DNA of 64,000 nucleotides from Streptomyces sp. NBC_01275 (lineage in GTDB: Bacteria > Actinomycetota > Actinomycetes > Streptomycetales > Streptomycetaceae): the NCBI RefSeq assembly GCF_026340655.1, contig NZ_JAPEOZ010000001.1, forward strand, positions 1,488,001-1,552,000, in the 5' to 3' direction. Below are positions 1 to 64,000 of this stretch, piece after piece; position 1 is the stretch's first letter, and every line of letters begins with the position of its first letter. Below the pieces are notes generated by a model. The model was not told the DNA's origin and did no database searches. It was given only the letters and a program-made list of their open reading frames with translations. A program made the position numbers and the translations under genes.

Positions 1-354
1 GGCGGCCTGCTGATCGTCTTCGCGGGGCATCCGGCGGTGGCGATGGGCGGGTTCGGGCTGATGGGCCTGGGCATCGCCGTCGTCGTCCCGCTGTGCTTCG
101 CGGCGGCCGGGCACAGCGGGCCGAACCCCAGCCAGGCCATCGCGGGCGTCGCGACGATCACGTACACCTCCGGTCTGATCGCCCCGAGCCTGATCGGCGG
201 GGTGGCGCAGGCGACCAGCCTGGTGGTGTCGTTCGGGGTGGTCACGGTGCTGGCGAGCGGGCTCGCGGTGTTCGCGGGCGTGCTGCGCGGCGGCGAGCGG
301 ACAAGCGCGAAGGCCGCTCCGCGGGCCGCGGCGGTGCCCGACCCCCGGCCCTGA
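1..354 (+). CDS. MFS transporter, C-terminal part (5' end outside window)
   Basis: The reading frame is open from the first base, so the gene starts upstream of the window. The visible 117 residues are strongly hydrophobic, with about three membrane segments: one around GLGIAVVVPLCFAAAG, one around ITYTSGLIAPSLIGGVA and one around VVSFGVVTVLASGLAVFAG. A short basic, Ala/Pro-rich cytoplasmic tail follows. The NPSQAIAGVATITYTSGLIAPSLIGG stretch (read as two overlapping parts) is typical of the last helices of major facilitator drug or sugar exporters. It converges on the GH6 gene. The substrate cannot be told from this fragment. Confidence 0.75.
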   Translation, partial: GGLLIVFAGHPAVAMGGFGLMGLGIAVVVPLCFAAAGHSGPNPSQAIAGVATITYTSGLIAPSLIGGVAQATSLVVSFGVVTVLASGLAVFAGVLRGGERTSAKAAPRAAAVPDPRP

Positions 355-440
355 ATCCGTCGCGCCACGGCGTGGGCGTCACTGCCGGCGACGGGGCTCT
401 GCGGGCGACAGGGCCACTGCGGGCAACGGGGGCGCCGCGC

Positions 441-1601
441 CTACGACGACGCCAGTTCGTAGGCGTACGACGGGCTGAACTCGCCCGCCGCTCCCTTGCA
501 GCCGTCGGACTCCCCCGGCAGCTTCACCCACAGGTAGGCGTCGATGCGCGCCTGTCCGGTGTCGAAGGTGGGGGCCTGTCCGATCCTGCGGCCGTCCGGG
601 TCGCACCACTCCTCGTCGGCGGGCGCGCCGTTGCCGTTGCGGCTGGTGTCGATGACCGCGCCGAGGCTCGGCGGGCCGCCGAGGGCGTCCAGGACCCGTC
701 GGTCGTAGGCGGCCTCGTCGGCCGTGCGGTGGAAGTTGGAGACGTTGCTGAAGATCCCGTCGGAGGACGCGGCCGAGGCGGCGCCCGCCTGCTTCAGCAG
801 GGCCGCCTGGCGGGCGGGGTCGTTCCAGCCGGAGTGGCCCGCGTCGTAGTAGACCCGGGCCTTCGGGTCCGCCGCCTTCAGCACCCGTCCCGCGCGGGCC
901 AGCGCGGCGAAGCGGTCGGCCCGGTCGCCCTCGTCGAGGCAGTCTGCCTGGGCGATCGCGTCGGGCTCCAGCACGACGACGACCTCGCCGGAGCCGAGCC
1001 CGGCGGCGAACCGGTCGATCCAGCCGGCGTAGGCGTCGAGGTCGGGCGCCCCGCCCTCGGAGGCCCCGCCGCAGTCGCGGCCCGGGATCGCGTACGCCAC
1101 CAGGACGGGCACCCGGTCCTGCGCGGCGGCCCGCGAGGTGACCGCGCGGACCCGCGAGGCGACGGTGTCGGGCGTGTAGTCCGCGAACCAGACCGCCGCC
1201 GGCCGGCTCGCGATCCGGGACTCGATGACGGCGCGGCGCGGGTCGCCGGGATGGTCGCGGACCCAGTCGAGGACCTGGGACTCGGAGTGGCGGTAGGGCA
1301 CGGCGGCGACGGGGGCGGCCGACGGCTTCCCCGCCGTTCGGGCGGGCGAGGGCGCAGCGCTCGGGGTCGGGCCGCCGGTCGAGGGGGACGCCGAAGGAGA
1401 GGCCGAGGGCGGGAGCGTGGGGGACACGAGCGTCGCGCTCACCTCCGGCCGGGCCCGGTCGACGTCGCGTCCGTCGTCCCGGTCGTCCCCCTCCGCGAGC
1501 GCGGTCATCGTGCCGGTCGCCGCGCCCAGGGCGACGACCGCCGAGGCGACGGCGACCATGACGCTCCGCCGGGCGGACCGCCGTTCACATGAACCTGGCA
1601 C
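441..1601 (-). CDS. Glycoside hydrolase family 6 protein (endoglucanase/cellobiohydrolase type)
   Basis: This is a predicted secreted or membrane-anchored beta-1,4-glucanase of family GH6. Both family signatures are present: VAYAIPGRDCGGASEGG, containing the RDC aspartate, and VVVVLEPDAIA, containing the EPD aspartate. The C-terminal FDTGQARIDAYLWVKLPGE block is also typical. The N-terminus is basic followed by a hydrophobic segment (MVAVASAVVALGAATG), then a Pro/Ser/Thr-rich linker, then the catalytic domain. No carbohydrate-binding module is present. I chose the GTG at 1601 because GGAGGGGG lies about 8 bases upstream; an in-frame start at 1670 lacks such a site. It is divergent from the DUF5995 gene. 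The exact cleavage mode is not visible from sequence alone. Confidence 0.9.
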   Translation of the reverse strand: MPGSCERRSARRSVMVAVASAVVALGAATGTMTALAEGDDRDDGRDVDRARPEVSATLVSPTLPPSASPSASPSTGGPTPSAAPSPARTAGKPSAAPVAAVPYRHSESQVLDWVRDHPGDPRRAVIESRIASRPAAVWFADYTPDTVASRVRAVTSRAAAQDRVPVLVAYAIPGRDCGGASEGGAPDLDAYAGWIDRFAAGLGSGEVVVVLEPDAIAQADCLDEGDRADRFAALARAGRVLKAADPKARVYYDAGHSGWNDPARQAALLKQAGAASAASSDGIFSNVSNFHRTADEAAYDRRVLDALGGPPSLGAVIDTSRNGNGAPADEEWCDPDGRRIGQAPTFDTGQARIDAYLWVKLPGESDGCKGAAGEFSPSYAYELASS

Positions 1602-1702
1602 CGGGTGCTTCCCCCTCCCGTGCGACGGGCTCGTTCCCCCGTTCCGGGGAAGCGCGGGGCCCATCGGCACGCGGGCCAGCCTAGGACTGCGACTCTTCCC
1701 CC

Positions 1703-2437
1703 ATGCCGCAATCGGAACAGTTCACCGCCCCCGCAGACACAGCCGTCCTGGAACGCCGGACGGTCCCCGTGGACGCGTCCGTCGACGACGTGCTAGCCCG
1801 GATGCGCGCACTGGAGGCGACCCTGCCGCCCCGGGACGGGGTCGCGGTCTTCAACCGCGTCTACCTCGCCGTGACGCGGGAGGTCGGCCGGCGCATCGAC
1901 GGGGGCCGGTTCACGAACGCGCAGGCCGCGATCACGCTGGACGTCCGCTTCGCGGAGCGCTACCTCGCGGCGGTGGACCCGACCCCGGCCGACCGGCGCC
2001 CGCCCGCCTGCTGGCGTCCGCTGCTGCAGTTCCGCCGCCATCCGGGCGTACGTCCCCTGCAGTTCGCGCTCGCGGGCATCAACGCGCACATCGGGCACGA
2101 CCTGGCGCTCGCCGTCGTGGACGCCTGTCGTAGCCTCGGCTGCGAACCGGGCGACCTGGAGGACGAGTTCGACCGTGTGGGCGATCTCCTCGTCGCGCTG
2201 GAGGAACGCATCCGCGAAGAGCTGATGCCGGGGCCCGATCTGCTCCAGATCGCCGATCCCCTGACCCACCTGCTCGGCGCCTGGAGCCTGGAGCGGGCCC
2301 GGGACGCCACCTGGACGGCGGCCCGGGCGCTGTGGGCGCTGCGCCGGCTCCCGGACGTCGCCGAGGAGTTCACCGACCGCCTCGACACGGCGGTCGGCTT
2401 CGCGGGCCGCATGATGCTCACCCCGCTGCCGGACTGA
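1703..2437 (+). CDS. DUF5995 family protein
   Basis: This is a 244-residue soluble protein that I recognise as DUF5995, a family common in Streptomyces and other actinobacteria with no assigned function. It is mostly helical. The most conserved-looking part is LQFALAGINAHIGHDLALAV, where the H-x-x-H-D residues could bind metal. No signal peptide or membrane segment is visible. No Shine-Dalgarno sequence precedes the ATG; a TAGGAC -10-like hexamer ends 15 bases upstream, so the mRNA may be leaderless or nearly so. It is divergent from the GH6 gene and converges on davB. Function unknown. Confidence 0.8.
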   Translation: MPQSEQFTAPADTAVLERRTVPVDASVDDVLARMRALEATLPPRDGVAVFNRVYLAVTREVGRRIDGGRFTNAQAAITLDVRFAERYLAAVDPTPADRRPPACWRPLLQFRRHPGVRPLQFALAGINAHIGHDLALAVVDACRSLGCEPGDLEDEFDRVGDLLVALEERIREELMPGPDLLQIADPLTHLLGAWSLERARDATWTAARALWALRRLPDVAEEFTDRLDTAVGFAGRMMLTPLPD

Positions 2438-2438
2438 C

Positions 2439-2490
2439 CTCCCGGGCGGACCTCCCGGACTGGGCTCCCGGACTGATCTCCCAGGCGGGG
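2439..2490. repeat. Four tandem 13-bp units between convergent genes
   Basis: Four head-to-tail 13-mers begin at 2439, 2452, 2465 and 2478. Units 2 and 3 share CTCCCGGACTG; the outer units diverge (CTCCCGGGCGG and CTCCCAGGCGG). Together they fill the 54-base gap between the stop codons of the DUF5995 gene and davB almost exactly. The end of the upstream gene (TGCCGGACTGA) resembles the unit, so the array may have grown by slippage from it. Confidence 0.75.
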
Positions 2491-2491
2491 C

Positions 2492-4204
2492 TCAGTCCTC
2501 CGGGAGTTCGACCGGCGCGATCTCGTCGTAGACGTCCCCCGGACCGGGGTTGGTCGCGTCGGTCTCGCCGCCGAAGTGGTGCATGACGCCCCAGACCGCG
2601 TTCAGCGCGGTCTGGATCGCGCCCTCGGCCCAGCCCGCCGTCCAGGAGATGTCGTCGCCGGCCAGGAAGACGCCCCGCTTGTCCTCGGGCAGCCGGTCCT
2701 GCATGAAGTGCGTGAACAGGCGGCGCTGGTAGCGGTAGTGACCGGGCAGGTTGGCCTTGAACGCGCCCATGAAGTAGGGCTCGTTCTCCCAGGAGACCGT
2801 CACCGGGCTGCCGATGACGTGCTTTCTGATGTCGACCTTCGGATAGATCTCGCCGAGCGACTTCAGCATGACCTCCATCCGCTCGTTCGCCGACAGCGGC
2901 AGCCACTTCAGGCTGTCGTCGCACCAGGTGTAGGAGAGGCAGATGACGGCGGGCTTGTCGGGGCCGTCGTCGAGAAGGTAGGTCCCACGCGTCATACGGT
3001 CGGTGAGCGTCATCGACATGACGTCCCGGCCCGTCGGGTTTCCCCTGTCGTCGACGGCCTTGTCCAGCCAGAAGGGGCGGTCGACCGGCACGAAGAGCTT
3101 GCTGGACTCCATGTAGTGGGTCCGCTCGATGGCCGTCCAGTGGTCGATCGGGAAGAGCGAGTCGTCGCAGTCGATCTTGGAGAGCAGCATCCAGGACTGG
3201 GCGGTGAAGATCGCCGCCCGGTAGGTGCGGATGTCGCCGTTCGCGTCCGTCACGGTGATCCGGTCGCCGGCCGTGCGGTGCAGCCGGGTCACGGCCGGGC
3301 GGGGTGCGCCGGCCTGGTGCAGGCTCGCGAGCGAGGTCCCCTGGGCCCAGTGGACGATCTTCTCCGGCTCGCGCTCCCAGAGCCTGACCGGGAGCTGCTG
3401 GGAGCCGCCGACGATGCCCCGGTGGTGGTCGTCGGCCTCGGTGTAGACGACGCGGAGGATCTCCAGGATGGAGTTGGGGAAGTCCGTGTCCCAGCCGCCG
3501 GTGCCGAAGCCGACCTGGCCGAAGATCTCGCGGTGGCGGAAGGACCGGAACGCCTCGGAGTCGCAGAGGAAGCCGTAGAAGGTCTGGTTGTCGAGCTTCT
3601 CGACGAGCTTCGCCCAGATCTCGCGGATGCGCGGCACGTCCCGCTCGCGCAGGGCGCGGTTCATGTCGGTGAAGTCGGCGCCCTCCTCCAGGCACCGGCT
3701 CCAGGCCTCGGCGACGTCCCGGTAGACCTGCGGGAGGTCCTCGACCGTCTCGGCGTAGTGCGACTCGCCCTTGAGGTCGACGACGGTCGAAGGGGTCGTC
3801 TCCGCAAGGGGGTTGGGGAAGGGCCGGGTCTGAAGTCCCACCAGGTCGATGTAGTGCTGGAGCGCCGTGGAGGACGGCGGGAAGCGCATCGCGCCCATCT
3901 CGGCGGTGAGGGACGGGTCGCAGCCGTCGAAGCCGACGGTCCGCAGCCGTCCGCCGATCTGGTCGGCCTCGTAGACGACCGGCCTCAGGCCCATCTTCAT
4001 CAGCTCGTACGCGGCCACGATGCCGGACAGCCCGCCGCCGATGACCGCGACCTCGGCGCCGTGCTCGGTCGCGGGGACCTGGCCGAGCCCCGCGGGGTGC
4101 GCGAGGAAGTCGTCGTACGCGTAGGGGAAGTCCGGGCCGAACATGGTGATCGGCGGCTGCTGCCCGTCGGTGTGCTCGACGGCGTTGGGCACCGTGGACG
4201 TCAT
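2492..4204 (-). CDS. davB: L-lysine 2-monooxygenase (DavB-like flavin amine oxidase)
   Basis: This FAD enzyme is predicted to convert L-lysine with O2 to 5-aminovaleramide and CO2. The dinucleotide-binding motif IGGGLSG is at residues 55-61, followed by the E-x-x-x-x-GGR motif (YEADQIGGRLRT). The C-terminal FAD motif is FLAGDDISWTAGWAEGAIQT. From memory, the protein aligns almost end to end with Pseudomonas putida DavB, including PITMFGPDFPYAYDDFLAHP, FGQVGFGTGGWDTDFPNS and NPGPGDVYDEI; its 570 residues compare with about 560. A related tryptophan 2-monooxygenase activity cannot be excluded. AAGGAG lies 10 bases before the ATG. It is downstream of davA in the same operon, 42 bases apart. Confidence 0.85.
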   Translation of the reverse strand: MTSTVPNAVEHTDGQQPPITMFGPDFPYAYDDFLAHPAGLGQVPATEHGAEVAVIGGGLSGIVAAYELMKMGLRPVVYEADQIGGRLRTVGFDGCDPSLTAEMGAMRFPPSSTALQHYIDLVGLQTRPFPNPLAETTPSTVVDLKGESHYAETVEDLPQVYRDVAEAWSRCLEEGADFTDMNRALRERDVPRIREIWAKLVEKLDNQTFYGFLCDSEAFRSFRHREIFGQVGFGTGGWDTDFPNSILEILRVVYTEADDHHRGIVGGSQQLPVRLWEREPEKIVHWAQGTSLASLHQAGAPRPAVTRLHRTAGDRITVTDANGDIRTYRAAIFTAQSWMLLSKIDCDDSLFPIDHWTAIERTHYMESSKLFVPVDRPFWLDKAVDDRGNPTGRDVMSMTLTDRMTRGTYLLDDGPDKPAVICLSYTWCDDSLKWLPLSANERMEVMLKSLGEIYPKVDIRKHVIGSPVTVSWENEPYFMGAFKANLPGHYRYQRRLFTHFMQDRLPEDKRGVFLAGDDISWTAGWAEGAIQTALNAVWGVMHHFGGETDATNPGPGDVYDEIAPVELPED

Positions 4205-4246
4205 GGGGTACGGACTCCTTGCACAAGAAAGAACTGGGGTGGGGTT

Positions 4247-5035
4247 TCAGACCAGGGACCCGTACAGGCCGGGGCGGCGGTCCTTCAGATACGGGTTCGC
4301 CTCGCGGGAGGCGGCGAGGAGGACGGGGTCGGCGTCGGCGAGGAGCAGTTCCTCGCCGCGTCCGGCGCGGGTCCGGGCGACCCCGTCGGGACCGGCCAGC
4401 ACGGAGAGTCCGACGAACTCGAACTCCCCTTCCTGACCGACCCGGTTGACGTACGCGACGTACATCTGGTTCTCGAAGGCGCGCACCGGGATCACCGACT
4501 CGGCGACGAACTGGAAGGGGTGCATCTGCGCGGTCGGGACAAGGAGGAGGTCGGTGCCGGCCAGGGCGTGGGCGCGGACGTTCTCCGGGAACTCGACGTC
4601 GTAGCAGATCATCAGGCCGACGGTCAGACCGTTCAGCTCGGCCTGGACGACCGGCTGCTCGCCCGGCTGGAAGTGGTCGCGTTCGAAGCAGCCGAAGAGG
4701 TGGGTCTTGCGGTAGTTCGCGAGCCGGGAGCCGTCGGCGGAGATCAGCTGGGCGGAGTTGTACACCGCCGCGCCGGAGCGCTCGGGGTAGCCGTAGGCGA
4801 TCGCGAGGCCGTGCCGGGAGGCGAGCTCCGCGACCGCGTCGGCGCTGTCGCCGTCGGCGGGCTCGGCGAGACGGGCGATGTCGTCGCCGATCGCGTACCC
4901 GGTGAGGAACATCTCCGGCGCGAGCAGCAGTCCGGCGCCCGCGGCGGCGGCCCGGCCCGCGGCCTCGTCGAGGACCTTCAGGTTCTCGACGACGGAGCCG
5001 GGCCGGCCGGAGCTCTGGAGCAGGGCTGTGCGCAT
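4247..5035 (-). CDS. davA: 5-aminovaleramidase (DavA-like carbon-nitrogen hydrolase)
   Basis: This 262-residue member of the nitrilase superfamily is predicted to hydrolyse 5-aminovaleramide, the product of the neighbouring lysine monooxygenase, to 5-aminovalerate and ammonia. The catalytic triad is Glu41 (PEMFLTGY), Lys110 (NYRKTHLFG) and Cys144 (ICYDVEFPEN). These blocks, with YGYPER and LLVPTA-x-M, match P. putida DavA closely from memory. GAGGA precedes the ATG by about 7 bases. It is the first gene of a davA-davB operon. Phased TTGCG half-sites lie 83-136 bases upstream of the start. The later steps (aminovalerate transaminase and semialdehyde dehydrogenase) are not in this window. Confidence 0.85.
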   Translation of the reverse strand: MRTALLQSSGRPGSVVENLKVLDEAAGRAAAAGAGLLLAPEMFLTGYAIGDDIARLAEPADGDSADAVAELASRHGLAIAYGYPERSGAAVYNSAQLISADGSRLANYRKTHLFGCFERDHFQPGEQPVVQAELNGLTVGLMICYDVEFPENVRAHALAGTDLLLVPTAQMHPFQFVAESVIPVRAFENQMYVAYVNRVGQEGEFEFVGLSVLAGPDGVARTRAGRGEELLLADADPVLLAASREANPYLKDRRPGLYGSLV

Positions 5036-5117
5036 GCGTGATCCTCACCGGTACGAGGGGGTTCGGGGGCCACATCGACGGTACGGTCCACCGCGCGGCC
5101 CGGACAAGGAGGAGCCG

Positions 5118-5175
5118 TTGCGCGCCGGTGAGCGGATCGTTGCGTGCGTCGGGGGCCCGGCGGCGATTCGTTGCG
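5118..5175. promoter_or_regulatory. Phased TTGCG half-site array upstream of davA (candidate Lrp/AsnC operator)
   Basis: TTGCG occurs at 5118, 5140 and 5171, spaced 22 and 31 bp, i.e. about two and three helical turns, so the sites fall on one DNA face. The blocks GATCGTTGCGT (5135-5145) and TTCGTTGCGC (5167-5176) are both repeated identically upstream of the APC permease gene near 15.4 kb. Lrp/AsnC proteins bind phased half-sites of this kind as oligomers. That this array is bound by the Lrp protein encoded at 13300-13752 is inference. Confidence 0.55.
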
Positions 5176-5234
5176 CACCCCTCACGCACGCCTCACGCAC
5201 GCCTCACCCGCCTGCCCCACGCCTCCCCCGGGCC

Positions 5235-6329
5235 TCACCCACGTCTTCCCCGGGCCACGACCAGCGCCGTCACCAGGTAGGGCACGGCGCACAGCGCGAA
5301 CACCGTGCCGTGCGCGAAGGCCGAGCCGAGGGCGCCGTACGCCCCGTACACCCCGATGGTCACCGCCTCCGTGCCGAGGCTCGCGACGGAGGTGAGGGTG
5401 GCCCGGCCGCCGCCCTCGATGCGCTGCTGGAGCCGGACGTCGGCCAGGACCGTCGCCAGCTGGAAGCCGCCGAAGGCGAGGGCGACGAGGCCGATGCCGG
5501 CGGGAGTACCGCAGGCCCCACCGGCGGCGAGCGCCACAGCTGAAACGGCGAGCAGCGCGGCGAACCCCGTGCGCCCCAGGTGCTCGGCCGCCCCGGACAG
5601 CAGGCTGCCGGCCGTGACGCAGACCCAGATCGGCGCCAGCAGGTAGGGGACGGCCGTGTCGGGCACGCCGACCTCTCTGACCAGCAGGGACGTGTACTCG
5701 TCGAGGGCGCCCCAGACCGCTGTGACGGCCGGGACGAGCAGCAGGGCGCCGCGCACGGAGCGGTCGCGCCGGGCGTCGGCGAGTCCGCCGCGCAGGGTCG
5801 CCGCCCAGCCCTCGCCCGCACCGGAGGGCCTGTGGTGCTCGGGGAAACGGGTCGCCGTCGCCGCGCAGAGCAGACAGGCCAGCACGCTCGCCGCGCCGAC
5901 CGCCGGGTAGCCGCCGACCGCCAGGACCGGTCCCGCCAGGGCCGTCGCCGCCATGACGGCCACCTGCCCCACCGCATGGGCCCGGCCCGTCACCCTGGCG
6001 TACCGGTCGGCCGCGCCGAGCAGCTCCAGCTCCTCGTAGACCAGGGCCTCCAACGCGCCGGAGCTCAGCGCTCCGCGCACACCCCACAGGGCGAACCCGG
6101 CGGCGAAGGTCCCGTACGACGGGACGAGCACCCACAGCGCGAAGCCGGCGCCGCCCAGCAGCGGGCCCAGCCACAGCAGCAGCCGTCGGGAGACGGCGTC
6201 GGCCCAGGCGCCGGAGGGGACCTCCAGCAGCACGCCGGTCAGCGACCACAGGACGAACAGGGAGGAGATCTGCCAGACGGACAGCCCGGTGTCCGCGAAC
6301 AGCAGCGCGTACACCGGGTAGAGCAGCAC
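5235..6329 (-). CDS. MFS transporter (start uncertain; in-frame stop upstream)
   Basis: This is a major facilitator family exporter with about 12 hydrophobic segments. The signature after helix 2, GVLLEVPSGAWADAVSRR, resembles the G-x-x-x-D-R-x-G-R-R loop. Family members usually begin one helix earlier. Here the reading frame upstream of GTG 6329 still encodes a good first helix (LTATLYAYAFLDEFVLLYPV) but contains a TGA at 6399-6401, five codons after an ATG at 6416 that follows a GAGGG site. The only conventional start after the TGA is GTG 6329, which cuts helix 1 and lacks an SD sequence. The gene may therefore be damaged or use a non-standard start. Substrate unknown. Confidence 0.65.
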   Translation of the reverse strand: MLLYPVYALLFADTGLSVWQISSLFVLWSLTGVLLEVPSGAWADAVSRRLLLWLGPLLGGAGFALWVLVPSYGTFAAGFALWGVRGALSSGALEALVYEELELLGAADRYARVTGRAHAVGQVAVMAATALAGPVLAVGGYPAVGAASVLACLLCAATATRFPEHHRPSGAGEGWAATLRGGLADARRDRSVRGALLLVPAVTAVWGALDEYTSLLVREVGVPDTAVPYLLAPIWVCVTAGSLLSGAAEHLGRTGFAALLAVSAVALAAGGACGTPAGIGLVALAFGGFQLATVLADVRLQQRIEGGGRATLTSVASLGTEAVTIGVYGAYGALGSAFAHGTVFALCAVPYLVTALVVARGRRG

Positions 6330-6426
6330 GAACTCGTCGAGGAACGCGTACGCGTAGAGCGTGGCGGTCAGTCGACGGACGCCGGAGCCGGTCGTGGATC
6401 AATGTCGCCAGGTCATGCCCTCGATG

Positions 6427-7881
6427 TTAGACAGCTCCGGCCCCGGCGCCCAGGGAGAAAGTGGTGATCACCGCCGCGTGGTCGGACGGCCAGTCGTTGT
6501 CCTCGACGTCCGGCCAGGTCCGGGGGCTGCCGCTGACGTACGTCCGGGAGTCGAGCACCCGCAGCCCCCGGTGCAGGACGAAGTCGATCCGGTCCTGCGG
6601 CTCCGGGCGGCCGCTGCCGTCCTCGTGCTCGGCGTGCACCGGGGACCAGGTGTGCCCCGGACTCCGTACGGGGTCGGGGTGCGCCTCGCGGTAGGAGTCG
6701 CGCAGGCCCGCCTCCTCGGCGGCCTTGGTCACCGGCCACTCGACGTCCGGCCCGTCCAGGTGGGAGGGACTGTTGAAGTCGCCGACGAGGACCAGCGGCC
6801 CCTCGCCGCCGAGCCGGCCCAGGGCGTCCCGCATCTGGGCGAGCCGGACCTCCTCGTGGGCGATCAGATCGGCGGCCGGCAGTGCGTCGAAGGCGGCCTC
6901 GTAGGGCCCGTACGGCGTGTAGTCGAGGTGGACCGTCCAGACCTCGACCTCCGTTTCCCCGGCCACCCGGATCCGGACGCCGGCCGCGCCGTAGAAGCCC
7001 GCCTGCGGGTCGCCCAGGGCGGCCGTGATCGGGTGGCGGCTGATGATCCCGAGGTTGTCGCCGGCGCGGTGGTGGTGCCAGCCGAGGGCCTCGGCGAGTT
7101 CCTCGGCGGCGCCGCCGTACGTCTCCTGGAGGCCGACCACGTCGACGTCGGTCTCGGCGATGACCTTGAGCTGCTTGGCCCGGTGGTCGCGGACCTTGGT
7201 GCCGCCGTGCCAGAGGTTCCAGGTCATGACCCGGAGCCGGTGCGGCGGCAGGGAGCGCAGCCGCTGCAGGGTGACGCCCTCCAGGGTCGGCAGGACGGTG
7301 CGGCCCGGCGCCGCGTCGATCGGCGCGAGCGAGGGCACCGCGAGCACGGCGCAGCCCGCCGCCTCGGCGGAGGCGACCCCGGTCGGCGTGTCCTCGACGG
7401 CCACGCAGGACGCCGGGTCGACGCCCAGGGCGCGGCAGGCGGCGAGGTAGGGGTCGGGGTCGGGCTTGGTGCGGCCGGTGTCGTCGGCGGTGACGGTGAC
7501 GGCGAAGCGACTCGCGCCGAGCGCGGCGAGCACGGTGTCGGCGACGGCCCTGGGGGACGCGGTCACCAGGGCCGTCGGCACGCCCTCGCGGGCCAGGGCG
7601 TCGAGCAGGTCGAGCGCGCCGGGGCGGGGCAGGATGCCGGTGCCGACCCGGTCCGCGAACTCCCGGTGGAGCGCGTCGGCGAGGTCCGCGGCGGGCGCGC
7701 CGGTGGTCGCGGCGAGCCAGTCGGCGGTGTGCTCGACCGGGCGGCCGAGCACCTCCGGCTGGTCGGCCTCGGTCAGGGTCCGGCCGGCCACCCGCTCCAC
7801 CGCCTCCCACCACAGCCGCTCGGTGTCGACGAGCGTGCCGTCCATGTCGAACAGGACGGCCTGGAGCGGGAGTCGCGTCAC
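6427..7881 (-). CDS. Fusion of HAD phosphatase and endonuclease/exonuclease/phosphatase (EEP) domain
   Basis: This 484-residue protein joins two hydrolases. Residues 1 to about 205 are a HAD hydrolase of the beta-phosphoglucomutase-like subgroup: DMDGT with nucleophile Asp12 and Asp14, VTASPRA (motif II), GRTKPDP (motif III) and VEDTPTG (motif IV). Residues from about 215 to the end form an EEP domain, with MTWNLWHGG, VVGLQE, GDFNSP, RIDFVL and SDHAAVI, the metal and catalytic motifs of the DNase I/phosphodiesterase fold. GAGG lies 5 bases before GTG 7881. It is the last gene of the ABC transporter operon, so a role in processing an imported phosphorus compound is plausible but unproven. No signal peptide is present, so it is cytoplasmic. 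Confidence 0.85.
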   Translation of the reverse strand: MTRLPLQAVLFDMDGTLVDTERLWWEAVERVAGRTLTEADQPEVLGRPVEHTADWLAATTGAPAADLADALHREFADRVGTGILPRPGALDLLDALAREGVPTALVTASPRAVADTVLAALGASRFAVTVTADDTGRTKPDPDPYLAACRALGVDPASCVAVEDTPTGVASAEAAGCAVLAVPSLAPIDAAPGRTVLPTLEGVTLQRLRSLPPHRLRVMTWNLWHGGTKVRDHRAKQLKVIAETDVDVVGLQETYGGAAEELAEALGWHHHRAGDNLGIISRHPITAALGDPQAGFYGAAGVRIRVAGETEVEVWTVHLDYTPYGPYEAAFDALPAADLIAHEEVRLAQMRDALGRLGGEGPLVLVGDFNSPSHLDGPDVEWPVTKAAEEAGLRDSYREAHPDPVRSPGHTWSPVHAEHEDGSGRPEPQDRIDFVLHRGLRVLDSRTYVSGSPRTWPDVEDNDWPSDHAAVITTFSLGAGAGAV

Positions 7882-7937
7882 GATTGCCTCATTCTGTGCA
7901 TGTGGGGGGAGATCCAGCGGATGCGGGGGATGCGGGT

Positions 7938-9020
7938 TCAGGAGGGGCGTTCGGCGACCAGCACCGGCCGTTCGGGCAGCGACACGCGCACCACGGCCCC
8001 CGCGCCGAGCCCGGCCGCCTCGTGCGCGGGCAGATCGGCCTTGACCTCGGTGCCGTCGGCGAGCCGGACGGTGACCCGGACGGCCGCGCCCAGGAAGGAG
8101 GTGGCGACCACCCGGGCGTCCGCGCCCTCCTCGGCCCGTACCCCCACCGCCTCCGGCCGCACCAGCACGTCCACCTCGGCCGCCGACGGCGCGGGTCCGT
8201 CGACGGGCAGCCGCTGCCCCAGCACCTCGACCTCGCCGTGGGAGAGCCGCCCGGGTATGCGGCTCATGGTGCCCACGAACTCGGCGACGAAGGCGGTGGC
8301 GGGCCGGCCGTACAACTCGGCCGGGGCGGCGCACTGTTCGAGCCGTCCGGCGTGCATCACGGCGACCCGGTCCGCCATGGACAGGGCCTCCTCCTGGTCG
8401 TGGGTGACGAACAGGGTGGTGATGCCGAGCTCCTGCTGGAGCCGCCGGATCTCCTCGCGCAGGGTGAGACGCACCTTGGCGTCGAGCGCGGAGAGCGGTT
8501 CGTCCAGGAGCAGGACGCGCGGGCGCAGGGCGAGGGCGCGGGCCAGCGCGATGCGCTGCTGCTGGCCGCCGGAGAGCTGGTGCGGGAACCGCCCGCCCTT
8601 GTCGGCGAGCCCGACCAGCTCCAGCAACTCCGCGGCCCGCGCCCGCCGCTGCGCCGTCCGCACCTTCCGCATCCGCAGCCCGAAGGCCACGTTGTCGAGC
8701 GCGTCGAGATGCGGGAAGAGGCTGTACGACTGGAAGACCATCCCGGCGTCGCGTCGATGCGCCGGGACGCGGGTCACGTCCTCGCCGTCGACCAACACCT
8801 CGCCGGAGTCGGGGTGTTCGAACCCGGCGAGCATGCGCAGCGCGGTGGTCTTGCCGCAGCCGGACGGGCCGAGCAGGGCGAGGAGTTCCCCGGGCCGGAC
8901 GGTCAGGTCGAGTCCGTCGAGGGCGACGGTCGGCCCGAACTCCCGGCGCAGGCCGCGGAATTCGACGGTGGCGGCCTTGTCCCTCTCGATGGCCGCCTTC
9001 TCTGGCGTGGTCACGGTCAT
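7938..9020 (-). CDS. ABC transporter ATP-binding protein (PotA/FbpC/phosphonate class)
   Basis: This is the ATPase subunit of an importer. Walker A is GPSGCGKTT, the Q-loop is VFQSYSLFPH, the signature is LSGGQQQR, Walker B is VLLLDEPLSALD and the H-loop is FVTHDQEEA. A C-terminal TOBE domain (about residues 270-360) carries a substrate or regulatory fold as in polyamine, iron and phosphonate systems. It starts 4 bases after the stop of the preceding permease gene, in the order lipoprotein, permease, permease, ATPase, HAD-EEP. Confidence 0.93.
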   Translation of the reverse strand: MTVTTPEKAAIERDKAATVEFRGLRREFGPTVALDGLDLTVRPGELLALLGPSGCGKTTALRMLAGFEHPDSGEVLVDGEDVTRVPAHRRDAGMVFQSYSLFPHLDALDNVAFGLRMRKVRTAQRRARAAELLELVGLADKGGRFPHQLSGGQQQRIALARALALRPRVLLLDEPLSALDAKVRLTLREEIRRLQQELGITTLFVTHDQEEALSMADRVAVMHAGRLEQCAAPAELYGRPATAFVAEFVGTMSRIPGRLSHGEVEVLGQRLPVDGPAPSAAEVDVLVRPEAVGVRAEEGADARVVATSFLGAAVRVTVRLADGTEVKADLPAHEAAGLGAGAVVRVSLPERPVLVAERPS

Positions 9021-9024
9021 GGGT

Positions 9025-9837
9025 TCATCCCCGGGAAGTAGAACGGGTGCGTCCGCCGAAGCCGGCGAGGACGAGGAGCAGCGCCCAGGTCACGAGCAGG
9101 CTGAGCACGGACACGGCGACGGACAACTGGGCCTGTGAGCCGCTGACGTTGACGATCCACACCGCGAAGGGCTGGAAGCCGAGCAGCTGCGCCACGGTGA
9201 ACTCGCCGAGCACCAGGGCCAGCGTGAGGAAGGACGCGTTGAGCAGCGCGCCGCGCAGATTGGGCAGCACGGCCTGGAGCAGCGCCTGCGGCCACCCGGC
9301 CCCGCAGCTGCGGGCGGCCTCGACGAGGGTGCGTACGTCGACGGCGCGCAGCCCGGCGTCCAGCGCCCGGTACACGAACGGCAGCGCCATCACGACGTAG
9401 GCCAGGACGAGGACGAAGGGGAAGTCGGGGTTCTGGATCGCCACGAAGGTCTGGAACAGGGGTGTTCTCGAGAGGTGGTCGGGGCCCCACTTCAGGACCG
9501 TGCCGAGGCCGGCGACGAAGGCGATCGGCGGGACGACCAGCGGCAGTGAGCACACCACCTCGACGACCGGCCGCAGCCGTGGCGCGCCGAGCCGCAGCGC
9601 GACCATCGCGGGGACCGTGAGCAGGAGGACCACGGCGATGGTGGCGGCGGCCAGTTCCAGCGAGAGCAGCAGGCTGGAGGTGAAGCCCTCGGTGGAGAAG
9701 ATCTGTGTGTAGGCGTCGAAGGTGACGCCCTGCCCGGGCACGTCGACCGTGAAGACGACCGACGCGGCCAGCGGCAGCAGGAAGTACAGTCCGGCGAGGC
9801 CGAGCACGCCCCACCGCCACAGGGTCAGGCGAGCCAT
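9025..9837 (-). CDS. ABC transporter permease, second subunit
   Basis: This is a 270-residue inner-membrane permease with about six helices and the cytoplasmic EAA loop around LVEAARSCGAGWPQALLQAV, which docks on the ATPase. It is a binding-protein-dependent type I importer of the spermidine/iron/phosphonate class. The reading frame is open far upstream, but ATG 9837 is chosen because it overlaps the end of the previous permease gene by 13 bases and opens directly into the first helix (LWRWGVLGLAGLYFLLPLAA). Confidence 0.9.
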   Translation of the reverse strand: MARLTLWRWGVLGLAGLYFLLPLAASVVFTVDVPGQGVTFDAYTQIFSTEGFTSSLLLSLELAAATIAVVLLLTVPAMVALRLGAPRLRPVVEVVCSLPLVVPPIAFVAGLGTVLKWGPDHLSRTPLFQTFVAIQNPDFPFVLVLAYVVMALPFVYRALDAGLRAVDVRTLVEAARSCGAGWPQALLQAVLPNLRGALLNASFLTLALVLGEFTVAQLLGFQPFAVWIVNVSGSQAQLSVAVSVLSLLVTWALLLVLAGFGGRTRSTSRG

Positions 9838-10721
9838 CGCGCGCTCCGTCGTTGCAGGGGCAGGTACACGGCCATGACCAGGCCCGCGACCAGGACCATG
9901 TCGAGGCTGAGGGCGAGGGCCACGTTCTCCTGGCCGACCAGCACGTTGCCGGAGATCGCGTCGGCGATCTGCAGGGTGACCAGCGGGATGGAGCTGCCGA
10001 CCATGGCGGCGGCGGTGGCGTACGCGGCGAAGGCGCTGCCGAAGAGCAGGACCAGCCCGCCGAGGAGCGAGGGCAGCAGGACGGGCAGGGCGACGTGCCG
10101 CCAGTACTGCACGGGGGTCGCGCCGTTGTTCTGCGCGGCCTCGCGCCACTGGGAGCGCAGGCCGTCCAGGGCCGGGGTGATGGTGAGGACCATCAGCGGG
10201 ATCAGGAAGTACAGGTAGACGATCACCAGACCCCAGAAGCTGTAGAGGTCCCAGCCCTTGTCGGTGAGGCCGAAGTACCGGGTCAGGACGCCCGCGTTGC
10301 CGAGTGTGGCGACGAAGGCGAAGGCCAGCGGGACGCCGCCGAAGTTGGCGAGGACCCCGGAGGCGGTGAGCACGGCCTCGCGCAGCGCGCGGAAGCGGGA
10401 GGTCACCACGGCCTGCGCCAGCGGCAGTCCGAGGAGCGCGCCCAGAACCGCGGACACCGCGGACAGCTTCACGCTGCCGAGGAGGGCCGTCAGATACGCG
10501 CCCCGCAGGGAGGCGCTCAGGTTGTCGACGGTGTACGACGTGGCGCCCGTGGCCGGGTCCTTGGCGGTGAAGGCGCCGTCGAGCATGGCCAGGGCGGGCA
10601 GCCCGAAGGCGATCGCGGTGAAGAGGAGCAGCGGGGCGACGGCGAGCCAGGTGAGGCCACGGCGCCGCCGCTTCACCGGAGCGGCGGTCGCCGTGTCGAC
10701 CCGTGGGAGGGTCGTCGTCAT
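9825..10721 (-). CDS. ABC transporter permease, first subunit
   Basis: This is a 298-residue permease with six or seven membrane segments; the EAA loop is REAAQNNGATPVQYWRHVAL. After a basic N-terminus (KRRRRG) comes the first helix (LTWLAVAPLLLFTAIAFGLP). The start ATG at 10721 overlaps the stop of the substrate-binding lipoprotein gene (ATGA), showing translational coupling. It pairs with the 9025-9837 product to form the transport channel. Confidence 0.9.
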   Translation of the reverse strand: MTTTLPRVDTATAAPVKRRRRGLTWLAVAPLLLFTAIAFGLPALAMLDGAFTAKDPATGATSYTVDNLSASLRGAYLTALLGSVKLSAVSAVLGALLGLPLAQAVVTSRFRALREAVLTASGVLANFGGVPLAFAFVATLGNAGVLTRYFGLTDKGWDLYSFWGLVIVYLYFLIPLMVLTITPALDGLRSQWREAAQNNGATPVQYWRHVALPVLLPSLLGGLVLLFGSAFAAYATAAAMVGSSIPLVTLQIADAISGNVLVGQENVALALSLDMVLVAGLVMAVYLPLQRRSARWLA

Positions 10722-11875
10722 CCGGAGACGGCCTTCGCCCAGCCCTGTCCGAGCACCGTCTTGGCCTTGCTCTGCTGGGCCTCGCTCGGGAAGGCGGGCG
10801 TCCCGGAGACCTGGGGCAGCTTGGCCGCGGCCGCGGTGTCGAGGGTGCCGGCCTTCTCCATGGCGGTCATCAGGGCCGGGCGGGCGTACCCCTTGAGCCA
10901 GAGGTTCTGGCCCTCGGCGCTGTAGAGGTACTCCTGCCACAGGCGCGCGGCCGCCGGGTGCGGGGCGTCCTTGTTGATGGCCTGGGAGTAGTACTGGGAG
11001 AACTGGCCGTCGGTCGGGACGGCGACCTTCCAGTCGACGCCCTTGGACTTGAACTCGTCGGCGTACCCGGCGTTGAGGTAGTCCCAGTCGATGCTGATCG
11101 GCGTCTCGCCCTTCTCGACGGTGGCCGGAGTCGACTCGACGGGCGTGTAGTTGCCGTTCTTCTTGAGCTTGGCGAAGAAGTCGAGGCCGGGCTGGATGTC
11201 GTCGAAGGAGCCGCCGCTCGCGAGCGCCGCCGCGTACACGCCGCCGAAGGCCGAACCCGACTTGGTGGGGTTGCCGTTGAGGGCGACCTGGCCCTTGTAC
11301 TGCGGCTTGAGCAGATCCGCGAAGGTGGTCGGACAGGTCTTCACGCGCTTGGCGTCGCAGCCGATGGAGATGTAGCCGCCGTAGTCGTTGTACCACTGCG
11401 CCTTCGGGTCCTTCTGGCCCTCGGGGATGTCGGCGTAGGAGGCGACCTTGTACGGCGCGAGCAGGCCCTGCTGGGCGGCGCTCAGCGCGAAGGAGCTGCC
11501 CAGGTCGAGCACGTCGGGGGCGCGGCCCTGCCCCTTGCGCGACGTCACGGCGTTGATCTCGTCCTGGCTGGAGCCGTCCGGGTTCTCGACGGCGATCTTG
11601 ATGCCGTACTTCTTCTCGAAGCCGTCGATGAGGGCGCCGTAGTTCGCCCAGTCGCGGGGCAGCGCGATGGCGTTGAGCGTGCCCTCCTTCTTCGCCGCCT
11701 TCTCCAGGGCGGCGAGCCCGCCGAAGTCGGCGGCGGAGGCGGCGGTGGCGGCGTTCTTGCCGTCGGCGGTGGTCGACGTGTTGTCGGGGGCGGCGCCGCA
11801 GGCGCTCAGGGCGAGCGCGGCGACGGCCGCGAGGGCGCCTGAGCGGACGGCGGTTCTCGGCAGGGACACGGTCAC
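10718..11875 (-). CDS. ABC transporter substrate-binding lipoprotein
   Basis: This is a family 1/AfuA-type extracellular solute-binding protein. The N-terminal signal has a lipobox LSAC with Cys26 as the lipid anchor. The mature 360 residues include DVLDLGSSFALSAAQQGLL, QWYNDYGGYISIGCDAKRV and DWDYLNAGYADEF. A cysteine pair is visible in the first half (GCDAKRVKTCPTTF). It is the first gene of the transporter operon; GGAGAA precedes GTG 11875. Similar operons with a HutC-type regulator often import phosphonates or related organophosphorus compounds, which the linked HAD-EEP gene supports, but the ligand cannot be read from sequence. Confidence 0.9.
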   Translation of the reverse strand: MTVSLPRTAVRSGALAAVAALALSACGAAPDNTSTTADGKNAATAASAADFGGLAALEKAAKKEGTLNAIALPRDWANYGALIDGFEKKYGIKIAVENPDGSSQDEINAVTSRKGQGRAPDVLDLGSSFALSAAQQGLLAPYKVASYADIPEGQKDPKAQWYNDYGGYISIGCDAKRVKTCPTTFADLLKPQYKGQVALNGNPTKSGSAFGGVYAAALASGGSFDDIQPGLDFFAKLKKNGNYTPVESTPATVEKGETPISIDWDYLNAGYADEFKSKGVDWKVAVPTDGQFSQYYSQAINKDAPHPAAARLWQEYLYSAEGQNLWLKGYARPALMTAMEKAGTLDTAAAAKLPQVSGTPAFPSEAQQSKAKTVLGQGWAKAVSG

Positions 11876-11910
11876 GGCTTCTCCAGGGGACGCGCGAGAA
11901 TGCAGGAGAT

Positions 11911-11940
11911 GAGGCGAACTTGTCTGAACAAGTTCGCCTC
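11911..11940. promoter_or_regulatory. Perfect inverted repeat, candidate operator of the adjacent GntR/HutC regulator
   Basis: Two 13-base arms, GAGGCGAACTTGT and ACAAGTTCGCCTC, flank a 4-base centre (CTGA). The site lies 36 bases upstream of the lipoprotein start and in the divergent intergenic region facing the gntR-type gene. The core GTCTGAAC resembles the GT-N-T-N-N-AC pattern of HutC-subfamily operators such as those of DasR and PhnF. No T-tract follows, so a terminator is unlikely. Confidence 0.75.
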
Positions 11941-12091
11941 AGTACGCACGCCGCTGGTGTCCCCTTCGTAAACTCTGGCGAAACCCTGAGCCCCGATTTC
12001 CCACACAATCCTGGTCGCAGGACCGAGCCGCCGGATGTCGATTAGGCTGATCAAGCTGTACACAGCAGCCAACGTGAGGGGGAAGCGAAGC

Positions 12092-12832
12092 ATGGCGGCG
12101 CGACACGAGAGGATCGCCGACGAGCTGCGCCGCGCGATCGACCGCGAGGAGTACACGGTCGGCAGTCTGCTGCCCGCCGAGACGGACCTCGCGGCCGCCT
12201 ACGGCGTCTCGCGCGGCACGGTCCGCCAGGCCGTCGCCGCGCTCACCGCGGAGGGGCTCATCGGCTCGCGTCAGGGCGCCCGCCGCGTGGTCCTGGCCAG
12301 CCGCCGCAGCCAGAGCTTCGCCGAGCTGCGCAGCTTCGCCCAGTGGGCGCGCGCGATGGGCCGCGAGGCCACCGGCCACGTCGTCGCGCAGGAGTACCGC
12401 CCGGCGACCGCCGAGGACGCCGTACGCCTCCAACTGCGCGAGCTGACCAGGGTGTTGCACGTGCTGCGGGTGCGCGGTCTGGACGGCGAGCCGGTCCTCC
12501 TGGAGCGGACCGTGTACGCCGACTGGATCTCCCCCGCCGTCGAGCCGATCGAGCCGGACTGCCCCTCCGTGACCCAGCGCCTCCTCGACGACACCGGTCT
12601 GGTCTTCGCCTACGGGGAGCACGTCATCGACGCGGTGGCGGCGGGCGCGCAGGACGCCGAGTTGTTGGGCGTCCGCCGGACGAGTCCCCTGCTGCGCGTG
12701 CGCCGGGTGACGACGACCCGCGAGGGCCGCCCGGTGGAGTGGTCGGACGACCGCTACCGCTCGGACGCGGTCAGCTTCAGCGTGCACAACTCGATCGGGA
12801 ACAACGCGCTGGCCCGCAAGACGGCCGACTGA
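12092..12832 (+). CDS. GntR family regulator, HutC subfamily (UTRA domain)
   Basis: This is a 246-residue transcription factor. The N-terminal winged helix spans about residues 5-70, with the recognition region LAAAYGVSRGTVRQAVAALTAEGLIGSRQG. A UTRA effector domain follows (about 90-240), ending RSDAVSFSVHNS. ATG 12092 has GAGGGGG 9 bases upstream, better than the in-frame ATG at 12035. It is divergent from the ABC transporter operon with a perfect palindrome between them, so it most likely represses that operon and perhaps itself in response to the imported ligand. PhnF-like regulators have this arrangement. Confidence 0.9.
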   Translation: MAARHERIADELRRAIDREEYTVGSLLPAETDLAAAYGVSRGTVRQAVAALTAEGLIGSRQGARRVVLASRRSQSFAELRSFAQWARAMGREATGHVVAQEYRPATAEDAVRLQLRELTRVLHVLRVRGLDGEPVLLERTVYADWISPAVEPIEPDCPSVTQRLLDDTGLVFAYGEHVIDAVAAGAQDAELLGVRRTSPLLRVRRVTTTREGRPVEWSDDRYRSDAVSFSVHNSIGNNALARKTAD

Positions 12833-12860
12833 CGGACGCTCCAGCGGGCAGGAAACCCCC

Positions 12861-13331
12861 ATGGACATCGCCGCCCTGCCCTTCGTGGACGAGCACGCGA
12901 CGGTCGTCACGGCGCAGGCCGACGCCGTGTGGGACGCCGTCGGCGACGCCCTGGACGGCTCGTTCACACCCGGCTACGCCCGCCTCGTCGGCTGCGCCGA
13001 CCGTGCGGCGTCCGGTCCACGCCCCCTGGCCGTGGGCTCGACGGTGCCCGGCTTCCGGGTGGCCTCGGCGGCGCCGGGGCGGGAGCTGGTCCTCGTGGGA
13101 CGCCACCGCTTCTCGACGTACGCCCTGGTCTTCCGTCTCGACGAGGCCGGTCCGGGCCGCGTCCGGCTGTGCGCCGAGACCCGGGCCAGGTTCCCCGGTC
13201 CGGCCGGCGGCCTCTACCGGCTGCTCGTCGTCGCCTCGGGCGCCCACGCCGTCCTCACGGGCCGGCTGCTTGCGGGGATCCGTCGCCGGGCCGAACAGGT
13301 CAGGTCGGGGACCCCGCGGAGAACCGCCTGA
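12861..13331 (+). CDS. SRPBCC-like small protein
   Basis: This 156-residue protein has features of the START/SRPBCC lipid- or ligand-binding fold: an N-terminal VVTAQADAVWDAV helix, GSTVPGFRVASAAPGRELVLVGRHRF, a strand-rich middle and a C-terminal helix (GLYRLLVVASGAHAVLTGRLLAGIRRRAE). AGGA precedes the ATG by about 8 bases, and the gene starts 28 bases after the GntR gene, so the two are probably co-transcribed. Its 3' end overlaps the convergent Lrp gene by 32 bases. No specific function can be assigned. Confidence 0.7.
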   Translation: MDIAALPFVDEHATVVTAQADAVWDAVGDALDGSFTPGYARLVGCADRAASGPRPLAVGSTVPGFRVASAAPGRELVLVGRHRFSTYALVFRLDEAGPGRVRLCAETRARFPGPAGGLYRLLVVASGAHAVLTGRLLAGIRRRAEQVRSGTPRRTA

Positions 13332-13752
13332 GCAGCGGGGACAGCACCAGCACGGACTTGGTCCGCTCCACGAACGGCTCCCCCGCGATCCGCTCCAGCA
13401 CCCGCTCGAAGTGACGCATGTCGGCGGCGAAGACCTGGGCGACGGCGTCCGCCTCCCCGGTGACGGTGGAGGCGGCCACGACCTCCTGGTAGCGCTCAAG
13501 ACCCCGCTGGATGGTCTCCGGGGAGGTGTTGCGCCGGCAGTAGATCTCGACGAACCCCTCGGTCTCCCAGCCGAGCGCCGCCGGGTCGACCCGTACGGTG
13601 AAGCCGGTGATGGCGCCGGTGGCCCGCAGCCGGTCCACCCGCCGTTTCACGGCGGGCGCGGACAGGCCGACCAACTGCCCGATGTCCGCGTAGGAGCGAC
13701 GGGCGTCCTCGGCGAGGGCGTGCACGATGCGTTCGTCGAGATCGTTCAGCAC
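13300..13752 (-). CDS. Lrp/AsnC family transcriptional regulator
   Basis: This is a 150-residue feast/famine regulator. An N-terminal HTH (YADIGQLVGLSAPAVKRRVDRL, given as the stretch from residue 19) is followed by the RAM ligand-binding domain with beta strands ITGFTVRVDP and VVAASTVTGEADAVAQVFA. GTG 13752 is chosen because it gives the usual family length. It lies 10 bases after the APC permease stop on the same strand, so the two form an operon. Lrp homologues sense amino acids. The phased TTGCG half-sites upstream of this operon and of davA are the natural candidates for its targets. Confidence 0.88.
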   Translation of the reverse strand: MLNDLDERIVHALAEDARRSYADIGQLVGLSAPAVKRRVDRLRATGAITGFTVRVDPAALGWETEGFVEIYCRRNTSPETIQRGLERYQEVVAASTVTGEADAVAQVFAADMRHFERVLERIAGEPFVERTKSVLVLSPLLRRFSAGSPT

Positions 13753-13762
13753 AGTGGGTCGT

Positions 13763-15265
13763 TCACTTCTCAGATGGTTCAGATGATTCAGTCGGTTCGG
13801 CAGCCGCGGGCGTCGCCAGTCGGGAGCGGCGATGGCCGTAACTGAAGTAGAACACGAGCCCGACCGCCATCCAGACACCGAAGACCACCCAGGTGACGGC
13901 CGAGAGGCTGCCCATCATCCAGACGCAGAAGGCCAGGCCGAGGGCCGGCAGCACCGGGGAGAGCGGGACCCGGAAGGTTCGGGGCATCTCCGGACGGGTC
14001 CGGCGCAGCACCACGACGGCGATGTTGACCAGCGCGAAGGCGAACAGCGTGCCGATGCTGGTGGCGTCCGCGAGTTGCCCCAACGGGATGGCGGAGGCCA
14101 GGACACCGCAGAACAGGGACACGATCAGGGTGTTCGCGCGGGGCGTGCCGGTCTTCGGGTGGACGCGCGAGAACACCTTGGGGACGAGTCCGTCCCGGGA
14201 CATCGCGAACAGGACGCGGGTCTGGCCGTACAGGACGGTCAGCACGACGCTCGCGATGGCGATGACGGCGCAGAAGGCCAGCAGGGTGCCCCAGAAGGAC
14301 TGTCCGGTCACGTCCCGCATGATCTGCGCGAGCGCGGCCTCGGAGTCGTTGAACCGCTGCCAGGGCCGGGCGCCGACGGCCACGGCGGCGACCACGACGT
14401 ACAGGGCCGTCACGATGACGAGCGAGAGCATGATCGCGCGGGGCAGGTCGCGCTGCGCGTTCTTCGCCTCCTCGCCGGCGGTGGAGGCGGCGTCGAAGCC
14501 GATGTACGAGAAGAAGAGGGTCGCGCCGGCCGCGCTGACGCCCGCCATGCCCAGCGGCATGAAGTGGTCGTAGTTGCCGGAGCGGAAGCCCTGGACTCCG
14601 ATCGCGCAGAACAGCACCAGCGCGGCGATCTTCACGGCCACCATGACGGTGTTGGCGCGCGCGGACTCCTTCGCCCCGCCCAGCAGGAACGCCATGGCCA
14701 GCAGGACGACGATCAGTGCGGGCAGGTTGAAGACGCCCCCGTCGCCGGGCGGCGCGGACAGCGCGTCCGGGATGGTCACGCCGATCGTCCCGTCGAGAAG
14801 CTCGTTGAGGTACTCGCCCCAGCCGACGGCGACGGCGGCGACCGAGACGCCGTACTCCAGGACCAGACACCAGCCGCAGATCCAGGCGACCAGCTCGCCC
14901 ATCGTTGCGTATGCGTACGAGTACGAGGATCCCGCGACCGGGATCGTGCCCGCCAGCTCGGCGTAGGACAGGGCCGAGAAGAGCGCCGTGAGTCCGGCGA
15001 TCACGAAGGCGAGGGTGACCGCGGGTCCGGCCTTGGGGACGGCCTCGCCGAGGACCACGAAGATGCCGGTGCCGAGGGTGGCGCCGATGCTGATCATCGT
15101 CAGCTGCCAGAGCCCGAGGGAGCGCCGCAGGGACCCTCCCTCGCCCTGGCCGCCCTCGGCGACCAGTCGTTCCACGGGCTTGCGCCGCATCAGGCGCGCG
15201 CCGAGCCCCGGGGACGGGGGGACGGTCTGACTGCGCCGCTGCGGGGGTGCGCCTTGGTCGAGCAC
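13763..15265 (-). CDS. APC family amino-acid permease, cationic amino acid transporter type
   Basis: This is a 500-residue membrane protein with 12 or more helices. ISIGATLGTGIFVVLGEAVPKAGP is the consensus first helix of APC transporters, and FFSYIGFDAASTAGEEAKNAQRDLP is characteristic of the CAT (cationic amino acid) subfamily. It is expected to import an amino acid with H+. AAAGGAG lies 5 bases before GTG 15265, which decides the start over an upstream GTG at 15334. The downstream gene is an Lrp regulator. A phased half-site array is centred about 170 bases upstream. Lysine or arginine is the likely substrate given the subfamily and the linked dav genes, by inference. Confidence 0.88.
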   Translation of the reverse strand: MLDQGAPPQRRSQTVPPSPGLGARLMRRKPVERLVAEGGQGEGGSLRRSLGLWQLTMISIGATLGTGIFVVLGEAVPKAGPAVTLAFVIAGLTALFSALSYAELAGTIPVAGSSYSYAYATMGELVAWICGWCLVLEYGVSVAAVAVGWGEYLNELLDGTIGVTIPDALSAPPGDGGVFNLPALIVVLLAMAFLLGGAKESARANTVMVAVKIAALVLFCAIGVQGFRSGNYDHFMPLGMAGVSAAGATLFFSYIGFDAASTAGEEAKNAQRDLPRAIMLSLVIVTALYVVVAAVAVGARPWQRFNDSEAALAQIMRDVTGQSFWGTLLAFCAVIAIASVVLTVLYGQTRVLFAMSRDGLVPKVFSRVHPKTGTPRANTLIVSLFCGVLASAIPLGQLADATSIGTLFAFALVNIAVVVLRRTRPEMPRTFRVPLSPVLPALGLAFCVWMMGSLSAVTWVVFGVWMAVGLVFYFSYGHRRSRLATPAAAEPTESSEPSEK

Positions 15266-15388
15266 GCTGACTCCTTTGTCGCTGCCGGTCGGCGCGACGG
15301 GGACCGGCGGCGCCCCCTGGCGGGCGGGAACCACCGAGCGGGGTCCCTGCCACGCTACGTACAGCGCAGAACCCTACGAGCCAGGGCG

Positions 15389-15487
15389 TTGCCTCTGTAA
15401 TGCAGCAACCTTGCGCGTATCCGCAAGATCGTTGCGTTCCTCGCGGCAGCGCGGGTGTTCGTTGCGCGGGGGCTGTCGAGCGTTGCG
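15389..15487. promoter_or_regulatory. Phased TTGC(G) half-site array upstream of permease-lrp operon
   Basis: TTGCC at 15389 and TTGCG at 15411, 15432, 15462 and 15483 are spaced 22, 21, 30 and 21 bp, so all lie on one face of the helix. Inverted partners give TTGCG-N6-CGCAA at 15411-15426 and CGCAA-N5-TTGCG at 15422-15436. The blocks GATCGTTGCGT (15427-15437) and TTCGTTGCGC (15458-15467) recur upstream of davA with nearly the same separation. The pattern suits cooperative binding of an Lrp/AsnC oligomer; autoregulation by the Lrp gene of this operon is the simplest reading. The stretch 15266-15564 holds no gene that I can support. Confidence 0.6.
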
Positions 15488-15564
15488 CGACTGCCCCGAT
15501 CAGGGCTGGTCAGGGCAGTGCGGGGCTGTGCAGCGCCGATCGGGGCCGTTCTTACAGGGCCGTG

Positions 15565-15820
15565 CGAGCGCAGCTCCTCCGGCCAGACGCCGAGCCCGCC
15601 GATCACGGGGCAGACCACCGTGACCTCGGGCGCCGCACAGCCGGTCCAGCGCTGCTCCGTGTTGCCCGACCGGCCGCCCCTCCAGCCAGGCGAGCAGGTA
15701 CGTGCTCTCCCCCGCCTCCTGCCGCGCGAACCGCCGCGCGTGGAAGGACGTGCCTCCGGGCGAGCCGATGCGCCGGTCGAGCAGCGCCACGTCGGCGGCC
15801 CGGCAGACGATGATCTCCAT
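15565..15820 (-). pseudogene. GNAT acetyltransferase remnant, frameshifted and truncated
   Basis: ATG 15820 opens MEIIVCRAADVALLDRRI, a GNAT-type N-terminus continuing to WLEGRPVG. At about 15660-15662 the frame changes: the plus-one frame carries on as QRWTGCAAPEVTVVCP and then GGLGVWPEELRS, a good GNAT core. Removing one A from the GGGCAACACGG stretch restores a single frame. After EELRS the homology stops, so the acetyl-CoA binding Q/R-x-x-G-x-G/A loop and the C-terminal half are missing. The gene is therefore dead by both an insertion and loss of its 3' half. Exact 3' limit is approximate. Confidence 0.7.
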
Positions 15821-15848
15821 GCCCCGACCGTAGGGCGCGGGCAGCCGA

Positions 15849-15890
15849 ACGGCCCCTGGTCTTCCCGGCGGACGGGACAACGGGGGCCGT
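15849..15890 (-). terminator. Hairpin downstream of guaB1
   Basis: Outer arms ACGGCCCC and GGGGCCGT enclose an inner stem TCCCG/CGGGA. It begins 33 bases after the guaB1 stop codon. No U-tract is present, as is common in Streptomyces. Confidence 0.55.
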
Positions 15891-15922
15891 ACGGAAGGGA
15901 GTCAGTCGATTTCGGAGTCGGC

Positions 15923-17407
<1,485 letters not shown>

Positions 17408-17496
17408 TCAGCCAGGGGGAGAAGCACGTACTTCATTCTCCCACGACGGCCGGAATGCGATGCCCGGACAGAACGTCCAAGCAGCTCAGGCACCCC

Positions 17497-17802
17497 TTAG
17501 GAGGATCCTCCGAGAGCGAGCACGACCGACAGCTCCGGCGCCTGGTCCACCGCCGAGGAGAACACCGCCTGCGCGATCTCCCACTCCTCAGGCTGCGTCT
17601 TCGCGTACTGCCGCCAGTTCCGTACGACGACCAGCACCGGCCCGGACTCCGGCCCTTGGGGCAGGTCGGTGAGGCTGTCGGCGAGCGCGTCCCAGTTGCG
17701 GCCGAACCAGTCGGGCAGCTCCAGGTCCCGGGCGCAGCGATCCATCAGGTCCGCCTTGTCGGAGACCCCGTCGAGGTCCAGCGTGAGCACGTGCTCCGTC
17801 AT
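17497..17802 (-). CDS. Barstar family protein
   Basis: This small acidic protein (101 residues) has the barstar fold signature: LDLDGVSDKADLMDRCARDL followed by LPDWFGRNWDALADSL. In Bacillus amyloliquefaciens barstar inhibits the secreted RNase barnase; in Streptomyces relatives protect against RNase Sa-type enzymes. No ribonuclease gene is next to it, so it is an orphan here. ATG 17802 is chosen because it opens directly into the first strand; a longer in-frame ORF has no family match. A GGAGGATCCTCC palindrome overlaps the region just after the stop codon. Confidence 0.85.
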   Translation of the reverse strand: MTEHVLTLDLDGVSDKADLMDRCARDLELPDWFGRNWDALADSLTDLPQGPESGPVLVVVRNWRQYAKTQPEEWEIAQAVFSSAVDQAPELSVVLALGGSS

Positions 17803-17901
17803 CCCGGCACCGTCCTGAGCTAGTCGTGGTGAGGGGCGGAGGGGGCGGCCCGGGGACCACCCCCTCCGGGGCGGTCTGGGGACCACCCCTCTGATCTTCC
17901 G

Positions 17902-18921
17902 TCAGATTCCGTCCGGGTCGGCCCGGTTGAGGGCGGGCTTCGGGCTCGGCCCCGCCGTCATCAGATAGTCGGCCGCCGAGGTGTCCGTCACCAGGCTGGT
18001 GACGAGCCCGGACCGCAGCACCGCGTCGATCGCGGCCGCCTTGCGCTGCCCGCCCGCGATCGCGACGACCTCGGGCACCCGGCGGAGCTGGTCGGCCTTG
18101 ACCGTGATGCACCGCTCGCCCAGGTCGCGACCGACCCGGCGGCCGTCGGAGTCGAAGAGGTGCGCGGACATCTCTGCGGCGACGCCGAGCGAGGCGTAGT
18201 GGCCCCGCTCCTCGTCGCTGAGCATGTCGTGCACCGTCGAGATCCCGGGCTCCCAGGAGCCGATGGAGACACAGGCGACCGTGACCTTGTCGAAGTACTC
18301 GAAGGCCCGGGCGATCCCGGTCTGGTGGCGCAGCGCCTCCGCGGTGGCCGCGTCCGGCAGCAGCATCGGCGCGTAGATGGGATGCGCGTCGCCGCCGGAC
18401 ACCTGGGCGGCGCGGCGGACGGCCTCGACCGAGCCGCGCTCGGCGGTCCCGGCGTCGTACACGCCCGTCAGCTGCACGACCGTGCAGGGCGGCAGCCGGT
18501 CCAGGGCCGCCGCCATGTGGATGGTGGACCGGCCCCAGGCCAGGCCCAGGACATCCCCTTCGTTCACGAGCTCGGCGAGCAGGTCGGCCGCGACTTCTCC
18601 CAGGTTCTCGGGGTCGGGCGAGTCCGCGGCCTCGGCCGGGGACTCGACCACCACGGCGTGCCTGAGGCCGTACCGGGCGCGGAGCGCGTCGGAGCGCTCG
18701 GCGTCCAGTTCGGCCGGCACGCGGATCTCGATCCGTACGAGATCCCGTTCGAGGGCGGTCTCCAGGACCCGGGCCACCTTGAAGCGGCTGACGCCGAACT
18801 CCTCCGCGATCTGGATCTTGGACTTGCCCTCGAGGTAGAAGCGGCGGGCCATGGCCGCCGCCTGCACCAGCTCAGCGGGTCCCATCCGCATGGCTGACCG
18901 GCCCGCCGACATACCCGACAC
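17902..18921 (-). CDS. SorC/DeoR-type sugar-binding transcriptional regulator
   Basis: This 339-residue regulator has an N-terminal HTH (GKSKIQIAEEFGVSRFKVAR) and a C-terminal phosphosugar-binding domain of the SorC family, with LGLAWGRSTIHMAAAL and GGQRKAAAIDAVL. GTG 18921 is chosen because GAGGAG sits 6 bases upstream; the longer frame from GTG 18945 has no good SD. It lies 126 bases downstream of rpe on the same strand and may respond to a pentose or other sugar phosphate. Two TGAACGGC copies (minus strand, complement of 18957-18964 and 19004-19011) upstream could be operator half-sites; that is speculative. Confidence 0.85.
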   Translation of the reverse strand: MSGMSAGRSAMRMGPAELVQAAAMARRFYLEGKSKIQIAEEFGVSRFKVARVLETALERDLVRIEIRVPAELDAERSDALRARYGLRHAVVVESPAEAADSPDPENLGEVAADLLAELVNEGDVLGLAWGRSTIHMAAALDRLPPCTVVQLTGVYDAGTAERGSVEAVRRAAQVSGGDAHPIYAPMLLPDAATAEALRHQTGIARAFEYFDKVTVACVSIGSWEPGISTVHDMLSDEERGHYASLGVAAEMSAHLFDSDGRRVGRDLGERCITVKADQLRRVPEVVAIAGGQRKAAAIDAVLRSGLVTSLVTDTSAADYLMTAGPSPKPALNRADPDGI

Positions 18922-19047
18922 GGCGATCTCCTCACTGCTGTTCACACTCTGGATACGCCGTTCATCCTCGCAGATCCGGCGCAGTTGATCAGCTCCGATG
19001 GGAGCCGTTCACGTTCCCTTGGTCAAGCGGTCGGTTCCGTGGTCGGT

Positions 19048-19734
19048 TCAGTGGCCGCACGCCCACGACGCCTTGGCGGTCGCCGCCTCCGCCTGCGCGC
19101 GCAGCGCGCGGACCGCCTCGGCCGGGTCCGCGGCCCCGTACACCGCCGAACCGGCGACGAACACGTCCGCGCCCGCCTCGGCGCACCGCTCGATCGTCGA
19201 GGCCGAGACCCCGCCGTCGACCTGGAGCCACAGCTCAAGGCCGTGCTTGCTGATCAACTCGCGGGTGCGACGGATCTTCGGGAGCATGATGTCGAGAAAG
19301 GCCTGGCCTCCGAAGCCCGGCTCGACCGTCATGATCAGCAGCATGTCGAGCTCGGGCAGCAGGTCCTCGTACGGCTCGATCGGCGTCGCGGGCCTCAGCG
19401 CCATGGAGGCACGGGCGCCCTTCGCCCGGATCTCGCGGGCGAGCCGCACCGGCGCCGCGGCCGCCTCGACATGGAAGGTGACGGACGAGGCGCCCGCCTC
19501 GACGTACTGCGGGGCCCAGCGATCGGGGGCCTCGATCATCAGATGGCAGTCCAGCGGAGTGTCCGTCGCACGGGCCAGAGACTCTACGACCGGCACACCG
19601 AGCGTGAGGTTCGGGACGAAATGGTTGTCCATGACGTCGACGTGGAGCCAGTCGGCTCCGTCGACCGCCTGTGCCTCGTCCGCGAGGCGGGCGAAGTCGG
19701 CGGACAGAATGCTGGGGTTGATCTGCGCGGCCAT
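19048..19734 (-). CDS. rpe: Ribulose-phosphate 3-epimerase
   Basis: This enzyme interconverts D-ribulose 5-phosphate and D-xylulose 5-phosphate in the pentose phosphate pathway. The 228-residue TIM barrel starts [29 protein letters not shown] carries the metal-binding H-x-D, CHLMIEAP the histidine and [12 protein letters not shown] the mobile loop. [11 protein letters not shown] carries the second catalytic Asp and the phosphate site. The length is normal. It is divergent from the MMPL gene and upstream of the SorC regulator. Confidence 0.95.
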
Positions 19735-19826
19735 GCCCCAAGCCTCCCATGCTCCGTGGGGGTTGCGGGCATCGGTCTCGCGCAGCGACCGTGGAGCGTA
19801 CGCCGTGGACGGCTCCAGGGGCGGCT

Positions 19827-21980
19827 ATGACCGGGAAACTCGGGCGGCAGGGCATCGGCCATCTGGTCTGCGGACGGCGGGCGAAGTGGCTGGTGCTGGC
19901 GTTGTGGCTGGTGGTGCTGTTCCTGACGGCGCCCTTCGCGCAGAAACTGACCGACGCCGAGGACAACGACGCGGCCTCCTGGCTGCCGGGATCGGCCGAG
20001 TCCACCCAGGTCCTGCAGACGTCGGAGCACTTCCGGCCCGAGCAGATCCCCGCGATCGTCGTGTACGTCCGCGACGGCGGCCTCACGGCCCAGGACCGCG
20101 CGCAGATCATCCAGGACGCGGCCCAGCTCAGCAGGCTGACCGACCACGGCATCCGGGGCGGCGAGACCCGCGGCCCGGTCTACGACCGCCCGGCCGACCC
20201 CCGCGCCGCCCAGATCTACGTCCCGATCACCATGGGCGAGAAGGGCTGGGAACAGATCTCCCCCGCGGTCGACTCGATCCGTGACGTCGTCGGCAAGGGC
20301 GGCGCCGGGCTGGCCGTGCACATCACCGGCCCCGGCGGCACCTCCGCGGACTTCTCCAAGGCCTTCGAGGGCATCGACTCGACCCTGCTGCTGTCGGCGA
20401 TGGCCGTCGTCGTGGTGATGCTCCTCATCACCTACCGCAGCCCCACCCTGCTCCTGGTGCCGCTGCTCGGCGTGGTGGTCGCGCTGTTCACCGCGCAGGC
20501 GCTGATCTACTTCCTGGCCGAGCACGCGGGCCTGACCGTGAACGGACAGAGCGCCGGCATCCTCACGGTGCTGGTGTTCGGCGCGGGCACGGACTACGCG
20601 CTGCTGCTCGTCGCCCGCTACCGGGAGGAGCTGCGCCGGCACGAGGACCGGCACGAGGCGATGGCCCGGGCGCTGCACCGGGCGGGCCCCGCGGTACTGG
20701 CCTCCGGCGCGACGGTCGTGCTGAGCATGCTGGTGCTGCTGGCCGCCGAGATGAACTCCACCAGCGGTCTCGGTCCGGTCGCGGCGATCGGCGTGGCGGT
20801 CGCGCTGCTGGTGATGACGACCCTGTTCCCCGCCCTGCTGGTGATCTGCGGCCGCTGGATCTTCTGGCCGGCGATCCCGCACTTCGGCTCGCCCGAACCG
20901 AGCGAGCGCGGTGTCTGGGCCCGCACGGGCCAGGGCATCGCGCGCCGTCCGCGGATGATCTGGGCCGTGACGGCGCTCGTCCTGGCGGTCTGCTCGCTGG
21001 GCCTGATCCAGCTGCGGGCGGACGGCATCGGCAACGCGGACTCCTTCACCGGCAAGCCCGACTCGATCACCGGCCAGGAGGTGTCCGCGAAGTACTTCGC
21101 GGCGGGCAGCGGCGACCCGCTGGTGATCATCTCCGACCAGGCGCAGGCCCGACGGGTGGGCCTCGTGGTGGCCTCGACGGACGGGGTCGTGCCCACGTCC
21201 CTGGGCCTGCCGCCGGGCACCAAGCCCGCCTACGACGGCAAGGTGCTGTTCGAGGCGACCATGACCGCCCCGGCGGACAGCGACGCGGCGAAACGGACCG
21301 TCGAGCGGGTCCGGGACGCCGTGCACGCGGTGCCCGACGCCGACGCCCAGGTGGGCGGCGGCACAGCGGCCCTGCTGGACATGGAGAAGGCGACCACGCA
21401 CGACAACCGGCTGATCATCCCGCTGGTCCTGGCGGTGGTCCTGCTGATCCTGTGCGCCCTGCTGCGCGCGGTCGTCGCACCGTTGCTGCTGGTCGGCACG
21501 GTGATCCTGTCCTTCGCGGCGGCCCTCGGCATCAGCGCGCTGGCCTTCCGCCACGTCTTCGACTACGCGGGCGAGTCGACGGACTTCCCGCTGTTCGTCT
21601 TCGTCTTCCTGGTGGCCCTGGGCATCGACTACAACATCTTCCTGACCACCCGCATCCGCGAGGAGGCGCTCCACCAGGGCACCCGGGCCGGTGTGCTGAC
21701 CGGCCTCGCCGCGACGGGCTCGGTCATCACCTCCGCCGGCCTGGTCCTCGCGGGCACCTTCGCCGCCCTCGGCACCCTCCCCATGGTCGCCTTCGCCGAG
21801 ATCGGCTTCGCGGTAGCCCTGGGCGTCCTCCTGGACACCTTCATCGTACGATCGGTGCTGGTCACAGCACTGTTCCTGGACGTGGGCCCCAAGGTGTGGT
21901 GGCCGGGACGCCTGTCCGGCGACGACCGCGCGCAGACACCGTCCCGGCCCGAGGAACCGATCAGCCGGTCCGCCGAATGA
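19827..21980 (+). CDS. MMPL family transporter
   Basis: This is a 717-residue RND-superfamily membrane protein with two repeats, each having a periplasmic loop and about six helices. The proton-relay Asp-Tyr pairs are visible in both halves: FGAGTDYALLLVARYREEL and LGIDYNIFLTTRIREEA. Actinobacterial MMPL proteins export lipids, siderophores or antibiotics; the cargo here is unknown. ATG 19827 follows AGGGG by 6 bases and opens at the typical short basic N-terminus; an earlier in-frame start at 19749 lacks support. The 3' end overlaps the convergent rsmB stop by 20 bases. Confidence 0.9.
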   Translation: MTGKLGRQGIGHLVCGRRAKWLVLALWLVVLFLTAPFAQKLTDAEDNDAASWLPGSAESTQVLQTSEHFRPEQIPAIVVYVRDGGLTAQDRAQIIQDAAQLSRLTDHGIRGGETRGPVYDRPADPRAAQIYVPITMGEKGWEQISPAVDSIRDVVGKGGAGLAVHITGPGGTSADFSKAFEGIDSTLLLSAMAVVVVMLLITYRSPTLLLVPLLGVVVALFTAQALIYFLAEHAGLTVNGQSAGILTVLVFGAGTDYALLLVARYREELRRHEDRHEAMARALHRAGPAVLASGATVVLSMLVLLAAEMNSTSGLGPVAAIGVAVALLVMTTLFPALLVICGRWIFWPAIPHFGSPEPSERGVWARTGQGIARRPRMIWAVTALVLAVCSLGLIQLRADGIGNADSFTGKPDSITGQEVSAKYFAAGSGDPLVIISDQAQARRVGLVVASTDGVVPTSLGLPPGTKPAYDGKVLFEATMTAPADSDAAKRTVERVRDAVHAVPDADAQVGGGTAALLDMEKATTHDNRLIIPLVLAVVLLILCALLRAVVAPLLLVGTVILSFAAALGISALAFRHVFDYAGESTDFPLFVFVFLVALGIDYNIFLTTRIREEALHQGTRAGVLTGLAATGSVITSAGLVLAGTFAALGTLPMVAFAEIGFAVALGVLLDTFIVRSVLVTALFLDVGPKVWWPGRLSGDDRAQTPSRPEEPISRSAE

Positions 21981-23388
21981 GCGCCAGATACATCGCGTCC
22001 GTCCCATGCACATGCGGCCACAGCTGTACGTCGGGCCCCTCGCCCAGCGCCGGCACGCCGGGCAGCATGGGCCGGGCGTCGATCAGCTCGGCCTGCGGGA
22101 ACTGCTTGAGCAGGTCGGCGACGACGGCCCGGGTCTCCGCGAGGTGCGGCGAGCAGGTGGCGTACCCGACGACGCCCCCGACCCGCACGGACTCCAGCGC
22201 GGTCCGCAGCAGCCCGCGCTGCAACGGCGCGAAGCCGTCCAGATCCTCCGGCCGGCGCCGCCACCGCGCCTCGGGCCGCCGCCGCAGGGCGCCCAGGCCG
22301 GTGCAGGGCACGTCCATCAGGACACGGTCGAAGGAGCCGGGCCGCCACGGCGGGCGCGTTCCGTCGGCGGCGATGACCTGGTAGGGCCCGGGGTTGCCGG
22401 CCAGCGCCTTCGCCACCAGACCCGCCCGGTGCGGCTGCTTCTCGGAGGCCAGGAGAGTGGCCCCCCGCTGGGCGGCGAGGGCGGCGAGCAGCGCGGCCTT
22501 CCCACCCGGCCCGGCGCACCCGTCGAGCCACTTCTCGTCCGGTCCGTCGATCGGCACGTTGGCGAGGGCCAGCGCCACGAGCTGACTTCCCTCGTCCTGC
22601 ACCCCCGCCCGCCCCTCCCGCACGGCGTCGACGGCGCCCGGCTCCCCGCCTTCGGCCAGCCGCACGGCATACGGCGACCAGCGACCCGCGACGGCGGCCT
22701 CCTCCCGGAGCAGCTCCTCGCTCGTGGATCGTCCGGGCCGGGCGACCAGCGTCACCTCGGGCCGCTCGTTGTCGGCCTCCAGCAGGTCCTCGATGCCGGC
22801 CCGCCCGCCGCCGAGGGAGTCCCACAGCGCGGAGACGATCCAGCGCGGGTGCGAGTGCACGACGGCGAGATGGTCCTCGGGATCGTCGTCGTAGGGCGGC
22901 GCGACCTGCTCCAGCCAGCCGTCGAGATCATGCTGGGCGATCTTGCGCAGCACGGCGTTGACGAACTTGGCCCGGCCGTCCCCGAGCACGACCCGCGCCA
23001 GCTCCACGGAGGCGGACACGGCGGCATGCGTCGGAATCCGCGTCCCGAGCAGCTGGTGCGCCCCGAGGCTGAGCACGTCGAGCACGGGCGGATCGACCTC
23101 CCGCAGCGGCCGGTCCACACAGGCGGCGATGACGGCGTCGTACGTTCCCTGCCGCCGCAGCGTCCCGTACACCAGCTCGGTGGCCAACGCCGCGTCCCGC
23201 GCGTCGAACTTGTCGGGGCCCTCCTGCTCCCGCGCCTTGCGCAGCAGCGGCGGCAGCACGAGGTTGGCGTACGCGTCCCGCTCGTCCACCGCCCGCAGCG
23301 CCTCGAAGGCGAGGATGCGGACGGGGTCCTTCTGGGGCCGACGGTAGGGCTTGCCGGACGGGCGGGAACGGCGGGGCTGCTCACTCAC
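21961..23388 (-). CDS. rsmB: 16S rRNA (cytosine-C5) methyltransferase RsmB/Fmu
   Basis: This enzyme methylates C967 (E. coli numbering) of 16S rRNA using S-adenosylmethionine. An N-terminal NusB-like RNA-binding domain (about residues 25-160) is followed by the Rossmann methyltransferase: DGCAGPGGKAALLAAL is SAM motif I, and DVPCTGLGALRRRPEARW and YATCSPHLAETR carry the two cysteines, the second being catalytic. GTG 23388 opens VSEQPRRSRPSGKPYRRPQK, a basic N-terminus usual for actinobacteria. It lies downstream of fmt in the conserved fmt-rsmB arrangement. Confidence 0.93.
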   Translation of the reverse strand: MSEQPRRSRPSGKPYRRPQKDPVRILAFEALRAVDERDAYANLVLPPLLRKAREQEGPDKFDARDAALATELVYGTLRRQGTYDAVIAACVDRPLREVDPPVLDVLSLGAHQLLGTRIPTHAAVSASVELARVVLGDGRAKFVNAVLRKIAQHDLDGWLEQVAPPYDDDPEDHLAVVHSHPRWIVSALWDSLGGGRAGIEDLLEADNERPEVTLVARPGRSTSEELLREEAAVAGRWSPYAVRLAEGGEPGAVDAVREGRAGVQDEGSQLVALALANVPIDGPDEKWLDGCAGPGGKAALLAALAAQRGATLLASEKQPHRAGLVAKALAGNPGPYQVIAADGTRPPWRPGSFDRVLMDVPCTGLGALRRRPEARWRRRPEDLDGFAPLQRGLLRTALESVRVGGVVGYATCSPHLAETRAVVADLLKQFPQAELIDARPMLPGVPALGEGPDVQLWPHVHGTDAMYLALIRRTG

Positions 23389-23518
23389 GAAAAGGTGCTC
23401 CGGATTACAGGAGGGAAGGTGCGTCCAGCGTACGTCGGTCCATCGATACGCCGGTGTGTCGGTACGGCCGCCCGAGCAAGCCCTGGCAGTCCCTGACGTG
23501 CGCTCGGGCAAGCCCTGA

Positions 23519-25429
<1,911 letters not shown>

Positions 25430-25906
25430 CCCACACCAGCGCCCGCACCACCCCACCTGCCCTCTCGGCCCCTCCCGAGAGGGCAATCGCATGCCACCCC
25501 GCACCCCCACCGAAACCGACGGCCGCCATCCGGCACCCCGCCACCACCACCGACCGCCGTCGGCCGGCACCGGCCACTACCGCTGAACGCCGTCGGCCGG
25601 CATCCGCCGCCAACGGCCGCTGATCACCACCCACCACTGACCCGGCCCGCCCTGCACCCTCCACCGCCACCGGCCGCCGCCGGCTGACATCCGCCACCGC
25701 CAACAGCCGCTGATCACCACCCGCCACCACCACCGCTGATCGCCACCGCCGATCGCCAACGCCGATCGCCACCCGCTACCGGCCCCGGCCACCGGGCCAC
25801 CGGGCCACCGGGCCACCGGGCCACCGGGCCACCGGGCCACCGGGCCACCGGGCCAGCACCCGGCAGCCTCACGCGGGACCCACTCCCCAGCGTCCGACGA
25901 CCCCGC
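25430..25906. other. Repeat-rich non-coding region between convergent genes
   Basis: No gene is supported in these 477 bases; open frames here have skewed composition (Thr/Pro/His or Gly/Trp runs). The first 360 bases are a patchwork of degenerate repeats built on CCGCTGATCACCACC, GCCGATCGCCA and CCGTCGGCCGGCA. The last part holds a perfect 8-mer array (separate entry). It separates the stop of the HTH gene from the stop of priA. Confidence 0.7.
25789..25852. repeat. Eight perfect tandem copies of CCACCGGG
   Basis: The 64 bases from 25789 to 25852 are exactly eight uninterrupted copies of an 8-mer. The unit is not a multiple of three and lies in non-coding DNA between convergent genes, so copy number should be free to vary by slippage. 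Confidence 0.95.
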
Positions 25907-28066
25907 TCACCCGATGTCCGGCGGATCGATCCGCACCCGAACCCGTGCCGCCTCGTCCCCGCCCCGGGCCATCCGGGCCGCCTGTGCCGCCTTCAAGGCG
26001 GCGGCCAGCGCCGCGCCCCGCCCCGGCGGCACCCGGATCAGCGCCCGCTCCCAGTGCTCCCCCGGCGGCGGCGCACCCGGCCGCCGAGGCCGCCCCGCGG
26101 GAGTGTCCGGCACCGGGACCGGCCCCAGCACCTCCGCCTCCCCAGGCATCTCGACCGCCCCCAGGAACGCGGCCACCGCCTCCCCCGTCCCCGACACCGC
26201 GGCCATCCGGGACACCGGCGGGAACCCCAGCTCGGCCCGCTCGGCCAGCTCCCGCACCGCGTGCCCGACGGGATCCCACCGCACCAGCGCCTGCACGGGC
26301 CGCAGGGTCGGCTCGGCGACGATCACCACGGTCCCGCCGCCCTCCTGCGGCCGTACGAGCGCGGCGGCCGCCAGCCATCGGCGCAGCGCGTCCTCCCCGG
26401 CCCGCAGGTCGGGCCGTCCGAGCATGGCCCAGCCGTCGAGCAGCAGCGCCGCCGCGTACCCGCCCTCGGCGACGGGCTCGGCCCCCGGTGTGCTCACGAC
26501 CAGCGCGGGCGCCCCGGACACCGTGTCCAGCACCTGCTCGCGCCCCGAGGTCCGCACGGGAACGGCCGGAAACGCCCGCCCCAGCTCCTCGGCGGTGCGC
26601 CGCGCCCCCACGATCTGCGCCCGCAGCCGGAAGGACCCGCACTCCGGGCAGTGCCAGGCGCTCTCCTCCCGCCCGCACCACCCGCACCACAACGCGCCCT
26701 CGTCCCGCGCCTCCAACGGCCCGGAACAGTGCCGGCACCGGGCGGCGGCCCGGCACTGGGCACACGCCATCCGCGGCACATACCCCCGGCGGGGCACCTG
26801 CACGAGCACCGGCCCGTGCCGCAGCCCCTCCCGGACCGCCTGCCAGGCGAGGGAGGGCAGCCGGGCCGCCCGGGCGGCCTCGTCCCGCGCCAGATCCTGG
26901 TCCCCCACGGTCCGCACCAGCGGAGCGGCCTGCCGCACCTGCTCCCGCGCGGCGACGAGCGGCCGGGCCCATCCGCTCTCGACGAGCTGCGCGCCCTCCA
27001 CGGTGAAGCTCCAACCGCCCATCAGGAAGCCGCACTTGTCCTGCGCGGCCCGCAGCAACAGCACCTCCCGCGCATGCGGCTGCGGCGCGTGCTGCTCGCT
27101 GTGGCTGTCGTCCCCGTCGTCCCAGAGGGCGACCAGACCGAGGTCCTGCACGGGCGCGAACATGGCAGCCCGGGTCCCGACGACCGCCCGCACCGACCCG
27201 CGCCGCACGGCGAGCCACTCCCGATACCGCTTCTCGGGCCCGGCGTCGGCGGTGAGCAGCGCGTGCCGGCCCTCCCCGAGCAGCTCCGTCAGCGCCGCGT
27301 CCACCCGCGCGGCGGCCCGCCCGTCCGGTACGACGACGAGGGCCCCGCGTCCCGAGGCGAGCGTCGCGGCGACGGCCCGCGCCAGCTCCGCGCTCCACTC
27401 GGGCCCGGGCAGCGCGTTCCACACGGCGCGCGGCGAGCCCCCCGACGCCAGCGACTCCACAAACGCGCCCCCACGCTCGTACCGCCCCCACGACCCGGCC
27501 TCCGGCGGCCCCGGCGGCGGCAGCGGCGCGGGCGAGGGCCGCTGCTCGGCGCGCGCGTTGCGCGGCGGCACGGCGAGCTGGAGCACGTCCGCGAGGCTGC
27601 CCGCGTACCGGTCGGCGACGGCCCGCGCCAGCCCCAGCAGCTCCGGGCTCAGCACGGGCTCGGACGACACCACCTGGGCGAGCGCCGCGAGCGGCCCGGA
27701 GTAGTCCGACGCGGCGAGCCGCTCGACGAGGAACCCGTCGATGAGCCCCCCGCCCTCGCGCCGCCCGTCCCGCACCCGCCCGCGTCCGGCCCCGAACCGC
27801 ACCCGCACCCGCACCCCCGGCTGTGCGTCGGCGTCCAGCTCAGCGGGCACCGCGTAGTCGAAGTACCGGTCCAGATGCAGCACGCCCTTGTCGACGAGCA
27901 CCCGCGCGACCGGCAGCTCCTCGGCCAGCGCGGCCCCCCGCCAGGTGCGCGGCTTGGCCCGGGGCGCCTTGGCCTGGCGCACGCTCTCCCGGATCAGCGC
28001 GAGCTGCTCCGGCGGCGCCCCTTCTCCGGCCCCGCCGACGCCCCCCTGCCCGTTCTCGCTGCTCAC
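25907..28066 (-). CDS. priA: Primosomal protein N' (PriA), actinobacterial type without helicase motifs
   Basis: This is a replication-restart protein of 719 residues. The N-terminal 3'-DNA-binding domain starts near VARVLVDKGVLHLDRYFDYA. The zinc-binding region is intact, with eight cysteines in four C-x-x-C pairs (CAQC, CRHC, CGWC, CPEC). The ATPase motifs are not: Walker A is replaced by GRGALVVVPDGRAAAR, and the DEEH box by LWDDGDDSHSEQH. Loss of these motifs is the known state in actinobacterial PriA, which probably loads replication proteins without unwinding DNA. Start GTG 28066 gives the usual SSENGQ N-terminus; GTG 28090 has a better SD (AAGGGG) and is an alternative. Confidence 0.9.
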   Translation of the reverse strand: MSSENGQGGVGGAGEGAPPEQLALIRESVRQAKAPRAKPRTWRGAALAEELPVARVLVDKGVLHLDRYFDYAVPAELDADAQPGVRVRVRFGAGRGRVRDGRREGGGLIDGFLVERLAASDYSGPLAALAQVVSSEPVLSPELLGLARAVADRYAGSLADVLQLAVPPRNARAEQRPSPAPLPPPGPPEAGSWGRYERGGAFVESLASGGSPRAVWNALPGPEWSAELARAVAATLASGRGALVVVPDGRAAARVDAALTELLGEGRHALLTADAGPEKRYREWLAVRRGSVRAVVGTRAAMFAPVQDLGLVALWDDGDDSHSEQHAPQPHAREVLLLRAAQDKCGFLMGGWSFTVEGAQLVESGWARPLVAAREQVRQAAPLVRTVGDQDLARDEAARAARLPSLAWQAVREGLRHGPVLVQVPRRGYVPRMACAQCRAAARCRHCSGPLEARDEGALWCGWCGREESAWHCPECGSFRLRAQIVGARRTAEELGRAFPAVPVRTSGREQVLDTVSGAPALVVSTPGAEPVAEGGYAAALLLDGWAMLGRPDLRAGEDALRRWLAAAALVRPQEGGGTVVIVAEPTLRPVQALVRWDPVGHAVRELAERAELGFPPVSRMAAVSGTGEAVAAFLGAVEMPGEAEVLGPVPVPDTPAGRPRRPGAPPPGEHWERALIRVPPGRGAALAAALKAAQAARMARGGDEAARVRVRIDPPDIG

Positions 28067-28148
28067 GCCTGCATTCTTACCAAACGCCACTGACAACGGC
28101 CCCTTCCCCGAGCCGCTCCGGGACGGAGCCGCAAGGACCTGGTCGCAC

Positions 28149-28192
28149 GACACCAGGGCCCGGCCTCCGTGAGGAGACCGGGCCCTGGTGTC
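28149..28192 (-). terminator. Strong hairpin downstream of metK
   Basis: Perfect 15-base arms GACACCAGGGCCCGG and CCGGGCCCTGGTGTC enclose a 14-base loop. It ends 30 bases after the metK stop, with two direct copies of GAAGCGAGGAC between (28196 and 28212). Confidence 0.85.
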
Positions 28193-28222
28193 GATGAAGC
28201 GAGGACTTGACGAAGCGAGGAC

Positions 28223-29431
28223 CTACAGCCCCGCGGCCTTGCGCAGCGCGTCCACCCGGTCCGTGCGCTCCCACGTGAAGTCGGGCAGCTCGCGGCCGAA
28301 GTGACCGTACGCGGCGGTCTGGGCGTAGATCGGGCGCAGCAGGTCGAGGTCGCGGATGATCGCGGCCGGGCGGAGGTCGAAGACCTCGTCGATGGCCTTC
28401 TCGATCTTCTCGGCGTCGACCTTCGCGGTGCCGAAGGTCTCGACGAACAGGCCCACCGGCTCGGCCTTGCCGATCGCGTAGGCGACCTGGACCTCGCAGC
28501 GCGCGGCGAGGCCCGCGGCGACGACGTTCTTGGCGACCCAGCGCATCGCGTACGCGGCCGAGCGGTCGACCTTGGACGGGTCCTTGCCGGAGAACGCGCC
28601 GCCGCCGTGGCGGGCGAAGCCGCCGTAGGTGTCGATGATGATCTTGCGGCCGGTGAGGCCGGCGTCGCCCATCGGGCCGCCGATCTCGAAGCGGCCGGTC
28701 GGGTTCACCAGCAGGCGGTAGTTGTCGGTGTCGAGCTTGATGCCCTCGTCCAGGAGCGCCTTGAGCTCCGGCTCCACGACGAACTCGCGGATGTCGGGGG
28801 CCAGCAGGGAGTCCAGGTCGATGTCGGAGGCGTGCTGCGAGGAGACGACGACCGTGTCGAGGCGGACGGCCTTGTCGCCGTCGTACTCGATGGTGACCTG
28901 GGTCTTGCCGTCGGGGCGCAGGTAGGGGATCGTCCCGTTCTTGCGGACGTCCGAGAGGCGCTTGGACAGGCGGTGCGCCAGGAAGATCGGCAGCGGCATC
29001 AGGGTCGGCGTCTCGTCGGAGGCGTAGCCGAACATCAGGCCCTGGTCGCCGGCGCCCTGACGGTCCAGTTCGTCGTCGTCGCCCTCGACGCGGTTCTCGT
29101 ACGCCGTGTCGACGCCCTGCGCGATGTCCGGGGACTGCGCGCCGATGGACACCGACACGCCGCAGGAGGCGCCGTCGAAGCCCTTCTTGGAGGAGTCGTA
29201 GCCGATCTCGAGGATCTTGTCGCGCACGAGCTGGGGGATCGGCGCGTAGGCCTTCGTGGTGACCTCACCGGCCACGTGCACCAGACCGGTCGTGATCAGG
29301 GTCTCGACGGCGACCCGGGACGTCGGGTCCTCACGCAGCAGGGCGTCGAGGATGGTGTCGCTGATCTGGTCAGCGATCTTGTCGGGGTGACCCTCGGTCA
29401 CAGACTCCGAAGTGAAAAGGCGACGGGACAC
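28223..29431 (-). CDS. metK: S-adenosylmethionine synthetase
   Basis: This enzyme makes SAM from methionine and ATP; in Streptomyces SAM level also affects antibiotic production and sporulation. The 402 residues carry [12 protein letters not shown] (ATP-binding), [12 protein letters not shown] (signature 1) and [16 protein letters not shown] (signature 2, phosphate-binding). The length is normal. GTG 29431 is preceded by GGGAG. It lies 241 bases downstream of coaBC on the same strand; I saw no SAM riboswitch in that gap. Confidence 0.97.
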
Positions 29432-29672
29432 AACGCTCCCTGGGGTTGCAGCGGCTGCTGGCTGATCATTGGCGGACGCGACGGGAGCTGCGCCCGGCGT
29501 CGTCCGAGAACAGTTTATCGGTCGCGCTCGACCACGGGGTCATCTGTCTCGCCTCTCGGGAGCGCTGTGACCTGCGGCACACGGCATTCTGCCCAATGCC
29601 GCATGCCGTTGGCCAGGGTCGCCACGCCCGAATCGAGCAGGGTTCGAGCGAACGGCGAAGCGCATCAAACAC

Positions 29673-30875
29673 TCAGGTCAGGCGGGACGTCACCAGGTCC
29701 CACACGATTTCGGCCAACGCTTCCTTGGGTCCGTGCGGCACCGGCGTCTCACTGCCGTCGGCCCCCAGCACAAGCGCCTCGTTCTCCTCTGAGCCAAACG
29801 TCTTACGCTCCCCCACCTCGTTCACCACCAGCAGGTCGCACCCTTTGCGACGCAACTTCGCCCGGCCGTTGGCCAGGACGTCGTCCGTCTCCGCGGCGAA
29901 CCCGACGACCACCTGGCCGGGGCGGGCGCGGTCGGCGGAGATCTCCGCGAGGATGTCCGGATTCCGTACGAGCACGAGGGGCTCGGGCTCCTGGCCGTCC
30001 TTCTTCTTGATCTTGCCGGAGGCGTAGGCCGCCGGGCGGAAGTCGGCCACGGCGGCGGCCATGACGACCGCGTCGGCGTCCGCGGCCGCCTTGAGGACCG
30101 CCTCGCGCAGCTGCACCGCCGTGCCGACCTGGACGACGTCCACGCCCGCGGGGTCGCTCAGGCCGGTGTTCGCCGCGACCAGCGTGACCCGGGCGCCGCG
30201 GGCGGCGGCGGTGCGGGCGAGGGCGTAACCCTGCTTGCCGGAGGAGCGGTTGCCGAGGAAGCGGACCGGGTCGAGGGGCTCGCGGGTGCCGCCGGCGCTG
30301 ACCACGACATGCCGGCCGGCGAGATCGGGCTCGCGCACACCCCTGGCCAGGACGCGGCGACAGACCTCGAAGATCTCGGCGGGGTCGGGCAGCCGGCCCT
30401 TGCCCGTGTCGACGCCGGTGAGGCGGCCGACCGCCGGTTCCACGACGACGGCGCCGCGGCGGCGCAGCGTCGCCACGTTCTCCCGGGTGGCCGGGTGTTC
30501 CCACATCTCCGTGTGCATGGCGGGGGCGAAGACCACCGGACAGCGGGCGGTGAGGAGGGTGTTGGTGAGGAGGTCGTCGGCGAGGCCGTGGGCGGCCTTG
30601 GCGAGCAGGTCGGCGGTGGCCGGGGCGACGACCACCAGGTCGGCGTGCTGGCCGATGCGGACGTGCGGGACCTCGTGCACGTCGTCCCAGACCTCGGTGG
30701 AGACGGGGTGGCCGGAGAGGGCGGACCAGGTGGCGGCGCCCACGAAATGCAGCGCGGACGCGGTGGGGACGACCCTGACGTCATGCCCCGACTCGCTCAG
30801 TCTGCGCAGCAGCTCACAGGCCTTGTAGGCGGCGATGCCCCCACTGACGCCCAGCACGACCTTCGGCTTGTCCAC
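29673..30875 (-). CDS. coaBC: Bifunctional phosphopantothenoylcysteine decarboxylase/synthetase
   Basis: This protein carries out two steps of coenzyme A synthesis. The N-terminal CoaC flavoprotein domain (about 1-185) shows GVSGGIAAYKACELLRRL, the catalytic-His region VPHVRIGQHADLVVVAPAT and PAMHTEMWEHP. The C-terminal CoaB domain (about 190-400) shows SAGGTREPLDPVRFLGNRSS, AAVADFRPA and KIKKK, and couples 4'-phosphopantothenate with cysteine using CTP. The full fusion is normal for bacteria. GTG 30875 follows GGGAGAG. Confidence 0.96.
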   Translation of the reverse strand: MDKPKVVLGVSGGIAAYKACELLRRLSESGHDVRVVPTASALHFVGAATWSALSGHPVSTEVWDDVHEVPHVRIGQHADLVVVAPATADLLAKAAHGLADDLLTNTLLTARCPVVFAPAMHTEMWEHPATRENVATLRRRGAVVVEPAVGRLTGVDTGKGRLPDPAEIFEVCRRVLARGVREPDLAGRHVVVSAGGTREPLDPVRFLGNRSSGKQGYALARTAAARGARVTLVAANTGLSDPAGVDVVQVGTAVQLREAVLKAAADADAVVMAAAVADFRPAAYASGKIKKKDGQEPEPLVLVRNPDILAEISADRARPGQVVVGFAAETDDVLANGRAKLRRKGCDLLVVNEVGERKTFGSEENEALVLGADGSETPVPHGPKEALAEIVWDLVTSRLT

Positions 30876-30942
30876 CGTCTCTCCCCGAGCTCGGAAAACG
30901 TACGCCTCGGCACCCGGCGTACGGGTTCATGCTGCACCATCG

Positions 30943-30966
30943 CGGGGGACGACCCCCGCACCCCCG
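30943..30966. repeat. CGGGGG-ACGA-CCCCCG palindromic element, copy 1
   Basis: The 16-base palindrome-like core CGGGGGACGACCCCCG is followed by CACCCCCG. The same core occurs in the opposite orientation at 31921-31936, inside the first codons of gmk, also flanked by a CCCCCG block. Elements of this kind recur around Streptomyces gene starts; function unknown. Confidence 0.7.
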
Positions 30967-30972
30967 AGCAGA

Positions 30973-31007
30973 CCACAGGCCCGGCAGTCGCGCTGCCGGG
31001 CCTGTGG
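30973..31007 (-). terminator. Strong hairpin downstream of rpoZ
   Basis: Perfect 15-base arms CCACAGGCCCGGCAG and CTGCCGGGCCTGTGG with a 5-base loop lie 25 bases beyond the rpoZ stop, ahead of coaBC. No U-tract follows. It probably ends the gmk-rpoZ transcript. Confidence 0.85.
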
Positions 31008-31032
31008 ACAAACCAACTGCAAGCAGAAAATA

Positions 31033-31305
31033 TTACTGCGCCGGGCCCTCAATGGCCTCGGACGTCAGCAGCCCCGCGTTGATCTCGCGCAGGGCGATCG
31101 AGAGCGGCTTCTCGTGGACGTGGGTGTCCACGAGCGGACCGACGTACTCGAGGAGGCCCTCGCCGAGCTGCGAGTAGTACGCGTTGATCTGGCGGGCCCG
31201 CTTGGCCGCGTAGATCACGAGGCTGTACTTCGAGTCGGTGGCCTCGAGGAGCTCGTCGATCGGCGGGTTGATGATGCCCTCGGGCGCGGAGATGGAAGAG
31301 GACAC
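31033..31305 (-). CDS. rpoZ: RNA polymerase omega subunit
   Basis: This 90-residue subunit helps assemble RNA polymerase by holding the beta' C-terminal part. The signature [20 protein letters not shown] followed by [12 protein letters not shown] is diagnostic. In Streptomyces loss of omega impairs antibiotic production and development. It follows gmk by 52 bases and is followed by a strong hairpin. Confidence 0.96.
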
Positions 31306-31357
31306 GCTCTACCTTCCGATGGATGGGAAAAAACGGTCGTGATCACATAACTCGTGA

Positions 31358-31951
31358 TCACACAACATCCACCAAGGCTAGCAGCTCGCGCGCCACGTCC
31401 TCGACGGAGGTGTTGACCAGGGTCACGTCGAACTCCGGCTCGGCCGCCAGTTCGATCTTCGCCGCCGCCAGGCGGCGCTCGATGACCTCGGGCGGCTCGG
31501 TGCCCCGCCCAGTGAGTCTGCGCACCAGTTCCTCCCAGGAGGGAGGAGCCAGGAACACCAGCCGGGCCTCGGCCATGGACTCGCGGACCTGCCGGGCGCC
31601 CTGGAGGTCGATCTCCAGGAGGACCGGCTCGCCGGCCTCGAGGCGCTGCAGCACAGCGGCTCGAGGCGTGCCATAGCGGTTGCCCGCGAACTCGGCCCAC
31701 TCAAGCAGCTCGCCGTTGGCGATCAGCTTGTCCATCTCGTCGTCGGAGACGAAGAAATAGTGGACTCCGTGCTTCTCTCCGGGGCGGGGCCTACGGGTCG
31801 TCGCCGACACCGAGAGCCAGACCTCGGGGTGTTCCTTGCGCATATGGGCGACGACCGTGCTCTTGCCGACCCCGGAGGGGCCGGAGAGCACGGTCAGCCG
31901 CGGACGTACGTCCGGGGGCTCGGGGGTCGTCCCCCGGAATGTTGCAGCCAT
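31358..31951 (-). CDS. gmk: Guanylate kinase
   Basis: This enzyme phosphorylates GMP to GDP with ATP. The 197 residues show the P-loop [10 protein letters not shown] at about 23-32, the GMP-binding [20 protein letters not shown] and the [10 protein letters not shown] segment. The first 17 residues ([17 protein letters not shown]) precede the usual start of the fold and are partly encoded by a recurrent GC palindrome (31921-31936). It lies between sIHF and rpoZ, all on the minus strand. Confidence 0.95.
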
Positions 31952-32011
31952 GCAGCGATTATTCCAGCAATCCCGGAGTGCCCGGGACTCCCTTCCCGCC
32001 AGGGCGGGGGA

Positions 32012-32335
32012 TCAGGAGCCGGTGCTGCCGAACTCACGCTCCAGCGAGGCGATCTGGTTGGAGCCGAGACCACGCACACGGCGGCTCTCGGAGATGCCGA
32101 GTCGCTCCATGATCTGCTTGGCACGGACCTTGCCGACGCCGGGCAGCGACTCCAGCAGGGCGGAGACCTTCATCTTGCCGATGACGTCGTTTTCCTGACC
32201 CTGCTTGATGACCTCGTGAAGAGAGGCGCCGGAGTGCTTGAGTCGATTCTTGACCTCGGCCCGCTCCCGGCGAGCCGCGGCGGCCTTTTCGAGCGCGGCT
32301 GCGCGCTGTTCGGGGGTAAGGGGCGGAAGAGCCAC
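32012..32335 (-). CDS. sihF: Actinobacterial integration host factor (sIHF/mIHF)
   Basis: This 107-residue nucleoid-associated protein is unrelated to the HU/IHF fold. It is the Streptomyces sIHF, matching mycobacterial mIHF: a long N-terminal helix (TPEQRAAALEKAAAARRERA), then the helix-two-turn-helix segment SLPGVGKVRAKQIMERLGI that contacts the DNA backbone. It compacts the chromosome and affects sporulation and antibiotic synthesis. GTG 32335 gives exactly the known length; longer in-frame starts are unsupported. It sits 60 bases upstream of gmk. Confidence 0.95.
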   Translation of the reverse strand: MALPPLTPEQRAAALEKAAAARRERAEVKNRLKHSGASLHEVIKQGQENDVIGKMKVSALLESLPGVGKVRAKQIMERLGISESRRVRGLGSNQIASLEREFGSTGS

Positions 32336-32613
32336 GCCTACGTCACCTCGGATGTCGAACTGTCGGATACGGACCGGTGAGGAACCTAGTAGCCCCACAC
32401 GCGGTGAGCCACGAGCAACACGCTTGCCCGTTCACTCTCCGTCGGAGACTAGCGGCCAACTCCGCCGGAGTCAGCGAGAACAGCGGAAAAGTCCTGGTCA
32501 GCCTCCGTCAGGCCGGACATTTAGGGCATAGTGCCCGAGATTTGAGGATGTATTCAGACTCAGGCGCACCCCGGACCGTCCGCGGAAGGTCCGGACCGGG
32601 CGGCCCGACGCCC

Positions 32614-33456
32614 TCAGCCGGCCGCCACAGCGGCCCGGACCTCCTGCGCGAACCGATCCGCGGCGTCACGCAGCGCGACCACGTCGGGACCGTGCCGGAG
32701 CACACCGCGGCTGACGTTCGGCACGACATTGCGCACCGCCGACCCGAACACCCGGGGCAGATCGGCCGGGGTCGCCCCCTGGGCGCCGATGCCGGGGGCC
32801 AGGAGCGGACCGTTGACGTCGAGGTCGTACGCCGACAGATCGCCCAGCGTGGCGCCGACGACCGCCCCGAAGGAGCCCAGCGGCTCCTCCCCCGCGTTCT
32901 CGGCCGCCAGGTGCGCCAGCATCGTCGCGCCCACGTTCCGCCCGTCCGCGCGCACCGCGTGCTGCACCTCGCCGCCCTCCGGGTTGGAGGTCAGCGCCAG
33001 CACGAACAGCCCGGCGCCGCTCTCGCGCGCCAGCGCGACCGCCGGCGACAGGGACCCGTAGCCGAGGTACGGCGAGACGGTGAGGGCGTCGGAGAACAGC
33101 GGGGCGTCCTTGTGCAGGAAGGACTCGGCGTACGCGGCCATGGTCGAGCCGATGTCGCCGCGCTTGGCGTCCATCACGACCAGCGCGCCGGCCGCCCGGG
33201 CCTCCTGCACCGACGTCTCCAGCACCGCGATCCCGCGCGAGCCGAAGCGCTCGAAGAAGGCGCTCTGCGGCTTCAGGACGGCGACCCGGCCGGCCAGGGC
33301 CTCGACGACCGTGCGGCTGAACCGCTCCAGACCGGCCACGTCGTCGTTCAGCCCCCACTCGGCGAGCAGGGCGGCATGCGGATCGATGCCGACGCACAGC
33401 GGGCCGCGCTCGTCCATGACACGGCGCAGCCGTGCGCCGAAGGGCTCCAGACTCAT
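32614..33456 (-). CDS. pyrF: Orotidine 5'-phosphate decarboxylase
   Basis: This enzyme carries out the last step of UMP synthesis, decarboxylation of OMP. The 280-residue protein is of the longer (type 2) form common in actinobacteria. [14 protein letters not shown] carries the catalytic Lys/Asp, CVGIDPH the N-terminal substrate site and GIGAQGATP the phosphate-binding loop. Its start overlaps the pyrD stop (ATGA), showing coupling. It is the last gene of the pyr operon; about 280 bases separate it from sIHF. Confidence 0.95.
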
Positions 33457-34559
33457 GCCGTCTTCCTCACGTCGGCGCCGACCGCGTCGGCGAGGGTGGC
33501 GTACGGGCTCGTGCGCAGGCGGGCGGCGAGGCCCTTGTGGATCGCGCGGCCCCAGAAGGGCCCCTCGTAGATGAAGGCGCTGTAGCCCTGGACCAGCGTG
33601 GCGCCGGCCAGGATGCGCTGCCAGGCGTCCTCCGCGTTCTCGACGCCGCCCACGCCCACGAGGGTGATCCGGTCGCCCACACGCGCGTAGAGGCGACGCA
33701 GCACCTCCAGGGAGCGCGCCTTCAGCGGCGCCCCCGACAGACCGCCGACCTCCTTCACCAGCGAGGGTTCGGAAGTCAGACCGAGGCTCTCGCGCGCGAT
33801 GGTGGTGTTCGTGGCGATGATCCCGTCCAGACCGAGCTCCACGGCCAGGTCGGCGACGGCGTCGACGTCCTCGTCGGCCAGGTCCGGGGCGATCTTCACG
33901 AGCAGCGGGACCCGGCGCGAGGTCACCGCACGGTCGGCGGCCTCCCGGACGGCGCTCAGCAGCGGCCGCAGATGGTCCACCGCCTGCAGGTTGCGCAGGC
34001 CGGGCGTGTTCGGGGACGAGACGTTCACGACGAGATAGTCGGCGTACGGCGCGAGCCGCTCGGTCGACTTCACGTAGTCGCCGACGGCCTCGTCCTCCGG
34101 CACGACCTTGGTCTTGCCGATGTTGACGCCCACGACGGTCCTGAAGACGGCCTCACGGGAGGCCAGGCGGGCCGCGACGGCCAGCGAGCCCTCGTTGTTG
34201 AAGCCCATGCGGTTGATGAGCGCCCGGTCCTTCACGAGCCGGAACAGCCGCTTCTTGGGGTTGCCGGGCTGCGGCTCCCCGGTGACCGTGCCGATCTCGA
34301 CGTGGTCGAAGCCGAGCATCGCCATGCCGTCGATCGCGACGGCGTTCTTGTCGAAGCCTGCGGCGAGCCCGAACGGGCCGTGCATGCGCAGTCCGAAGGC
34401 CTCGGTGCGCAGCTCCTTGTGGCGGGGGGCGAGCGCGGCCGCGACGAACGTGCGCAGCACCGGGACGCGGACGGCGAGCCGGATCCAGCGGAAGGCCAGG
34501 TGGTGCGCCTGCTCGGGGTCCATCCGTCGGAAAACCAGACGGAAGAAGAACTTGTACAT
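33453..34559 (-). CDS. pyrD: Dihydroorotate dehydrogenase (quinone), class 2
   Basis: This membrane-associated FMN enzyme oxidises dihydroorotate to orotate with quinone. The 368 residues include the class-2 N-terminal amphipathic extension ([22 protein letters not shown]), [26 protein letters not shown] with the catalytic Ser, and [22 protein letters not shown] 34559 has GAGGA 7 bases upstream. The frame stays open into carB, but the upstream ATG at 34625 lacks an SD sequence. Confidence 0.95.
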
Positions 34560-34581
34560 CTCTGTGTCCTCTTGAAGCCTC

Positions 34582-34625
34582 ATGAAGAGGGGGACACCGT
34601 TTCCGATGCCCCCCTCTCTCTTCAT
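34582..34625 (-). promoter_or_regulatory. Intercistronic hairpin between carB and pyrD
   Basis: ATGAAGAG and CTCTTCAT pair as outer stem (8 bp), continued by GGGG/CCCC after a three-base bulge. It occupies most of the 71 bases between the carB stop and the pyrD start. It could be an RNA-processing or partial termination site; no function is shown. Confidence 0.4.
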
Positions 34626-34630
34626 GGCTG

Positions 34631-37931
<3,301 letters not shown>

Positions 37932-37939
<8 letters not shown>

Positions 37940-39089
37940 GCTGGCCCTCCATCAGGACTGTGTCCATCAAAGACGTGAAGCGGTCGAACAGGTAGGCGGC
38001 GTCGTGCGGGCCCGCTGCCGCTTCGGGGTGGTACTGGACGGAGAAGGCCGGCTGGTCGAGCAGCTGCAGCCCCTCCACTACGTTGTCGTTGAGGCAGACG
38101 TGCGAGACCTCGACGCGGCCGAACTCCGTGTCGCTGATCTGGTCGAGTGGCGCGTCCACGGCGAAGCCGTGGTTGTGCGCGGTGACCTCGACCTTGCCGG
38201 TCGTACGGTCCTGGACCGGCTGGTTGATGCCCCGGTGGCCGTACTTCAGCTTGTAGGTGCCGAAGCCGAGGGCGCGGCCGAGGATCTGGTTGCCGAAGCA
38301 GATGCCGAAGAGCGGCGTCCTGCGCCGGAGGACGGCCGTCATCAGGGCGACGGGACCGTCGGCCGTGGCCGGGTCGCCGGGTCCGTTGGAGAAGAAGACT
38401 CCGTCCGGGGAGACGGCGTACACGTCCTCCTCGGTCGCGGTCGCGGGCAGCACGTGCACCTCGATGCCCCGCTCGGCCATGCGGTGCGGGGTCATGCCCT
38501 TGATGCCGAGGTCGACGGCGGCGACGGTGAACCTCTTCTCGCCGACCGCCGGGACGACGTACGCCTCCTTGGTGGCGACCTCTTCGTAGAGGCTCGCGCC
38601 CTTCATGTGCGGCTGGGCCTGCACGCGCGCGAGGAGCTCGGCGTCGGCGGCGATCGCCTCGCCGGAGAAGACGCCGGCGCGCATGGAGCCGCGCTCGCGC
38701 AGATGGCGGGTCAGCGCGCGCGTGTCGATGCCGGAGATCCCGACGACGCCCTGCTCGACCAGCTCGTCGTCCAGGGAGCGCTTGGAGCGCCAGTTGGAGG
38801 GCACGCGCGCGGGGTCGCGCACGACGTAACCGGACACCCAGATGCGGCTCGACTCGTCGTCCTCGTCGTTCCAGCCGGTGTTGCCGATCTGCGGGGCGGT
38901 CGCAACGACGATCTGTCGGTCGTACGACGGGTCGGTGAGGGTCTCCTGGTAGCCGGTCATGCCGGTGGAGAACACCGCTTCGCCGAAGGTCTCCCCCACG
39001 GCCCCGAAGGCCCGGCCGCGGAAGATCCGGCCGTCCTCCAGGACGAGTACGGCGGGAGTTTTGGCGGCTCCCCTGGTGGAGGTCGTCAT
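37932..39089 (-). CDS. carA: Carbamoyl-phosphate synthase small subunit (glutaminase)
   Basis: This class I glutamine amidotransferase subunit supplies ammonia to CarB. The 385 residues have the N-terminal small-subunit domain ([20 protein letters not shown]) and the C-terminal glutaminase with nucleophile Cys in [13 protein letters not shown]. The usual LGHQ is FGNQ here, an actinobacterial variant. The catalytic His/Glu is in [16 protein letters not shown] 39089 overlaps the previous stop (ATGA). The frame is open upstream but starts here by family comparison. Confidence 0.96.
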
Positions 39090-39655
39090 CGTGCGCCTTC
39101 CGTAGTGTTGTTCTTGATCATGGAGTTGATGGCGTCGACCCACTCGGTGTGCTCGGCCGCCGTGTCCGAGCGGAACCCGGAGTCGATCAGCTTGTCGCCG
39201 TGCGCCCAGGTCACCACGAGCAGCCCGCCCTCGGTGAGGACCTTGCCGGCGATGCCCTTGCCGAGCAGCGCCTCGCGCAGCGCGCCGACGGGGATGAAGA
39301 AGTCGGTCGCGCCGGGGCGGACGACGTCCAGGCCCGCGTCCGTCAGGGTGAGCTCGACCCGGCTGCGGGCGCCCAGGCCGTGCGCCACGATGCGGTCGAG
39401 CCACTGACCGGCGGTGGTGGAGCCGTGGTAGCGGCCGCTCATGCTCAGTCTGGCCGGGCCGAGGTCGTCCGGCGCGCTGGGCAGCTCGGGGAGGTCGCCC
39501 TGGAGCGTGCCGCGCCACTTCCAGCCCTCGCGCATCAGCCAGTAGACGAGCGCGACGAACAGGCCGAGCCCGACCACCCAGCCGACCCGGGCGGCCCAGT
39601 CGGTCACTTGGGCCGATTCCTTCTCGGCCGCGAGCAGAAGTGCAGCAGATGTCAC
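39086..39655 (-). CDS. PH-like domain membrane protein within the pyr operon
   Basis: This 189-residue protein is found in the same place in other streptomycetes. It has one N-terminal membrane helix ([18 protein letters not shown]) and a cytoplasmic domain resembling bacterial PH-like folds: [22 protein letters not shown], then [24 protein letters not shown]. It is coupled on both sides, with GTGA overlap with pyrC and ATGA with carA, which ties its expression to pyrimidine synthesis. Its role is unknown. Sometimes labelled a transporter, but the single helix argues against that. Confidence 0.85.
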
Positions 39656-40938
39656 GTGAGCTTCCCGTCGACGAGCGTGGCCTTGCCCCGGAGCCAGGTG
39701 TGCGTCACACGGCCCGGCAGCTCACGCCCCTCGTACGGGGTGTTCCGGCTGCGCGAGGCGAAGCCCGCGGGGTCCACGGACCCACGGTATTCCGTGTCGA
39801 CGAGCGTGAGGTTGGCGGGCTCACCTGCCGAGACGGGGCGACCGTGCCCCTTCGCCCGCCCGATCCCGGCGGGCTTGAAGGACATGCGGTCGGCGACCCC
39901 GGCCCAGTCCAGCAGGCCCGTCTCCACCATCGTCTCCTGGACCACTGACAACGCGGTCTCCAGGCCGACCATGCCCATGGCGGCCGCGGCCCACTCGCAG
40001 TCCTTGTCCTCGTGCGGGTGCGGGGCGTGGTCGGTGGCGACGATGTCGATCGTGCCGTCGGCGAGCGCCTCGCGCAGGGCGAGCACGTCCCGCTCGGTGC
40101 GCAGCGGCGGGTTCACCTTGTAGACCGGGTTGTAGCTGCGCACCAGCTCGTCGGTGAGGAGCAGGTGGTGCGGGGTGACCTCGGCGGTGACGTCGATGCC
40201 GCGGGACTTGGCCCAGCGGACGATCTCGACGGACCCGGCGGTGGAGAGGTGGCAGATGTGGACGCGGGAGCCGACGTGCTCGGCGAGCAGGACATCTCGG
40301 GCGATGATCGATTCTTCGGCGACCGCGGGCCAGCCCCCGAGCCCCAGCTCGGCGGAGACGACGCCCTCGTTCATCTGGGCGCCCTCGGTCAGCCGCGGCT
40401 CCTGCGCGTGCTGGGCGACGACCCCGCCGAAGGCCTTCACGTACTCCAGCGCCCGGCGCATGATCACGGCGTCGTCGACGCACTTGCCGTCGTCGGAGAA
40501 GACGGTGACCCCGGCGGCCGACTCGTGCATGGCGCCCAGCTCGGCGAGCTTGCGGCCCTCCAGGCCGACGGTGACGGCGCCGATGGGCTGCACGTCGCAG
40601 TAGCCGTGCTCCCGGCCGAGCCGGTAGACCTGCTCGACGACGCCGGCGGTGTCGGCCACGGGGAAGGTGTTGGCCATGGCGAAGACGGCCGTGTACCCGC
40701 CGGAGGCGGCCGCGCGGGTACCCGTCAGAACCGTCTCGGAGTCCTCGCGGCCCGGCTCGCGCAGATGGGTGTGCAGGTCGACGAGCCCCGGCAGCAGCAC
40801 CTTGCCGGCGGCCTCGACGACCTCGGCGCCCTCGTCCGAGAGGCCCGTGCCGACCGCCTCGATGACCGTGCCGTCGATCAGCACGTCCTGCGGCTCACCG
40901 CCGAGCACCTTCGCACCACGGATCAGGATCTTGCTCAT
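39652..40938 (-). CDS. pyrC: Dihydroorotase
   Basis: This zinc enzyme cyclises carbamoyl aspartate to dihydroorotate. The 428 residues are of the class I type: [17 protein letters not shown] carries the H-x-H metal motif, [10 protein letters not shown] and [14 protein letters not shown] further metal histidines, and [10 protein letters not shown] the catalytic Asp. It lies 4 bases after pyrB and overlaps the PH-like gene. Confidence 0.96.
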
Positions 40939-40942
40939 GTTC

Positions 40943-41923
40943 TTACTTCTCCTCGGTGGTGCGGGCGTGGCTGACGGCGGGTTCGTTGCCGCCCAGGAGC
41001 AGGTACAGCACGGCCATCCGGATGGACACGCCGTTGGCGACCTGCTCGACGACGGTGCAGCGGTCGGAGTCGGCGACCTCGGCGGTGATCTCCATGCCGC
41101 GGACCATCGGGCCGGGGTGCATCACGATGGCGTGCTCGGGCATCCGCGCCATCCGGTCGCCGTCGAGGCCGTAGCGCCGCGAGTACTCGCGCTCGGTCGG
41201 GAAGAACGCGGCGTTCATCCGCTCGCGCTGCACCCGCAGCATCATCACGGCGTCGGACTTGGGAAGCGTGCTGTCGAGGTCGTACGACACCTCGCAGGGC
41301 CAGGACTCGATGCCGACCGGCACCAGGGTGGGCGGAGCGACCAGGGTGACCTGGGCGCCGAGGGTGTGCAGCAGGTCGACGTTGGAGCGGGCGACCCGGC
41401 TGTGCAGGACGTCGCCGACGATGGTGATGCGCCGGCCGGAGAGGTCCTGGCCGATCCCGGCGTCCCGGCCGATGAGGCGGCGGCGCATGGTGAAGGCGTC
41501 CAGGAGGGCCTGGGTGGGGTGCTGGTGGGTGCCGTCGCCCGCGTTGATGACGACGGCGTCGATCCAGTCGGAGGTGGCCAGCCGGTACGGCGCGCCGGAG
41601 GCGCCGTGGCGGATGACGACGGCGTCGACGCCCATCGCCTCCAGCGTCTGCGCGGTGTCCTTGAGGGACTCGCCCTTGGAGACCGAGGACCCCTTGGCGG
41701 AGAAGTTGATGACGTCCGCGGACAGCCGCTTCTCAGCGGCCTCGAAGGAGATCCGGGTCCGGGTGGAGTCCTCGAAGAAGAGGTTGACGATCGTGCGGCC
41801 GCGCAGGGTCGGCAGCTTCTTGATGGGCCGGTCGGCGACGCGGGCCATCTCCTCCGCGGTGTCGAGGATCAGCACGGCGTCGTCGCGGGTGAGGTCGGCG
41901 GCCGAGATGAGATGACGCTGCAT
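40943..41923 (-). CDS. pyrB: Aspartate carbamoyltransferase catalytic subunit
   Basis: This enzyme condenses carbamoyl phosphate with aspartate in the committed step of pyrimidine synthesis. The 326 residues show [19 protein letters not shown] (carbamoyl-phosphate loop), [20 protein letters not shown] and [12 protein letters not shown]. There is no pyrI regulatory-chain gene, as usual outside the enterics. It is the second gene of the operon, 105 bases after pyrR. Confidence 0.96.
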
Positions 41924-42028
41924 CTGTCAGGCTCCGTAAGTCCGTGAGGCAGAGAAGAATGCGGGAGATTCCGGGCAGTCAGGGGCACGGCGAAGGGACG
42001 CGCGGCGCAGAGGCCGCACGCACGCGTG

Positions 42029-42660
<632 letters not shown>

Positions 42661-42772
42661 AAGGACGTCGGATTTGCGCCATCCACGGTAGCAGGCCGGG
42701 GAGCACCCCCGATCACCCCCCTGGCCTAATCGGCCATCGGTACCACGGAAGAGTCGGTGTGGACCATTCGGC

Positions 42773-42815
42773 TTGACGCAGAAGAATCACGCTGCGTAAC
42801 CTCACAGTGAGTTAC
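42773..42815 (+). promoter_or_regulatory. bldD promoter with overlapping BldD-type palindrome
   Basis: TTGACG (42773-42778) and TAACCT (42797-42802) are 18 bp apart, a near-consensus housekeeping promoter ending 56 bases before the bldD start. The imperfect palindrome GTAACCTCACAGTGAGTTAC (42796-42815) covers the -10 box; its centre is CTCAC-A-GTGAG. BldD is known to repress its own gene at a site of this kind, so this is the expected autoregulatory operator. Confidence 0.75.
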
Positions 42816-42858
42816 CAGCACGCGGCCCAGCCGCGTCGACCCAGTGCCGGGGAGCTAT

Positions 42859-43359
42859 ATGTCCAGCGAATACGCCAAACAACTCGGGGCCAAGCTCCGG
42901 GCGATCCGCACCCAGCAGGGCCTTTCCCTCCACGGTGTCGAGGAGAAGTCCCAGGGACGCTGGAAGGCGGTCGTGGTCGGTTCGTACGAGCGCGGCGACC
43001 GCGCCGTGACCGTGCAGCGCCTTGCCGAGCTGGCGGATTTCTACGGCGTTCCCGTGCAGGAACTGCTGCCGGGCACCACCCCGGGCGGCGCCGCCGAGCC
43101 GCCGCCGAAGCTGGTCCTGGACCTGGAGCGACTGGCCCATGTGCCGGTCGAGAAGGCGGGCCCGCTGCAGCGGTACGCGGCCACGATCCAGTCGCAGCGC
43201 GGCGACTACAACGGCAAGGTGCTGTCGATCCGCCAGGACGACCTGCGCACCCTCGCCGTCATCTACGACCAGTCGCCCTCGGTCCTGACCGAGCAGCTGA
43301 TCAGCTGGGGCGTGCTGGACGCGGACGCGCGTCGCGCGGTCTCCCACGAGGAGAGCTGA
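42859..43359 (+). CDS. bldD: Developmental master regulator BldD (c-di-GMP-responsive repressor)
   Basis: This DNA-binding protein holds back Streptomyces sporulation and is dimerised by tetrameric cyclic di-GMP. The 166 residues have an XRE-type HTH (about 5-70: AKLRAIRTQQGLSLHGVEEK and VVVGSYERGDRAVTVQRL). The C-terminal domain carries the c-di-GMP motif RGD at 114-116 and RQDD at 125-128, exactly as in known BldD. ATG 42859 follows GGGGAG; an in-frame ATG five codons earlier lacks this. The sequence is full length and intact. Confidence 0.97.
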   Translation: MSSEYAKQLGAKLRAIRTQQGLSLHGVEEKSQGRWKAVVVGSYERGDRAVTVQRLAELADFYGVPVQELLPGTTPGGAAEPPPKLVLDLERLAHVPVEKAGPLQRYAATIQSQRGDYNGKVLSIRQDDLRTLAVIYDQSPSVLTEQLISWGVLDADARRAVSHEES

Positions 43360-43394
43360 GCAGGCGAGCCCGCCTCGCAGAAACGTCACAGCCT

Positions 43395-43422
43395 AAGGGC
43401 GGAGCCGATCGGCTCCGCCCTT
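43395..43422 (+). terminator. Palindromic terminator after bldD
   Basis: AAGGGCGGAGCC-GATC-GGCTCCGCCCTT is a perfect 28-base palindrome 36 bases after the bldD stop. It is symmetric, so it could work in both directions. It separates bldD from the CHAT operon. Confidence 0.85.
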
Positions 43423-43568
43423 CGCGCTGTCCGGCCGCCGCCGGCGTGCTCGCACATCCCCTCCTCCTCTCACACTCCTCGCACGCTCCTCGCACACCCC
43501 CTCGTCCCGACGCGGCCGCCTGTGCCACGATCTTCCCAGCTGCGCCGATCACGGGACGGGGGGCCGTC

Positions 43569-46500
43569 ATGGCAGTGCGTGACCAGGACGACGAGGCGTT
43601 CGACGCCGTCGTCCGCCTTGTACGGGACATCCATGCCGAACACATGGGCGAGGAGGCCGCCGAGCGCCAGGTGCGGTCGCCGCGGTGGGCGCTGACCGAG
43701 GGCGCGGCGCGTTCGCTGGTGGGCTTCGGCTACCGGCACGTCCGGGAGGGCATCCCGTCCACCGGCCATCTGATAGCACGGCTGATGCTGGCGGCGGCGG
43801 ACGCCCGGTGGGGGCGCGGCACCGCCTCCCCCTGGTGGCACGCGGCCGATCTCCTGGTAGAAGCGGCCCGCCTCGATCTGATCGACCGGCCGAGCGGCGA
43901 CCGTCTGCGCCTGGCCTGCGCCGTCGCCGACGAGCAGATCGACACGCTCCGCCGGGAGGCGAACCTCGACGAACTGGCCGAAACCATGTACGCGGCCGGC
44001 ATCCTCCGGGTCCACCCGCACATCGGACGCTCCCCGCTCGACGGCACGGGCCTCCTCCGGGAACGGCAGGTACGCGGTCTGCTGCGCGGCCGCTTCTTCA
44101 CCGGCGGCTCCGGCGACGGCGCGGCCGCGGACACCGACTCCCTCGGCACGGAGTCCCTCGACCCGGACGCCCTCGACGCCCTGCCCCACCCGGTGGACGC
44201 CGCCTTGGAGGCGCTGCCCTACCTGTACGGGGCGGTGGGGCTGAGCCGGGGCCATCTGCGCGCCCGCTGCCGGCACGCGGTGAACGAGGCGCTGTCCATC
44301 CTGATGAACAACCCCGACGCCGAGGGCTGGACGATGGATGCCTGGCTGGCGAACAGCAGGGCCGCCGCACGCTCCATCGACCCGGCGCTCGACCCGGTGA
44401 ACGCGATCCGGCTGCGCCGCATCCTCGCCCACTACGACGGCGAACGGCCGCCTGCCACCCTCGGGGAGCTGCTGCCCGTACCGCTGGCCGAGCTGGTGCG
44501 CACGCGGGGCGAGCGGGAGACCTGGGCGGTGGCGGAGCAGGCGCTGTGCCTGCTGCGCGAGACCGGAGAACGGGACCTGCTGCGGGAGCTCGTGGCCGCC
44601 GTGTACGCGCAGCTGCCCGACGCGGAGAGTCCCGAGCAGCTCCGCGAGCTGTGGCACAGCCACGTCCATGTGCTGCCCGGCGACACCACCGCCTGCCCCG
44701 GCGCGGAGGCCGGAGCAGGCGAGCTCCAGCTGGCGCTGTCCGCGCTGGTCGCCGCCCCGCGGCCCGACACGGCCGCCGCTCTGCACCTGGCCGCTCACCT
44801 CGCCGGGCTCGGCGGCGCTCAGGCCGCCTGCACGCTGACGGACCTGTTGCCCGACCCCCTGCCCGACGCGGGACCGGAGGTCACCGCCGCCGTCAGACAC
44901 CTGCTCGCCACCTCCCACGCGGCCGCCGGCACCGCGTGCCGCCAGGCGGGCGACCTCGGGGAGGCGATCGGCCGGCATGCCACGGCCGCACGCCACTACG
45001 CGATCCTCGGGCTGACGGATCTGGGCCTGCGCCAGACCGAGCTGATGGTGGAGTGCGCCGTCGAGGGCAGCGCCGACGACACCCTGCGCGCGGCCGTCCT
45101 GCTCCGCAGGAGGGCCGCCCCCTGGCTGAACGCGGGACTGCACGAGGAGTCGGCGTTCGCCCTCGTCGCGGCCGCACAGCGGCTCGGGGCGGACACGCGC
45201 GAGGGGCCGTCGTCGCCCTTCGCGCTGCTGCAGCTCCAGAGCGCCGCCAAGGCGCTCGACTTCTCCCGCGCGCTGGCCCGCCCGGGACCCCGGCCGCCCG
45301 TCCAGCCCCTCGTGGACCTCCGGCAACGCATCGACGAGCTCGAGAGCCGACTGGGCGAGGCCGTGGCGCCACGCCTCGACGACCTCGCCGAGGACCTGGA
45401 GATGCTGTGCTACGCCGGTCCCCAGGAGCATGCGCCCGGCAACGCCGAGGACGAGCTCCTCGGCAATCTGCGTCGCTCCTTCGACCGCGGGCTCTCCCGC
45501 CGGCTGTACGCACTGGGACCGACGGACGAGTCCTCCGGCCGTCCGGACCTGGACGACGTCGTCGCGGCGCTGCCCGCCGACACCGTGCTGGTCTCACTGT
45601 GGATCGGGCAGCAGCCGAGCCGGATGGAGCCCGCCGGACCCGACGGGCAGCCCGCCGCCGCCCTCCAGCTGATGACGATCACTCGCGAAGGCGTCCGTGA
45701 CCAGCGCATCCTGCCGTTCGGCGGCATGCCCGCCGCGGTGATCCGGATGAGCAGGGACGGCTACCGGCATTCCCTGCACCCCTTCGGCTACGAGGTGGCG
45801 TCGCTCCGGTCGGTCGTACGCACCGATCCGCTGCACCGTGCGGTGGCGCGCGGGGCCGAGGAGGAGCTCGACTGCGGAAGGCTCTTCGGCCGCCTGACCG
45901 ACGTCCTGACGAGCCTGTACGACGAGGGCAAGCGCCATCTGTGCTTCTGGGCGCACGGCCCCTTCCACTTTCTGCCGTTCCCGTTGCTCCACCTCGACGG
46001 GCGGCCCCTGGCGGACGACTGGACCGTCACCACCGTGCCCAGCCTGGTCTGCGTCACCGGGCCCGAGGAGGATCGGCCCCGCGCCGGGGAGGGGCTCGTC
46101 TCGCTGGGCGCTTCGCTGGGCGGCGCCCCGTGGGGCCTTCAGCCGGAGCCGGTGCTGGACGAGCACGCCACGGCCGTCGCGGAGTTCGCCGGCGGGGCGG
46201 CGCTGGTCGGGCCCGCCGCGACCCCGGCGTCCCTGCTGGCCCGGGCCCAGGGCGCCCGCTACGTCCATGTGGCGGCGCACGGGGCGCACAGCCAGGACGC
46301 CTCCTGGTTCCAGTGTCTCTACCTCAACCCGCCCGAGGCCGGTGAGGGCCCTGAGAACAGCGCGGAAGGTGAGAACCGCAGGGCCGGGCGGCAGGAGGCG
46401 AGCAAGGACGGGAGGCTGTTCGGTCACGACGTGCTCGCAGCCGATCTGCGCGGGGTGGACCTGGTCACCCTCAGCGCCTGCGAGTCGGGGCTCGGCAGGT

Positions 46501-46769
46501 TCGACCTCGCCGACAATCCCCGGGGACTGCCGGCCGCGTTCCTGCTGGCCGGGGCCCGCGCGGTGGTGGGCTGTCTGTGGCCGGTACGGGCCGAGGCGGC
46601 CACGTACTTCTTCGGCGAGCTGCACCGGCATCTCGCCGGCCACCACGACACCCTGCGGGCCTTCCGCCACGCCCAGACCGTCACGCGCGAGCGGTTCCCG
46701 CAGTACCGCGACTGGGGCGCCTTCGCCTACCACGGCGGCTGGAGCCGCCCCGAAGAAGGGAACGCCTGA
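43569..46769 (+). CDS. CHAT domain protein (caspase-like protease with long helical N-terminal region)
   Basis: This is a predicted cysteine protease of clan CD. The C-terminal CHAT domain (about residues 790-1060) has FWAHGPFHFLPFPLLHLDGR, the catalytic His904 in YVHVAAHGAHS and Cys971 in LVTLSACESGLG, then AFLLAGARAVVGCLWPV, typical of CHAT proteins. The preceding 750 residues are alpha-helical, Ala/Leu-rich and TPR-like without a clear repeat, and probably sense or bind a partner. A charged linker (about 929-955) lies between His and Cys. ATG 43569 follows a G-rich site; upstream frame is non-coding. The stop overlaps the start of the next gene (TGATG). Target and trigger are unknown. Confidence 0.88.
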   Translation: MAVRDQDDEAFDAVVRLVRDIHAEHMGEEAAERQVRSPRWALTEGAARSLVGFGYRHVREGIPSTGHLIARLMLAAADARWGRGTASPWWHAADLLVEAARLDLIDRPSGDRLRLACAVADEQIDTLRREANLDELAETMYAAGILRVHPHIGRSPLDGTGLLRERQVRGLLRGRFFTGGSGDGAAADTDSLGTESLDPDALDALPHPVDAALEALPYLYGAVGLSRGHLRARCRHAVNEALSILMNNPDAEGWTMDAWLANSRAAARSIDPALDPVNAIRLRRILAHYDGERPPATLGELLPVPLAELVRTRGERETWAVAEQALCLLRETGERDLLRELVAAVYAQLPDAESPEQLRELWHSHVHVLPGDTTACPGAEAGAGELQLALSALVAAPRPDTAAALHLAAHLAGLGGAQAACTLTDLLPDPLPDAGPEVTAAVRHLLATSHAAAGTACRQAGDLGEAIGRHATAARHYAILGLTDLGLRQTELMVECAVEGSADDTLRAAVLLRRRAAPWLNAGLHEESAFALVAAAQRLGADTREGPSSPFALLQLQSAAKALDFSRALARPGPRPPVQPLVDLRQRIDELESRLGEAVAPRLDDLAEDLEMLCYAGPQEHAPGNAEDELLGNLRRSFDRGLSRRLYALGPTDESSGRPDLDDVVAALPADTVLVSLWIGQQPSRMEPAGPDGQPAAALQLMTITREGVRDQRILPFGGMPAAVIRMSRDGYRHSLHPFGYEVASLRSVVRTDPLHRAVARGAEEELDCGRLFGRLTDVLTSLYDEGKRHLCFWAHGPFHFLPFPLLHLDGRPLADDWTVTTVPSLVCVTGPEEDRPRAGEGLVSLGASLGGAPWGLQPEPVLDEHATAVAEFAGGAALVGPAATPASLLARAQGARYVHVAAHGAHSQDASWFQCLYLNPPEAGEGPENSAEGENRRAGRQEASKDGRLFGHDVLAADLRGVDLVTLSACESGLGRFDLADNPRGLPAAFLLAGARAVVGCLWPVRAEAATYFFGELHRHLAGHHDTLRAFRHAQTVTRERFPQYRDWGAFAYHGGWSRPEEGNA

Positions 46770-47494
46770 TGGAACCCGTGACGTCCCTCGTCCTCCCGAT
46801 CCTCCCGGGACACGACGTCGACCTCGTCGTCCCCGCCACGCTCCAGGGCCGTACCACCGAGGAGCGCATCGCCCGTCGGCTGACCGTCACGGAGCCGTTC
46901 GTGACCCGGCTGGCCCTGGACCAGCTGTCCGAGCTGGGGGTCGACCCGGTCCTGCTGGCGCCGCTGCCGTCCGGCGACGACTACTTCGTGGTGGCCTTCG
47001 TCACCACCTTCCGCCCCGCTCCCGACGGCGACTCCGCGTCCTTCGTGGACGCCCGGGTCGGCATCAGGCTCACCGCCCCGAACGGCGGGCGGCAGCCGGT
47101 GACGCTGGCGCTGTCCCCGGACACGGCGAGCGCGGCGAGCGGGAGCAGCCTGCGGTTCGCGCTGGCGGTGCCCCTCGGCGTCGTGGAGCCGACCGTGGAG
47201 TACACGGCCGGCGGCTCGCGGGAGGAGCGGTACATCACCGCGTACGGTCTCGGCAGCAGTGATCCCGAGTGGCTGCTGCGCGACGCGCCGGGGCACCCGC
47301 TCGCCGGGGACGTGCTGCTGGCGGTCGTGGTGCGCGCGCCGACCGGCTCCGCCGTACGGGCCGAGGTCGTCGTGGCGGCCTCACTGAAGAGGCTGAGGCT
47401 GCTGCGCAGCCGGGCGGAGCTGCCCTCGCGGCTGCACACGATCGACCTGCCGGCACAGGTGGGGCACGCCGTGTTCCAGGGCGTGGCCGAGTAG
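46769..47494 (+). CDS. Unknown protein coupled to the CHAT protease
   Basis: I do not recognise this 241-residue protein. It has no signal peptide, membrane helix or cysteine. The pattern is strand-rich: SLVLPILPGHDVDLVVPATL, then YFVVAFVTTFRP, VGIRLTAPNGGRQPVTLAL, RFALAVPLGVVEPTVEYTA and LAVVVRAPTGSAVRAEVVVA, which suggests a beta-sandwich. The C-terminal part ends in a basic helix (LKRLRLLRSRAEL). Its ATG overlaps the protease stop, so the two are made together in a fixed ratio. It could be a substrate, an inhibitor or a scaffold of the protease; nothing in the sequence decides this. Confidence 0.8.
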   Translation: MEPVTSLVLPILPGHDVDLVVPATLQGRTTEERIARRLTVTEPFVTRLALDQLSELGVDPVLLAPLPSGDDYFVVAFVTTFRPAPDGDSASFVDARVGIRLTAPNGGRQPVTLALSPDTASAASGSSLRFALAVPLGVVEPTVEYTAGGSREERYITAYGLGSSDPEWLLRDAPGHPLAGDVLLAVVVRAPTGSAVRAEVVVAASLKRLRLLRSRAELPSRLHTIDLPAQVGHAVFQGVAE

Positions 47495-47498
47495 ACGC

Positions 47499-47531
47499 CG
47501 AGGGCCCGCGGACGGTGTCCGCGGGCCCTCG
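47499..47531. terminator. Bidirectional hairpin between CHAT operon and nusB
   Basis: Perfect 15-base arms CGAGGGCCCGCGGAC and GTCCGCGGGCCCTCG with a 3-base loop start 4 bases after the stop of the CHAT partner and end 22 bases before the convergent nusB stop. Confidence 0.88.
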
Positions 47532-47553
47532 TATGTCACCGGAAAGTGGCTGG

Positions 47554-47988
47554 TCACGCCTCGTCGCGGCGCAGGGACGGCTTGAGTTCCTTCAGACGGC
47601 CGAGGAGGCCGTTGACGAACGAGGGGGACTCGTCCGTGGAGTACTCCTTGGCGATCTGCACCATCTCGTCGAGGACGACGGCGTCCGGGGTCTCGTCGGC
47701 CCAGATCAGCTCGTAGGCGCCGAGACGCAGGATGTTGCGGTCGACGACCGGCATGCGGTCGAGCGTCCAGCCGACCGAGTACTGCGAGATCAGCTCGTCG
47801 ATGCGCTGCGCGTGCACCGCGTAGCCCTCGACCAGCTGCATCGTGTACTCGCTCACCGGCGGCTGCCGGGTGTCGGCCCGGGAGAGCCGGATCCAGTCCG
47901 CGAGGACCGTCAGGACGTCGACTCCACGCTGGTCGCCCTCGAAGAGAATCTGGAAGGCGCGCTTGCGGGCCGTGTTGCGAGCAGCCAC
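47554..47988 (-). CDS. nusB: Transcription antitermination factor NusB
   Basis: This small helical RNA-binding protein acts with NusE/S10 in rRNA transcription antitermination. The 144 residues contain ARKRAFQILFEGDQR, VGWTLDRMPVVDRNILRLGAYE and VVLDEMVQIAKEYSTDESPSFVNGLLG, all family hallmarks. It follows efp with a 2-base gap, the conserved efp-nusB pair. Confidence 0.96.
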   Translation of the reverse strand: MAARNTARKRAFQILFEGDQRGVDVLTVLADWIRLSRADTRQPPVSEYTMQLVEGYAVHAQRIDELISQYSVGWTLDRMPVVDRNILRLGAYELIWADETPDAVVLDEMVQIAKEYSTDESPSFVNGLLGRLKELKPSLRRDEA

Positions 47989-47990
47989 GG

Positions 47991-48557
47991 TTAGCTGTTC
48001 ACCCGGCCGAGGTAGTCGCTGGTGCGGGTGTCGACCTTGATCTTCTCACCGGTGGTGATGAAGAGCGGGACGTTGATCTGGTGACCGGTCTCCAGGGTGG
48101 CGGGCTTGGTGCCGCCGGTGGAGCGGTCGCCCTGCAGGCCCGGCTCGGTCTCCTGGACGACGAGCTCCACGGCGGCGGGCAGCTCGACGAAGAGCACCTC
48201 GCCCTCGTGCTGCGCGACGGTGGCCGTGAAGCCCTCGATCAGGAAGTTGGCGGCGTCGCCGACGGCCTTGCGGTCGACCATGAGCTGGTCGTAGGTCTCC
48301 ATGTCCATGAAGACGAAGTACTCGCCGTCCATGTAGGAGAACTGCATGTCGCGCTTGTCGACAGTGGCCGTCTCGACCTTGATACCGGCGTTGAACGTCT
48401 TGTCGACGACCTTGCCGGAGAGCACGTTCTTCAGCTTGGTGCGCACGAAGGCCGGGCCCTTACCGGGCTTTACGTGCTGGAACTCGACGACGGACCAGAG
48501 CTGGCCTCCGTCGAGCTTGAGCACCAGGCCGTTCTTGAGGTCGTTCGTGGAAGCCAC
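47991..48557 (-). CDS. efp: Elongation factor P (unmodified PGKGP subfamily)
   Basis: This factor relieves ribosome stalling at polyproline stretches. The 188 residues have the KOW-like domain I ([20 protein letters not shown]) and two OB domains. The tip loop reads VKPGKGPAF with palindromic PGKGP at residues 31-35, the form described in Actinobacteria as active without post-translational modification, in keeping with no epmA or ymfI-type gene nearby. GTG 48557 gives the standard length. Confidence 0.95.
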
Positions 48558-48606
48558 GGTTGCGGAATCTCCTGGACTGACGTGGACGACCCCGGCGCAC
48601 GCACTC

Positions 48607-49713
48607 CTACAGCGCGAGCAGCTCCTTGGTCGTGATGGTGAGTAGCTCGGGTCCGCCGTCCGCCTCGGGGCGTACGACGAGCGTGTCATCGATCCGGACG
48701 CCGCCCCGGCCCGGGAGGTGGACCCCGGGTTCGACGGTGACCGGCACGCAAGCGTCCAGTTTACCCATGGCTGCGGGAGCGAGCTGCGGGTCCTCGTCGA
48801 TTTCGAGTCCGACACCGTGTCCGGTGAGCGCCGGAAGGCCCTCCGCGTACCCCGCCGAGTCCAGCACCTGGCGGGCGGCGCGGTCCACGTCGCGGTAGGC
48901 GGCGCCGGGCGCCAGGCATTCGCGTCCGGCGCGCTGAGCGGCGAAGACGAGGTCGTAGAGCTCGATCTGCCAGTCCGCGGGGGACGTGCCGATCACGAAG
49001 GTGCGGCCGATCTCGCAGCGGTAGCCGCGGTAGGCCGCGCCCAGGCAGACGGAGAGGAAATCTCCCTCCTCCACCCTCCGGTCGGTGGGCCGGTGCCCGC
49101 GTCGGCCGGAGTTCGGGCCGGCGGCGACGGAGGTGGTGAAGGCGGGGCCGTCGGCGCCGTGGTCGACCAGCCGCCGTTCCAGTTCGAGGGCGAGATGCCG
49201 TTCCGTCCGTCCGACCAGGATGGACTCCAGGAGCTCGCCCAGGGCCTGGTCGGCGATCTCGGCGCCGATCCGCAGACAGGAGATCTCCTCCTCGTCCTTC
49301 ACCACCCGCAGCTGTTCGACGGCGCCGCCCAGGTCGGAGAGGCGCAGCCGGGGCGCGACCGAGCGCAGGGCGCGGTGGCGGGCGACGGTGAGGTGGTGCT
49401 CCTCGACGGCGAGGGAGTCGGCACCCTCGGCGGCGAGCAGGCCCACGGCGGCCACGGCGGGATCGCCGCCCGCGCCGGAAAGCGTGTGCACGCGCAGCGC
49501 GTCGTCCGGCCGCCCTTCGGCGGGGCGGTCGTCGAGCGGGCCCGAGCAGACGAGGAGGTCCTCGTGCCTGCCGAGCAACAGGGCGGCGCCCCGGGGGGCC
49601 GCCCCCGCGAGATATCTCACGTTGGCGGGGCGGGAGATCAGCGCGGTGGCGCTGCCGCTGGCGTTGCAGCGTTCCCTCAGCCTGGTGCGGCGGGCCGCGT
49701 AGACCTCTGACAT
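48607..49713 (-). CDS. M24 family aminopeptidase P/Xaa-Pro dipeptidase homologue with altered metal site
   Basis: This 368-residue protein has a creatinase-type N-terminal domain and a pita-bread M24 C-terminal domain. The five usual metal ligands are D, D, H, E, E. By my alignment they are Cys223 (in [12 protein letters not shown]), Glu234 (YRCEIGRT), His299 (LTGHGVG), Glu328 (TVEPGVH) and Asp342 (GVRIDD). Three of five are changed, so normal dinuclear-metal peptidase activity is doubtful. It may be inactive or use another metal. ATG 49713 is the family start. It lies 49 bases upstream of efp on the same strand, a neighbourhood conserved in Streptomyces. Confidence 0.82.
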
Positions 49714-49902
49714 GGGTCGAGCGTATGAGCGGCGCCGGGATCCTGCCGGTTGGGAACGGCCAGTGGAGTTGCTCTTCGGCTGTCTGGGCCGGTGGGGACT
49801 GGTCGCACCCGCGCGGCGGAGCCGCACATCGACACAGCCTCGCGCCCCTGGGGAGGCTGCCCCTGAGGGCACTTCAAGAGGTGCTCTACCGCTTCGAGTG
49901 CT

Positions 49903-50703
49903 CTACCACTTCGGCGGGCTGGCGATCGCCCTCGCCAGTACGTCGTCCAGGACCCTCGCCGTCGTCGGGACGTCGAGCTGGGAGTTGTCGATGATCGGGA
50001 GGCCCGAGCCGTACCAGCCGGCCATACGGCCGTGGATACGGGCGACCTCCTCGTCGGCGAGGCGGCGGTTGCCTGAGCGGGCGGCGTTGCGCTCCAGGAC
50101 GACTTCCAGGCCGGGCAGCAGGACGACGGGGAGGAGGCCGGGGCCCACATGGCGTTTCCAGCCGCCGAGGCCGACGGCGGGGCGGTCGGGGAAGATCGCG
50201 TCGTCGAGGATGCAGGAGATGCCGTTGGCCAGGAAGTTGCGGGCGGCGAAGCCGCAGGTGCGGCGGGCGAGGCGGTACTGGGCCTCGGAGTGGTCGTTCC
50301 ACCCGGACTGGGGGTCGGCGAAGCCCGAGCGGACCCACTCGCGGACGTCGTCGAGGCTGACATGGGCGGTGGGCACCCGGCGGTGGTCGGCCCAGAACTT
50401 GGCGACGCTGGTCTTCCCGGCGCCCGCCGGGCCGATGAGCAGCACCGCGAGAATCGTGGTCGTCGGGTCGGGGACGGTCGGGGCGGGCGGCACGCTGGGC
50501 ATGCCGACGGGGCCGCCGGGGGGCAGCGGGACATGCCCGGTGACGTCGGTGCCCTGCGGGACGGGCGCGTGCTGCGGGACAGGGGCGTGCTGCGGGGCGG
50601 GCGGGACCGGGCCCGACGGGGCTCCGAGATATCCCGGCTGGTGCTGGGGGGCGCCGCCCGGCTGATGGGGCTGCGGCAGCGGAGAACCCACTGCGTGCTG
50701 CAT
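49903..50703 (-). CDS. P-loop ATP/GTP-binding protein with Pro/Gln-rich N-terminus
   Basis: This 266-residue protein has a P-loop GPAGAGKTS at about 91-99, followed by HVSLDDVREWVRSGFADPQSG and CILDDAIFPDR. This is the pattern of small-molecule or zeta-toxin-like kinases (P-loop, S-L/D-D-V-R substrate lid, second Asp). The first 80 residues are low complexity (Pro/Gln/His/Gly with PVPQHAPVPQ repeats) and probably disordered. ATG 50703 has GGAG about 10 bases upstream; a longer frame from 50835 is not supported. The substrate is unknown. It lies after the aroB operon terminator. Confidence 0.75.
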   Translation of the reverse strand: MQHAVGSPLPQPHQPGGAPQHQPGYLGAPSGPVPPAPQHAPVPQHAPVPQGTDVTGHVPLPPGGPVGMPSVPPAPTVPDPTTTILAVLLIGPAGAGKTSVAKFWADHRRVPTAHVSLDDVREWVRSGFADPQSGWNDHSEAQYRLARRTCGFAARNFLANGISCILDDAIFPDRPAVGLGGWKRHVGPGLLPVVLLPGLEVVLERNAARSGNRRLADEEVARIHGRMAGWYGSGLPIIDNSQLDVPTTARVLDDVLARAIASPPKW

Positions 50704-50779
50704 CCGGTGCCACTCCGTCTCGTACAGGCAATGGGCGCTGGCCGTGGGGGCGGATACCCCCTCTTCGCTACCGAACGGT

Positions 50780-50819
50780 ACCGCCCCCGGCCGTCGTTTG
50801 GTGAACGGCCGAGGGCGGT
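50780..50819 (-). terminator. Hairpin at the end of the aro operon
   Basis: Arms ACCGCCCCCGGCCGT and ACGGCCGAGGGCGGT pair over 15 bases with one mismatch and a 10-base loop. It lies 121 bases beyond the aroB stop and 77 bases before the start of the P-loop gene. Confidence 0.7.
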
Positions 50820-50851
50820 GCGAAGTGCCCGTCACCGAGAGCGAATCGGGC

Positions 50852-50900
50852 GAAAGACAAACGGAAAGACAAACGGAAAGGCAAACAGAAAGGAAGACAG
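50852..50900. repeat. A-rich 12-bp tandem repeat downstream of aroB
   Basis: GAAAGACAAACG occurs at 50852 and 50864, then a variant GAAAGGCAAACA at 50876 and a further degenerate GAAAGGAAGACAG. On the aroB transcript this reads as a pyrimidine-rich tract (UUUGUCUUUC). Low-GC sequence of this kind is rare in this chromosome. Confidence 0.8.
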
Positions 50901-50940
50901 ACGAGGACCTGACGGTCCTGCAGAAGGGGGCCCTGCGGTG

Positions 50941-53725
<2,785 letters not shown>

Positions 53726-53912
53726 CGATGCTCCTCAGTGCTCGCGCTCTGGTACTGCCCTGCGTACGCGCGTCCTCGCGTACGTCGTCGGCGTGACCGG
53801 GTGCGCGGCCCTGGCCCGCCGCCTTTGATCCTCCCACGTCCGGGCGTCGAACCCGGCCGCCGGTCCACCCAGCGGACGCGGCGGCGGACGGGACTGGACG
53901 GGACGGCGGTTC

Positions 53913-54752
53913 CTAGGAGCCGGCGAGGGCGTGTTCGCCCGCCTTGCGCATGGCCTCCACGGGCGCCGGGGCGCGGCCGGTCATCTGCTCCACCTGGAGC
54001 ACGGCCTGGTGGACGAGGAGGTCCAGCCCGCTGACCACCGCGCCGCCGAACATCGACCAGCGGGCGGCCAGCTCGGTGGGCCAGGGGTCGTAGAGCACGT
54101 CGAAGAGGGTGGCGGGCCGCTCCGGCGCCGAGGCGGCGAGGGCGTCCGTGGCCCCGGCCGGGGTGGTGGCGACGACCAGCGGGAAGCGCAGGGCGTCGGC
54201 GGCGTCCGCCCACTCGGCGATCCGGACGTCGACGTCGAGGCGCTCGCTCCACTGCCGCATCTCGGCGGCGCGGGCCTGGCTGCGCACATAGGCGACGATC
54301 TCGCCGGTGCAGACCCGGGAGAGGGCGGCCAGCGCGGAGGAGGCGGTCGCGCCGGCGCCGAGGATCGCGGCCGAGCCGACCTGCTCGATGCCCCGCTCGC
54401 GCAGGGCGGCGACCATGCCGGGGATGTCGGTGTTGTCGCCGAGGCGACGGCCGTCCTCGGTGAACACGAGCGTGTTGACCGCCTCGACGGAGGCGGCCGT
54501 CTCGCTGATCTCGTCGAGCAGCGGGATGACCGCCCGCTTCAGCGGCATGGTCAGCGACAGCCCGGCCCACTCGGCCCCGAGCCCCTCGACGAAGGCGGGC
54601 AGCGCCTCCTCGTCGACGTCGAAGCGGTCGTACGTCCAGTCCGTCAGGCCCAGTGCGTCGTACGCGGCGCGGTGCAGCGCCGGGGAGAGCGAGTGGGCGA
54701 TGGGGCTGCCGAGCACGGCGGCCCGGCGGGCGTCAGTTGCCCGAGCTGGCAT
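53913..54752 (-). CDS. aroE: Shikimate dehydrogenase
   Basis: This enzyme reduces 3-dehydroshikimate to shikimate with NADPH. The 279 residues carry AVLGSPIAHSLSPALHRAAY (substrate site), LSLTMPLKRAV with the catalytic Lys, AVNTLVF, NTDIPG with the catalytic Asp and AILGAGATASSALAAL (nucleotide-binding). It overlaps the end of mltG by 20 bases, so the two are probably translated together. Confidence 0.93.
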   Translation of the reverse strand: MPARATDARRAAVLGSPIAHSLSPALHRAAYDALGLTDWTYDRFDVDEEALPAFVEGLGAEWAGLSLTMPLKRAVIPLLDEISETAASVEAVNTLVFTEDGRRLGDNTDIPGMVAALRERGIEQVGSAAILGAGATASSALAALSRVCTGEIVAYVRSQARAAEMRQWSERLDVDVRIAEWADAADALRFPLVVATTPAGATDALAASAPERPATLFDVLYDPWPTELAARWSMFGGAVVSGLDLLVHQAVLQVEQMTGRAPAPVEAMRKAGEHALAGS

Positions 54753-56562
54753 CGAACTTGTCCTTGAGCCTCTGGAATTCAGCGTAGGTCTTGGCGAATT
54801 CGGTGTTGTTCTGGCCGTCGGTCGCCACGAAGTAGATCCAGCCGTCGCTGGTCGGATTCATCGTGGCCTTCAGCGCGTCGTCACCGGGATTGCCGATCGG
54901 GCCGGGCGGCAGGCCCTTGTTGGTGTAGGTGTTGTACGGGTCCTTGTTGCTGTTGATCTCGGACTCGCTGATATTGATGTTGCTCTCGCCCTTCAGGTAG
55001 TTGAAGGTCGAGTCGAACTGGAGCAGTTGGTTCGTCTGGTCGTTCGTGGGCTTGAGACGGTTGTAGACGACCTCCGCCATCTTGCGGTAGTCGTCGTGCG
55101 TCTTGCCCTCGGCCTGGACGAGGCTCGCGACCGTGATGACCTGTAGCGGACTGTCCAGCTTGAGCGCCTCGGCCTTGGCCTCGAGGTCGTATTTCCCGTA
55201 CGCCTCTTTGGCGTTGGCGACCATCGCCTTCAGGACCGACTCCGGCTTCATGCCCTTGGCGGCGGGGTAGGTGGCCGGGAAGAGGAATCCTTCCAGCGGG
55301 TCCTTGATGTCCTCGTTGTCGTTCGCCCAGTCGGGCAGCCCGAGCGTCTTGTACTGCTTTTCCGCGACCTTTCTGGTGGTGCCGGAGGAAAGGCCGAGCT
55401 TCGAGTCGATCTTCTTGTAGACCGCCACGTTCCGCTCGCCCGGAGTGACCACCACATTGGCCTGGCTCTTCGGGTCGAGCATCATTTCCATGGCGCTTTT
55501 CGCGGACATCTCTTTCTTGAGGATGTACGCGCTCGCCTGGATCGACCCGCACCGCGGATTGCTCGTGCACGCGGACACGAAGGCGTCGACGCTCTTCACG
55601 ACCCCGGCGTCCTTCAGCAGGCGGCCGATGTCCGCGCCGCCCGAACCCTTGGGCACCTGGACGCTGACGTTCTGGCCGGTGCCGTCGCCCGTGTAGTCCG
55701 GGGCGGCGCTGTAACGATTCTGGTAGAAGTGGTAGCCGAAATAGCCGACGCCGGCGAGGCCTCCGCCGAACACCAGTACGACGACCAGACAGGCGCATCC
55801 GTTGCGGCTCTTCTTGTTCTTCGCGCCCTTGCCGCCTTTGGCGCCCTTGCCGCCCCGGCCCCGCCGTCCGCCGCGCCCCTCGGACTCGTCGTCGTCCTCG
55901 TCGTCATCGGCCCCGCCGCCCGCGAAGAAGGCGTGCTCGCCCTGGTCGGGACCCGGATCCCAGTCGGGCTTCGCCGCGCCGTCGGGCTCCGACTCCGGCT
56001 CCGGCTCGGGTTCCGGCTCGGGACGCCGCCGGGCGGGCGGCTCCGGCGGCGGATACGCGTCCGGGGTGTTGTAGAAGTCGGGCTGCTCGGCGCCGTACGC
56101 GGCGGCCTGCTGGCCGTAGGGGTCACCGGGGTCGGCGGCGTACGGGACGTGCGCGTGGGTGCCGGTGCCGTCCCAGCCGCCCTCCTGATACCCCTCGGGG
56201 TAACCGCCCTGCTGGTTCTGGTGGGCGTACTGCGGCTGCTGCCCCTGGGGGGCGTACTGCTGCTGGTCGTACTGCTGCTGATGCTGCGGGTCGTACGACT
56301 GCTGGTCGTACTGCTGCTGCTGATGCTGCGGGTCGTACTGCTGCTGGTGCGGGTACTGCTGCGGGTCGTACTGTTGCGCCTGTCCGTCGCCCCAGTCGCC
56401 GTACTCCTGCTGCGGCTGCTGCGGGTAGTGGTGCTGCTGGTGGCCGCCGTAGGCAGGCTGATGACCCACGTGGGCCTCCTGCCCTTCCCATCCGCCGTCC
56501 CCGTACAACGGGTCCTCCGGATGCCACGGTTCGGAGCCCGGGCCCCGGCCATACTCAGTCAT
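54733..56562 (-). CDS. mltG: Endolytic murein transglycosylase MltG with long Gln/Tyr-rich cytoplasmic arm
   Basis: This YceG-family enzyme cleaves nascent peptidoglycan glycan strands near the synthase. The 609 residues divide into a disordered cytoplasmic part (about 1-250), a single membrane helix (about 254-280, CLVVVLVFGGGLAGVGYFGY), a LysM-like region and the YceG catalytic domain with Glu485 in SLVQAEGKTHDD. Residues 35-130 are Gln/Tyr/Pro-rich with repeats of QYDPQ and QYDQQ; residues 185-250 are acidic then basic (GRGGRRGRGGKGAKGGKGAK). E. coli MltG lacks such an arm. AGGGG precedes ATG 56562. Confidence 0.93.
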   Translation of the reverse strand: MTEYGRGPGSEPWHPEDPLYGDGGWEGQEAHVGHQPAYGGHQQHHYPQQPQQEYGDWGDGQAQQYDPQQYPHQQQYDPQHQQQQYDQQSYDPQHQQQYDQQQYAPQGQQPQYAHQNQQGGYPEGYQEGGWDGTGTHAHVPYAADPGDPYGQQAAAYGAEQPDFYNTPDAYPPPEPPARRRPEPEPEPEPESEPDGAAKPDWDPGPDQGEHAFFAGGGADDDEDDDESEGRGGRRGRGGKGAKGGKGAKNKKSRNGCACLVVVLVFGGGLAGVGYFGYHFYQNRYSAAPDYTGDGTGQNVSVQVPKGSGGADIGRLLKDAGVVKSVDAFVSACTSNPRCGSIQASAYILKKEMSAKSAMEMMLDPKSQANVVVTPGERNVAVYKKIDSKLGLSSGTTRKVAEKQYKTLGLPDWANDNEDIKDPLEGFLFPATYPAAKGMKPESVLKAMVANAKEAYGKYDLEAKAEALKLDSPLQVITVASLVQAEGKTHDDYRKMAEVVYNRLKPTNDQTNQLLQFDSTFNYLKGESNINISESEINSNKDPYNTYTNKGLPPGPIGNPGDDALKATMNPTSDGWIYFVATDGQNNTEFAKTYAEFQRLKDKFDASSGN

Positions 56563-56684
56563 CGATCCCCTAGAGCCGCGAGGCGGCGGTCGCGCGGCTT
56601 GCGGAGCCGGCTTCCGTTCCGCCTCTCTCTGTGCGGTAGCTGTTCGAAAACCACCGCATCGCGCGGAACGTTACCGTATCGCGA

Positions 56685-57161
56685 TCAGATGACCACTTCG
56701 ACGCCCTCGCCCGGTGCTTTACCTGACACCCGTTCGGATTCCAGGGCCTGCTGAAGGATGATCACAGCGGCTGCCTGGTCGATCACCGACCGGCCCTTCT
56801 TGGCCTTCACGCCCGAAGCGCGCAGTCCCTGACTGGCCGTCACGGTCGTCATCCGCTCGTCCACCAGCCGGACCGGGACGGGCGCGATGCCCTTCGCGAG
56901 CTCCTGCGCGAAGCCTCGAACCTTTACCGCGGCCGGGCCCTCGCCCCCCTTGAGGGAGCGAGGGAGACCGACGACGACCTCGATCGGCTCGTACTCCTCG
57001 ACCAGTTGTCCGAGCCGACGGTGAGCCGCCGGAAGGTCCCGGCCGGGGACCGTCTCCACCGGGGTGGCGAGGATCCCGTCGGGGTCGCACGAGGCGACCC
57101 CGATCCGGGCGTCCCCGACGTCGATCGCGAGTCGACGGCCCTTCCGCATCAGCTGGCTCAC
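56685..57161 (-). CDS. ruvX: Holliday junction resolvase-like protein/pre-16S rRNA nuclease YqgF
   Basis: This RNase H-fold protein matures the 5' end of 16S rRNA in E. coli. The 158 residues show [17 protein letters not shown] (first catalytic Asp), [17 protein letters not shown] and [13 protein letters not shown], and [12 protein letters not shown] (last Asp). GTG 57161 overlaps the alaS stop (GTGA) and is preceded by a GAGACGG site; ATG 57149 is the alternative start without an SD. It lies between alaS and mltG in the conserved order. Confidence 0.92.
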
Positions 57162-59830
57162 TTGGCCGTCTCGGCCACGAGCCGCTCGACCGCGGCGACG
57201 GCCTCGCCGACGGCGGCCGGGTTCTGGCCGCCGCCCTGGGCGACGTCCGGCTTGCCGCCACCGCCGCCGCCGAGGGTCTTGGCGGCCGTACGGACCAGGT
57301 CGCCGGCCTTGAGACCGCGCTCGCGGGCGGCCTCGTTGGTGGCGATGACCGTCAGCGGCTTGCCGTTGTTGACCGTGAACAGGGCGACCACGGCCGCGCG
57401 GCCGCCCTGGATGCGGCCGCGCACGTCGAGGACCAGCCTGCGCAGGTCGTCGGCGGTCGTGCCGTCCGGGACCTGGCCGGTGACCAGGGCGACGCCGTGC
57501 ACGTCCTGGGCGGACTCGACGAGACCGGCGGCGGCCTGGAGGACCTTCTCCGCGCGGAACTTCTCGATCTCCTTCTCGGCGTCCTTCAGCTTGCCGAGCA
57601 TGGCCGAGACCTTCTCCGGGAGCTCCTCCGGACGCCCCTTGATCAGCTCCTGGAGCTGAGCGACGACCGTGTGCTCCCGGGCGAGGAAGTTGTAGGCGTC
57701 CACGCCGACGAGGGCCTCGATCCGGCGCACGCCCGAGCCGATCGACGACTCGCCGAGCAGCTTGACCAGGCCGAGCTGGGAGGTGTTGTGCACATGCGTG
57801 CCGCCGCACAGCTCCTTGGAGAAGTCGCCGATGGTCACCACACGGACGCGCTCGCCGTACTTCTCGCCGAACTCGGCGATGGCGCCCTGCTTCTTGGCCT
57901 CGTCGAGGCTGAGGATCTCGGCGTGCACGTCCAGGTCGCGGGCGAGCACCTCGTTGATCTTCTGCTCGACGTCGGTCATCACGGCCGTGGGAACGGCGGA
58001 CGGCGAGCCGAAGTCGAAGCGGAAGCGGCCCGGCTGGTTCTCGGAGCCGGCCTGGGCGGCCGTCGGGCCGAGGGCGTCGCGCAGGGCCTGGTGGGTGAGG
58101 TGGGTGGCCGAGTGGGCGCGGGCGATGGCCGTGCGCCGACGGGCGTCGATCGAGGCCTGGGCCTTGGCGCCGACCGTGACCTCGCCGAACTGGACGACGC
58201 CCTTGTGGACGTAGACGCCCGGGACCGGCTTCTGGCAGTCGCGGATCTCGATCACGGCGCCGGACTCGACCTTGATGCGGCCGGTGTCGCCGATCTGGCC
58301 ACCGCCCTCGGCGTAGAACGGGGTGCGGTCGAGGACGATCTCGACCTCGTCACCCTCGGTGGCGGCCGGGGAGGAGACGCCGTCGACGAGGATGCCGACG
58401 ATCGTGGACTCGCCCTCGGTGTCCGAGTAGCCGATGAAGTCGGTCTCGCCGGCCTTGTCGGCGATCTCGCGGTAGGCGCCGACGCCGGCGTGGCCGGTCT
58501 TCTTGGCCTGGGCGTCGGCCTTGGCCTGGTCGCGCTGCTGCTTCATCAGGCGGCGGAAGCCGTCCTCGTCCACGGAAAGGCCCTGTTCGGCGGCCATTTC
58601 GAGGGTGAGGTCGATCGGGAAGCCCCAGGTGTCGTGGAGCAGGAAGGCCTTCTCGCCGGCCAGGACCGCGCCGCCGGACTCCTTGGTCTCGGTGATGGCC
58701 GTGTCGAGGATGTTGGTGCCGGCCTTCAGCGTCTTGACGAAGGCGGCCTCCTCGGCGAGGGCCACGGTCTCGATCCGCTGCCGGTCGGTGACCAGCTCCG
58801 GGTACTGCTGGCCCATCATCTCGATGACGGTGTCGATCAGGTCCTTGACGACCAGGCCGGTGGCGCCGAGCAGCCGCATGTTGCGGATGGCGCGGCGCAT
58901 GATGCGGCGCAGCACATAGCCGCGGCCCTCGTTGCCCGGGGTGACGCCGTCGCCGATGAGCATCACGGACGTCCGCATGTGGTCGGTGACCACGCGCAGG
59001 GAGACGTCGGAGTCGTGGGCGGCGCCGTACTCGACGCCGGTCAGCTGGGTGGCCTTCCTGATGACGGCCATGGAGGTGTCGATCTCGTACATGTTCTGCA
59101 CGCCCTGCAGAATCATGGCGAGGCGCTCCATGCCGAGGCCCGTGTCGATGTTCTTGCTGGGCAGGTCGCCGAGGATCTCGAAGTTGTCCTTGCCGATGCC
59201 CTCGCCGCGCTCGTACTGCATGAAGACGAGGTTCCAGATCTCCACGTACCGCTCGTCGTTGACGGCGGGGCCGCCCTCGACGCCGAACTCGGGGCCGCGG
59301 TCGTAGTTGATCTCGGAACAGGGGCCGCAGGGGCCGGGGACACCCATGGACCAGTAGTTGTCCTTCATGCCGAGGCGCTGGATGCGCTCGGCGGGGACGC
59401 CGATCTTGTCGCGCCAGATGGTCTCGGCCTCGTCGTCGTCGAGGTAGACCGTGATCCACAGGCGCTCGGGGTCGAGCCCGTAACCACCCTTGTCCTGGGG
59501 CGTGGTGAGCAGCTCCCAGGCGTAGGTGATGGCGCCTTCCTTGAAGTAGTCGCCGAAGGAGAAGTTGCCGCACATCTGGAAGAACGTGCCGTGGCGGGTG
59601 GTCTTGCCGACCTCTTCGATGTCGGGCGTGCGCACGCACTTCTGCACGCTGGTGGCACGCGACCACGGCGGCTTGACCTCACCGAGGAAGTACGGCTTGA
59701 AGGGGACCATGCCGGCGGGGACCAGGAGCAGAGTCGGGTCGTCCGCGATGAGCGACGCCGAAGGGACGACGGTGTGCCCGCGCTCCTCGTAGAAGCTCAG
59801 CCAGCGGCGGCGAATCTCGGCCGACTCCAT
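57158..59830 (-). CDS. alaS: Alanyl-tRNA synthetase
   Basis: This enzyme charges tRNA-Ala and clears Ser/Gly mischarging. The 890 residues begin with the class II catalytic core ([40 protein letters not shown]). The editing domain carries [11 protein letters not shown] and [13 protein letters not shown], together the four metal ligands. The C-terminal C-Ala domain ends with a Gly-rich [10 protein letters not shown] segment. The length is normal. Its ATG shares one base with the stop of the upstream small gene. Confidence 0.97.
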
Positions 59831-60183
59831 CAGTGGTCCTCATTCCGCTTGTACGGGTACGTCGTGTTCTCGACGTACCTCGGGTTGCTCGGGTCGGTGC
59901 GGTTCTCGATGGCGGCGAACCGCCTGGGTGCGGGGAGTTCGGGGTTCTCGTGGATCCCCAGCGCCTCCCCCAGTTCGGCCTCCCGCTGGGCCATGTTGTC
60001 GCGGACGTCGAGCGCGAAGCCCACCGCGCGGTCCTTCAGGCGCGCTCCCGTCTCGAGCGCCTTGTTGGCCGCGGTCGCGGCCAGGCTCTCGGGGGTCAGC
60101 TGCCTCAGCTTGCGATTGACCTTGGTGGTGGCCCACACACCGGCGGCGACGCCCGTGCCGAACCAGAACGTACGACGGAACAT
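59830..60183 (-). CDS. DUF6167 family small membrane protein
   Basis: This 117-residue protein is always found just upstream of alaS in Streptomyces. It has one short N-terminal hydrophobic segment ([18 protein letters not shown]), then an amphipathic helix-rich region ([20 protein letters not shown]) and a charged tail ending YPYKRNEDH. The TGA stop overlaps the alaS ATG. Function unknown; perhaps envelope associated together with its DUF948 neighbour. Confidence 0.8.
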
Positions 60184-60191
60184 CGCGGCCC

Positions 60192-60632
60192 TCAGTCCCT
60201 CTTTCCACGGGGCTTGCGCTTCTCCCGCCGGGAGACCGTGCGGCCCACGATCACGGTACGCCGGGGCTCCCTGGCGGGCCCGTCGTCCTTGCGGCCGCCG
60301 AGGGCCCGGCGCACGCCGTAGCCGAAGGCGGCGACCTTCACCAGGGGGCCGCCGAAGGTGGAGGCGACGGTGGTGGACAGCGCCGACGCGTTCGACGTGA
60401 CCTCCTGGACGTCCGAGGCGATCGCGTCGACCCGGTCGATCTGGGTCTGCGCGGAGCGCACCGCCGCGGAGGCGTCGGCCAGCAGCGGGACGGCCTGTTC
60501 GGTCACGTCCGCGACCAGCCTGGTGGTCGCCCTGAGCGTCTGGGCCAGCCTCGCCAGCGCGACGGCGAGGAAGGAGACCAGGATCGCCCAGAACACGGCC
60601 ACCAGGATTCCGGCCACCTCTCCACCGGACAC
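60192..60632 (-). CDS. DUF948 domain-containing protein
   Basis: This 146-residue protein has an N-terminal membrane helix (VAGILVAVFWAILVSFLAVAL) and then a long coiled-coil-like helix (LARLAQTLRATTRLVADVTE through ASDVQEVTSNASALSTTVAS). The C-terminus is basic (GRTVSRREKRKPRGKRD). DUF948 proteins resemble chemotaxis-receptor linkers and general-stress membrane proteins, but no function is set. GTG 60632 is preceded by GGGAGCAGG. It lies 8 bases upstream of the DUF6167 gene. Confidence 0.85.
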   Translation of the reverse strand: MSGGEVAGILVAVFWAILVSFLAVALARLAQTLRATTRLVADVTEQAVPLLADASAAVRSAQTQIDRVDAIASDVQEVTSNASALSTTVASTFGGPLVKVAAFGYGVRRALGGRKDDGPAREPRRTVIVGRTVSRREKRKPRGKRD

Positions 60633-60750
60633 CGTGCACCTGCTCCCTGAAGCGTTGAACCTAGTTGTGAACCTGGTTGTGAACCTGGTTCAGAGGTTGA
60701 GCCTATCGCGCCGGGCGCAGCGCTCTGTACCGCATTACGGGCACGCGAAA

Positions 60751-60795
60751 GCCCGCCGCCCCGCCCGCCCGGAGGGGCGAGGAGACGACGGGCTC
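60751..60795 (-). terminator. Hairpin downstream of rpsD
   Basis: AGCCCG and CGGGCT form the base, with an inner GCCCC/GGGGC stem. It lies 43 bases beyond the rpsD stop. Confidence 0.5.
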
Positions 60796-60837
60796 AGGCA
60801 CAGAGGTCCTACGACCGCCGGGAGATCCGGGAAGGGA

Positions 60838-61452
60838 TCAACGGGCGTAGTACTCGACGACCAGCTGCTCGTCGCAGATGACCGGGATCTCCTTGCGGTT
60901 CGGCTCGCGGTCCAGGCGGAAGGCCAGGGCGCCGAGGTTCACCTGGAGGTAGCGCGGGGTCTCGCCGTCGGGGGCGAAGCCACCGGCGCGGGAGACCTCG
61001 AACAGCGTCTTGCTGCGGCTGCGCTCGCGGACCATCACGACGTCGTCGGGACGGACGCGGAAGGACGGCTTGTCGACCTTCTGGCCGTTGACCTCGATGT
61101 GGCCGTGCACGACCATCTGACGGGCCTGGTAGATGGTGCGGGCGATGCCCGAACGCAGGACCAGGGCGTCGAGACGACGCTCGAGCTCGATGATCAGGGC
61201 CTCACCGGTCTTGCCCTGGACCTTGGAGGCACGCTCGTAGGCGCGGACGAGCTGGCGCTCGGACACGTCGTACTGCGCGCGCAGACGCTGCTTCTCGAGC
61301 AGACGGACCTTGTAGTCCGAGTTCTGCTTGCGGCCACGGCCGTGCTCGCCCGGCGGGTAGGGGCGGGCCTCGAAGTACTTGACGGCCTTCGGGGTCAGCG
61401 CGATGCCGAGGGCACGCGACTTCTTGACCTTGGGGCGGGACTGATTCGCCAC
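60838..61452 (-). CDS. rpsD: 30S ribosomal protein S4
   Basis: This primary 16S rRNA binding protein of the small-subunit body is 204 residues, the usual length. It shows [20 protein letters not shown] and the S4 RNA-binding domain ([37 protein letters not shown]). It is a lone rpsD, away from the alpha operon, as usual in actinobacteria other than the S13-S11-S4 type. GTG 61452 starts [16 protein letters not shown]; the upstream frame is the structured leader. In other bacteria S4 regulates its own mRNA. Confidence 0.96.
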
Positions 61453-61771
61453 GGTGTTCTTCTCTTTCCTGGGTTTCGGCTCACCAGAGTTAAGGGAGGT
61501 CGCATCCGCAGCCTGGGAAACCCGCTTTCCGTCCTTGCGGACGGGCCGGGCAGCCGCTCCCTGGTCTGGGCACATGTGCAGCACGCGAGTGGCCCACCGA
61601 CCTCTCCCGGAGAACCGGGTGGTGGTGGGCTGCCCGCGACACCGTTCGACGGTGCGCGACGCTCCTGGAGATCCCGTCCCGAGGGGCGGGGCTCCGGCTG
61701 CATGTCCCGTTCTGGTGAACCGGCCGGGGCCGGACACGGGACGCAGCGCTTCGGGCGAGTCTACAGGGTGC
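61453..61771 (-). promoter_or_regulatory. Structured intergenic/leader region upstream of rpsD
   Basis: No gene is supported in these 319 bases. On the rpsD strand a compound hairpin occupies 61592-61630: outer arms GCCCACC and GGTGGGC, inner stem CCCGG/CCGGG with a 4-base loop TTCT. Further GC stems lie between it and the gene. The layout would suit a leader that binds S4, but no known S4 motif was identified. Confidence 0.45.
61704..61742 (-). terminator. Hairpin downstream of rarA
   Basis: Outer arms GTCCCGT and ACGGGAC enclose CCGGCC/GGCCGG. It starts 30 bases beyond the rarA stop codon. Confidence 0.6.
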
Positions 61772-63127
61772 TCAGGGCCCCTTGCGACCGAGGTGCGCTC
61801 TGGTCCACTCGACCGCGTCCGCGTAGCGCGCCTCGGCGCCGTGCCGGGTCGGCGTGTAGTACTCGCGGTCCCTGATCCCGTCCGGCGCGTACTGCTGGGC
61901 GGCGATGCCCTCCGGCAGGTCGTGCGGATACACATACCCCTGCGCGTGCCCCAGCTTGGCGGCCCCCTTGTAGTGCCCGTCCCGCAGATGCGCCGGCACG
62001 GACCCGGCCATCCCCTTGCGTACGTCGTCCAGGGCGGCGCCGATGGCCAGGGTCGCCGCGTTGGACTTGGGGGCCAGGGCGAGGGCGATGGTGGTGTGGC
62101 TGAGGGTGAGGGCGGCCTCGGGGAAGCCGATCATGGCGACGGCCTGGGCCGCGGCGACCGCGAGGGGCAGCGCGCCCGGATCGGCGAGGCCGATGTCCTC
62201 GCTGGCGGAGATCATCAGACGGCGGGCGATGAAACGGGGGTCCTCGCCGGCGTCGATCATCCGGGCCAGGTAGTGCAGCGCCGCGTCGACGTCGGATCCC
62301 CGGATGGACTTGATGAGGGCGCTGGCGACGTCGTAGTGCTGGTCGCCGTCGCGGTCGTAGGTCACCGCCGACCGGTCGACCGTCTGCTCCAGGGTCTGGA
62401 GGCTGATCTCGGTCTCGTCCTGGTCGAGGGCGGCCCCGGCGGCGGCCTCCAGGGCGGTCAGGGCACGGCGGGCGTCGCCGCCGGCGATGCGCAGGAGGTG
62501 CGCCTCGGTGTCCTCGGGGAGGGTGACGGCGCCCTTGAGGCCGCGCTGGTCGCTCAGCGCCCGCCTCAGCAGCCCGCGCAGGTCGTCGTCCGTGAGCGGT
62601 TCGAGGGTGAGCAGGAGGGAACGGGAGAGCAGGGGCGAGATCACCGAGAAGTACGGGTTCTCGGTGGTCGCCGCGATCAGCGTCACCCAGCGGTTCTCGA
62701 CGGCCGGGAGCAGGGAGTCCTGCTGGGCCTTGCTGAAGCGGTGGATCTCGTCGAGGAAGAGGACGGTCTCCTTGCCGTAGCCGCCGGTGGCGCGGCGGGC
62801 GCCGTCGATGACCGCGCGGACCTCCTTGACGCCGGCGGTGATCGCGGAGAGCTCGACGAAGCGCTTGTCGGTGGCCTTGGAGACCACGTAGGCGAGAGTC
62901 GTCTTGCCGGTGCCGGGCGGTCCCCAGAGGATCACGGACGACGGGCCGGCCGGGCCCTTGGCGCCCTCGCCGACCAGGCGGCGCAGGGGTGCGCCCGGCT
63001 TCAGCAGGTGCTGCTGGCCCACCACCTCGTCGAGGGTGCGCGGGCGCATCCGGACCGCCAGGGGGCTCCCTGCGGGGTCCTTCTCCTGGCGGTCTTCGGC
63101 TGCGGCGGTGAACAGGTCGGGCTCCAC
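61772..63127 (-). CDS. rarA: Replication-associated recombination protein A (RarA/MgsA AAA+ ATPase)
   Basis: This AAA+ protein acts at stalled replication forks and is related to clamp-loader and RuvB ATPases. The 451 residues show [20 protein letters not shown], Walker [10 protein letters not shown], Walker [22 protein letters not shown], sensor 1 ATTENPYF and the C-terminal tetramerisation domain with [11 protein letters not shown]. The length is normal. It lies between rpsD and the VKOR gene. Confidence 0.96.
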
Positions 63128-63175
63128 ACCTCCGGAGCCTACGTCAGAGGTCTGACAGTCCTGTTCGGGGCCGGG

Positions 63176-63835
63176 TCAGGCCCAGAGGTCGGTGCCCCAG
63201 CGGGTCAGGATCAGCATGCCGATGATGCCGATGTGGGTGGCCGGCAGGACCCAGGTGAACTCGCCGAAGAACCGCTTCAGCCAGCCGGGGGCGGGCAGGA
63301 AGCCGTTGCGTACGTTGAACGAGGTCACGTACCAGAACATCGTGATCGTCGCGACCCAGGCCAGCGAGCACCACAGGCACAGCGCGTTGATCTTGTACAG
63401 GGACTGGTACTGCAGCCAGGTGCAGAAGGCGACGCCGAAGAGCGTGCCGAAGTTGAAGGTCAGCCAGTACCAGCGCGGGAAGCGGGCGCGGGCCAGCAGG
63501 CTCATGCCGACGCAGATGACGATGCCGTAGGCGACCAGGCCGAGCATCGGGTTGGGGAAGCCGAAGGCCGCGGCCTGCTTGCTCTCCATCACGCTGCCGC
63601 AGGACACGATCGGGTTGATGCTGCAGCTGGGGGTGAACGTCTTGCCGTCCACCTTGCCTTCGAGAATCTTGAACTTGTCGATCGTGATGACCCACGCGGC
63701 GAGCAGACCGGCCGCACCGGTGATCAGCAGCAGAATCGCGAACGCACGGCTGCCGCCCACCGTCCGGGGCTCGGTCGCGGCGTCGCGCTCGGGCTCGGAC
63801 TCCGTGGAGACGTCTTTCACTGTCGTCTTGCTCAT
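63176..63835 (-). CDS. Vitamin K epoxide reductase (VKOR) family protein
   Basis: This membrane quinone reductase is predicted to reoxidise a DsbA-like thiol oxidase and so form disulfides outside the cell. The 219 residues have five helices. Loop cysteines C71 and C79 (CSINPIVSC) and the active-site C153-x-x-C156 (NALCLWCSLAW) are all present. There is no fused thioredoxin domain. ATG 63835 starts MSKTTVKDVSTESEPE; GTG 63838 is equally possible. The remaining 165 bases to the window edge contain no supported gene. Confidence 0.9.
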   Translation of the reverse strand: MSKTTVKDVSTESEPERDAATEPRTVGGSRAFAILLLITGAAGLLAAWVITIDKFKILEGKVDGKTFTPSCSINPIVSCGSVMESKQAAAFGFPNPMLGLVAYGIVICVGMSLLARARFPRWYWLTFNFGTLFGVAFCTWLQYQSLYKINALCLWCSLAWVATITMFWYVTSFNVRNGFLPAPGWLKRFFGEFTWVLPATHIGIIGMLILTRWGTDLWA

Positions 63836-64000
63836 CACGCCGATCCGTCGCTTGAGAGTTGGACCATCTTCGGGCAGACGCCATTCTGCCGCACCGAGCC
63901 GTGTCTCCACCGTTCGATGGACATAAGGAAGTACGTGCGGTCGCCCCGGGGCGTTCGGTCCCCGTCTCGGCGCCCACGGCGAAGGCGCCGGGCGCCCGAA

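Follow-up and report, generated by a model that had tools for sequence, protein, structure and literature searches.

A long CHAT protease gene and a small partner gene between bldD and nusB of a Streptomyces: a candidate mobile conflict module

In Streptomyces sp. NBC_01275, two overlapping genes lie between bldD and nusB. They are found in the window, that is, the whole 64,000-nucleotide stretch of DNA analysed here (contig NZ_JAPEOZ010000001.1, positions 1,488,001 to 1,552,000). How did a predicted protease gene and a small gene come to stand at this site, and what might the small protein do for the protease?

The gene pair and its insertion site

The features of the locus, in window positions, are as follows.

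42859..43359, + strand: bldD, the resident left neighbour (NCBIfam NF050110 BldD)
43395..43422: perfect palindrome of 14 bp, 3' of bldD and probably its resident terminator
43569..46769, + strand: long CHAT protease gene, 1066 aa, an N-terminal region without a family match followed by a C-terminal CHAT domain
45888..46733, + strand: CHAT domain, residues 774-1055 (Pfam PF12770, E 7.6e-36)
46278..46280, + strand: codon of the presumed catalytic His904 (VHVAAHG)
46479..46481, + strand: codon of the presumed catalytic Cys971 (LSACESG)
46767..46771, + strand: TGATG stop/start overlap of the CHAT and partner genes, one base shared
46769..47494, + strand: partner gene, 241 aa, CHAT-associated family
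47499..47513/47517..47531: hairpin behind the partner gene, with 15-bp perfect arms, at the position of nusB's terminator
47554..47988, - strand: nusB, the resident, convergent right neighbour (TIGR01951)

The first gene of the pair encodes a predicted caspase/separase-like protease. Its match to PF12770 reaches 124.5 bits, against a curated cut-off of 24, and in an alignment of the long CHAT proteins of this family the His904 and Cys971 columns hold His and Cys in 31/31 rows (the window's own protein is one of them). This bears out the earlier note on this DNA, which had described a 1066-residue protein with that catalytic pair. A library of solved structures returned no match, whether searched with the CHAT profile (at E up to 0.01) or with CHAT by itself (at E up to 1). 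Within the genus CHAT proteases occur frequently, in 33 of 41 genomes (own included). Both genes of the pair score as coding, and the final base of the CHAT stop codon is also the first base of the partner gene, in keeping with the TGATG overlap read earlier; the same TGATG is found in G640, the genome that carries the nearest pair found.

The flanking genes are ordinary residents. The left neighbour scores 307.5 bits with the BldD model (cut-off 250) and is 96-99% identical to bldD of 25 other genomes. In a set of 34 other genomes from the genus, 30 have bldD and nusB side by side, and none has the pair between them. The earlier note had proposed an insertion in a collinear block; the contrary outcome, the pair at the same junction in other streptomycetes, was looked for in these 34 genomes and was not seen. 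Thus, the view of the pair as an accessory insertion in an otherwise collinear block is supported. Mobility is suggested by three further observations: the partner family is divergent in sequence and scattered in occurrence (33/343 genomes of the genus, own included); the G640 pair sits at a different chromosomal site, and the bldD-nusB junction of G640 is empty; and a family copy is carried on a mobilizable plasmid, beside AbiEi/AbiEii and with transposases near. The pair is therefore best read as a horizontally acquired, mobile two-gene unit. The inverted repeats that flank the G640 cassette do not exceed many others nearby in length, so no transposon ends are claimed. A search by consensus found no promoter.

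It had also been held that strong hairpins bound the pair on both sides. Both hairpins exist, but the 5' one looks resident to bldD rather than part of the insertion, because the word GCAGAAACGT, which lies directly 3' of bldD and is followed by the 5' palindrome, also lies 3' of bldD in 20 of 25 empty sites, with hairpins after it. The 3' hairpin may be part of the cassette, since a near-identical one trails the partner gene of G640 at its other chromosomal site.

Only the position beside bldD favours a developmental module under bldD control; the earlier note had entertained a role in developmental cell death. The pair is not found at this site in the other genomes, however, and the nearest pair lies elsewhere. 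Scanning with a BldD-box consensus gave six BldD-box-like matches in the window, where 4.7 are expected by chance, and none (up to one mismatch) between bldD and the CHAT gene. Control of the pair by BldD was rejected on this empty scan, and the developmental reading is highly improbable.

The partner family and its CHAT neighbours

The earlier note had placed the 241-residue partner in no known family, and the searches agree: the window partner (P0002) has no match in Pfam, NCBIfam or PADLOC at E up to 1. For the pair, PADLOC gave no meaningful score (BovA, 13.5 bits). A direct search of the genome contigs with the window partner found no relative, alignment A1 showed no conserved stretch, and the partner profile drew one chance-level match (E 1) from the solved-structure library. 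The window partner matched nothing in phage records, nor did the partner of L051 in viral contigs.

A search with a 222-aa family member led to 17 loci. Profile A4 then picks up G110, of type B (E 5.4e-6), profile A5 picks up the member in G079 (E 1.1e-4), and hhalign between partner subfamilies gave 90.9%; these profile matches join the subfamilies as one CHAT-associated family. Matches to described domains fall below the cut-off (SPDY for the partner of L050, E 0.027; PilZ, E 0.0079, and Ig-like, E 0.24, for type B). Invariant residues are few (M1, P110, P117, P166, W168, G180 and A204) and do not look catalytic. By hydropathy the partner has no membrane helix (best 19-residue value 1.46); a crude propensity count of its secondary structure, which the earlier note had called strand-rich, did not separate helical from strand controls. 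Among the papers listed by searches of an open library of 5.39 million, no title or abstract opening names the CHAT/partner pair, and the best reading is that the partners form an undescribed family.

For 33 of 36 full-length partner genes, a CHAT or CHAT-like gene is the direct neighbour or stands one gene away, as anticipated for a protease with a dedicated partner; a partner widespread without the protease was looked for and was not seen in the genomes examined. The count of 36 leaves out three partial matches (L068, L196 and L211), stretches in which no CHAT-domain model finds a match, although L068 contains a frame resembling the N-terminal part of the window CHAT protein (P0001). It also excludes the type-B loci L029, L031 and L036, which were found via their CHAT genes. 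Two other candidates were dropped as family members: a weak G027 match (L061), which no partner model recognises, and L086, a match of 24 residues. At L067 the CHAT gene lies at a contig end, which leaves any partner out of view, and the genes of L071 were not resolved by the gene caller.

The 33 CHAT neighbours comprise 22 long and 11 short proteins. Some of the long CHATs linked to the family have TPRs, and in 10 of the 11 short ones a model built here detects EAD1, an adaptor known from described conflict systems; Pfam confirms it for three. The partner lies 5' in 10/11 short-CHAT pairs, 3' in all 19 same-strand long-CHAT pairs, and convergent with CHAT in L203 and L207. Overlap is seen in 14 of 30 same-strand neighbour pairs; the other 16 have gaps of 7-154 nt (by start calls made here), and thus tight coupling is not universal.

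Divergence, dead proteases and the role of the partner

Between the window and G640, dN/dS is 0.43 for the partner, 0.44 for the CHAT N-terminal region and 0.17 for the CHAT domain. The partner and the N-terminal region diverge alike, and the CHAT domain diverges more slowly. Identities correlate at 0.98-0.99, a value inflated by relatedness, and shared divergence of the pair is also expected from mere co-inheritance.

At one site, between AMP-binding and aldo-keto-reductase-like genes, neither catalytic residue survives in the short CHAT (L056, L057, L195 and L197), and the partner frame beside it is open. Pfam detects no CHAT in the L056 protein, so its CHAT homology rests on alignment. Among these four loci the partner has a dN/dS of 0.24-0.34, and the pseudo-protease, in three of them, 0.33-0.41. 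In L060 and L199 the protease gene is absent and the partner frame is kept, with a dN/dS of 0.365 between them. Comparison of the partner at the dead-protease site with L059, L060 and L199 gives values of 0.36-0.69; in long-CHAT pairs the values are lower (0.20-0.41), and selection on the partner may be partly relaxing at the dead-protease site. Because of these higher values, partner retention is a moderate argument, and it speaks moderately against an obligate substrate.

The main alternative, which we consider somewhat less probable than the reading favoured below, is a partner that is both substrate and effector. The activated CHAT would cut it into a piece that damages the cell or releases a bound factor, in the way that Csx29 acts on Csx30 or proteases act on bacterial gasdermins. 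By analogy, Csx30 cleavage by Csx29 is a documented case of a neighbour-encoded substrate (as described in the available text of PMC10028731). A second CHAT gene in the same genome shares 4 nt with a RES-domain gene 3' of it, and coupled genes can therefore be effectors. The catalytic pair is kept in all of the long CHAT rows, and at loci with a dead or missing protease the partner's dN/dS leans towards higher values (up to 0.69). Retention of the partner at just those loci counts on the other side, as does its lack of a family match.

A partner that inhibits or chaperones the protease in the manner of a securin or antitoxin, and whose loss would free it, might explain the close linkage and shared divergence of the pair, and the decayed copies L083-L085 are damaged in both genes. 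The persistence of the partner beside a dead or missing protease argues against this role, as does the gene order, which differs between short-CHAT, long-CHAT and convergent loci; the role is unlikely.

Ties of the pair to conflict systems are indirect only. They are suggested by the EAD1 neighbours (EAD1-helicase and Clp_N-EAD1 genes also lie alongside related partner loci), by the RES-domain gene behind another CHAT, and by the plasmid copy beside AbiEi/AbiEii. Neither the window protease nor its partner has a match to an EAD domain. The window pair's own neighbours are housekeeping genes. A PADLOC scan of the flanks, with the best 25 of 57 families listed and without a control set, is not used as a measure of enrichment.

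The reading that we favour, tentatively and with somewhat less than even confidence, is that the pair is a horizontally acquired conflict module in which the partner serves as sensing or gating subunit of a silent protease whose triggering leads to killing or arrest. The large N-terminal region would keep the long CHAT protease silent. The partner, small, apparently non-enzymatic and soluble, would be made with it by coupled translation and would bind it as a sensing or gating subunit; a regulatory rather than a substrate role is suggested by its being kept beside dead proteases. A trigger, probably infection or other invasion, would release the protease, which might then cut cellular or module proteins, resulting in cell arrest or death.

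More tentative again is the wider possibility that CHAT immunity in actinobacteria has, in this partner family, a dedicated subunit not described before, shared by long, EAD1- and pseudo-CHATs, and a sensing or assembly component of mobile caspase-like modules. If so, streptomycete CHATs would be a modular set, in which one protease type is combined with small partners that can be exchanged, among them this family, RES and several further small families. The pair also connects bacterial separase-like proteases to the EAD1 conflict network. Being mobile, and with a partner whose family can be recognised, it is a defined object for asking whether the partner senses, gates or serves the protease; loci at which the protease is naturally dead or missing can serve as controls.

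Comparison with known systems

In the type III-E CRISPR system (Craspase), the TPR-CHAT protein Csx29 cleaves the neighbour-encoded Csx30. As far as described in the examined parts of PMC10028731 and PMC9729208, Csx29/Csx30 and the window pair both have the CHAT His/Cys pair, a large N-terminal part and a dedicated neighbour protein. However, the Csx29 model NF041237 gives 13.7 bits on the window CHAT, far below its cut-off of 300; the Csx29 gene lies beside Cas7-11, whereas the window pair adjoins bldD and nusB; and the window partner, unlike Csx30, is without a family match. A bacterial gasdermin with a CHAT-type protease (cited in the part of PMC9729208 examined) likewise joins a protease to a small neighbouring protein, but the window partner has no match in the family libraries searched.

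The EAD1-coupled conflict systems, in the portions of PMC7159879 and PMC8195603 examined, are related through the partner family, whose members sit with EAD1-CHAT, EAD1-helicase and Clp_N-EAD1, whereas EAD models match neither gene of the window pair. The partner family is not mentioned in the examined text of these two papers. The EACC1-caspase module (Kaur et al. 2020, PMC7159879, in the text examined) is an actinobacterial unit of two genes, in which a caspase-like protease is joined by a small constant component; a sensor-to-protease logic has been proposed for it. EACC1 lies 5' of its protease and has one membrane helix, whereas the window partner lies 3' and has none by hydropathy, and EACC1 (PF19953) does not match the window partner at E up to 1. 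The window pair is, in the same manner, a two-gene actinobacterial unit of a small protein and a caspase-like protease.

The CHAT-partner pair between bldD and nusB

The reading frames proposed in the earlier note were borne out: a 1066-aa CHAT protein, whose His904 and Cys971 both stand in suitable motifs, is followed by an overlapping gene of 241 aa. Judged by its domain and these residues, the larger protein is a member of the CHAT family. The region is arranged as follows:

Left neighbour: BldD (NCBIfam equivalog, 307.5 bits)
43569-46769: CHAT gene, 1066 aa, with a C-terminal CHAT domain at residues 774-1055 (Pfam, 124.5 bits)
46769-47494: partner gene, 241 aa, with a one-base overlap with the CHAT gene
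Right neighbour: NusB

At E up to 1, neither Pfam nor NCBIfam nor PADLOC has a match for the partner. In GC and third-position GC, the two genes differ from the other called genes by no more than one standard deviation; in codon score per codon, the CHAT gene ranks fourth lowest among 56 called genes.

A nusB locus was listed for at least 29 of the 36 further genus genomes searched. Of these 29, 25 have bldD no more than 1.5 kb from nusB, with an interval of 93-412 nt; in three the interval is about 1.7-1.8 kb and holds one called gene, and in one a transposase-like gene adjoins nusB, with bldD absent from the 8 kb examined. The nusB side of the region is a minor insertion site: in 4 of the 29 genomes (G022, G030, G010 and G023; loci L122-L125) it holds either a different single gene or one that is transposase-like. 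In each of five additional genomes with a CHAT of the window's type at another site, bldD is next to nusB; G079, a sixth such genome, had no match to nusB and is not among the five. Overall, bldD and nusB are adjacent in 30 of 34 genomes (25 of 29 and 5 of 5), and the pair stands between them in none of the 34 other genomes examined, as expected from the earlier proposal of an insertion into an otherwise collinear block.

The hairpins said to bound the pair are both present. The 5' hairpin looks resident, since it follows GCAGAAACGT 3' of bldD, as hairpins do in 20 of 25 empty sites. The 3' hairpin occupies nusB's terminator position; DNA similarity to the cassette of genome G640, from about 43517 to 47527, takes in most of this hairpin, which therefore may have arrived with the cassette. 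Entry of the cassette by recombination at similar hairpins is speculation. Just upstream of bldD, at 42787-42814, are two BldD-box-like sites (one exact), which fits autoregulation; such matches (up to one mismatch from the consensus) number six in the window, versus 4.7 expected by chance.

The G640 pair is the nearest found, with 64% identity in the CHAT protein, 67-69% in the partner, and the same TGATG overlap. G640's own bldD-nusB junction is empty. Upstream of its pair are 126-nt repeats, read from their sequence as TPR-like, and a NACHT gene lies about 4 kb downstream of the pair, with another gene in between. Comparison of the window with G640 gives a dN/dS of 0.17 in the CHAT domain, 0.44 over the protein's first 600 residues and 0.43 in the partner. 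The two group together in a tree, with some long branches, in which the contexts of long CHATs (the window's type, with a large N-terminal region) and short CHATs (a smaller type) are clustered.

Distribution of the partner family and its linkage to CHAT genes

As sole query, the window's partner matched 13 of 150 genus genomes (one match judged chance) and 2 of 61 in the family sample, its own genome included in both. Partner-family profiles reached at least 33 of 343 genus genomes (A4) and at least 3 of 296 in the class sample (A1), again counting its own; these counts may be low, because scoring covered just 8-9 first-look candidates from each genome. A 222-aa member used as query gave 17 named loci: 12 with both frames open, three decayed (L083, L084, L085), one trivial match, and L071, unclassified. 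At L083:5816-7450, an in-frame internal deletion fuses the CHAT protein's N-terminal part with the partner's C-terminal part, and the protease domain is gone. One copy, carried by a mobilizable plasmid of Streptomyces sp. NBC_01724, comes after AbiEi/AbiEii genes and has transposase genes on either side, at most a few kilobases away. Neither phage records searched with the window's partner nor viral contigs searched with the partner of locus L051 gave a match. In another family of the class (L091:9597-10660), a third overlapping gene of 116 aa, with no family match, lies 3' of a CHAT-partner pair.

Besides the window's, 36 full-length partner genes were assembled (34 called, L126 from annotation, L203 by six-frame search); related genomes are included, and thus these are not 36 independent cases. 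The co-occurrence check suggested in the earlier note came out in favour of linkage: 33 of the 36 are beside, or one gene from, a CHAT or CHAT-like gene, 22 of them long and 11 short. Among the long CHATs, 19 are on the same strand, L203 and L207 are convergent, and L209 has a TPR gene in between. EAD1 is found in 10 of the 11 short CHATs by a model built here, with four of them belonging to its training set; Pfam matches EAD1 in L056, L058 and L090, and CHAT above cut-off in L058, L062 and L090. With start calls made here, 14 of 30 same-strand neighbours overlap the CHAT gene and the rest are gapped by 7-154 nt. The partner follows the CHAT gene in the 19 long pairs and precedes it in 10 of the 11 short ones. 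The exceptions to linkage are L060 and L199, without a called protease gene, and L208, which is truncated by the end of its contig. A more distant set (alignment A5: L029, L030, L031, L036), found behind CHAT genes, is tied to the family by matches in both directions and one profile comparison (90.9%, E 1.2e-6).

The genome of the window carries five CHAT genes in all. At L064:7076-11979 (G000:C1 about 5,798,000-5,803,000), a CHAT gene shares 4 nt with the RES-domain gene (E 1.7e-20) that comes after it. RES domains degrade NAD, and the two genes are a possible CHAT-controlled toxin pair. At L065:7450-10513, the following gene (8 nt overlap) encodes 136 aa with no Pfam match over cut-off; one further CHAT gene has no coupled 3' gene. 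Among 33 sampled CHAT loci (frame choice doubtful in L003, L157 and L160), there are 10 in which a same-strand gene has its start no more than 100 nt from the CHAT stop; these are of about seven kinds, two being the partner family in the wide sense. Three more small-gene families lie directly 3' of CHAT (L133/L135/L137, L032/L132 and L152/L153; 168-200, 270-275 and 108 aa); the six genes scanned, all but L137, have no Pfam match over cut-off.

Partners beside an altered or missing protease

All 31 long CHAT rows retain His and Cys. At one site, flanked by an AMP-binding gene (Pfam for L056, L059 and L060) and a gene read as aldo-keto-reductase-like, the following EAD1-CHAT-like pseudo-proteases stand beside the partner:

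L056:9769-11227
L057:8917-10366
L195:7976-9442
L197:5514-6762

In these four short EAD1-CHATs, His is changed to Arg and Cys to Pro, with a Cys one residue earlier; the contig of L197 ends just past the altered residues. Pfam gives no CHAT in L056, and so its homology rests on alignment. At the same site, the short CHAT of L059 keeps both catalytic residues, and no CHAT-like gene is called in L060 or L199.

Partner dN/dS is 0.24-0.34 among the four loci, and that of the dead protease 0.33-0.41 (three of the four). Partner values are 0.365 between L060 and L199, 0.36-0.69 across the site (comparisons with L059, L060 and L199), and 0.20-0.41 in ten comparisons within the long-CHAT branch. The partner thus persists where the protease is dead or missing, though selection on it may be weaker. 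This speaks, moderately, for a partner that binds or regulates rather than one that is an obligate substrate. The alternative, that the CHAT protease cleaves the partner, is weakened by this persistence beside a dead protease or without a protease gene. Cleavage in the window's own long-CHAT branch is compatible with these data, and the documented cleavage of a neighbour-encoded protein by Csx29 (PMC10028731) keeps this reading in play as the main rival.

Comparison with known systems

The pair is a mobile, closely linked protease-partner module. None of the titles or abstract openings listed from an open paper library, which lacks most subscription papers and all bioRxiv preprints, describes the partner family. 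A function in defence or cell death may reasonably be inferred. In how it would work, the pair is most like Csx29 and the EACC1 system, each of which joins a small companion to a caspase-like protease. The window's CHAT protein scores 13.7 bits against a cut-off of 300, which rules out that it is Csx29. The EACC1 system, as described in PMC7159879, is ruled out by its different gene order and by the window partner's lack of a membrane helix (by hydropathy) and of an EACC1 match. CHAT proteases with a small companion are already known, and the present pair is a further variant.
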